Source of the DNA: Tribonema minus
Lineage: Eukaryota > Sar > Xanthophyceae > Tribonematales > Tribonemataceae
Assembly: GCA_017506865.1 (NCBI GenBank)
Contig: JAFCMP010000545.1
Span: 554,948 to 618,947 of the forward strand
Direction: 5' to 3'
Length of the DNA: 64,000 nucleotides
In this document: one piece after another, positions 1 to 64,000 of the stretch
Numbering within the stretch: position 1 is the stretch's first letter
How the letters are laid out: each line of letters begins with the position of its first letter
Made by a program: the position numbers and the translations under genes
Notes under the pieces: generated by a model
What the model saw: the letters and a program-made list of their open reading frames with translations, nothing else
Databases searched by the model: none
Told to the model about the DNA's origin: nothing

Positions 1-32
1 CTGTCAACGGACCAGCTTTCTCATTCCCTAAC

Positions 33-605
33 ATGCTGCAGAACCTGATTGCCTTCATCATGTCTTCTTCGACAGCTACTTTGGTGTTCAAATCTGGAGC
101 AGCTGACATTGCCAGCAGCAATATAAAGCCAAGCAGCGCAACACTGCGGCATGTTCACCATGTTCACCACTTTGTCGCCGTCGTTCTACCCCTGTCGTTC
201 ACCGCGGAGCCAGATGTTTCAGACTTTCAGAGTGACAGCCAGAAGCGCAGGAACCGGCCGCTGAGCCAGCTCAAGCGGCAACGCAAGGTCAAACAGGTGC
301 AGGAGCCGGAGGGGGAGCTGCGGCCGCTTGTCAAGAAGGAGCGGAATTCAATGAGCGTGCTCCAGGGGGAGGATTACTGGATTGACCTCAGTCTGGTAAA
401 TGAGGACAATGACAAACCGGTCAAGCCCACGCCAACAGAGGACCAGTTCAAGGACGAGAAGCTGCGCGAGGAGATTGTGAGCCCCTACAAGAACAACACG
501 ATACTGGGCATCATACTGGGCATCACGGCCATTATCGCATTTGTGCAGCTTAACCCGGGGATCTTGGACTCTTACCCGATCATCAACTTCCCTGAGGAAT
601 TGTGA
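33..605 (+). CDS. 3' part of a gene for a single-pass membrane protein, possibly plastid
   Basis: Open frame running to TGA at 603-605; the first ATG in the frame is at 33, but the true 5' end is probably left of the window or behind an intron. AG acceptors near 222 and 228 could start the last exon. From about residue 65 the protein is basic (KRRNRPLSQLKRQRK), then has an acidic stretch containing GEDYWIDLSL. Next come charged residues ending in LREEIVSPYKNN and one hydrophobic helix (about 155-172, GIILGITAIIAFVQL), followed by a short tail, FPEEL. A basic linker, an acidic motif and a single C-terminal helix resemble small thylakoid or envelope proteins of the green lineage. I cannot name the family, and the plastid location is inference. 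The opposite-strand frame overlapping the end has no such organisation. Confidence 0.5.
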   Translation: MLQNLIAFIMSSSTATLVFKSGAADIASSNIKPSSATLRHVHHVHHFVAVVLPLSFTAEPDVSDFQSDSQKRRNRPLSQLKRQRKVKQVQEPEGELRPLVKKERNSMSVLQGEDYWIDLSLVNEDNDKPVKPTPTEDQFKDEKLREEIVSPYKNNTILGIILGITAIIAFVQLNPGILDSYPIINFPEEL

Positions 606-2229
606 GCACAAACGCGCACACACACGCAGTTTCCTGCGCATGGCTGCGGTGGTCGTGGCACCTGCGCGTTTTGGCCTTTGTGACGCAGCCTTGATGACCG
701 TAGCTGATGACTGTAGCAAGTACAGTTAGTGTTAGAGGCAAATACACCACAGGTGGACCGGGCTATTGGTACCACAACGCCATGAGGTTAGATGGATGCT
801 TGGTGGCTGTACGTAAATACTCCAGTATAGCAGATGACGTGGTGTATGCTTATACACTTTCTTCTGTCTGTTGTCCAACACTCGGTCATGCTCATCCTGT
901 GTGCGTTGTGTGAACCTAGCACACATTCAAAGGTTCCTGCAGAGTGAGTGAGGCAGCGTTAGCGTCATGCCATTTTGTGCGTCATTCTGGTGGTGTGGTG
1001 TGGGTTTCTTTCCTGTGAGCTCTGGTATACTGTCGGCATCAGCGATATCATATGGTGCCATGCGAGTTTGCTGTGTTGCTCGAGACACTTGCAAATGCGT
1101 CACTAAAGCATCCTGGAGATCCACAAAACAACATGCGTGTTATCAGATTGCTGAGCTAAGCACTGGTGCACGCAGATGTGTGCTTCTCGGTTGAGCCATG
1201 TGCGGCGGCATCTGTAGAACCAGCTTGTTATTTATGTGTGGTACTGTATGTACATTGAAGTGTGTGGGCTTGCACGCACACGACGCGGCTGTCAACACGA
1301 GTTTGACCCCCATCTGGAAAGGCATTGGCATATTTTCATAGGCGTACCAAGGTATGTGCCTTGTCCAGGCTCATGGACCATGCTTGGGAAAGTGCACAAT
1401 TGCTGACCTTTCAGCTTGCTCTAATGCGCGGATTTTGCTAGCAAGCAGGCAATCACCAGTGCCAGAAGGGGCGCAGCACTGGCATTGAAAGCTTCAGAAA
1501 GTGCACACAAACTACATGCATCATAACTTTGCTTATGCCTTCTATAGTTGCAAAGCAGCAAGGGATCATACTTTGAAACTGGGTTCATTTCCCCTTCAAA
1601 TGCATGCACATACAAACGACAGGAAGAACACAAAACAGTTGCACTTAGCCATGAGATCAAGCTGATGTGACAAGTGACAACAAGGTAGTGCTAGACATGT
1701 TTTGGGCTTCATCCCACTTTCTCCCCCCCCCGCCGCATCACGCGGCGGCTGCGCTGTTGGCAACGGTAGCTAGTGTTGCTGAGGCTCAAGTGCGCTGTGT
1801 ACTCAATTACTGTGAGCACTTGTGCACGACAGCACCTTGATCACCAACACGTGCTTGGCGATCAAATCAATAGGCATTGCAGAGCTGAGCAACGCGGTTA
1901 TCTGTGTGACTGGTGACTGGTCGCACCTTCCAAATATTGTGTTTCAGAGAGAATGTGGTGCTCTATGTACTTGCAGGCCGGCGGTGATAGCGCCAATGCC
2001 CCAATCCTTCTTGGCCGCTTCTACAAACCCTGCACTGCATGGTCATGTCAGTTGAGACGCGGGCGGGCTGCTGCTGCTGCTGCCGTGCCCGACATGGGCT
2101 CGGCAATGCTCAGCACGAAAGTTCAGCATGCACTCGTTGAGGGCACGTTTGAGCTTATGGAACCTCTCTTTTTTGTACCTATGTTATGGCACACCATGTA
2201 CAACACTGCACCATCGTGCAACCCAGCAT
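606..2229. other. Intergenic stretch, no gene recognised
   Basis: This 1.6 kb lies between two convergent gene ends. Frames here are short, overlap on both strands and have no recognisable motif or splice-consistent partner. A poly-C run sits near 1723-1732. It presumably holds the 3' untranslated regions of both neighbours. I see no RNA gene. Confidence 0.5.
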
Positions 2230-4201
2230 CTATGCTTTGCCCTCCCCTTTAACACGCTTCGAAGGCTCGCTCATCCTGCCCCCCCCTTCTTCCCCCCCCC
2301 TCTTGAACCCCCTCTTCTCCTCCCCCTCTGCCTCGCCCCCCCCTCCCCCCCCAACCTTCTCTGGCTGCCCCCCGCCTCCCCCCCCTTTCGCTGCCTTTGG
2401 GCACCCCAGCATTCCTGCTGACCACAGTGCCATCTCCACCTTGCGCGCCGTCCACCCCTCCCCCAACTCCCTTGCCGTGTCGTGCATACTGTGCATCAGG
2501 GCTTCGTACTGCTTGGTTGTGTACTTGAGGGGCTCCAGCCCTGCGCCGTACAAGGCCTCATCGCTCATAAAGGGGGTCGCACCGGTCTCGTCAACTACAG
2601 ACATGATGCCACTGGCCAGCGCGGGACCGACGCCTCGGAGGCCGCTCTTGCCATTTGGCCCTTTGTCCAGGGTCTTGTTGGCCTTGAGGATGTCATCCTT
2701 GTTGGCGAACGCAGCCTCTGAGAGCTGTTTGACCTGTGCCAGAAAAGGCGGATTGGGTGAAATGTAGAAGCCGTTGGTGTTCTGGGTTGTCGTGGATGGT
2801 TTGTTGGCACGAGTAGGTGTTATGATTGCCTTTCTGCCACCTCAAGCTGTTGCGAGCCCACGGTCAATACAGAGATCAGATCTGCATGCAAGCCACAATG
2901 ACGCTGAGTGAAGATATTGGTGCCGCTTGTGCATGATGCCTACTTCACTACATGACGATTCCCTCATCTGATCCTTTGCAGATGACCCAAGCGGTTGTCA
3001 CCACGTCATGTGCAAAGTCACAATTTGCAAAGTCAATGGCAGGAATATGGAGTTCTGAGGCAAAACATGTTGCAGAGAACCATGTCAAATCCTGTCAACA
3101 GCAGTAACACACGTACCAGCGCTTCGCTGTTGGATTTGACGTTGTTCACCAAGGACTCGGTCCTCCATGTGCATCTCGCCAGCTTCCACGCCAGCAGCTT
3201 CATCAGCTCCACCTTGGTGAGAGAAGGAGGGTCTCTGGTTTTGATGGCGGGCAGAAGGTCCTGAAGTGAAGGTACACGAGGACCACAGAAACACAGAATT
3301 TTATGCAGAAATGAATTCAAGTGAGCATTACTTGTACAGGATTGCGATAGGCTGATCCGAGTTCATTCGTCTACTATGGTATCAGCAGCTCACATGTATG
3401 CGCGGAGACATTTCTGATTGTTGGGCAACATGTCTGATAGGCTATGCAGCATAGCAAGCGACGTAGCAAGCGAATGAGGGCAAGCCTGACAGTCAGGCGC
3501 TTGGCAGCGCGCAAGGCGACGAAACGATAGATGCAAGACAGATGGTACGTCGCCTCTCACATGGTGGACCACATCCTGTAGGTGAGGCTGCTGGCGTTTC
3601 GCTGCCTCTGGTCACTGGTCCAGTGAACACTGAGCCAGTGCACAGCGCACGACTGAAAGGACACTGGTGCACACTTGTGGCCTTATGCTAGGACTAAGTG
3701 GAAAGCTGCTCATAACATCAGAACATCAGCTCACAACTTATTCCTGCAGTAACACTGCTTTCAAACTCAGCAAGGTAATATTGATGTGGCAAGTGCAGCG
3801 AACAGGTACCTTGCTATACCACTCGTCGAGCTCCGAGAAGCTAGGTCGCTCATCCGTGATGCCACTCATGCAGCTGGTGATATATCTGGCCACTTGGTCA
3901 TTGGCTGATGCCACCGCTGCAGGGTACGCTGCCAGGGCCTGGCTCCAGAATTGCTCGTCACCACTGCCAGTGTATCACGCAGCACATCAAAGCATGTGAA
4001 CATCAACAGCTGTCATTTGGCGCTGTCTGGCACACAGCATGAAAATCTGGCAACAAATGCCAAACTGGAGAAGAGCAGCAGCCAGGTAGCCCTAATTACA
4101 TCGCTACAGCCAAAGCGAGCTAGCAGCCTGCATGCAACAGCTACCCACCTGCGGTAAAGCGCCTTCGCCTTTGCTGCACCTTCCTTGCCCGATCTTCCCA
4201 T
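2230..4201 (-). CDS. Conserved protein with helix-hairpin-helix-like motif, 4 exons
   Basis: Rebuilt on the minus strand: exon 1 4201-4149, exon 2 3963-3810, exon 3 3260-3117, exon 4 2733-2230 (stop included). Every junction is GT-AG and lengths 53+154, 144 and 504 keep phase, giving 284 residues. The start is the ATG at 4201 (MGRSGKEGAAKAKALYRSG). The middle carries LTKVELMKLLAWKLA and SNSEALVKQLSEAAFA, typical of a helical domain. Around residues 145-160 GLRGVGPALASGI matches the G-x-GP-x-A core of a helix-hairpin-helix, often a nucleic-acid-binding element. The last ~50 residues are Gly/Glu/Lys-rich low complexity from a C-rich tract (2278-2400). No enzyme motif is visible, so the function is unknown. 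A proline-rich plus-strand frame over exon 4 is a shadow. Confidence 0.75.
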
Positions 4202-4742
4202 CGTCCCCAGCTAGGTGCGCAGCAATCAAACTGAGGGCGCCAGTCGCCCTGTGGAAGTTGCAACGCCAGCTCCCAGATGAGGAGGGTAGGCTGAGTTGAC
4301 GTAAGTGACTCTCACACAGAGTCACGATTTTGGAGAGTCACCATGCGTAACTTCCACTTCACATTGTCGGACACTGTCCGGAGTGTTGTGTTAATTGAAC
4401 TTTGACCTGAAGGTGAATGACCCTGATGTGATTTCTCACTTCTGAATGAAAACTTCGCAACACCCACCATATAGCAGAGCAGGCGTACAAGTGGTCATGT
4501 CAAGTTGCTCGCGTGGCATTGTGCTATCTGTTCGCAGACATGGATTGAAGCACTCTGTTGACCCCATCATTGGCATGAGCAGCAGATTTATGCACACGTG
4601 ACGTCAGAAGACACACGTGCATGGGAGAGTAATAACAAACCACGATACATCACTGTGAACCAGTTTCCATGTATACGGCAGCGGCGACGCCACCACCTCC
4701 CCCCCCCCCTATAACCCCCAAATCCTGCCCCCCGCTCTTACT
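4202..4742. other. Intergenic spacer between two minus-strand genes
   Basis: This 541-base gap should hold the promoter of the HhH-like gene, read leftward, and the 3' end of the signal-peptide gene. I see no convincing TATA box, RNA gene or conserved frame. A short C-rich run lies at 4691-4710. Confidence 0.4.
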
Positions 4743-7700
4743 TCAAATGTTGAGGTTGACGCTAAGGCCCAGGTTGCCGGGGCCCACGCCGTGCGTGAAC
4801 CCGCTGGCGCCCAGCAGAGGCGCGTATTCATCGGGCACGCACGACATCTGCACATTGGCACGTCCCTGCTGGTAGTTGCCGGAGAGGTTGATGTGCGTGT
4901 CGGGGATCCTGTACGCGACGCCAAAGTTCCACGGGCTGGAACCCCCGTAGAGCTGCTGTTGCAGCGCCGCCAGCTGCTGCTGCTGGTGCTGCAGGAACTG
5001 CATGGCGGTGCTCTGCTGCTGCGCCGCCTTGATGGCCGCGTCGGCTGCCTTCTTGCTGCGCTGCGCCAGCTCGTTCATGGTCGACTGCAGCAATCGGCGC
5101 ATAATACGAGAGAGCGAATGTGACACATGTATGCGGAGCTGGTTTGTGGTCGACTGCAGCATTACACGGAGAGAGCGATGGTGACATTTGTGGACAGTGT
5201 TGACGCGCACACTGCACCAACATTTGCATACATTGACACTGGTGTGCCGCTGGGCGAGAGCAAGTATGGTTGACTGAGCAACGCACAGCGAGCACGCAAG
5301 TGCCATGTGGCCGATTCTGATCGAATGCAGCATACAGTCGTGGTGTCAGGGAAACAGTGAGGGGGTGAGGGTGAGCATGGAGGCTACACACACCACGCAC
5401 TCGTCAACAACTTTAGCATGCCTTTGCAGAAGCAGCAGTCTCTGCAGTCTGGTGTTCACCAAAGTCAAGCAAGGCACACAATGTCACATGTCACTTATTG
5501 GTGCATGGCCGCAGACAGATTGTATTAGACAACTGCAATCAGACCAGCCATGACCCAACAAAAGTATTCCATGCTCGCAACAACCCCAAGCTCACACTTA
5601 TGGCCATGAGCATGGTTGCTGACGCATCTCGTGCAGGATGCAGCTGCATTTAGGGAGTTCAATGTTGCACCAGATGGCATGCTTGTCCTTTGGAAGCAGA
5701 TGTGAAGTTATTGCGTGGTGTGGGTGAAGAATTGGAGGCCACAAGCGTATGGTTGTTTATTGCTCGTAGGACGATATTCGCTGCAGCAATAATACCTACA
5801 ACAATGCAATGAGCATAATCAAAGCCGCATGCAACATTGCTCTTGCTGCAACACGTGGGGTTATATGGAATCAGTTTTAGAGCTGCCATGACAAGCGCGA
5901 TCCTTTGCGCTTGCTTTGCAACGAGCCAGTCGAGCCTTGCGTCCATCTGCTCTCACACAGACGCTGACCCAGTGATTTCTTGCACGGATGCTGACATTCC
6001 TTTACCAATAGGATGGAAACAAAAGTCAGACCTCAAATTCAGGCCATGACCTGCACACTTGCCTGCGGTTGCTAGTGAGGTTGCATGAAGGCCCTCTGCT
6101 TGGCAGCGCGCTTTCCAGAAGGGCTCAGATTGCGCGAGAGCTACACACGCTATGCAGCTGAAGGCGGAGACCTACACACACAGTGTCTGTTGATTGAACC
6201 ACATGTACATTGCTACGCCCTCCATAACCCCTATTCATCTCTCTCACGAACCTGAAGGCTGGAGCGCTCCCGTGCGTAATCCCACCCGCTCCCCTGGCGC
6301 GTGCTAGACTCCGCCTCCTTGGCATAGAACTGGTCAGCCGCAATCATAGCCTGGTAGTCGGACGTCTCACTGCCCTTGGCTGCCGCCTTGTACCGTTGCA
6401 GTGCCTTCTCACGGATCAGTGCCAGTTGGCGCAGGTATACCATCTGCAGAGGCATGTCCAGAGTCTTCTCCAACTCCTCCACCTAAAGAAATAGCAAATA
6501 TTGGGATGGTGGTTACAATGCAATCAGTGCCAGTTGGCGCAGGTATACCATCTGCAGAGGCATGTCCAGAGTCTTCTCCAACTCCTCCACCTAAAGAAAT
6601 AGCAAATATTGGGATGGTGGTTACAATGCAATCCTGGAATAATGCTTGAAGTGGTAACTGCCCAGGTGGTGACTTGAAGTTAGACGGCAAGGCCACCGAG
6701 GGTCCTCTCCGGATGTTCCACCTGATGTGATGGTGCATATGTTGAGCGGGTAATTGGGATACGAGCAAGATATGATGCTGCAAAGGTGATGATTGCAAGA
6801 CGCCACGTCACACTAGACGGCTGCAAAGTAGGTAACGAGTCACAGCGATGTAAAAAGCTGTCGCACAGAAGGCATGTCTGAAGTCCTCTGCAGCTTCCAT
6901 ACCTAGCATGTGGTCACATTTGGGATACTTCAAAGCTCACACAAGTATGTTGCAGTGCAGCAGCTGCCATTGCACAAGTTGAGGTAAGCTTCAGCATACG
7001 CCCATTAGCTTACTTCAAGTAGTGTTGCTCTTGAACTTTCAAGACTTTGAGCGACAGCCACCTCAACAGCTGCGCAGTCACATCAGTGGACAACAAACAT
7101 TTCCAGCATACTCGCCAGCTTTCAGCCCTCGCCACTGGTGTTTGACGTGTGTAACAACTGCAATACGTACTTGAAGTTTTCTGGTGCATGGTTGAACTTG
7201 CAAAGTCCTGACCTCAACAGCACTCTACCCGTTACATGACAGATGCTGCACAAGCTGATGTGCGTGTGCCACAGTATGATTTGCTACCCAACGCACGTCA
7301 TGCAGTCTTGCCCAGCAGCGTTCATATATCTCCCATTTTGCTCATGTACAAATCTCACTTCATGCACAGCATTGCCTGGGTACAGCCTGGTAGAGTTAAC
7401 TCACAGTACTCGTAGAGGTTGACTCTGCCCAATGTGGGTGGCATGGCGGCAGCTCATGGACCTGTGTCTGTATGCAACTCATGCTGAACCAACCAAAGAT
7501 GCTAGCTTGAATACTTGCTACAAGCACAATTTGCTAACCACATTATGTTTTGTGCATCCAAGCAAGGACGCGTACCATCATGCAACCAACACTCCATCAA
7601 TCCACAGTTCAGCATCGTTCCAACTATGGTTATCATTAGTGTCGATTAGCTAAAAGCACACTCATGCCTTATGGTCCCGTGCATGATGGTGGGTGATGCA

Positions 7701-8832
7701 CATGCGCAAGATGCTTAGTGGTAGTCTACACTGTAGGCACACTTACATCATGACCAGAGCGTCACAACAGCCACATAGGGCAGGGTGATGCTCGTCTTCT
7801 AGGTACCTGCTGAACTGGCACAAGCTCAAGTCAATTGCGCACCCACATAGAAACTAGCCCTAATCCTAACCCTGACCCCAAGTGATGAGCTGCATGTACG
7901 GCATGAACCCTGCCATGGGCCAATGCAAAATTCCACCGCAAGTCACAGGATGGTGAAAGGGTGTCAAAGACCAGCAGCCAATTTTCTTAAGTAAAGGCCT
8001 ATGCTGCTTCTACCAATTCCATGGCAACTTCGTGATTGATGCAGTAACCAGTACATCAAGGATTTCTGTTGCTGGTGCTGGCCACCAGCAAGTGTGGTGT
8101 CATTCTGGATCTCACGATGTGCGTCAGCCGTGTGATTCCTACCACTGCTTGTAAAGCTGCAATGAACACAGATGCTGTAAGATGAAAAAACAATGTGTAG
8201 CGCGCAACTCAACTTGCTGCAGCCAAAAGCTGAGCGAAAACTACAGGGTTGAAGCTTGCAGAAAGGCTCACACTCGTCTCGATGAGACATATATGAAGGC
8301 GTGCCTCACCTTCTCATCAAAGATAGACTCCAATGCGTCATCGTTCTCAGCATCAGGCGCCTCTGAGCTGAACTGCTCCAACGCCTGGTTGCATATAGCA
8401 TCCGCCTTCGCTCCCAATCCCGGGCACAGCTCCCCTCCCTCCACCTTGCTCTTCAGAGCATCTATGTCTTTCATGGCCGACGCCGTCACCTTGCAGAATA
8501 CCTGGTTGAGCGCCATACGACAGGAAGGATGCATTGAGCTATTGCCTGGCTGCCGCGTGTTGGCGTTGGCTCAAATCATGCACGACAGAACAAGAGACTC
8601 GCAGCACTAGACGACTAGCAGTAGTTGCACGACTGATTGCGACACGCTTGAACGCGCACAGCATACGCAACTCAGTCGCTACTGCGCTGCCGGATGCATG
8701 TGCCCCCCTTAGAACAGGAGGTTGTACCTTGTGGCATGTCAAGCTGTACATGTCCGGGTTCGCGCTCGCCGCGGCCGCAGTACCCGCCAGTGCCGCAGCT
8801 GCCAGCCCCAGCGCTAACCTGGCCATCTGCAT
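4743..8832 (-). CDS. Secretory-pathway protein of unknown function, 4 or more exons
   Basis: Rebuilt on the minus strand: exon 1 8832-8728, exon 2 8501-8310, exon 3 6482-6252, exon 4 5084-4743. All junctions are GT-AG in phase 0 and give 289 residues. The first ~23 residues (MQMARLALGLAAAALAGTAAA) are a classic signal peptide. The mature part is helical and charged (MKDIDALKSKVEGG, EELEKTLDMPLQ, EKALQRYKAAAKGSE), then Gln-rich (HQQQQLAALQQQLYGG). It ends in a beta-like tail with WNFGVAYRIPDTHINLSGNY and LGLSVNLNI. No catalytic motif or retention signal is seen. Intron 2 is 1.8 kb and could hide another exon, although phases already agree. Exon 3 and exon 4 acceptors are each duplicated nearby. 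The gene is head-to-head with GRASP. I recognise it as coding but cannot name it. Confidence 0.7.
5081..5159. repeat. Partial duplication of exon 4 acceptor (decoy 3' splice site)
   Basis: On the minus strand the exon 4 acceptor context (GCTGCAG then TCGACCA) at 5081-5090 is repeated 69 bases upstream at 5150-5159. The following exon-like bases there are similar but diverged. It looks like an older local duplication that left a decoy acceptor inside intron 3. Confidence 0.7.
6415..6630. repeat. 108-bp tandem duplication across an exon-intron boundary
   Basis: Two consecutive 108-base copies (6415-6522 and 6523-6630) look identical by eye. Each contains the first ~68 bases of exon 3 of the signal-peptide gene (minus strand) plus the adjacent intron end with its TTTAG acceptor. 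The gene therefore has two equivalent 3' splice sites. Using the distal one without removing the proximal intron piece puts an in-frame TAG directly before the normal exon. Confidence 0.95.
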
Positions 8833-9103
8833 GACTCCGCCGTGGCGTGTGATCGCTTGCTACTAGTAGGTAGTAGTCAATGTCTGGACAGGGCTAACCC
8901 TACGGTTAGGGTTACAGTACATAGTGTGTGAGAAGGAAGCTCCAAAGCGTGCGTGCGTGCAGCGGCGATGGCGAGTTGTAGCAGCTGAGAGGGTGGTGCT
9001 CCTACTCGCCAATATGCAATTTCCCTAGCGCTGGACGGCGCCACATAGGCAGGGTGTAGCAATCCTTGGGGCGCTTCAGCGCAGACGCTGAACTGCGAAG
9101 AGG
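8833..9103. promoter_or_regulatory. Divergent promoter with inverted telo-box pair
   Basis: Only 271 bases separate the start codons of the signal-peptide gene (-) and GRASP (+), so both promoters must share this space. At about 8893-8914 it holds CTAACCCTA and TAGGGTTA as an inverted pair around CGGT. In plants such telo-boxes (AAACCCTAA type) are known promoter elements. Whether they act here is inference, and the motif may simply be a telomeric scrap like others in this window. Confidence 0.45.
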
Positions 9104-10826
9104 ATGGGCAATACCGCAAGTGATGAGGGCGATGAGAGCACTTGCGTGGGGTACAGAGTGCTGGGAGTGCAGCCGAACTCTCCTGCTAGCGCTGTGGGGC
9201 TGGTCAGCTTCTTTGACTTCATAGTGGCAGCAAATGGTAAGTTGGTCTGTCTGTCGACTCGACTGTTACTCTGAGATTCAATTTTGACGTGCTTGCCGCG
9301 GCTGGCAGGCAATGTTTCGGATCATGACGCTCACGGTCGCATCGCTGCATGTTTTCAATTTCCCATAGAAGTTTTGCTGATGTCCCTCTTTCACCTGCTC
9401 GCAATCACGCGCACCCCGCGTCCCAGGCAGCGCAGTCGTTGACGTTGATGCATGCACAGTATCGCTCAAACACGGAGCCCGTGCATGCTTTTTCTTGTAA
9501 TCCTGCGCTCAGGCATTCCATTGCAACAACTGGACAGCACGCTGATGGAGATGATCAAAGCCAGCGAGAACAAGCCCCTGCCCATCACAGTATACAACTA
9601 CAAGAGTGACAGTCTGCGAAGCATTACCATCACTCCCAGCCGAAAACCGTATTACGAGGGCATGCTTGGGGTGACCATTCGCTTTGACTCCTACTTCCAA
9701 GCGGACGACCACCTGGTCCGTGTGTTGTCGGTGGTCAAGAACAGCCCTGCACACATTGCTGGACTTATGCCCGAGACGGATTACCTGCTAGGCACCGCGG
9801 AAAGGGTAAGCTGCGCAATAAGGGATGCGTTGCACTCATCACAAACCATCAAATGAGCACACCATGATGACATTGCGGGGGAAATCATGGTCGCATGGTC
9901 TTGCTGCAGCTGATGGTGCACTGTAACACACGTCTTGTGCTCGTAGTTTGTGCGTGCAGCGTGACATGTACACTTTTGTCCGCAAAGTTTAACGCAACAA
10001 ATTTGGAGCTTGTCAGCGGCTCCTACAATCACTTCACCTGTTCACCGCAATTGCAATCTTTAATCCTACTGTAGCCCGCACGTTGCCATAATGTCCGTCC
10101 TACAGTCACCTGAGCAGCGAAGAAGCAATGTAGCATAGAGTAACGCGCAGGTTCGCAATAGTACCAAAATAGTGTGCAGGCTCTGTTCTCACATTGCCAA
10201 GCCTGACACACCCGATGTCACAGGTGTTCAAGGACACGGACGCGCTGCATGATGAGCTCATGAGGCATCTGGAGCAGACCATGGAGATCTATGTGTACTC
10301 CACGGAGACCGACCAAGTGCGTGTTGTGGTGGTGCTGCCTACGCTGGAGTGGGGGGGCGAGGGCTGCTTGGGGGCGGAAATGGCGCACGGCTACTTGCAC
10401 AGGCTGCCTGCGCAATGTCGAACTACGACGGGTGTCAGTGTGGGCCCTGGCATCAGCATGCCGACAGCATCATACCCATACATACCCTCAGGTCACGAGC
10501 TCGCTGACGCTGCGGCGGCAGCGGGCACAAGCCCTAGCAGCGCCGCAGAGCCGGAGGGCGACAAGCCCTCACATGACGGCACAACCAGGGGTGGTGCTGC
10601 TATTAGTCAGCAAGGGATGGCAGCGATGGCAGGTGCTGCGCCACCGCCTAGGCTTTCGGGAGGGGGGGGGAGCCATGTGCAGGCAGGTATGCCGAGCACT
10701 GCTTCACTGATGGCCGCAAACTCCTCTGCCTCCTCATTTTCGGCGTCCCATGGGGGGGTAATTGATGTTGATCTGTCAAGCACTGCCACGCAGGCGGTTG
10801 CACCGCACTTGCGACCCAGGGACTGA
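9104..10826 (+). CDS. GRASP (GORASP homolog): GRASP-type Golgi stacking and tethering protein, 3 exons
   Basis: Exons 9104-9236, 9513-9805 and 10224-10826, all GT-AG and in phase, encode 342 residues. The protein starts MGNTAS: Gly2 with Ser6 is the N-myristoylation pattern by which GRASP proteins attach to Golgi membranes. Two atypical PDZ domains follow. PDZ1 (about 15-100) has GYRVLGVQPNSPASAVGL and FFDFIVAANG; PDZ2 (about 105-200) has LGVTIRFDSY, VLSVVKNSPAHIAGL and ending EWGGEGCLGAEMAHGYLHR, the most conserved GRASP signature. The C-terminal ~140 residues are low-complexity Ser/Pro/Ala/Gly, like the regulatory tail of animal GRASP55/65. Family role: Golgi organisation and unconventional secretion. 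Identification rests on the GRASP-specific PDZ sequences and is firm; the tail is not conserved. Confidence 0.93.
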
Positions 10827-11555
10827 CCTTGCGTCAGCACCCGGCAATACACGACGGTTCACAAGGCAGTGCCAGCTCCACCAGTGCTCTGCAACGCATG
10901 CATGAGTCTAATGCATATGAGTATGACCGCATGCTTCCTTGTCTGCACTCCTTCTTACAAGTACCTACCTTTCGTTACAGGCACCTGAGAGTATTGCAGA
11001 CAGTGAGCAGCACACCTTGAAATTCGGTGAGCTGCACCACTGTGAGGCAGGTCAGAACACAATGGCCCTCCCCAATTGAATGACCACGCGAAGAAGCAAA
11101 TGATGCAAGCAAACCCACATGCTCAAATGTGCGTCTACATGCTACGTTTCTGTCAGCAGGCAGTCAAGTGCACTGCAGTGCTCAGTGCGTTCAGGTGGGT
11201 TGTGGCATGGAGCACCATTACACTGCAATGACAATCAAGGTGTGAGCATATGCTAACTTTGCGCACGATGAAGACGTCCCGGTGACATATTGACTCGACT
11301 CAGTCGAAGCAGCAGAGACTCGTGATCGCACAACGGAACGGTTTCTGATGTTGCAGTTGATCACACGTGGGCGTAGCAACAACGTAAGAGCACTTGGCAA
11401 TGGCACGAAGGAGGCGAGAAACTAGTCGGGTTTAGATACAGGCCTCATGCACTGAGCAGCTGAACGAGGCGGCGGTGTTGGCCAGCCAGCAAACAGCATA
11501 TCAGCGCCAACTGCTACAGGGCACAGAGGTGTGCAGGCGGCACTGCTGAAGCACC
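10827..11555. other. Intergenic region between GRASP and IFT121
   Basis: This 729-base gap lies between two co-directional genes. It should contain the GRASP 3' untranslated region and the IFT121 promoter. I see no conserved frame, RNA gene or repeat. Confidence 0.4.
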
Positions 11556-14500
11556 ATGTTTATATTCCTCAGCAAAAAGATAGCCATACCCAAAGGCATA
11601 AAGCTTCACAGCCTTGCATGGAATCCAGATCAAGGATGGATTGCCTGCGGAGGAGAAAGCGGTCTCATGAAGGTGCTCAAGCTGGAGAGCGCAACAGGCC
11701 AGAAGGATCCTCAGAAAGCGGGGAGCGATCTCAGCATGAACCAGACGCTCGAGGGGCACAACGGCTCCGTCATGTGCGTCACCTGGAATTCCAACTACAG
11801 CAAGCTCACCACCAGCGACGAGAACGGCCTCATCATCGTGTGGATGCTCCACAAGGGCATGTGGTACGAGGAGATGATCAACAACAGGGGCAAGTCCGTT
11901 GTCAGAGACATGAAGTGGACCAGCGACGGCCAGAAGATCTGCATAGTCTACGAAGACGGCGCCGTGATTGTCGGCAGCGTCGACGGCAACCGCCTCTGGG
12001 GTAAGGAACTGGACATATACCTGCAGCACGTCGAGTGGAGCCCGGACGGAAAGCGCATCCTCTTTGTCACAAACAACGGCGCCATTCACATATACGACGC
12101 AGCGGGCGCAAAGGTCAAGCTGATGCAGCTGCCTGCGGCGACGCTGGCGGCGGCTTCGAAGCCGCCTTCGGACGGCAGCGCGCGGGAGAGCAAGCATGCA
12201 GGGGATGACGGCGATGATGACGATGAGGGGTATGCCAGGCATAACGGCACATCCAGGGGGGGCAATGGCGCGAGCAGCCCCGCGCTCATTGCTGGTAAGA
12301 TTACATATGCCTCAACCGCCTTTCTACCGACTAGCATTACCCATGGAGCTCGACAAGTGCATGCTCAGGACTATCCACCTGTAATCAACTGCCCTGCCAA
12401 CTGCTCAATGGCAGAGCAAAAGTCATTGAGATCAGGATACGATATGCTGCGGCATTGTCACCTCAATACCCCTGCCACATTCAGTCTGACTCATCAGTAC
12501 GCTTGCTACTCCCAAGCTTCGTTGACGCAGCGTCCTCTGCGGCTGTCGACTCCTCTTGATTATATGCACCGCAGTGCTGATTGGCATCCAAATGATGCTG
12601 CTGCTATGTATAGGAAATTATCACAATGCATATTTCCCGTTTAAATGCACATGTTCTATGCAGACATTGACTGGTATGACGGCGCGGAGGGTTACGTACA
12701 CCAGGCAGCTCCCACCCTGGCCATCGCCTTTGTCAACGGCACGGTGCAAATAGGGCGCCACACGGACGACGCATCGCCAGTGGTAGTAGACGCCGGCATG
12801 CGCGTGCGGCTGGCCAAGTGGAGCACTAATGGAGCGGTGCTGGCGGTCAGCGGCTCTGTCACCACGCGCTCTGGCTCGGAGAAGAAGGAGGTATGACACA
12901 CACACACACACACAGAGAAGAGACAGCACTGAAACTGCGTGTGTCGCTTGGCGTGCTGACCGCTCTGACAGTGTTGCAGATCATGAGAAGATTTGCATGT
13001 AGATAGGTGCCCACTGGTTGTTGTTGGTGTACCACTTGAAGTTAATATGCATCTCATGTATATTGAGGGTGCTGTTGCATACTTCGAAGTATGTTGAAAT
13101 CACGTGGGGCGATCATGGGGAGGGGGTGTAAATGGGTGAGCAGACATTTGCTCATTGTGATGGAGTACAGTTTATGATGCTGAAAGCTCCGTTTTGTCTG
13201 CACAAGAAGCCTTCAGCAACCAGTGTCACAGCTGTGAGAGTCATGTCAGCAAGCACCTAGAAGCCATCAACACATTACTTCCCTGTTACGCTGGAAACCA
13301 ACCCTATCTCTGCCTGCGCGCCCTTCTCAGGTGAGCACCGTCAAGTTCTACACACCCTACGGCGACCTCGTGCGCGTCCTCAAGGTACCAGGCGCGGGCA
13401 TCAGCAGCCTCAGCTGGGAGGGCGGAGGCCTGCGCATCGCACTCGCAGTCGACGCCTACATCTACTTTGCCAACATCCGCCCGGACTACATGTGGGGCTA
13501 CGCGCCCGCCGCCAACGTCCTCGCCTTCAGCTACCAGAAGCCGGACCGGGCGGAGGCGTGCGTGGCGCTGTGGGACCTCAACAGCCAGGAGCGTCACTTG
13601 AAGATGGTCAGGGACTTGAAGTTGCTGCGCGCAGCCGGCGAGAACGCGCTGCTGGTGAGCGGCCCGGTGAATGCGGCGGGAGCGCATGCCGCGACGCTGT
13701 GCAATGCCATCGGGTCGCCTCTGGAGGTGAAGCACGTGGCGCTGGCGCCGCGGTTCGCGGCCATGACGACGACGCACGTGGTCATTGCGGACGCGCGCGT
13801 GGTGTACGTGTGGCAGTACCGCACCGCTGCACAGCAGCAGGTGAGAAAGTATATTGTGGCGACAGGTTAGACGCTGATGCTGTTGCGCAAATTGCGTGCT
13901 GTGAAATGCTGGCTGTCATTGTTGAATTGGGTTTGGCACCGCGGTGTCTGGTGGTGACCGCTAAATGCATATGATCACATTTCTTGTGCTGTAGCACCGC
14001 AGCACACCAGCAGGTGAGAGATCATTTGTGGCGAGAGCTTCAGGTGCTGGTGCTGCTGAGCAAAATGCGTGCTGCAACATGCCAAGACGTTCAATTGGCC
14101 TCGGCTCTGCGGCTTGTGGGTATGGCCAAGATGCAGGTTGTCACGTTTACTCATACGGTACATGCTGTATGGCATTCTACCATGAACCTCTAGCCTCTGC
14201 AATACCGCAAATGACACCCCCTGTTGCCTGCAACGACACATCCCGTATCCTCAGCTTGCACACAACGCCTGCCTCTTGATGGCATTACACCACGTACATA
14301 CCAAGCTGCAAAGAGGCTTGACTCTCTCATTGAAGAGGCGACTGTTGTTGAGTGTAGTATGCCATAACCTGATATTTTTGCAAAACGGCTGATGTTGGCC
14401 ACTTTGCTGGGGTTACACGGATGCGCGAGCTTGAGGTTTTGTGTTGAAGTTTCACTGCACACCTTCAGTGCAGTCAAAAAGCCATATCTGAGAGGCGTCA

Positions 14501-17500
14501 TCGCTGCTTTCGCTGCGCCGTTTGCCAACTCTGCCTGTGTACCTGTTGTGATCATACCTGCCTACCCAGGCGGCGGCCAACGGCGTGCGCGGCGGCGGCG
14601 GCGATGGCGGACTGAGCGGCGCTGACGCGGCAGCAGTCGTCGCAGCAGCGATCAAGCGCAGCACAGGCGCCACAGTGCTCGGCAGCGGTCGCGAGCGTAT
14701 ACTGGACCCCTCAAAAGCATTCAACCCCGCAGAGACGCCAGTGGTGCCTGCTGATACGTACAAGGCGCCACCGCCAGATGCGCCGCCGCCGCAGGACCCC
14801 ATTTCGGCGGTTACGGCGAATGAAACGACGCTCGTCGTGGCCTGCGAGAGCGGCCTGGTGCAGGTATATTAAAATGGAGGGTATGTAGTAGGGTATGTAT
14901 GCATCATTGGGCTAGTTAGGGTTAGGGTTAGGGTTAGGCGGGGTAGGGGTTGGGGTTAGGGTTAGGCTAACCCAACTTGCTGTGTCATTGCGGTGTTGGC
15001 CCGTGTGCCATACGTGCATGTAGCTCATGGCGCCTTTGCCGCTGTCGCTGCTGGGCAGGCTGTTGGTGTTGCCTGCAAGTAGAGATATGGTACAGTACGG
15101 TACAAATATGCATGCATGATGTGCTGATGTCAACTGACGCCGCAACACCCACAATCGACCCCTTAGGGTTAGGTCTGAAAGGGCAACCAGGAACGAGGAG
15201 CGCAATTTGTCATGTGTATGTATGTGTGTGTGTATTATCTGCCAGCCCTCAGCCTGCCCCATCACTTCTGCGCATGCTGTCCCTCGTCGCTCATGCAGTG
15301 CGAACCTAACCCTAACCCTAGCTTGAGTACAAGGCTGACACGTTGGCGCTAACAAGACGATATGAATTCAACCCTAAGATGCCAGGACCGTACAAGGGGT
15401 GGGCACATGGGGCACATGAACTATACTGACAATATATATTACGTGGCCTGGTGCAGGTGTACGGGCTGCCGCTGCTCTCAGCGGAGGGCCAAATACGCTG
15501 CAGAACAGCGCCCACGCTACTGGCACTCAACTGTGACGGCTCACTGGTGGCTGCCATAGATAGACTGGGCATGCTTACCATTCTGGATCTGCTTGAGGCC
15601 AAAGACGGGGAGTTCATGGCCGGTGATGGGGTGTTGGGGGGGGACAGCATAGGGGGTTCTGCCTCTGCCTCTGCTATGGGCAGGAGGGCCAGGGGGCGGC
15701 GGGCGAAACGGCCACCGGTGGAGTGGGGGTCCTTTGAGAGAAAGGTTGGTTATTAATGCACTGCGTCATACTTCAGAGCAGCTTATTTAGCTGGACCCTT
15801 GTGCGGTAGCACATAGAGTATGAGTGTTCAGTTGACAAAGGGTAGGTATGCGCAGATGATCTGCACGGACGCGGAGATGGGTCCTGCGACACCGATAACT
15901 AGGGTTAGGGCTATACATTCGAGGGCGGTTACATTGAGGGTTCAGGACCTAAGAACATGGTGTTACCCTCTGTACCCTGCTGCACCGTGTGGCACTGCAT
16001 CTCGTTCCACTGCTTTTAAACCGTGCTACCTTACACCACCCTACCTTGGTGGCCTGCGGCATATGTAGGTATGTAGCACCAACCCTGCTTCGTCATGTGT
16101 CACTAATGTCCACATCATACAACTCACCTTGTCTGCCGTGGCAAGTGATACTATCCAGCAATACTACCACGGCATTGATTGGCAGTTTGTGACGTGATAC
16201 TTGGTACTCGTATCATCAATCTCATGTTGTGACCCCTGACACTTTAATCATTGGCTTGCCCAATCCTCATGGCGTCATCAGGCACTGCTGTTCACACCCT
16301 TGTGGCATGCTCTTAAGGCAACAAGCGCGCCATTAACTTTTTGACTCGTGGCCAAGGACTGCAGCAGCGGCGACCACGGTTATTGGTGGAAGGCACTTGC
16401 GGCTAACCATCCCTTGTCACCTAGAGCTCAACGATCTTTTGGTTCGTTTTTCATTAACACCTCCAACACGCCTGTTTCGCTCCGCAGGACACGTGGGACG
16501 TGCGGTGGAGTGAAGAAGACCCCGACCAGTTTGCCGTAATGGAAAAGACGCGCCTGGTCGTATTCAACGGCCTTCAGAGCGAAGAACCCGTCTCCTGCAA
16601 CGGCTACGTCTGCCAGTTCAAAGGGCTGTGCGTCAAGACAGCACTGCTGGACCAGATCATGGCCAGCCCCGAGTCTCTGGAGCCTGACTGGGTGACGGAG
16701 GTGGAGACAAAGGCGCTGAGCGATGCGCGCGAGGTCATAGCGTCGTCGGGGCTGGCGGCGGCGTATGCGGACGCCGCTGCGGGAGGGGCCACCACGCACA
16801 GGAGGCTGTGGCAGCTGATCGCGGAGAGCGCGCTTGAGGTGAGTGGGTGTGGGTTGTGTTCACTGTGAAGCAGCTCGTAGGCGTGACTTGTGTTCACGTA
16901 AAACAGCTCATTGCCTTGAAGTGGCGTGTTGCGGTAGGCAGAGGAGGGGCACAACTGCAGTTCTATCGCCTGCCTGCATCACATTGTTGCTGAGCGATGC
17001 GCTTGAGGTATGTATGTACAGGCACCTGTATGACATGACGCAGTCAGCATGGGTGCAGTAACACCATCGCGTCTGTCGCACGCATGCGCAGTCGCTGCTG
17101 TAGTGGATGCGTCTGCACGTAGCAGGATATGCATTTGGGTTGCTGAAAAGTGTGTAAACCGTATTGGTCTCACTGTTGAAGTTGAAGTTGGGCTGACCCA
17201 GATTGGGTCATTGCGCGGGCATCAGCCGGTCTTGACCAGGTATTCCAGAGCAAGGGAGAGACGATTGAGCTGGCACTGTTGATTGGCGGCAGCTTATAGC
17301 TGTGGGCAGTGTGTTGATGGCACCACCACGGCCATATACAGAATCACATGTATATGCACTGCGGCTCACAGGCTGTTGGGTCTGTTGCTTGTGCATCATG
17401 AGTGCACCACATTTCAGCGCATGAAAAGTTACTGCGACGCGGCGTGTTAGTTGTCCACACAGCCTACCTCACTCGCTTCGGCAAATGACGTGTCTGCTTT

Positions 17501-20393
17501 CAGATGCATTGGATACAGAGCATCACCGCCACTGCCATCGATAGTCAATGTGCTGTGCACCCAGCATTGCAAATCCATGTGGTGGTACATATGACTGTTT
17601 TGCTTGACGGTTCACGGCTGTACCCTGTCAGGCACTGGAACTAGACGTCGCGGAGCGAGCCTTTGTGGGCTGCGGCGACTACCAGGGCATACAGTTTGTC
17701 AAGCGCGTCATGAGCGTCTCCGACCGCGTCAAGCAGCGCGCGGAGGTCTCTGCCTACTTCCAACGCTATGATGAGAGCGAGGCGCTTTATCGCAATGAGA
17801 TGGATCGAAAGGACCTGGCCATTGACCTCAGGCAGCGGCTTGGGGACTGGTTCAGGGTGGTGCACCTGGTGAAGCAGGGGGGGGCGGATGACCAGCAGCT
17901 GATCGCTGCCTGGGACCGCATAGGTATGTATGTATGTATGTATGCATGTATCTATGAATATATGTACGTAGGAATGCATGTATGTATGTGTGGAGGCTTG
18001 TAAAAACGGATGTGAAACATGTTAAGCTACTTACTTTAAACAATTATTAAGTGTCTGGATGCACAGATAGTGTCGCCGCATGTCTTCGTAGACTCTCCTA
18101 TGTGTGATGTTCATTCAAGTTATTGCATTTTGCAGCGCACTGTCATACCATCCGCATGCTGTTGACGCAAGGCAAGGCCAGTCATCATGAGATTGTCACA
18201 ATGCATCGCGTCCGATAACCCCACCTTCGCTGCCAACGCAACGCGCGCAGGCGACTACTACAGCGAGCGCGGCAAGTGGGGCAAGGCCTCGCAGTACTAC
18301 AAGCAGGCGCGCAACATGCCTCAGCTCGTGGAGTGCTACCTACGCCTGGAAGAGTACTCCCTACTGGGAGACCTTATAGGTACCCTCCCTGCAGACACCA
18401 GCGCCAATCAGCAGCTGCTCGCTGCCACAGGCAAGCGCCTGCAGTCTCTCGGCCAGGCGACACTTGCGGCGACAGCCTTTGTCAAGGCCGGGGACGTGAA
18501 GGCAGCCATCGACTCCGCGGTGCTGGTGAGCCGGTGGGACATGGCGGTAGAGCTGGCGGCGCAGCACGAGTACCCACAGATGGAGGGGTTGGTGGCAAGG
18601 GCGGCGGCCAAGCTGCTGAGCGATGGGGACAGGCTTCAGGCGGTTGAGCTGTACCGCAAGGCGGGGAAGGCGTCGGAGGCGGCGCTGCTATTGGCCAAGG
18701 CAAGCGTCTGATGCAGTTCTGTGCATGGCTTTGCACGTGTCTTATGTACTTGACACCTAACCCTCTAGCCCTAACCCTAACCCTCAGGCTCCCGGCCAGT
18801 TGATATGAGCGTGGTTGCCTGATGTCAGTGTGATGCTTGGTGGCATGTGGAACGGCGGGAGCAACTGCTCTGGTGATTGAGTGATGATGCACTTCAAGTG
18901 TAACTTCAACTGCAGTTCTTATTCTGCAGAATTTGCATTTTTCCTAGAGCTCAGCGCCGTATGCATCGGCATAGTGCGCCTTGCAAGCTGTTGTGCGAAA
19001 GTGCACACAATCTATGGCAGTGGACCTTGTGTGGTGTTGCAGCTTTGTCACCACCGATATATGCCGCCGTTGTCCCTTGTTCAACACCTCTTGAAAATCG
19101 ATTTGACCTGATAGTTCCCCCTAATCGAACTGTCAGTGCCGCCTGCCGCTAACATAACCAGTAGGTAGCTGCCGTTCAATAGATTCGGCATGCACTTGCC
19201 CAGTGACCATGCACAGCCAGAGTGGGGACATTAATGTGACAAGTAACTGCAATCATAATAGTGTACGACTGGCGGCAGTGGTGACCTGATGGCATGTATG
19301 AGACGCATGGCAATGAGGGTTGTGCACATGCTTCAACACAATCGGCACAAACCGAGGGCCAAAATATGCAGATGAAGCAGGCACCACTTTCTGTGTTTGA
19401 TCACGCGCCGTGTCTTCAATGTTGCAGGCGCAGGCACAGATTGCATGGACGTGCGCATGTACATACAACATGTCAATGGTAACCTAACCCTGACCCCTTG
19501 TACCACCCCTAGCCCTATCACCTTCCCCTCAGGCACCAATATCAACCCCCCATGACCTTCCTAGCCACATTGATCTCTGCATGTTATTCATTCATTCAAC
19601 GCAGGTGGCTGAGGAGTGCGGCAAGGCGGGTGCGGACCCTCTGCGCGCCAAGAAACTTCACGTGCTCGCCGCACTTGAAGTCGAGCGTCACCGGCGCCAG
19701 GCCATCAGCGCCGCGCAGGCGCTCACCAAGGCCGGCCGTACCGCAGCGGACGTTGTCACCGCCACCGCCGCCACCATGGACACGCTCATGGCAACAAGCG
19801 ATGATGTGGGTGACAAGCGCGCAGCTCGCGTGTTGGATAGCGCGTGGCGCGGAGCGGAGGCCTACCACTACTACATGTTGGCACAGCGGCAGCTGTACCA
19901 GGGGCAGACGGAGGCAGCCATGCGCACTGCAATCCGCTGCTGTGAGTTCGAAGACGTGCTCGACGCGTTCGACGTGTACGCGCTCGTGGCTCTGGCGGCG
20001 TACCACTGCTCGTACTTTGGCGTGTGCAGCAAGGCGTTTGTCAAGCTGGAGACGCTGGAGCCAGCACCACCATCTTCGGCAGTAGCGTCCACAGACGCGA
20101 GTAGTGTTGGCAGCAGCACCGGCGGCAGCACTGCGCGCCCCGATGCTGATGCCATTCAAACACTTGCCGTGAGCATCTTCACGAGGCATCAGCCTGTGGA
20201 CCCGCAACCGCTGGAGATGCATCTGCGGGACTGCTTGGAAGAGGGTCGGCCGTACCAGGCGTGCACTGTCACAGGGCAGGTCATATCCTCGCGCACGCGC
20301 GCCATTATGTGCCGGACGTGCAGGCACTTCGCCGCGGAGGTGGAGCTCAGGGACATATCGCACTGCCCCTTGTGCCACTCCAGCACGCTATGA
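11556..20393 (+). CDS. IFT121 (WDR35): Intraflagellar transport protein IFT121 (WDR35), 9 exons
   Basis: Exons 11556-12294, 12664-12890, 13331-13840, 14570-14863, 15457-15744, 16488-16838, 17632-17923, 18182-18699 and 19605-20393 (stop included) keep phase and give about 1335 residues (human WDR35 is ~1180). IFT121 is a core IFT-A subunit for retrograde ciliary transport. Exons 1-6 encode the WD40 propellers, with family signatures [61 protein letters not shown] and [16 protein letters not shown]. Exons 6-9 encode the alpha-solenoid ([45 protein letters not shown]). The end is a zinc ribbon, CRTC...CPLC. Exons 4-5 add Gly/Ala-rich insertions. Intron 8 appears to use a GC donor, and the exon 7/8 junction is the least certain. 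Local duplications of exon ends lie in introns 3 and 6. Confidence 0.93.
13821..14040 (+). repeat. Tandem copy of the exon 3 end and donor in IFT121 intron 3
   Basis: The last bases of exon 3 with its donor (GCACCGCTGCACAG to GTGAGA, from 13821) recur 174 bases later (from 13995) as a diverged copy with CAGCAG|GTGAGA intact. Similarity continues downstream (TTGTGGCGA, AATGCGTGCTG). The second GTGAGA is a strong decoy donor. Confidence 0.75.
14852..15458 (+). other. IFT121 intron 4, flanked by 14-bp direct repeats and carrying telomeric repeats
   Basis: The 14-base sequence GGCCTGGTGCAGGT occurs at 14852-14865, across the donor, and at 15445-15458, across the acceptor, so both splice sites lie within the same direct repeat. 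The intron (14864-15456) contains TTAGGG-type arrays at about 14914-14970, a shorter piece near 15163-15172 and the opposite orientation near 15304-15320. Such flanking repeats are expected if an intron arose by insertion or by duplication of an AGGT-containing segment. Confidence 0.8.
16829..17010 (+). repeat. Copy of the exon 6 end and donor within IFT121 intron 6
   Basis: The exon 6 end GCGCTTGAG followed by GTGAGT (16830-16844) is echoed at about 16999-17010 as GCGCTTGAG followed by GTATGT, preceded by GAGCGATGC, which also resembles exon 6 sequence. This is a second example in this gene of an exon-end duplication leaving a decoy donor. Confidence 0.6.
17924..17998 (+). repeat. TATG-type microsatellite at the start of IFT121 intron 7
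   Basis: An imperfect GTAT/GCAT tetranucleotide array starts exactly at the donor (G|GTATGTATG...). The repeated GTATG offers several alternative donors spaced four bases apart. Confidence 0.85.
18700..19604 (+). other. IFT121 intron 8 with a GC-AG splice pair
   Basis: Exon 8 ends LLLAK with AAG|GCAAGC and exon 9 starts at CAG|GTGGCTGAG (VAEECGKAG). No GT donor lies where phase and family alignment need one; GCAAGC fits the GC-donor consensus AG|GCAAG. A fragment of CCCTAA repeats lies at about 18755-18786. Confidence 0.75.
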
Positions 20394-20394
20394 C
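20312..20394 (+). repeat. Terminal IFT121 exon segment also present at 36236-36318
   Basis: The last ~83 bases of IFT121 coding sequence, encoding the zinc ribbon and stop, recur downstream with about six mismatches. This appears to mark the left edge of the large tandem duplication that contains the kinase genes. Confidence 0.85.
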
Positions 20395-20959
20395 CAAATT
20401 GCACACACCAAAGCATCTGTCGCTCCATGTGTTTCAATCTGTTGCTGCTTGAACGAATATCGTGCTTTGCATGCGGCAGAGGACAATGTGTCAATGCCGA
20501 ACATTTCTTATCGTTTAGTGAGTTGCTCTCTTCTTTGAGGTGATGTGTGTTCGAAGCACGCATCTGCAGGGCGCGGTTCACCTGCATTGTGTCCGCCCGC
20601 CGTTCTGGGCGCATAGCCAAACGTTTGCCCGATAAACTGTCCGCGCCTCTACAGTCATCAGCGCTCTACACAGTCATCAGCGCTGGAGGGTGAGCCTGCA
20701 CGGTAAACGTTTCATTGAAAACGGCCGCGCCACACGAAGAGGCGTGTCACTTGCCATACGACGTCCCACTTGATCCATCAACCGTGACTGATCAAAGGCG
20801 AAGCGCCGGTAGATTGACTGAGCTACTGTAGCATGACAGCAATTGCAACGCTCGAACATCGTTGACGAGATCGAGCACGACCGAGAACAGGGGAGAGTGG
20901 AGTGCGGTGCACTACGGGACAGGGACTGTTGCGTGGAGCGCTGCGGTGCGGCTGCACCA
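20395..20959. other. Spacer between IFT121 and the first kinase gene
   Basis: This 565-base spacer must hold the IFT121 3' untranslated region and the first kinase promoter. A short direct repeat, CAGTCATCAGCGCT, occurs twice near 20655-20690. An in-frame ATG at 20843 could extend the kinase leftwards. I see no other gene. Confidence 0.4.
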
Positions 20960-23900
20960 ATGCCGAGAATCTGGGCTAGAGAGGTGGACCAGGAAATGGG
21001 ACGGAGCTCGCCGAGGTCAGGGTGGCAGCAGCACATGCCGCCTGCACTAACGATCCGCACAGGCAGCGCTGCTGCATCGGCACTCGCGGCAGCTCTGGCC
21101 ATCGAGGAGGGCAGCAGCGGCAGCGTGTCGATTTCCACAAGCACCCGCCGCGCTTTGTACAGCACCCCGGTTGGAAGAAAAGCTGCTGGCGAGACTTGTG
21201 GCCAGGCATCTGCTTCAGGACCGGCGTCGGCGTTTAAAACCGAAGCGGCAGCGGAATCGTCACGAAGACTTGCTAGAGGTAGTGATCCAGGAGCGACTTT
21301 GGAGAGTGGCCTGCACAGTGAGGCCGGGCAATGGTCCTCCCTTCACAATGACCTCCAGGTTCGCACGAGTAATTGTACAAGCTATAATCTGCAACGCTCA
21401 TGGGGTGCATACCAGCGGTCGGTGTCGTACACACGTGCATGTGCCAGGACTCGCTCAACAAGCCACTCTTCAAGTACTATGTAGACTTAAATCAAAGCAG
21501 TTGAAGACCAGGTAATTGCACCGTCACAGGTAACAATTGCATATGCCGCACACATGCAGTGTAACGAGACAGTGGCGTATGTGCCACTCTAAGACTTCTA
21601 CAGTGTGGCAGCGCTGCACGTAACGAGGCTGGAGCATGCTTTGTTGAGGGCATTGAAGGCCCCTCGGGGGTGGCCTCAATGGCAAGACTCCGCGTCAGTG
21701 CCTATACCACTCCAGACTCTGTGCTGGGCCCCCACAGGGATCAGAGGCAGGGTAATGTGGTGCCGCACGCTGCGCGCCGTCCCCCCGTAGCAAGGTGTCA
21801 TGAAAGATGCGCCGCTTTCGTGCGTGTGTGGAAAATGCGTCTGCTGCTGCTGATGGTGCTGCTGCCGCTGCTGTCGCTGCTGCTGTGCTAGTGGTGATAC
21901 TGGCTACATGCAGGAAGTGGGGGCCGTGAAGCTGCATTTCTCAGGCTGATTGACAAGCACGCTTGATGTATATCACCATCCTTATGATTTGATTCAGATG
22001 CCTCAAGATGCCAGGAGGGTTTCTTGCATTAGAGAATCTTGCATTTAGGGCACCGAGGCCACTGAGGTGCTCAAGCTGTTGACGGCTGTTTCGCCTACTG
22101 CTGCTGCTGTAGCCAGATTTCGTTACTGAGCTACCTGAAGGGATCAGAGTGGGGCTCGCCGCGGTGCTGTGCACCATGTTTTATCAGTCTGAGACTGAGC
22201 ACCGCTGACTCAGGCACAATACAACAAGTTAAACCTGAACTTGAAGGCATTGCAATGTTGCCGTGCCATATGTCCATGCAGGAGGCCAGCGCTGAGATGC
22301 TGGAGACATGGAGATCAAATGTGCCACAAGACAACAACAACTGGTCAGCTGCTGCAACGTCACAGCAAAATGCGGAGGCGCAGGCGTGTGGCACTGACAG
22401 GCTGGAGTGGAGCAAGTGGCTCCTGCGTTTCAAGCACTCAGAAGCAGGTCAGGTGCAGGATGCTGCGCAGAATGTCTGCATTGTGAGAGAGAGTATCTGG
22501 TGCTAGGTCATTGACATTTACTTCAAGTATGATATTAGAGAATGGCAGTGCACTTCCCAAATCACAACGGATGTACATTCCTGCGCCCCTTTCATATTGT
22601 TGACCTGGCCATGGCGTCAAGAGGTAGCTTCTTGATTCAGTGAACCATTCAGCGTCTTGTGAAATTAAGCGCAATTGATGTTGAGTCAGCGGCGCAGAAG
22701 TGTTCACTCAGATGTTCGGCCATGCTGTTGGTGGCGATCAACCTGCAGTGCAGTGAGTGGCGGCAGCCATAAACAATGTCTCATGTAGGTGCTGCAGTAT
22801 CTGTTGACAGTCGCTGGTGGGACATCTGATATGATAATGATGATCATGATGTGATGGGTTCCCTGAGGCTGCTTGACAATTGCCAAGTCATCTTGTTGTA
22901 ATGTGATGATGGCCATCGGTGGTAATGGTTATCTCCTGTAAATCAAATGCCAAGTCTTACCTGTGACTATGTGCATGGTTTTGTCTACCTCTCTGTCTTC
23001 TCTGTAGACAAGGCGCACAAGTCTCACAAGGCTGCCTTCAGGAGGTGCGTGACCTTGCTGTACTCTAGGAGGGTCGAAGCTAGGGTAAGCGCACAACACG
23101 TATGTAGCGGCTACGCTGCACTTGCATGTATTCTGAGGCTAGTCTTTAGAGGAACTTAAACGTCATATTTGCAATGCGTGGTGCTGCGCCTGTTGTGAGA
23201 AGCTTTAGTAGGTCAAAACCTGGCGTCTCATCATCCATCTCTGCATTTTGAAGTTTGTGCAACAAGTACTGGACTACATTTCATGTCAATGCACTAGGAT
23301 GCGTGTCAAACATCGACTGCAGTGATGCTGCATTGGAGCTGACTCATTGGCTGCAGCTAAGTGCTATACGCACAGCCAGACATATGTGATGAACAGAGAT
23401 GCAGTGTCAACTGTCCTTGACCTTCATAGCTAGCTGATCTTGTTGGCAGCAGCTGTCGTTCAGAGTGGACCATTGTTTCGGCAACGTGTTTTGAAGGGGC
23501 CGGAAGCATCCAGTGTACTAGTCATGATGATGAGCGCCAACAATCCCGACTGATATGTGTTTCACTAGTTCAGTCACTTAGTGATTTTAATGTTCTACCA
23601 GCAACATGGAAACACCATGCGCAACCTTTTGTCTCAAGCTACATATGCAATGAATGTTTGTGTATGACAGCGTGGCTAGCCAGTCTGCCACGAGTTTTTG
23701 ACCCAAAACCCCTGGTGCCTCGAGGATCCCCGACTTTGCATGAGTGTTATATTGCTATGTAGCAGCATTGCAGATGATATGTTGCTGGATTGGGGAAATT
23801 TTACAATATTGTAGTTCAAGCATCGAAGCTCAAGCAGATTGAAGCCAGTCAATGAGCGCCAACCTAACCCCCATCCTGAAGCCAGCCAGTGCGCTATATG

Positions 23901-26900
23901 CAGGTTTCAAATCATTGGAGCTAGCTCAATGCCGCCCGAAAACAGTATCAGCGGCTGGCGTGCTTGATTCAAATCTCAAACAATGTTCTGCTTTGCAGAA
24001 CACCTCATCATGTGCCTGCAAGCGCTGCCGCACACAGCGTCATCCAATGAGTGCAATGATTATCATCCCCTGACCGCGTTATACACAAGGGAGCATTCAA
24101 TGACACTCTAACTAACTGCCTGATGCATAAAGCTCCCGTGAGACAGCCATTATACAGGCTTGAATGAGTGCCTGCCAGCCCGACCTGAGCCTCAGTGCTG
24201 ATGATAACAGGCGCTTCATCACCGGAAGTACATAGAAGCAACGTTCTACTCACACTGGCCTTTCCACTGCCGTTATTCCACAGGTGTTTCATCATCCTTA
24301 CCATGCGCCGCTCATGTACATTCATTTTGCGGTGTGTGCGCAGGTTCAACCTTGCCATCATCAGCGCCGTGTTGTGGCTGCATGAGGTCATTGGATTGGG
24401 ATACGCGCTCATGGTCCATGACTGGGTATGTTTGTCGTTCTGGGCTTGATGAACGGTCTCGGTCGCATCGAGTGGAGTCAACGTAGTCCAGCTTTTCAAA
24501 ACTAGCGTGTAAAAGACAAACTGATTGGGGTACTTCGCAGAGCTTTGAAGTATCGACACTGCAACGCTTATCCTGCCTGTTGCTTAGTGATGCCTTCTCT
24601 CACTGTACAGCAGAACAGGTCTTGTGGACACACCATGTATAGTTTCACCAACAACAGTGTTTCCCACCGCAAACATAGTTGCCAAGCCAAATGCCAGATT
24701 CTTTTACTGTAGTGTATTGTTCAATGTATACAACTTTTGAGTGAAGCTGACAAAGGCTTTTTGAATGATGATTATGCAAAACACCTGAGCACCTGACCCT
24801 AACCCTAACCCTAACCACTGCTTACATTACCTTGCACATTCTGTAGAAGCCATTTCACAGTAACCTACGTGCAATGAGAAGCAACCGCAGCTGCTCTCAT
24901 GACAGCATTTTAGCATGTTGTGTGTCTGCAGCAGTGTGCTTGGCCAAACTTCCACCAACAATCAAAATTTTCCAAGTCTACTTACTGGACCACAGCTTTT
25001 GAACAGAATGCATGTGTCGTGGGTCTCTCTTGTGTGACCACTGCAAGTGAGTACATGTTGCCCTACGTGCTTGCGCCTCTAGGGCCCAGCACGCATGCTG
25101 TTCAATCAGGTGAGATTATTGGTGCCTGACTGTACAGACGTCAAAGTCAAAGCCATGCGAGCTTGTGGCGTTCCAGTAGTGCACTTGCAGCTCAACTCAC
25201 TCGAACCTGCTAGCTTTCCTATCTGACACCCACTAGCTCTGAGCGCAGTACCACTCTGCATGCCTGCACCTGCTGCTGCTCCCTTGCGCAGCACACCGCC
25301 TGCATATTTGCGGTTTTGGCGGTGACCATGTTGGCACTGGTACGCCACGTCCCAACAATGTCCCAGGCAGCTGTCAGCGGCATGTGTGCAGTTTTGATGG
25401 CGCTGCTGCACTCGGTGCACCTCAGCGTGGTCATAGCGCACGCAGCTGGGCACAAGGCGCCGTCAATACTGCAGTACAGCATTTCGCCCATCGCCAACTA
25501 CATGACCATGATCATGGTGTTCGACTTTCTGCTGACACCATACTGGTTCACCAATGTAAGTGGTCTGCACTTGTGTCTGATGACAGGAATGATCGCTTCT
25601 TAGCAACCCTAAGCAGCTTGCCGTGCGGTTCATGTGCGTGGCAATGTAGCATACACAATCTGCTCAGAAACCGGCTTCAGACACTTGATGCTGCAATGCA
25701 ACTTAAAAAAGTACGCATGTGCTGCCAACCAACCAGAGATACTTCTGCTAGCACCATGAACCGCATCACACAACTGAGCAGGGCCGCTCATGAAGGTCTC
25801 TATTCGGATTTGTACTGCATGCTGATGCCTTGCTTGCACATACTGGACACAGAGGTGGGCAAGCTCCCTGTTCAGTCCTGTATACGTTTGAGCTGTTCCG
25901 ATACGAGAATCTGTGTAAGTCAAGCCTGCCATGCCAAAGCGAGTGCGCGCCTACGTGCACTACTTACATCGTGGTAGGCATATTTCCCTGTCATATACAC
26001 TGTGACCGGCCTGGCATGAGAGGCTGGGCTAGAAAGTGCTCGCTTCTGAAGCACCCAAGCAGCTCATTAACGAATGTGAAGGTCCATGATGGTCACCAGT
26101 TCAGCATCACGGATAGCGTTTAGAACTGGACTATCAAGTACCTCGAGGTATGCTAGTAGCAGTGCTGACAGTCATCACACTGCTCCGTCACATGTGCAGG
26201 TGCTGATCGCAACACCCATCAGCCTTGCCATGGCGTACCAGAATTCCTCTGGGGGGGCGCAGGTAAGATACATGCACGCTAAACTGACATCATGTATGCG
26301 AAGTTAAATATGGGGTCCCCTTTACCATTAGGGGTAGTGAAGGTCCTAAGGAGGGAGCTCAGAATTAAGACCACGCCTGTGCCTACGCTGCTCTGTAGCA
26401 GCCGCGGACGTAACTATTGCTGATTCCCTGTGGATATCAGAGGTAAGGTCGCGTGGTGTCACACACAGCGCGTGGTCCCCCCATGGCAAGGTGTCATGAG
26501 AGACACTCCACTTAATGTGTGTAGTGCCCTTCTGCTGATGGTTCTTTTAAATTGAAGATAATGGTCAATGCTGAGCCTGACAGTTGATGTTAAGTCCCCA
26601 TTTCAGTGAACGTTGATTTCTGTGCACTTGACCTCTAAGAAATGTTCAGTTGCAGTAGAACCTCGAGTCACACTGTTCAATTTAGAGTTTGAACGTTGCA
26701 CCGTCCCGCAGACCGAGCTGCAGCAAACTGGTGAAATCAACTCGAATGATTTGTGCGAATTCTCCACTAAATAGGTTGTTGAATTAAATTTTAATGTGCT
26801 GGATTTCATTTTAGCACTCGGGCTGTGAGCCAAATGATTCTTGCCACAGTGACACTGTGCAGGCTGCATTTTGCATAACAGCACCTCCTCCTTCACTGTA

Positions 26901-29900
26901 ATGCAGACACTTCACCGCATGGGCTTGCAGCAACCTGCGAACCTAAACCCTAACGCTACCTCAAAGCTGCGGCAACGGTGTGTACTCAGAGCCGAGCGTG
27001 CATCTTCTGCCTGCATCGTGAAGCAGCGTTGGAGGACCAGGGTACTGCCAACAACGTCAGGCTTTGTGACGTCATGTAAGTATCTATACGGTGGGCCATC
27101 CCCCTGACCGAACACTGCGCCCCTGACGTTGCCATGAGCCCTTCGGTTGGGCGGCACACGCGTTGGGCTGTTGTGACATCATAGCCACACCCCTGGCGTA
27201 ACTACCTGACCATACTGTGAGCCCCAGACCGTGATATTGCCAAGTTCAGATATGTTGTGGACGCAAGGGGATGCAGAGGTGCAGGTGCTATTACTGAAAA
27301 CTTGTCTGTAAACAGAGCACCTGTGTGCGGGGCACATAATCATACAGCCCATGGTACTCTCATATCCTGAAGTCTACAAGTGCTAAGAGCCCGAGTACAG
27401 ATACAATGCATGAGTTGCATGGCGCAGGACCGCATGCTGTGACCACATTTCTGGAAGCCACAATCTTTGTAGATTGCCGTCCAGCGACGCCGGTCAGACC
27501 TACCGTAACAGTGTCAATGAGCGGATGTGCACTAGAGCCCCCAAGGTCAGGATGGATGTTTGGTGCCGTTTAATAGATAATACATGGGGCTCACTTGTTG
27601 TCAGAGAAATGAGAGCGCATTGTCACTGGCATCTTGAATGCTTGTGCAAACCTGGACTTCATTCTGATCAAATCCAACCTGGCACCATTATTGATTGCTT
27701 CCGCAGGCTGAGGCAGCTCTTGCAACACTGCGAACCATCTGCATGGTTGCTGCGGTGGCATACATGTTACACGCATCCATACTTGAGCTCTTTGCGAGCC
27801 CCTCCAAGGGCCTACTACGTGCCCTTTCACTAGGGGTGCGCCTGGAGAAAGAGCTGTACATTGCGCAGGTGTGTGTGTGTGTGTGTGTGTCTGTCTGTGT
27901 GTTCCTGTGTGCATATGGTGTGCCTCCACTCAGTCGGAAGTGGGTACAAGTTGACGCTTGCAAAGATACTTTGACATACAGCAGTACCAGCGCTGGAGGT
28001 GTTTGTGCACGACATACTCTAAGCTAGTGCATGTACTTGTGGTCAGAGCTGTGCACACTTGCTTGTGAGGTGAAGTGGCGTGGAGGTCTCAGATTCCAAA
28101 GGTCCAGTGTCATGTGGTTACTCTGCAGTGTTCATCTGTTCCCGTTGACCGCAGCGCATTGAACACTTGTGTTTATTGAACAATGCCGCAGGTGGCGCAT
28201 GACATTGGGACCCCGCTGACGACATTCTCACTTGGCCTCCAACTGCTATGGGAGGACCCTGATGCGACATGCGAAATGCTTCAAGTACTGGACATGCAGG
28301 TGTGCAACATGTACGGCCTTATTCGAGATCATGTGTACGATTCTACTTGTTGCGTGCTGCAGCTGTCTGTGGGTGCCATCATACACTGCCACGACTGATC
28401 AATCGAGGTGCGGGTGAGGACTGGCATCTGCCCCACAGCAAGTCGGTCAGCAGTCTCCATACGCCACCATCTGCATTCACTTGTATGACTGGATTGTAAT
28501 GCCCTCAATGAAACGCTCACTGATTAGACTACACCTGCCAACTGTTTGTGCACCACTTGTGCATGAGCATGACGGTAATCTGATGTCTTCAAGAAGTTCA
28601 CTCCCGGCCCTCTGATGCATGATGCTGGCACAGGCTCTGGCTCTAGACGCCATGAAAGTACTACGCCAGCAGGCCTTGGACGCTGCAGCTTTCAGCAATG
28701 GTCACACACCTGTCCCGACAATCACTTTTGGGAACATCAGGACGGTCACAAAAAGGTGCGCATTGCATGCCATGCATGACACCTCGAAATTCAAGTCAAG
28801 GCCCACCGCAGTAGTGCAGGCACATTCATTGGCTGCCAGCTAGCAGTGCACACCTGCTGCGTACTACATTTTCTGGCATCAGCTGCAATGCCGACAATGT
28901 AATACCACACACCACTCCGCAGTATTTTACGAGACCTCGTACACAATTACTCATTGCTCGTCATTTCACCTTTGATTCGGCTCTGCACTGGCGTCAATGC
29001 TCAGCGGTGCCGCTGTGCACTGGCGTCCATGCTCAACGGTGCCGCTGCGTGCTGATAAATTCTTGTGTTCTGTGGGGCGTGAGGTGGCATAATACCAATA
29101 TACTCTTATCCTGGATAATGTTTACAGCTGATTGCACTTCTATTGTACTATTACGGACTGCCACTGTTATCATCAGGCCCTGGGGTTGCCACTGCGAAAG
29201 CAAACAATGCATATTCTTCCCGGAATCCTGACCCATTTGAGCCACACACGCGGCAAGGCATTGCCGAGCAGATGCTTTGAAGTAGCTCCATCTGCAGGCG
29301 AGGAGGTTCAATAGGCACCTGCGGGAAGCACTTGAACAAATAAGGGCGGGGCTAACCCAATACCCGACCTATGTGCGCTTTAAACATGCCCCATGCTGAA
29401 GGAAACTAGCACTGGTGTTCAGTAGAGGTTTGGTTTTTGCTGACTTAAAGCTACCCATGTCACAACCTCTGTCAGACCTGATGTATTTCAAGTTGTTCAC
29501 CCTCCTTCCCAACAACTGTCATCCACAGGTGCATGCAGATCCTGAGTGTGGACCTAGGCACCGATGATGCCCCTCGCAGGGCGCACAGTGACAGCACAGC
29601 ATGCGCAGCTGTTGATGCTGTCGCCTCTGCCTCTATGCTGATAGAGTGGGAGTGGCATGTTGACGATGCAGTGGCAGAAACCGTCAAGACAGATTTCAGC
29701 TGGATTCAGGTCAGTACATAATGCGCATGATAACGTCTTAGGAGCTTCTGCCAACATCTAGAGGAGCGTGCTCGCTTGCTGTGATTCATCCCTTTGTCGG
29801 CTGATGAGTGCAAGAGTGGCCCATCTACAAAAAGCTGCCCACTGCACAGTTGCACCTACGCACTGCTGCTTTGCATGGCTGTTCGGCTGCCACTTGACAT

Positions 29901-32821
29901 GGGGGCGTTTTTTGGGACTGTTGCAGTGGACTGCAGCACATTGTGTGACTGATTTTCCAAGCTCATACATCGCCATCGACTCGAGGAATTGTGCCTATGG
30001 CATGTTCTCTAGTAGATGCAGTTGCTGAACAATTAAAGAGTTGTACTTGTGGACTTGTAATCATAAAGGCTCCTCCAAAGGTGGCCGGGTGTCCTATGCA
30101 TTGCTGAGGTTTTAAGTTACTCCGATGCAGCAGCCTATACAACTGTCCAGACAATTTGCATGTGAGCCGAGCTCCTGTGAATTGCATATATGTCTCATGA
30201 CTGACTTGTGTGCTGTGTTTTCGTTTTCCTATCTGGCATAGGATATGCTGCTCCAGTTGCTTTACAACGCCAAGAAGCACGCAACTGGCACACGTCGCGT
30301 CATGACCACTGTTTCAGTAGAAGATGGCAAGTGGCTTCGCTTCACCGTGCGCGATTTTGGAACGGGCGTGGCACCAGCATATGCCAGGACCCTCTTCGAG
30401 AAGTACACGTGAGTGATGTCCCCTCGTCTTGTGCAACGTCATCGGGATTCCTCATCGGATGTAATTGATGTAGTATGTGTGCCATGCAATTAAGTTGTAA
30501 AGCATCACATTTTGAGTTCAAATGATTGATCTGGACAAATTCAACACCTGTTACATTTTGAGTTCATAAATTCAAATGAAACTACTGCGACAAATTCAAC
30601 CCCTGAACTCCAATCTTCCCAGCCTTCATGTTTATCAGGCTCATTTGTCCTGAGAAAATTGCTGGTAAATAGACTGCTTTACAAATCGAATATTGCACAA
30701 AGTCATGAAATCACATGCATGTGCTGACCATTCATTCCAGCTGCTTGATTATATACTGGAACACAAAATTGGCCCACGGGCTGTATCATGTGGTGTCTAT
30801 CCAGAGGGTCACTATTTTAAGCAACTTGTCCACAAAGAGCATGCACGGGCGCTGTGGTCGCTTCGCGGGGCCAATCTGTTAAGTTGCTGATGCCTGCCTC
30901 AAAATGCTGTATGCCCTTAGGCTGGGGAGCCAGACCAAGAAAACCAACTCTTCCCCCCAGGGAGGCCTTGGCCTTGGCCTTTTCAGCCTGTCTGTTAAGG
31001 CTCGTGCCCTCGGTGGCGATTACGGCGTCAATTGCTGGCCAGCAATACCCACTAGCCCATCTGCAGGGTCCGGGCGTGGTGTTGAGTTCTGGTTCATGGT
31101 TCCTCACACTGTGTGTGAGGACATCCTGGCACCTTGCACCGAAACGGTGGCCAGTGCCAGTGTACCTGTGGTCAGCCAGGGCACCAGTGCCTTTGTCAGG
31201 ACGTCACCATCACACAGGTGTGTACTTCACCTCAGACAAGCCTGCAGTAAGATGATGTTAATAGTTTCAGATCATGCCTGACGTTGCGGGATCTTACATT
31301 CTGGCATGATCTATTCCGCACGAAGGCCGCTATACACAAATTGCTGTTGGCATAGTTTGGCAGCAATGACACAAAGCTCAGATTTTGCCGGCAGTCTCTC
31401 CAGCGTTCGCAACGCCACATAGGCCATGACTTCTAAAAGTCTTCCTGACATGTGGCTTGTAGTCTTTCTGACATGTGGCTTATAGTCGTTCCCGGGATCT
31501 TGGCCCAGACTTGACCACAGGTGTAGAGAGGCGCTTGCCAGTGGGATCCAGGTTTTCATTTGGCAAACGCAGCAAGAGTGTGAAACTATACGGAACAGAA
31601 CTGCTACAGCAGCTTGTGCCAGCAAAGACGCACACCATCTCTTCACAAATAGCACCAAATAAGGTACGAACCAGTGTCGAGTGAGCATGCTGTACTACGG
31701 CACTGCTTCAGAAGCCATGCGGATGCGGCATTGTACCATTTGCGTACCGCAGCGCAAGCCTGCCTGGGCAATGTGTGGAAACCTAGGCCCTGCTAGGCGG
31801 TGAGTACTGATGCTACAGTGTTAAAACCACAGAAGTTCCTGGCAATAGTATTACTCTGTGCCCTGCACATTATTCGGAGACCAGCAAGAGGCTCGTCGTC
31901 AGGCTTCACAACATCGTATTCCTCGGTGTGCTGAGTCAGAAGTGTTCACAGAGATGGCGGCGACATAGGCCACATCATCTGCACACGATGGGTGCAGCGC
32001 CCACCGGCAGGCCCGGTACACAGAATCTGTTGCACGAACTTGGGCTGCAAGCGAACCCCGCTGGCTTGGAGCAACAGTGTGCGCGGCTACTACTTGTCAT
32101 CCTGGACGTAGTATACTTGGTCTATTAGCCAGTCTGATTGAAAGGGTATTTTGCTTGCAATTGAAGAGTGAGGATGTGCAATGTCAGACCTTTCATACAT
32201 TTTGGCTGTCACTTTGACCCTAACCCATATACTAACCTAGACCTAGGCTAACCCTGACCCTCATCCATATGCTAACCTAGACCTAGGCTAACCCTGACCT
32301 TAATCCTAACCCTAACGGTTACCCTGCGATGTGCCGACTCTCAGCCTGGTTGCATGTGCATGAGGTAACTTCTGGCAACAGCATATCGATGTACTAAAAC
32401 GAGCCGCACGTGTGCTGTGGCAACGCCTTGCAACAGCGTGCTGCACACAGGACAGGAGCTGCAACAACTGATACAGCGTGCTGTGCGGCGCTCCCGGAAA
32501 AGCGGCGTAGCACTCATGCAGAACAGCCTACGGAACAGTCTTCACAATGACTACGCAAGACGGCAGCGTGATGGCAGCGGACCAGGATCACCAAGCGTCC
32601 AGCGAGCTCATAGCAGCATAGGTATAGAACGCGCAGGCACCGATAAGGACAGAATGAAGGCAGATTTCAGGGCCATTGCTGGTGCACGAGCGGGCGATTT
32701 GCTGCAGGCGCAGCAACAGCGACATTCGCAGCAGGTGGAGCAACGTCCGTGGCAGCAGCCTGAGCATCAGCAGTTGCGGCAGCATCAACAGCAGCACAAC
32801 CAGCAGCATCAGCAACACCAC

Positions 32822-32862
<41 letters not shown>

Positions 32863-35274
32863 CCACGACCAGCAGGTCCAGCAGCTGCTGCAGCATGAGC
32901 AGCAGCAATGTCTAAGTGAGCAGCAGCATGTGCAACTGGTACAGCAGCAGCAGCAGCAGCCACATCATGAATGTTTTGTCCAGCAAACGCAACACAAAGA
33001 GCAAGACCACCAGTGCCAGCAACAGCAGCAGAGACAGCAACAGCTTTTCCTAGGACATGCGCAACACCACCAGCTGCCACCTATTGTGGGCTCTGCACCC
33101 ACAACTGCACGGATGCCTATCGCCGATGAACAAGTGACGACACCTCGGCCAGCGGTGATACCCCCAATTCAAGCAGATCTGCAGCATTTCATATCGTCAC
33201 CTCAGGCTGTCCCGCACACAACAGCAGCAGCAGCTTCACAGCCGCCGGTGGCAGTGGTGCTCGACGCAAATGACCAGGCTTGCAACACGCTACCTGACGT
33301 GACGTCCGCACCTGCTGACATGCGCTCTTCAGCCAGCACATTATCCAGCACAAACCGAAAGCCGCTGGTGCTTGTGGTGGACGACGTAGGCTCCATCCGC
33401 AAGGTTTTGGAACGAATGCTGACGCAGCGGGGCTACCGTGTGGTGCTGGCATGTGATGGTGCGGAGGGGCTCGGCGCTATGAAAACCTGCTCATTCCATG
33501 CGGTGCGTACCGCCTTCAAAGTATGACTAAACTGATTAGAGAAGGGGGTGATGTGGCTGAGGGCTGCACAAACCATACACTCATCTGGGCTCAGGCCGTT
33601 GCCCTCATTCGACCCTGTTTCTTCAAACATTGTCATTTTGAGGTGACCTCCAATAGTTGGCAGATTTATTGATACCATCCTTAGGTTGAGGCCAGGCACA
33701 AAACCAAGGCACGTGATGTGATTTCTACACATGCTGATTCTCCTATCTTGCTGACTTCGTAACCAGCAACATGCAATAGCTAAATGGCCTAATACATGGC
33801 TCGTGCTTAGGTTCCGCTTTGAGGAACTACCGAAAAACTGCCATATACGTAGTTCCAAATCAACTAGATGCAAACATCGCTACAGCATACGGACTCTTAT
33901 AAACCTGGAGTATGTCGGCATTAGTACCAGTGCTCCATCTTTCAATGGCAGATGTGCAGTGTGCCCAGCATGTTGGAATCTGTATGTTGTATAGCTCCAC
34001 AAAGCATGCATGCATGCCCCCCCAATAGCGAGCGGCCAGGATGCTCGCACACCTGAGATTAGGTACAAGCCTTGTGCCTTCACGTTACGTCAAATGCCCC
34101 GCTCTGCGCGACTGTTGGTCGCAGGTGCTGCTGGATCTAAATATGCCCCGCATGGGAGGCCTTGAAGCATTGGTGGAGCTTCGGCGTTGGGAGCGGGAGC
34201 AGCCGAAGTCGCGCCCTCTCCAATACGTCTGCGTCATTTCTGCAAACTGCTCGGAGGATGTTCAGGCGCAGGCGTATAGTGCTGGCACAGATCTCTTCCT
34301 TCCAAAGCCCATCGACCTGCCCATGCTGGTACGCTCACAGTGTGATCGTCAGCAGCATGTAGTGTGTTGACATTTGTAGATTTTGAGCTTCTATGGCGTG
34401 GCTGGCGCAGTTGCAAACGTCATCGTCCAACCATTCGTTGCCGTACCTTCACTGGTAGCTGTCATGGTGCTTAGGCTTAGGTTCCCTAGCCCTGACCCTA
34501 ATCCTAACCCTAACCCTAAGCTGTTAGAGGGACGAGCGGCAGCGGCAGATACTGCAGGCATGCCTTGACATACCGTCTGCCAATACTTATGTACTACTGA
34601 TGCATTTCAAGGCTGGTTTACAGCAGCCAGCTGCAACAATGCCAATTCTGCGTGGCTGCTGACACCAAATGCCTTCAAAGTTTCTTTATGACATGCTGAC
34701 ATCGGCCATGACGTTGGCACCCAATCTAGCAATCACGACGTGCTTGTGGAACAGCTCAACCACCTATTCATAAACAAGAAAAAAACATGCTCTTTAGCCC
34801 AGAAAATTTGCTGAACGCAATTGAATAGGCTGTCAAAGCAATTAATTGAGACACTTTGGCCTAGTCACAGGTATGCTTCTGCGCAGGACAATTTGTCTCT
34901 CATATCGTCAGCTACACGCGCACTGCTGCTCCATTGATGCACAGAATGTAGTGCTAAAGCGAGCAAACAGCATAGACCACAGCTGCGACTAGTTGCTTGA
35001 ACGTAAGCCTTAGGTCATCAGTCATGAAACCCTGCGTTATGGTAGGAAGCCACAATGCATCACGGCCATCTACTTCGAACAAGGACTTAAGTAGATCAAT
35101 CGACTGTTCTGTGCTGCAGCAAGCATGCATGTCAGTGCGGTTGCAGATGCTCACCAGTTCTAACCCTAAGTTCTTGATGCTGCCTTGATGCTTGAATGTG
35201 TTGCCCCACAGTTGAAGGCACTGGAGGCCCAGATGCATGTGCAAGTGCCATTGCAGCAGCAACTTTCAGTGTGA
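20960..35274 (+). CDS. Hybrid sensor histidine kinase, copy 1 (6-TM, Gln-rich linker, receiver), 15 exons
   Basis: Exons 20960-21358, 22282-22447, 23008-23044, 24344-24425, 25292-25555, 26200-26262, 27707-27868, 28192-28299, 28634-28755, 29529-29709, 30242-30408, 30921-31217, 32437-33502, 34125-34328, 35212-35274 keep phase: about 1126 residues. A disordered N-terminus precedes about six hydrophobic helices in exons 4-7 (e.g. RFNLAIISAVLWLHEVIGLG, HTACIFAVLAVTMLALV). Then the H-box AHDIGTPL (phospho-accepting His, exon 8), N-box LLQLLYNAKKH and G1 DFGTGV (exon 11), and G2 GGLGLGLFS (exon 12). After a Gln/His-rich linker with 12 pure CAGs comes a receiver: VVDD, DLNMPRMGG with the Asp, LPKPID with the Lys. 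All phosphorelay residues are present. The ligand is unknown. The start could instead be 20843. The exon 12/13 acceptor (32436) is chosen because it matches copy 2 and restores phase. Confidence 0.85.
21646..21950 (+). repeat. Dispersed repeat, copy 1 (intron 1 of kinase 1)
   Basis: Member of a window-specific repeat family. The consensus has GGGCATTGAAGG, CGTCAGYGCCTA, AGACTCTGTGCTGGGCCC, GGGATCAGAGG, GCGCCGTCCCCCCGT, AAGGTGTCATGAAAGA, a CTG-rich block, then GGCTACATGCAG and GTGAAGC. All copies found are on the plus strand. No coding capacity or terminal repeats are evident, so it may be a short non-autonomous element. Confidence 0.75.
24794..24818. repeat. Short interstitial CCCTAA repeat in kinase 1 intron 4
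   Basis: Three to four tandem CCCTAA units stand alone in an intron. Similar short patches are near 7858-7878, 18755-18786, 34488-34523 and 51719-51755. Confidence 0.85.
26324..26545 (+). repeat. Dispersed repeat, degraded copy (intron 6 of kinase 1)
   Basis: It keeps GTGCCTACGCTGCTCTGTAG, GGATATCAGAGGTAAGG, CCCCCCATGGCAAGGTGTCATGAGAGACAC and TGCTGATGGTTCT, with many differences elsewhere. It looks like an old copy of the family. Confidence 0.6.
32216..32320. repeat. Degenerate CCCTAA-like interstitial array
   Basis: It has several CTAACCCTGACC-type units and a duplicated segment, CTAACCTAGACCTAGGCTAA. It lies in intron 12 of the first kinase gene and is one of several telomere-like patches inside introns. 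Confidence 0.8.
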
Positions 35275-36235
35275 GTGTGCTGCACCCCAGATCATAACCT
35301 AGAGCCGCAGACCACTGGTGGCACATGCATGGCCTAGGCGCTGCATGGCCGCATTGCCCCCACTGCACATACCGTGCACACGATTTGTCCCTACTTCTAG
35401 TGTGACAGTTTTGCTAGGCCAGAGCCAGACTTGCTGCTGCCTCATCTTGGGGGCAGGCAAAGGCCCGAGCGACTGCTGTTGCCAATGTATACAGTGCGCA
35501 CGGTGATGACGGTTACCGTCGGTGCAGTGGCCTTCGCTAGTTTCTCATACAATGCAGTGACAGCTACCATGTAAGAGCGCTAGGTAGTGCAAGAGCGGTC
35601 ACATTTGAAGAGCAGGTTGACGTCTGAACACATATCTGGTCAATAGAGCGGCCGGATGGTGCGCTGGGCTGACGGCCCTTATTTCCGCCTGGCAAGCAAA
35701 AAATATAACATCAAAGTTTTCGGCAATTTTGGCACAAAATGGAGGTAGTTCACAGTGCAATGCTAAACAGAACCCGATGCTATCTGCCGATGATTTCTGC
35801 ATGTCATGTGGACTCGCGGCGCAGCATATAGCGCATGTGGGTGGCAATTTTGAAAAGCTGGGCGTCATCCTACCGTTGTCGTTAAAGCTTTCACTTGCTT
35901 GTCAGTAAGTTTGACGGCTCGCCTGCTGAGACAAAAAAAGCAGCAATCTGCTCCTTGTAGGCCAACAAGGTGTCATCTCTACAACACAACTCATGTCTGC
36001 CTGGCGGGGCCGACACAGGTCATGCCCAAGCAGGTGGAAAATGGCGATAACATAACCCTTGCAGACCACTCCTGTAGCAGCTGCAGCAGGTGCCTTGCCC
36101 TGCAAAAGGTATATATGCTATATACAGCCTGGCACGAAGAGTGGACACAAAATAGCACACCATAATTTCTCCTTGGCATATCAGCCCCCCGCTGTCGTGT
36201 GATCAGACATGAATTGCTGTGACAGGGATGATGGG
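35275..36235. other. Tail of duplication unit 1, no intact gene seen
   Basis: This stretch matches the tail of unit 2 in patches: 35480-35560 with 53160-53230, and 35590-35680 with 53265-53360. The shared patch encodes a hydrophobic stretch (AVAFASF) on the plus strand, but I could not build a gene around it. Confidence 0.4.
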
Positions 36236-36318
36236 TCGGACGTGCAGGCACTTTGCCGCGGAGGTGGAGCTCAGGGACATACCGCACTGCCCCTTGTGCC
36301 ACTCCAGTCCGCTGTGAA
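36236..36318 (+). pseudogene. Fragment of the last IFT121 exon (zinc-ribbon end)
   Basis: About 82 bases match the end of IFT121 (20312-20394), including GCAGGCACTT, GCCGCGGAGGTGGAGCTC and the run to the stop codon, with about six differences. There is no upstream coding sequence or splice context, so it is a relic. It stands just before the second kinase gene, as intact IFT121 stands before the first. Confidence 0.85.
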
Positions 36319-37066
36319 TGCATTGCATACTTCAAGTACTGTTCCTAGGCTTGAAAAGCCTAGGTCTTGTCCCAAAACACGGGGGAGGCCATTTAGCGCC
36401 GCGGTGGAGCATCGGTTGGGTTTTCGCAACTACCCCTGATTGAGCGAACGCGGAAGCGATAGCGGCCGCCCTTGTGAGATGCGGCGTGAGTGGTTGGCAA
36501 ACTGAGATACACGCCTGGACATACTGCGGCGTTGCTTGTGTGCAGAGCGACCTTAGGGATAATCGGCTACATTTCGGCCGTGACGCTGAAAGGGCATTTT
36601 AGACCCGACAACCGGCAGCGTTGGTAGCCTGCAAATGCTGGCACAGATTAAGGTTGGTGGGAGTGGGAGGCGAGGCGCATGCGTACTCGATGCAGCGCCT
36701 GCACATCGCAGGTGACCCTCAATATGCTGGTCGCCAATCACGGCTTTCAGCGGGCCTGTTAGAAAGCAGTACTGTGGTATGTAGCAGATGCGGTTTTCGT
36801 CAGCAGCAGCAGGTGGCTACAAGGCACGGCTGATGGCAGTACTGCCGCAAGTGGTGATGCGGATGAGAAAGATGAGGAGGTGAATTCCTAGTGTTGCTGC
36901 TAGCAGAGGCGGGCAGCGCGGTGATACTGCTAGCAGAGGCGGGCGGACGAGAAAGATGGGTAATCCTGCACAGATTGCCGCCGCCGTCGAGTGGTCAAGT
37001 GCGGGCGTGCGCAATGCCGTAAGCAAAGGCGTTAACACCGGACGCTTTGTATCAGCACCACATTGA

Positions 37067-37330
37067 GGGCATTGCACACTCCACCCCCGGAGGAGGCAGA
37101 GCTCAATAGCAGAGACCGCGTCAGCGCCTACACTGGTTATAGCTGCTGCGAGGTCAGAGTCCGGTTGGGTACCGGGCCCCCATAGGGATCAAGGTTAGGC
37201 AACGCACATGCGACACCGGGCGTTGCCCGCAGCCGCTGCACGCCGCGCGCCGTGATGCCGCACACTGCGCGCCGTCCCCCCGTGGCATGGTGTCATGAAA
37301 GACACGCCGTTTTGTGGTGTGTGTGTGTGT
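37067..37330 (+). repeat. Dispersed repeat, copy 3 (intergenic)
   Basis: It carries GGGCATTGCACACTCC, CGTCAGCGCCTACACT, CCCCCATAGGGATCAAGG, GCGCGCCGTCCCCCCGTGG and GGTGTCATGAAAGACACG. It shares a longer GGGCGTTGCCCGCAG variant with the copy at 47871. The usual CTG-rich tail is replaced by the adjoining hairpin. Confidence 0.75.
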
Positions 37331-37391
37331 TGTGCGCCCAGGTGGTCAATGTACAGGTCGAAATGCGTTGCATTGACCACCTGGGCGCACA
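37331..37391. repeat. Perfect inverted repeat: 21-bp arms, 19-base loop
   Basis: The left arm 37331-37351 (TGTGCGCCCAGG...) and right arm 37371-37391 (...CCTGGGCGCACA) are exact reverse complements around a 19-base loop. It replaces the tail of a dispersed-repeat copy. The fold would be very stable as RNA or as a cruciform. Confidence 0.95.
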
Positions 37392-39262
37392 GTGTGAGGA
37401 GTACCGCTGCTGGTGCTGATGGTTCCGAACCATATGAGCTCGGCTGCGAGTGCTGGCGACATGATGAGAATTCTGGAGGGCTTCAAGTTGGCCCACCAAG
37501 ACCTGAGGGAAGGAGAGGGGTAACCCAACTTGGAGCTGTATGTATGGTTTCGGCGACGACGTATAGTGGTGTGCATCCTCATGTCCGGGACGAGCTTAGG
37601 TGGTGCACTTGGGCGCATCAAGTCACAGTGGCAAACTTCAGTATGCTATGTAATTTAATGATAGTTGCGTACCACACTGCGCTGGGGTGTACGATTTATA
37701 CTATAATTCGAAGTACGAGTGTAATATAAGTACAAAGAAGTTGTCTTTCGGTTTACGCAGCCGGTGCCCCTGAAGGGTGATGACTGTCATCCATCTAGAG
37801 AAACTGGCCTGATCCTCGAGGGACAGCCTGCGACCCCTAGGGCATCGCAGCTGCAGTAATGTGCTGCTTGCAGTCTCGATGGCGTCGCAGAGGCCGCGTC
37901 AACTCTGCAATCATGATTAGATGCCCATTCCACTTTTGGCAATCTTGCACAGCGGGCTGTCAGGGAGCTCCTATTTAGGGTACTACCGGGTAACTCTGGG
38001 GGGCCCATGAGTGTTTCCAAGTCATACGCTTAGACCAATCTGTTCTTCTGTGAACTCTGGCCCAGGGCCAGTGAACTAAACTTAGGCCAGCAAAGTGCAG
38101 CAGCTGCTTTCACAATCCTGCACTGTTACACTGACTCAGCGGGGCACTGCCAGTTCCTGCTATTAGCACTGGCAGCCTGAGACATTCCAGAATCTTCCTC
38201 CAAGATCAGGGTGGCAGTAACTTCTTCTAAGCTGCAGCAGGCATGCAGTGGTACGTGCAACTGCATGAAAGGCTCAAATGTAGGTGCAGCGGCATAGTAT
38301 ATACCATATGGTGCTCGTTGTTCGGACACACACTAGTGCAACTGCTTTAAGTTCCTGCGGGACCAGTTTTCTGCGGCCATCACAATATTGCCCCTGTCTG
38401 CCTCAAGCTGACTGAGCTTCTGTGTGGCTTACTTGCCGTGCAGCGTCGCGACTCAATGCTAGCCCGCTGTCAGCTGAGGTTCGCCAGCAATGCAATAGCC
38501 ACTAGATCGTGTCACTACTGAGAACCGGCTACACTGAGTTAGAGTGGCCGGGCGACACTCGCTCGCTGATCGTCACGACATGCCGACGGAGCACAGACAA
38601 CCGCGCATGACGTGCAGCAAGCCAGCCTAGGACCCCGCAGCGGCGAACACGAACGAGTGTGCGGCCGCTGCCATGCCATTCACGACTGTACTTCAAAGTA
38701 TTCGTGCTTTGTCTTGAACAAGCATTTGTGCTCTTGCGCGCGTCAGAAGGCAATCTTTCAGCGGCTTACAGAGCTTCGCAGGGACTTCGACGGCTGGCCT
38801 GTTCAAGAAGATTAGCAATCTCGATTCCTGCAGCCTGACAAGGCATCGCATCTCTGAATACCTGGTCATGACAGCGCGTGAAGCTGCAGACACCAACACA
38901 GCACGCACCACGCTTGCGCAGCTAGGCGGGCGGGCGGGCTGGCTGAGCTGTGCACAGCTGACACCCACACCACACCAGCGCGCGCACGCACGCGCACACG
39001 CACTCCACACGTCACTAAAAACCCACACTTCGCCACTTCGTTTCATTTTGTAACCGTCCGGAGTTGTTGAAATTGATTGAAGGGGGAAGGCCGAAGGCAG
39101 GGAAGCGTCAAATAGAATGCTGACTTAGCAGCAACAGCAAGACGGCTATCGCTAAGCCGGAACGAAGTCGAATCAATTTTTACGCTCGAGCAATGTCGAG
39201 GGCTTCGAGCACCACGACAGAGACGAGCTGAACGGAGGACTGCGAGGGCGATGCGATGCGCG

Positions 39263-52496
<13,234 letters not shown>

Positions 52497-53515
52497 GTGC
52501 GCCCTGTCCCGGCTCATGGATCAGTGACGTGGCAACGGCCGCATTTGCGGCAGCCGCTTTGATTATGTAATCCCCAGCAGCAGCCAGCAGATGGCACCGC
52601 CCACGTCGTGTAGCAGCGCGGTGCGCAGCGCGGGCGTGATCTCTGCGTGTGCATGCATGGGGCCCTGGCCGCCGCCGTGGTAGCCGCTGCTGTCGCACAC
52701 GCCTTTGGCTCCCTCGATGCATTCAAGTGCCGCAGCGCCGTGTACACGGCCCACGATTCCACTGTGGCACTGCCGGCGTGCTGCAGCAGCGCGCACAGCG
52801 CCAATGCCCACTGCTCGCCGCACAAGTTGATGTGCGCACTGCTGGCAGCGCTGCTGCCGCTGCTGGAATTGGCAATAATCAGTGAGCCTGGTGGCAAGGG
52901 TCAGCTGCAGCATAGGGGCGCACGCAGCGGCTTGCAGCATTGCAAAGGCCGTCGCAGCGGGCACACCACTGCTTGTGCACAGATACACTGTCTCTGCGGT
53001 GTTGTGTGGCACGCTCTGGCCTGCTGCGAAGCTCTTCATTGCCGCAGTCCATGTGACCTAGGCGCTGCATTGCCGCATTGCACCTACTGGCATGTGCCGT
53101 CGTCATAATTACACCCCTGCAATGGATTCCATGCACAAGATTTTTTGCCCAAGCAGCTGCCGTGCATACAGTGCGCACGGTGCTGACTGTTACAATCGAT
53201 GCAGTGGCCTTCGCTAGTTTCCCTTGAACAGAACACAGTGATGTCCACGATGTAAGAGTGCGATACAAGAGCAGTCACATTTCAAGACCGGTCTGACGTC
53301 TGCACACAGATCTCGCCAATATACAAGCGGTCTGATGGTGCTCCTGGGCTGACGTTGACCACTCTATTCTTTTTGCCTTGCAGAAAAGTAAATGTATGTA
53401 TACAGTACATCTGCACAGCGCAATGCTCAGAGAGCCCAATGCCATATAATGCTCAAAGAACGCGATGCCATGGCAATGCAGTCGATGAAGTTTGCCCAAA
53501 ATATCTGACCCATCC
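52497..53515 (-). pseudogene. Possible decayed minus-strand gene after the second kinase
   Basis: GC-rich sequence (about 52510-52900) has coding-like stretches in shifting minus-strand frames: HINLCGEQWALALCALLQHA then VESWAVYTALRHLN in one, EITPALRTALLHDVGGAIC in another, and DYIIKAAAANAAVATSLI in a third. The frame changes suggest a broken gene; I do not recognise it. Plus-strand frames over the same bases are also open, so the strand is uncertain. The rest, to 53515, matches the tail of duplication unit 1 in patches. Confidence 0.3.
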
Positions 53516-55274
53516 CTCTTGAAAGCAGCTGCGCTGCCCGAGTCCTGGGTCGTAGACCTAGACCCAACCCGGGATTGTGTGCGGCTGAGCAGCGCGCTGC
53601 AGTACATTCATCAGCGCTTGACTTTGAGGGGCGTATGTAAAAAACTGTCAAGCAGAGCATATGCAATATAGACACAAAATCAGCAGCGACGGCTCCCAGA
53701 GCACACAGGGTGTGCCTAAGCGCATCCCATTTCCACCCAACTACAGCTACCACTACGACCACTACAATACGCTCCTCCTGCAGTAGCGGACCTCCCAGCA
53801 ACAGCTTCACTGTGATCAAGTTCCAGCACACATGTCCGCCCTCAGCTCGCGGGCGACACTTCCAGCGCCATTGTGGTTGCAGCAAGCCCCACAATGTGGT
53901 GCCGTCACAGTTGGGTCCGGCAAAGCTGCTGCTGCTGCTGCTGCTTGCAAGCGCGCAGGCTTAACGCGCTCCAGCCCCCCCCCTTGCATCCTGATTCGGG
54001 CAACACTCCAAAGGAGTGGTTGTAGAAATCATGGGCGCCATAATCTATCGGCCCCAAAAAAGTGCCTCTGCATGCAGGTGCGGAACGAATGCAGGTCCTG
54101 CTGCTGCTGCTGCTGCTGCCAACGAGTCCACAAGCGCACTCCAATCCCTAGCGCCGCCCGAGCGCTGCTGTTGCTAGCAGCAATCCCACAAGCGCGCACC
54201 GGCCCCTTGCTCTGTCCTCCACATCTGGGCAACACTCCAGGGGAGTGGATGTATGTAGCAATCCTGGGCGCCAACAGGATAGTGCCTCTGCATGCTGCTG
54301 CCGACACTCCAAACGCGCTCTACTTCATAGGTCCATCCTGAGCTGCCAGCGCAGCTGCAGCTGCTGTCGTCGATCTCACAACCGCAATGCAAACAGCCAC
54401 AAGCTCCGTCGTCTGCATGTGAGCAACGAAGTTATGGGTGTGCTGCTGCTGGTGCCACAAGCTCCGTCGTCTGCATGTGAGCAACGAAGTTATGGGCGTG
54501 CTGCTGCTGGTGCTGCTGCTGCTGTTGGTGGTGCTGTCAGTGCTGGTGCTGCTGATGCTGCTCCAGACGCTGCTGTTAGTGCTGCTGCGGCTTCTGGCAT
54601 GGCTAATGCTCCAACAACTCCGTAAGCGCGCGCCAACCTTTAGCACCTGAGCTGCCGCTGCTGCTTTCCACAAAAGCGCTACAGCTCAGAGCTCCGTCCT
54701 CCGCATGCGGGCAGCTCTGCACCAGAGTAGACATGGCAATCCTAGGCGCCAACAGGCGCCTGCATGGAGGTCGATCATAGGTACCGTGCTTGCCTGTCTT
54801 CTGAAGTGCTGGTGCAGGTCTAGACGATCGCTGTTGCCACCAACCTTGCTTAGCCTGCTTATGAGTTGCTTCCTGCTCTACTGCACACCGTGGGCGCTGC
54901 ATGACGGTGACCGCAAGGCCGCGAGGCACTACGAGCCTCCGATACTTGTACAAGCGCGGGGCCCCTGAGCGCGTGACATGTGTCGAAATAACACGCGTCA
55001 CCCAGTGAATCTGTCTAGTGCAAGCTCTCTGAGCCTATCCACGTGTCAATAAAAAAGCCACGTGGCCGACTTCTCCGCCTAAGAGATCCGGCTTCTCCCT
55101 CGTGCCGAGGCACGCGGTGGCCGCAGAAGGCGGCGACCCCAGGAGAAATTCGCCAGTCCCCTAAGCTCTCGCCCAAGCCCCAGCCGCCAGCGCCTCTCGG
55201 CCTGCGTCGCTAAACCGTTTTGCACACCAACCACCGTAACCAAACTCGACGGAAGCCTGGGTCTACGACCCAGG
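53516..55274. repeat. Subtelomeric 1.73-kb unit A with inverted terminal motifs
   Basis: The left motif CCTGGGTCGTAGAC (53544-53557) is matched inverted by GTCTACGACCCAGG at the right end, where 55256-55274 also forms its own palindrome (CCTGGGTC/TAC/GACCCAGG). A conserved leader, GAAAGCAGCTGCGCTGCC, precedes the left motif. The interior is rich in CTG and repeats a 58-base segment (54397-54454 and 54455-54512). Near the right end are G-box-like CACGTG motifs and CAATAAAAAAGCC (55047-55059). Most of the unit is virtually identical to unit B, offset by 1781 bases. No convincing gene lies within, although a plus-strand frame of about 169 codons is shared. Confidence 0.85.
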
Positions 55275-55311
55275 AATCTCTACGAAAGTAACGCCCGCCC
55301 GTTTGACTAAC

Positions 55312-57082
55312 TTGAAAGCAGCTGCGCTGCCGGAGTCCTGGGTCGTAGACCAGACCCAGACCCAACCCGGGTTTGTGTGCGGCTGAGCAACGCGCTGCTA
55401 TACATTCATCAGCACTTGACCTTAAGGCGTGTATGTTAGAAAGTGCGTCATGCAGAGCATATTGCATATAGACACAATATCATTAGCGACGACTCCCATG
55501 GCAGAGCGCCCCATTCCCTCCCAACTACAGCTACCACTACGACGACTGCATGCCCTCCCCCTGCAGTTGCGGAGTCCAGCAACTGCTGCACTGTAATCAC
55601 ACTCCAGCACACATGTCCGCCCTCAGCTCGCGGGTGACACTTCTAGCGCCATTGTGGTTGCAGCAAGCCCCACAATGTGGTGCCGTCACAGTTGGGTCCG
55701 GCAAAGCTGCTGCTGCTGCTGCTGCTTGCAAGCGCGCAGGCTTAACGCGCTCCAGCCCCCCCCCTTGCATCCTGATTCGGGCAACACTCCAAAGGAGTGG
55801 TTGTAGAAATCATGGGCGCCATAATCTATCGGCCCCAAAAAAGTGCCTCTGCATGCAGGTGCGGAACGAATGCAGGTCCTGCTGCTGCTGCTGCTGCTGC
55901 CAACGAGTCCACAAGCGCGCTCCAATCCCTAGCGCCGCCCGAGCGCTGCTGTTGCTAGCAGCAATCCCACAAGCGCGCACCGGCCCCTTGCTCTGTCCTC
56001 CACATCTGGGCAACACTCCAGGGGAGTGGATGTATGTAGCAATCCTGGGCGCCAACAGGATAGTGCCTCTGCATGCTGCTGCCGACACTCCAAACGCGCT
56101 CTACTTCATAGGTCCATCCTGAGCTGCCAGCGCAGCTGCAGCTGCTGTCGTCGATCTCATAACCGCAATGCAAACAGCCACAAGCTCCGTCGTCTGCATG
56201 TGAGCAACGAAGTTATGGGTGTGCTGCTGCTGGTGCCACAAGCTCCGTCGTCTGCATGTGAGCAACGAAGTTATGCGCGTGCTGCTGCTGGTGCTGCTGC
56301 TGCTGTTGGTGGTGCTGTCGGTGCTGGTGCTGCTGATGCTGCTCCAGACGCTGCTGTTATTGCTGCTGCGGCTTCTGGCATGGCTAATGCTCCAACAACT
56401 CCGTAAGCGCGCGCCAACCTTCAGCACGTCCTGAGCTGCCGCTGCTGCTCTCCACAAACGCGCTCCAGCTCCGAGCTCCGTCCTCCGCATGCGGACAGCA
56501 CTGCAGCAGAGTACACATGGCAATCCTGGGCGCCAACAGGCGCCTGCACGGAGGTCGGTCACAGGTACCTGCTTGCCTGTCTCCTGAAGTGCAGGTGCAG
56601 GTCTAGACGACCGCTGTTGCCATCAACCTCGCTTAGCCTGCTTACGCGCTGCTTCCTGCTCTACTGCACACCGTGGGCGCTGCATGACGGTGACCGCAAG
56701 GCCGGCGAGGCACTGCCCCGCGAGCCTCGGGACTGAGAGGCTTGCACACTGTACATTGTGGCAACCGCGGCCCCTGAGCGCGTGACACGTGTCAAATGAC
56801 ACGTGGCACCCAGTGAATCTGTCTAGTGAAAGCTCTCTGAGCTTGTCCACGTGTCAATAAAAAAGCCATGTGGCCCGCTTCACCGCCAAGAAATCCGGCT
56901 TTTTTCCCTCGTGCCGAGGCACACGCTGGCCGCAGACGGCGGCGACCCCAGAATGAATTCGCCAGTCTCCTAAGCTTTCGCCCAAGCCCCATCCGCCAGC
57001 GTCTCTCGGCCTGCGTCGCTAAATCGTTCTGCACACCAACCACTTTTTAACTTTCGACGGAAGCCTGGGTCTACGACCCAGG
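55312..57082. repeat. Subtelomeric 1.75-kb unit B with inverted terminal motifs
   Basis: Second copy: left motif 55337-55350, right palindrome 57064-57082, the same GAAAGCAGCTGCGCTGCC leader, the same internal 58-base repeat and CAATAAAAAAGCC at 56855-56867, exactly 209 bases before the right palindrome, as in unit A. The middle (about 55660-56450) differs from unit A at only a few bases, while the ends are more diverged. It abuts the Helitron. Confidence 0.85.
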
Positions 57083-57407
57083 AAATCCCCAAATCTTCAA
57101 CAAGGTATGTGCTTCATGCTCACACAGAAAATATCGAACCAGATTGTCGTCGTCTCAGGGCCCTTGGCCTTGCCGAGCAGAGCGCCGCAAATCTAGGCCA
57201 CGCGCGCGTATGCTCATGATCTGCGAGCGAAGCTCGCAGCAGGGCCCCTGGCCTTGCAGAGCAGAGTGAGAATCTAGGCCGCGCGCGCGTGCGCGTATGT
57301 GCCGGGAAGGCGACCCCGAGTTTGTTTGTTTGTGTTCGACAAATGAAAGTTTCCTGGGAAACTTTCGAACAATAAAAAAGCCGGACACGGCCACACAGTC
57401 TTTGCGC
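57083..57407 (+). promoter_or_regulatory. Leader of the Helitron with repeats, hairpins and a TATA-like motif
   Basis: It contains a direct repeat (GGCCCYTGGCCTTGC...GAGCAGAG...AATCTAGGCC, about 57159-57202 and 57242-57285), a small hairpin TGCGAGC/GAA/GCTCGCA (57221-57237) and a perfect inverted repeat with 10-base arms, GAAAGTTTCC/GGAAACTTTC (57346-57367). CAATAAAAAAGCC (57370-57382) lies 38 bases before the OTU-like ATG. The same 13-mer occurs in units A and B, hinting at a shared promoter. Confidence 0.6.
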
Positions 57408-59492
57408 ATGCACGTGCTTCTGGCTGTGGCTCTCTTTGGGCGACTGGCAGCGTTGGCAGCAATGGCGGCGATGCCAGCAGTGGCCTATCTGCCGAGTCCT
57501 GTGCCCTATGGCCATGCAAGGCGAATTGAGACTGAAGCCATGGGCAACTGTGGGCCCATCAGTCTGATGAATGGCGTGGCTATTGCTCAGGGGAATCAGC
57601 CTGCCAAAACCTACAGCGAGGCGGAGATCCGCGCATTCAAGGCACCGGTGGCAGACCTGGTGGTGGCGGACTTGACGGAGGGTCGCTACCGCAGCATTGC
57701 TGAGTTGCGAGAAGCTGCTGCAGCACAGCTGGTGAGTTTTTAAACCTGGAAAGCACGCACCACCAGGCGCCGCTGGTTGGATGAGTTGGCAGCTTTGGCT
57801 TCCTCCGGCGGGCTTCCCAGCTGACCGCACTGCTGCCGCTCTCTTCTGGCTTGCTGCTTTTGTTGGCAGCCTGAGCACGCTCTACCTGTGCTGCCTTCAA
57901 CACGTGAGCGCTGGGCCAATGCTGGTGTGCTGGATAGCTTGTGGCTGCAGCGGCGCGAGGCTGCAAGGAAGGATGGAGGCCGCGTTCCGCCCATGACATG
58001 GGCTGAAGAGCTGCTGGGGCACTTGGAGCGCCGCTTTCTCAACAACTATGCTTGGGTGACAAAATTTAACATTGTGATGATCATCATGGCATGGCCTCTG
58101 AGTCAGTCTGAGTCACTGGTGGGGTGTGCATCAGTGATATGCATTGCACTTCATGCATGCAACAGGTATTGATGCGCTGGAAGGACACTTTCCCTCACAT
58201 CATGCACCACGTGACATTGTATCCCGTTTGATCGACTCACTGTGATCCAGATGAGTGTCTACCACCTTCGATACTACAAGGAGCACCTGCGACGCAGCAT
58301 CTTTCTGTGGGGAGTCGACCCAGAGACCGGAGGCCTTCAGGTTGAGAATTCTGAAATGCCGTGGAGTTCCTTCATCGAACCAGGTGCGCGCCCGGAAGAT
58401 GCCATACATATTTTCCTTTACCCCATGAGCGTGACACATGAAGGGCAGCAGTGGGTGGTGCCTGTTCAACTCGGGACACCTTTTGCGTACAACTGGGGCT
58501 GCAATCACTGTGAGGCCCTAGACTTCAGCGCTGGGCGGCTACTGTATATGTGGCGTTCGTATGCGAATGTGATGCCATTTGTACGGCTGAGTGACCGCCC
58601 GGTGGTGTATGCGGGGCCTGGAATGCGTATTGGGCCAGCGCGTCAGACTTTGAAGGAGGCAGCAGACATGATGACTGTGAAGTTCAAAGATGCAACGATC
58701 AGCACACCCACCAAGAGTAAACAAATGCAGCGATTTGCAGCGAAGAAGGGCATTGACCCAGCAGTTGTGTCTGGCAACCTCAAGTCCCAAAAATTGAGGT
58801 ATGAGCCAACCCCAGATGAGCAAGGGTGGGAGACAGTTCGCAGCAAGAAGCGTAGAAAGGACAGGAATAGGTACGCATTGCAGCATGCCACCGAGGATGC
58901 TGCTGACACCTGTTTGCGTCTGGCGGCCAAGCGAGACCTTACCAACACGCTATGCCAGAAAGAGGCGCCTGCTGAAGCTGTTGCGCGCCGTAGTGCGCAG
59001 CAGCTGAGGCAAAGCGCTGCACGCGCAGGTGAGGCGCCTGCTCATACTGCAGCACGCCGTAGTGCGCAGCAGCTGAGGCGAAGTGCTGCGCGCGCAAGTG
59101 AGACGCCCGCTCATGCTGCAGCACGCCGGAGCAAAGAAGCTGAACGTGCCAAACGCGCACGCGACACCAACCCTGGGCCAACGGACCAGATCAGCCCTGC
59201 TCGTCCCCAGCCGCGGCGGCGGCCGAGCAGGCACTTTGCGGCGAGTGTAGGTACCGCAACAGCGGGGACAGCAGAGCTGAAGCGATCTTTTGAAGCTCTG
59301 CACAAGAGCTTTTTTGAGCCAGGCCCTGCATCAGAGTCCAACTCCGAGTCTGAGTCTCACCTTGCTCAGACGACTCGCTGTGCCTCTCAGGATGTGCCCA
59401 CACCCATGCATGAGCACATTTACACACGCAACGTAATGTCTGGGTTCCACGAGACAGTAAACTCCTACTATATTCAGCATTGCTCTGTTTGA
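57408..59492 (+). CDS. OTU-like cysteine protease part of the Helitron polyprotein, 4 exons
   Basis: Exons 57408-57731, 57870-58055, 58166-58210 and 58251-59492 join in phase through GT-AG introns, giving about 598 residues. The N-terminal ~25 residues are hydrophobic. EAMGNCGPISLMNG carries the candidate catalytic Cys, and WGCNHCEALDF (exon 4) resembles the OTU His motif. OTU domains are known in several Helitron lineages. Further on are three repeats of the ARRSAQQLRRSAARA type, common at Helitron N-termini, then an acidic Ser-rich stretch and HETVNSYYIQHCSV just before the stop. In related elements that Cys segment continues into the Rep protein, so the TGA at 59490 may itself mark a frame break. 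The OTU assignment is moderate: the Cys motif differs from the usual GDGNC. Confidence 0.62.
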
Positions 59493-62400
59493 AGCCAGGC
59501 ATGGTTCACAAAGCCACTGTCAGGGCGGCCTAAGCCAGCGGCTGATGAAAATTCGGCTCACGTTACTGCTGTGTGTGTTGCATGCGCCAAACAGCAGAAA
59601 AGCATAAACAAAAAAAAGCAAAACACCAATGAGCAAGATGCACCAACGCCGTCATGCCCGCTATTTTCTGCAGAAAACAACATGCACCCAGGCGCCCCCC
59701 CCCCCCCACCTCCCAAAACTGTCGCAAGTAGAAGAGATGTTGATTGCCCTGGCAGCACCAGTCATGAAAGTGCATCGGCTAAAGGGAGGGCAGCTGGGTT
59801 ACAAAGGGCACTGTGTAGCTTTGCCTCAGGATGTTGGAGAGTTTGCTAAAGAACTGCCGCGTAGGTACAGTGACTTGCCAATACTGCTGCTGATTCGCAA
59901 AGAAGTCAACTCAGTGACACGCGAAGAAGGCGCTGCAGCAGGACCTGATGAGCATGATGGCCAGGCTCAGGCTACTCGCAACGAAATTAAGGACTTCAAG
60001 GTCAGGCGCAATGCTGTGTTGCAATGGTTGAGCTTTTTGCAGCAGCAGAACCCCCATTACCGCCACATCACCATAGATCAGGCAGCAATTGCAGAGCTTC
60101 CTGAGAATGGCAGCGCATTTCAGGCCCTGGCTGAGCAAACAGCCGCTGGACTGGGGGGGCGCGCCAATAAGGTACTGTCAGTTGTAGACCGCGCCGTTGC
60201 GCTTGGCCGCCGGGCCGTCGAGCGCCAGCCTGCTAGTGAGCGCACTCAGTCCGGCACCCAGTCTGAGAGCCCCGCCAAATCTCGTTCCTCTGAATTGAAC
60301 ACAGAAGAATCCGACGCCTCTGACTCGGAGCCAGACTCAGATTGCCAATGGGAGCGCAACCGAGAGCGGGCCGCAGGGCCAGATCAGGGTGACGGAGAAG
60401 ATGCGCTGCCAGCTGTAACGGAATCATTTTGGCCAGTGGACAAGTCCGAAGAACCTGAGCAACAGCAGGTTGTAGCAGAGCTCCAGGAGGCACTACGTCC
60501 TTACTTGAAATGGCCTCAGGGCGGACCTGAGCCCCTGAATGAATTCAAGACACCAGGTCTGCTTGCAAAAGCGTTTCCCTGCATTTTTCCCACAGGCAAA
60601 GGAGACCCCACAGATCCCACTCGCAAAGTGGCTGTCACCTTGACGCAAGCAGCGAACCACCTGACGAAGTATGCCTATGTCAAGGTCACTGATACTGGCT
60701 TTCGTGAGCTCGTGTATCCTTTCGCATCGCATCCGCGAGCTCCACATTACGTCCAAAACATGCGTGAGCGGCACAGCCTACTGGGCCAAACTAGCGTGTA
60801 CATGCAGCAGAACCCTGGAGATGCAAACATGACAGTGCAGGAGCTGCAGGCTCTGGACGAGGAGGGCTTGCGGGATCTGGCGGGCCGCATGCAGCGGTAT
60901 GCAGCGAACATTACAGGCTCGGATGCTTACTTCAACAGTAGAAGGGAAGAGTTGGTGGCAGTGAATGAGCAGCTCGGTGTAGGCACGGTCTGGTTCACAT
61001 TCTCCTTCGCAGATAACCACAGCGCTGACTTGCACCAGCTGCTGCCCGGATCGAAACCTAGTGCAGACCCATCTGCGCGCTACGCAGCAGTCCGAGAAAA
61101 TCCGCACTTGGTGGATGCGTGGTTTTGCACTCGGCTGGCGCATTCTGTGGACTGTTTTTTCAAGTCCCTTGCTGGGCGCAGCGTGGGTGTGGTACAGGCT
61201 CGAGTACCAGATGCGCGCGACCATACATGCGCACGGCATGTGCAAACTGCGCAACGATCCGGGGCTGCCCAAACTTGCCAAAACAGTGCGTAGAGGTCGT
61301 TGCAGCACGTTTTCTCGCCGCCGCTGATGCCAGCGGCGCTCACCCGGTCGATCAGAAATGGTGGAATGGTGATGAGTACCCAGATGACGAAGATGAGTTG
61401 CTGGAGCGGGTGCAAGCTCACCCGCCATCAGAGGCAAAGGTGCGCAGGTTTCGCAAGCGCGTGCGTCAGGGGGTGGCGGCGGAGGCGAAGATTGTCAGCT
61501 ACGGAGACTGGTTAGTGTCAGCCACTCCTCAGACACCGCTGCCGGTTGATGCAGAAGCCGACAGACGTGATGAAAGCACCAAGTTTAACCCTGCAGCAGG
61601 CGCGGCACACCCGTGCAGTGTCCCTGCTGAGCCACTTCTCACGACTGGTAGGGGCGACAGTGAGGCCATGGCGGCAGACTACTCAGGAAAGTTGCAGGTC
61701 GTGCAGCGGCACTGGTGCATACCTGCTTACTGCAGCAAACCCAAGAAAAACAAACAGCCTGAGGGAGGACAACAAACCAGTGATGGTACTAGTAGAGGCC
61801 TCGCCTCGGAGTCCAAGCAACCGGCAGAGGCTGAGCTCGATGACCCGCTCGTGTGTCGTTTTGACTTTCCCCAGAAATTGCGAGAGCGTAACACGCTGCA
61901 TTTCAAGATCAACAGCAAAGGCAGAGTGGTGGGTACACTACTGCAGGCTCGCAACGACCGGTGGATGAACTACCACAACCGCACACAGTTGCAGGACTGG
62001 GGGGCCAATGTAGATATGCAGCTCATCATCGATGTCGGGAGAGCCATTGATTACTTGGCCAAGTATGCAACGAAAGCCGAAAAAAATCGGGTGGTGCTCA
62101 GGGCCTGCTACGTCAGACTGTACGGTACGCCGACCGCGATGAGCCGACAGCGAGGGTATTGCGCTCAGTCATGCTGAAGGCACACGGTCAGCGCGACATG
62201 GGTGCTCAAGAGACAGCGGACCTTAACCTGAACCTGTCAGTCGTCAGTTGCACAGAGCAGTTTGTGCGTGTGTATCTGAATTAAAGCAGGACTGTGACGC
62301 GCCGACTCAGGAAGAGCGCCAACAAGACGAAGGGGTCCCATAATCCCGGAAGTGTCACCAGCAGCAGCGGCGATGGTGATGACAACCAGCCTGCCTTCCA

Positions 62401-63335
62401 CATCACACTGGAGGAGGCATACGCGAGCCGCATGGACGACAACCTCTGGGCAAGACCAGGATTGCCGGGCGAGCCCAAGCCTAAAGATGACATGCTACGA
62501 ACAATGTCATACCAGCAGTTTGCAGCTGAGTACTATGTATACAGCCCCAGGCAGAAGCCGGTGCGTGATGTGTTGCAAAGGCATGACCGCAGACGTGTGG
62601 TGCTTTTCTTCCCCAAGAGGTCCTCCAAGCGTGCTGGGGAGAAATACTGGGAGTAACTGCATGTACGCATTGTTGCGCTTCAGACCATGGGTGGGTGGCA
62701 GGTACAATGCATGGGGCATGGCAGCGCCACCTGATGGCGGAGTTGTTGCCGAACCCGACCATGCACACGTCATTCGAGAGTGGGAAACCTTCGTTGAGCA
62801 AAGCACCAGGGCTGCTCGTGCGCAGGAGCGGGAGAGAGAAGGGGGCCCAGCGGCTGGTGCCAGCGACAGCTCCGATGATGGGTGGGGCCACGATGACGCC
62901 CCAGGCGGGCTTGAGCGCGAGCTTGAGCAGGCACGCCGTGCTATCCGCGAGCGTCGCCAGCGGCACAACAGGCACAACAGGCGTCGCAACCGCAATGACC
63001 AGGATGCATCTGTCAGTGATACCGAGTCTCGTGCAAGTTCAAGCTCCACCGACAGCCCGCGCGCCTGGGATCTGGACTCTGACCTCGAAGGTGCAGCAGA
63101 TGAGTGGATGGATGCATGTCGCGACGCAGGCGCCGACCGTGACGCTGCACGAGACGACCTGGAAGTAGACTGGGCACGCTCAGGCGTGGGCTGGGTAGGT
63201 GGAGAGGGTGGTTCATTCGAAGGGATTTCGGAGCAGGGCAAGATTGAACTCTCCAAGATGTTGGAAACTAAGAAGGCGGCAGAGGCAGAGGAGGTGCTGG
63301 AGTCACTTGAGGCAGACAGGCGCGCTGTGGGTTAG
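59493..63335 (+). pseudogene. Helitron Rep (HUH-Y2) gene, frameshifted and cut off at the telomere
   Basis: In order: CVACAKQQ...FSAENNMHPG, a DUF6570-like domain (LSQVEEMLIALAAPVM, VHRLKGGQLGYKGH, ALPQDVGEFA, LPILLLIRKEV), the Helitron-like N domain (FPCIFPTGKGDP, GTVWFTFSFADNHSADLH), an HUH motif IHAHGMCKL (about 61226) and two Tyr in DYLAKYATK (about 62048). Then QRDMGAQETADL, ASRMDDNLWARPG and CMYALLRFRPWVGG follow. Frame changes are needed at C13 (59695-59707), T6 (about 61155-61160), near AAAA at 61278, A7 (62080-62086) and about 62640-62656; an in-frame TAA is at 62282-62284. Most shifts fall in homopolymers, so sequencing error is possible for some; the TAA is not of that type. The last frame stays open to the telomere. 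No helicase motif is present. Confidence 0.82.
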
Positions 63336-63621
63336 GGTTAGGGTTAGGGTTAGGGTTAGGGTTAGGGTTAGGGTTAGGGTTAGGTTAAGGTTAAGGGTTA
63401 GGGTTAGGGGGTAGGGTTAGGGTTAGGGTTAGGGTTAGGTTAGGGTTAGGGTTAGGGTTAGGGTTAGGGTTAGGGTTAGGGGTTAGGGTTAGGTTAGGGT
63501 TAGGGTTAGGGTTAGGGTTAGGGTTAGGGTTAGGGTTAGGGTTAGGGTTAGGGTTAGGGTTAGGGTTAGGGTTAGGGTTAGGGGGTTAGGGTTAGGGTTA
63601 GGGTTAGGGTTAGGGTTAGGG

Positions 63622-63662
<41 letters not shown>

Positions 63663-64000
63663 GGTTAGGGTTAGGGTTAGGGTTAGGGTTAGGGTTAGGG
63701 TTAGGGTTAGGGTTAGGGTTAGGGTTAGGGTTAGGGTTAGGGTTAGGGTTAGGGTTAGGGTTAGGGTTAGGGTTAGGGTTAGGGTTAGGGTTAGGGTTAG
63801 GGTTAGGGTTAGGGTTAGGGTTAGGGTTAGGGTTAGGGTTAGGGTTAGGGTTAGGGTTAGGGTTAGGGTTAGGGTTAGGGTTAGGGTTAGGGTTAGGGTT
63901 AGGGTTAGGGTTAGGGTTAGGGTTAGGGTTAGGGTTAGGGTTAGGGTTAGGGTTTTTAGTTTTTAGGGTTAGGGTTTAGGGGTTAGGGGTTAGGGTTAGG
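63329..64000 (+). repeat. Telomere: TTAGGG array
   Basis: About 110 units of TTAGGG, reading toward the window end, give the G-rich strand orientation expected for a right chromosome end. Variant units (TTAAGG, TTAGGGG, TTTAGGG) cluster near 63360-63420 and at scattered single sites. The last 60 bases contain GGTTTTTAGTTTTTAGGG and several irregular units, which could be real or assembly-end noise. Confidence 0.97.

What the first reader, a model, noticed from the sequence alone, without database searches (positions are those of the whole stretch)
57083..64000. Chromosome end formed inside a Helitron: Rep gene runs into telomere repeats before the helicase
The Helitron Rep frame stays open up to the base where TTAGGG repeats begin (about 63329), and the Pif1-type helicase that follows Rep in the family is absent. 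Either the chromosome broke within the element and was healed by telomere addition, or the element repeatedly targets telomeres and is eroded from its 3' side. The junction (GCGCTGTGG/GTTAGGG) shows only a few bases of possible homology.
Basis: partly seen in the sequence, partly recalled or inferred. Interest (0 to 1): 0.82.

Follow-up and report, generated by a model that had tools for sequence, protein, structure and literature searches.

The report
Broken transposon capped by a telomere
A chromosome of an unnamed eukaryote appears to have lost its tip inside an old, damaged transposon and to have been capped with new telomere repeats, an ordinary kind of repair that two other chromosome ends of the same genome show more clearly.

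Summary
The window ends at a contig end in about 670 bp of TTAGGG, and a Helitron Rep gene (DUF6570 + Helitron_like_N) runs into that array about where the helicase starts in a relative.

Corrections:
- The Rep frame is not intact. It has frame changes near 61.12-61.17, 61.30 (perhaps an intron), 62.08-62.10 and 62.65 kb, and a stop at 62,282.
- An OTU domain is not supported by profile search.
- The element is single copy, no Rep relative was found at a telomeric end, and no perfect three-unit telomere array lies in the 38 kb inside the junction. Telomere targeting is therefore not supported.

Best explanation: a terminal break inside a decayed Helitron, healed by telomere addition at a GGG. 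Two other ends have unbroken copies elsewhere, so their cut points can be read exactly. C12 keeps a native GGG, then TTAGGG begins. C28 is cut inside an 18-copy repeat with 1 nt of overlap. The nine ends compared share no subtelomeric satellite.

By-product: hundreds of TTAGGG array starts, many internal, often C|TTAGGG, as at several telomeres. This hints that one enzyme acts at breaks.

Interest is moderate; this is a new member of a known kind.

The parts
57219..57364 (.). dispersed repeat of about 145 bp, inside the finding's coordinates, not specific to the element
   Evidence: most of the 42 matches cover this stretch (query about 128-286)
57270..57743 (+).
58215..59492 (+). ORF rich in Arg/Lys/Ala repeats, resembling by eye the N-terminal part of relatives' Rep; no Pfam match
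59388..59696 (+). weak match (about 26-29% identity) to the cysteine-rich stretch before DUF6570 in relatives
59608..61293 (+). main Rep ORF: DUF6570 at about 59695-60090, Helitron_like_N at about 60721-61176
61123..61168 (+). frame change in Rep
   Evidence: three relatives
61223..61237 (+). IHAHG, HUH-type motif (motif name recalled)
61301..61470 (+). frame change beside about 90 extra bases; possible intron
62052..62075 (+). YLAKYATK, the tyrosine motif of Rep (recalled)
62082..62100 (+). frame change in Rep
   Evidence: two relatives
62282..62284 (+). in-frame TAA in Rep
62298..63335 (+). last open frame, holding LLRFRPW at 62670 and running into the telomere; the Rep-helicase linker
63329..63331 (+). 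GGG at the junction, native or telomeric (cannot be told apart here)
63332..64000 (+). TTAGGG telomere array up to the contig end

Best explanation
This chromosome end is a healed terminal break. A single-copy Helitron whose Rep gene carries frame changes and a stop lay near a chromosome tip. The chromosome broke in the linker between Rep and helicase; the distal part was lost; TTAGGG repeats were added to the broken end, probably by telomerase starting on an exposed GGG. Shown: the truncation, the frame damage in this assembly, single copy, the direct junction, and two other ends of this genome with the same architecture against unbroken copies. Inferred: that telomerase rather than capture of telomere DNA made the array, that the C542 GGG is native, and that Rep decayed before the break.
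For: Array at the very contig end, of a size like seven other ends. No intact or second copy of the element. The DNA stops about where a relative's helicase starts. C12: 786 bases matching a C102 copy (96% over the first 606, 93% over the last 219), which continues GGG|AGCTGC where C12 has GGG|TTAGGG. C28: cut inside a repeat with 18 copies at 99% including itself; all three copies read past the point continue GGCACC|TACCAC where C28 has GGCACC|TTAGGG. C542 has the same GGG|TTAGGG junction as C12. Healing at 1-5 nt of homology is described in PMC2246262 (passages).
Against: No uncut copy of this Helitron exists to prove the C542 cut point or where its GGG came from. No reads were available. 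The outermost repeats are irregular. Frame changes may be sequencing error. Recombination with another telomere would leave the same junction.
Confidence: 0.78

Rival explanations
1. Telomere capture: the broken end acquired its TTAGGG array by recombination or copying from another chromosome end, not by telomerase.
For: The junction alone cannot tell the two apart. No subtelomeric DNA need come with the array.
Against: The nine ends compared carry no shared non-telomeric DNA next to the array (one 77-bp stretch shared by C2 and C41 is about 600 bp or more from the array); C12 and C28 show 3 and 1 nt of overlap, as healing predicts.
Confidence: 0.1
2. Assembly chimera: telomere reads were wrongly joined to an internal Helitron.
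For: No reads could be inspected; the outermost repeats are irregular.
Against: The array is at the very contig end and in the size range of seven other ends. The sequence has no second copy to cause a misjoin.
Confidence: 0.07
3. The Helitron family targets telomeres and this is one insertion eroded from its 3' side.
For: Rep points to the telomere. Helitron-like elements occupy 11 of 12 telomere extensions in Oscheius tipulae (PMC8022731, passages).
Against: Single copy. No Rep match on the other eight contigs whose telomeric ends were read. No perfect three-unit array on the inner side for 38 kb. The near-end copies of a second family sit at assembly breaks without TTAGGG (6 of 7 read).
Confidence: 0.05

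Closest known systems
Chromosome healing (de novo telomere addition at a terminal break)
   Same: Telomere repeats start directly in ordinary DNA; short overlap; C12 and C28 have uncut copies. Described in PMC2246262 (passages).
   Different: Nothing essential; the enzyme was not tested here.
Helitron (DUF6570 / Helitron_like_N type)
   Same: Rep domains and motifs; relatives named from Laminaria and Ectocarpus.
   Different: Broken Rep, no helicase, no 3' end.
Telomeric Helitron-like elements of Oscheius tipulae
   Same: A Helitron next to a telomere.
   Different: There the element recurs on 11 of 12 telomere extensions (PMC8022731, passages); here it is single copy.
Subtelomeres of Ectocarpus
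   Same: TTAGGG telomeres.
   Different: Ectocarpus has a satellite of about 98 bp at all but three resolved ends (PMC11541908, passages); the nine ends compared here share none.
Interstitial telomeric sequences inserted at breaks in mammals
   Same: Short internal TTAGGG arrays with short overlap or fixed starts.
   Different: No empty site was compared for the internal arrays here (PMC2246262 passages; PMC8537989 and PMC7215372 seen only as search listings with abstract starts).

Membership tests
Helitron | Rep with Helitron_like_N (HUH) domain | tested here: met
   PF14214 E 1.9e-12; IHAHG and YLAKYATK present, in different frames
Helitron | Pif1-type helicase after Rep | tested here: not met
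   absent here because the DNA ends; related families on C516 and C530 have PIF1. It is therefore a fragment of a Helitron, not a working one
Helitron | TC...CTRR termini with 3' hairpin | not tested
   the 3' end is missing; the 5' end was not sought
Telomere-targeting transposon | repeated presence at telomeres in one orientation | tested here: not met
   single copy; no Rep match on the other eight sampled telomeric contigs
Telomere-targeting transposon | telomere repeats on the inner side of the insertion | tested here: not met
   no perfect three-unit array from 24,813 to 63,300; only degenerate runs at 34.5 and 51.7 kb
Chromosome healing | telomere repeats begin directly in non-telomeric DNA with 0-5 nt overlap, against an uncut copy | tested here: inconclusive
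   met at C12 (3 nt) and C28 (1 nt); at C542 the junction fits but there is no uncut copy
Chromosome healing | made by telomerase | not testable with these tools
   inferred from the junctions

The most novel reading that the evidence does not exclude
In this species telomerase acts freely at double-strand breaks. Many or most chromosome ends are healed breaks in genes or transposons, without a subtelomere, and many internal TTAGGG arrays are breaks rejoined after the same synthesis. The shared start C|TTAGGG (often GC|TTAGGG) would reflect pairing with the flank of the telomerase RNA template, predicting an RNA with 5'-CCCUAAG(C)-3'.
Probability: 0.28. Interest if true: 0.6.

Novelty: new member of a known kind. 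Interest (0 to 1): 0.33.

Why it matters
Healed ends in a non-model eukaryote show how chromosome tips turn over. The paired junctions C12 and C28 give exact cut points, and the start bias of TTAGGG arrays gives a concrete prediction about the telomerase RNA. The Helitron itself is incidental: a damaged element that lay where the chromosome broke.

Tried and rejected
Telomeric second Helitron family: seven PF14214 copies with open frames of 1209-2373 aa lie within about 11 kb of contig ends (contig lengths). Six of the seven ends were read and hold no TTAGGG or CCCTAA, so they are taken as assembly breaks at repeats. The seventh, C342 (a 19.5-kb contig), was not read.

Rep in the other telomeric ends by tblastn: no hit, but the tail of C542 itself, included in that search, also gave no hit, because the 15 relatives hardly cover that part. 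The test is uninformative. The claim of absence rests on the whole-genome searches instead, which score only their best candidates.

C157 fragment: a 207-bp piece 81% identical to window 61812-62018, also present inverted, with short degenerate TTAGGG-like runs beside it. No perfect three-unit array is there. Not pursued.

Lost half elsewhere: PIF1 hits without a PF14214 partner, C516 and C79, were read in part. C516 is of the family of C530; C79 showed no Rep-like ORF in the 1.1 kb read. Neither looked like the missing half, but only short stretches were read.

C130 as a ruler for the Rep-helicase distance (582 nt between MPCR and GGTGKT): dropped, because I matched its motif to LLRFRPW by eye only.

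OTU domain.

Species: the window's WDR35-like ORF scores best with brown-algal proteins among named hits (Choristocarpus 62%, Laminaria 62%, Sphacelaria 63%), but Phytophthora (70% over less of the query) and other groups also match. A stramenopile near brown algae is a weak inference.

Full report
WHAT IS THERE. The window is positions 554948-618947 of contig C542, which is 618,947 bp long, so its right edge is a contig end. TTAGGG repeats fill 63329-64000. The DNA before them is a Helitron remnant: ORF 59608-61293 matches DUF6570 (E 1.3e-25) and Helitron_like_N (E 1.9e-12). The protein search returned 15 relatives at E 0.001 (7,998 candidates scored), mostly with the same two domains, among them proteins named from Laminaria digitata and Ectocarpus.

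STATE OF THE GENE. The Rep homology jumps frames. A frameshift-aware alignment to P0004 and P0006 puts changes at 61123/61162, 61304/61301 and 62100/62082 and a stop at 62282 in both. A third relative, P0009, aligned only over 60328-61297, shows the first change at 61168. The second change lies beside about 90 extra bases and may be an intron. A last change falls between the ORF ending at 62656 and the ORF 62298-63335 that holds LLRFRPW. The frame that runs into the telomere is only the last piece. Sequencing error cannot be excluded as the cause of single changes.

WHERE THE CUT LIES. LLRFRPW starts 658 nt before the last base ahead of the array. In C516 the matching stretch (27% identity over 70 aa, E 4e-05 for that one comparison) starts 641 nt before Walker A, and C516 and C530 have PIF1 there. 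So the DNA stops about where the helicase should begin; the linker here may be somewhat longer.

COPY NUMBER AND TARGETING. In the DNA search of 57083-63328 (42 matches listed including itself, 40 of 43 candidates scored) nearly all other matches cover only a dispersed repeat of about 145 bp. The exceptions are a 207-bp stretch at 81% on C157, a match on C525 that extends about 150 bp beyond the repeat, and 110 bp on C511. Rep relatives: 9 matches including itself and 15 PF14214 matches including itself. Seven of the latter, one family, lie near contig ends; six of those ends were read and none has TTAGGG. Between 24,813 and 63,300 of the window there is no array of three or more perfect telomere units; degenerate six-unit runs lie at 34.5 and 51.7 kb. 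An element inserted into a telomere should have repeats on its inner side.

OTHER CHROMOSOME ENDS. One search counted 511 array starts and listed the first 100, down to C45. From these I took telomeric contig ends and read the adjoining 0.7-1.2 kb of eight: C2 and C4, C7, C12, C21, C28, C41 and C43. C3, C11, C30 and the uncertain C10 were not read. None of these eight contigs appears among the Rep matches. Compared all against all, the nine ends including C542 share only TTAGGG, apart from one 77-bp stretch shared by C2 and C41. C2 next to its array matched nothing else; further in it carries a dispersed repeat (40 of 1229 candidates scored). C21 lies in an ankyrin-like ORF (Ank_4 E 9.9e-05) and has only partial matches elsewhere. 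C28 lies in a repeat with 18 copies at 99% counting itself (40 of 49 candidates scored). C12 has a copy on C102. The remaining ends (C4, C7, C41, C43) were not searched against the genome.

TWO EXACT CUT POINTS. C28 ends ...GACGGCACC|TTAGGG; the three copies read past this point (C13, C191, C368) all continue ...GACGGCACC|TACCAC, an overlap of one T. C12 ends ...ACGATGCTGGG|TTAGGG; the C102 copy continues ...ACGATGCTGGG|AGCTGC, so the GGG is native and repeats were added to it. C542 has the same GGG|TTAGGG junction, but no uncut copy proves where its GGG came from. Healing by telomerase, favoured by 1-5 nt of homology at the break, is described in PMC2246262 (passages read).

START BIAS. Of the 100 listed array starts, 69 are internal, 30 lie in terminal arrays and 1 is uncertain (my labels). 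Of the 69, 34 begin exactly at TTAGGG: after C in 31, T in 2, A in 1; the base before that C is G in 18 of 31. The pattern required a base other than T five places back, which biases the sample. Whole-genome counts without that requirement are C 197 and A 74, a weaker bias; T was not counted, and both counts may include variants inside longer arrays. Junctions C2, C7, C21, C28 and C43 read C|TTAGGG; C4, C12, C41 and C542 have a G run; C3 shows C|TTAGGG too but has further arrays inward and is left out. At C28 the C was already in the broken DNA. I take this as a hint that one enzyme made both telomeres and internal arrays, not as proof; no empty sites of internal arrays were compared.

LITERATURE. 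Helitron-like elements at telomeres are known from Oscheius tipulae (PMC8022731, passages). Ectocarpus has a subtelomeric satellite at all but three resolved ends (PMC11541908, passages). Three searches (25 of 79 papers listed; 6 of 6; 7 of 7) showed in titles and abstract starts no paper on a Helitron cut by a healed end; most were not opened.

VERDICT. Most likely a decayed Helitron cut by a healed chromosome end, in a genome where at least two other ends have the same architecture. After rechecking I dropped and the C130 distance as evidence; the odds hardly change.

Noticed in passing
genome-wide; e.g. loci L002, L003, L008, L009; window 14915-14938 and 24796-24813: Many short internal TTAGGG arrays. 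Starts exactly at TTAGGG are preceded by C in 31 of 34 internal cases listed; genome-wide C 197 against A 74. In 29 loci fetched for another repeat there are 3 arrays of three or more perfect units in 91 kb.
   Followed up: partly
C28:462780-463566 and 17 other places: A repeat with 18 copies at 99% identity, probably a recently active transposon; one copy is cut by the C28 telomere.
   Followed up: partly
C19, C26, C104, C111, C138, C342, C519: A second Helitron family with long open frames (1209-2373 aa) and near-identical PF14214 scores, at contig ends without TTAGGG, perhaps recently active.
   Followed up: partly
window 57219-57364: A dispersed repeat of about 145 bp with tens of matches in the genome.
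   Followed up: no
L049 (C157:1031907-1032121 and an inverted second copy): A 207-bp piece 81% identical to this Helitron, present twice in inverted order around a GGAGTCGGAGTC-rich stretch.
   Followed up: no
window 32369-33526 and 49478-50830: Two similar ORFs with long glutamine runs and a response-regulator-like end, apparently duplicated (domain named by eye).
   Followed up: no
window 53787-54625 and 55487-56406: A direct duplication of roughly 0.9 kb, seen as near-identical ORFs and 58-bp tandem repeats just inside the Helitron.
   Followed up: no
C3:663-1550: Telomere arrays interrupted near a contig start, with further arrays inward.
   Followed up: no
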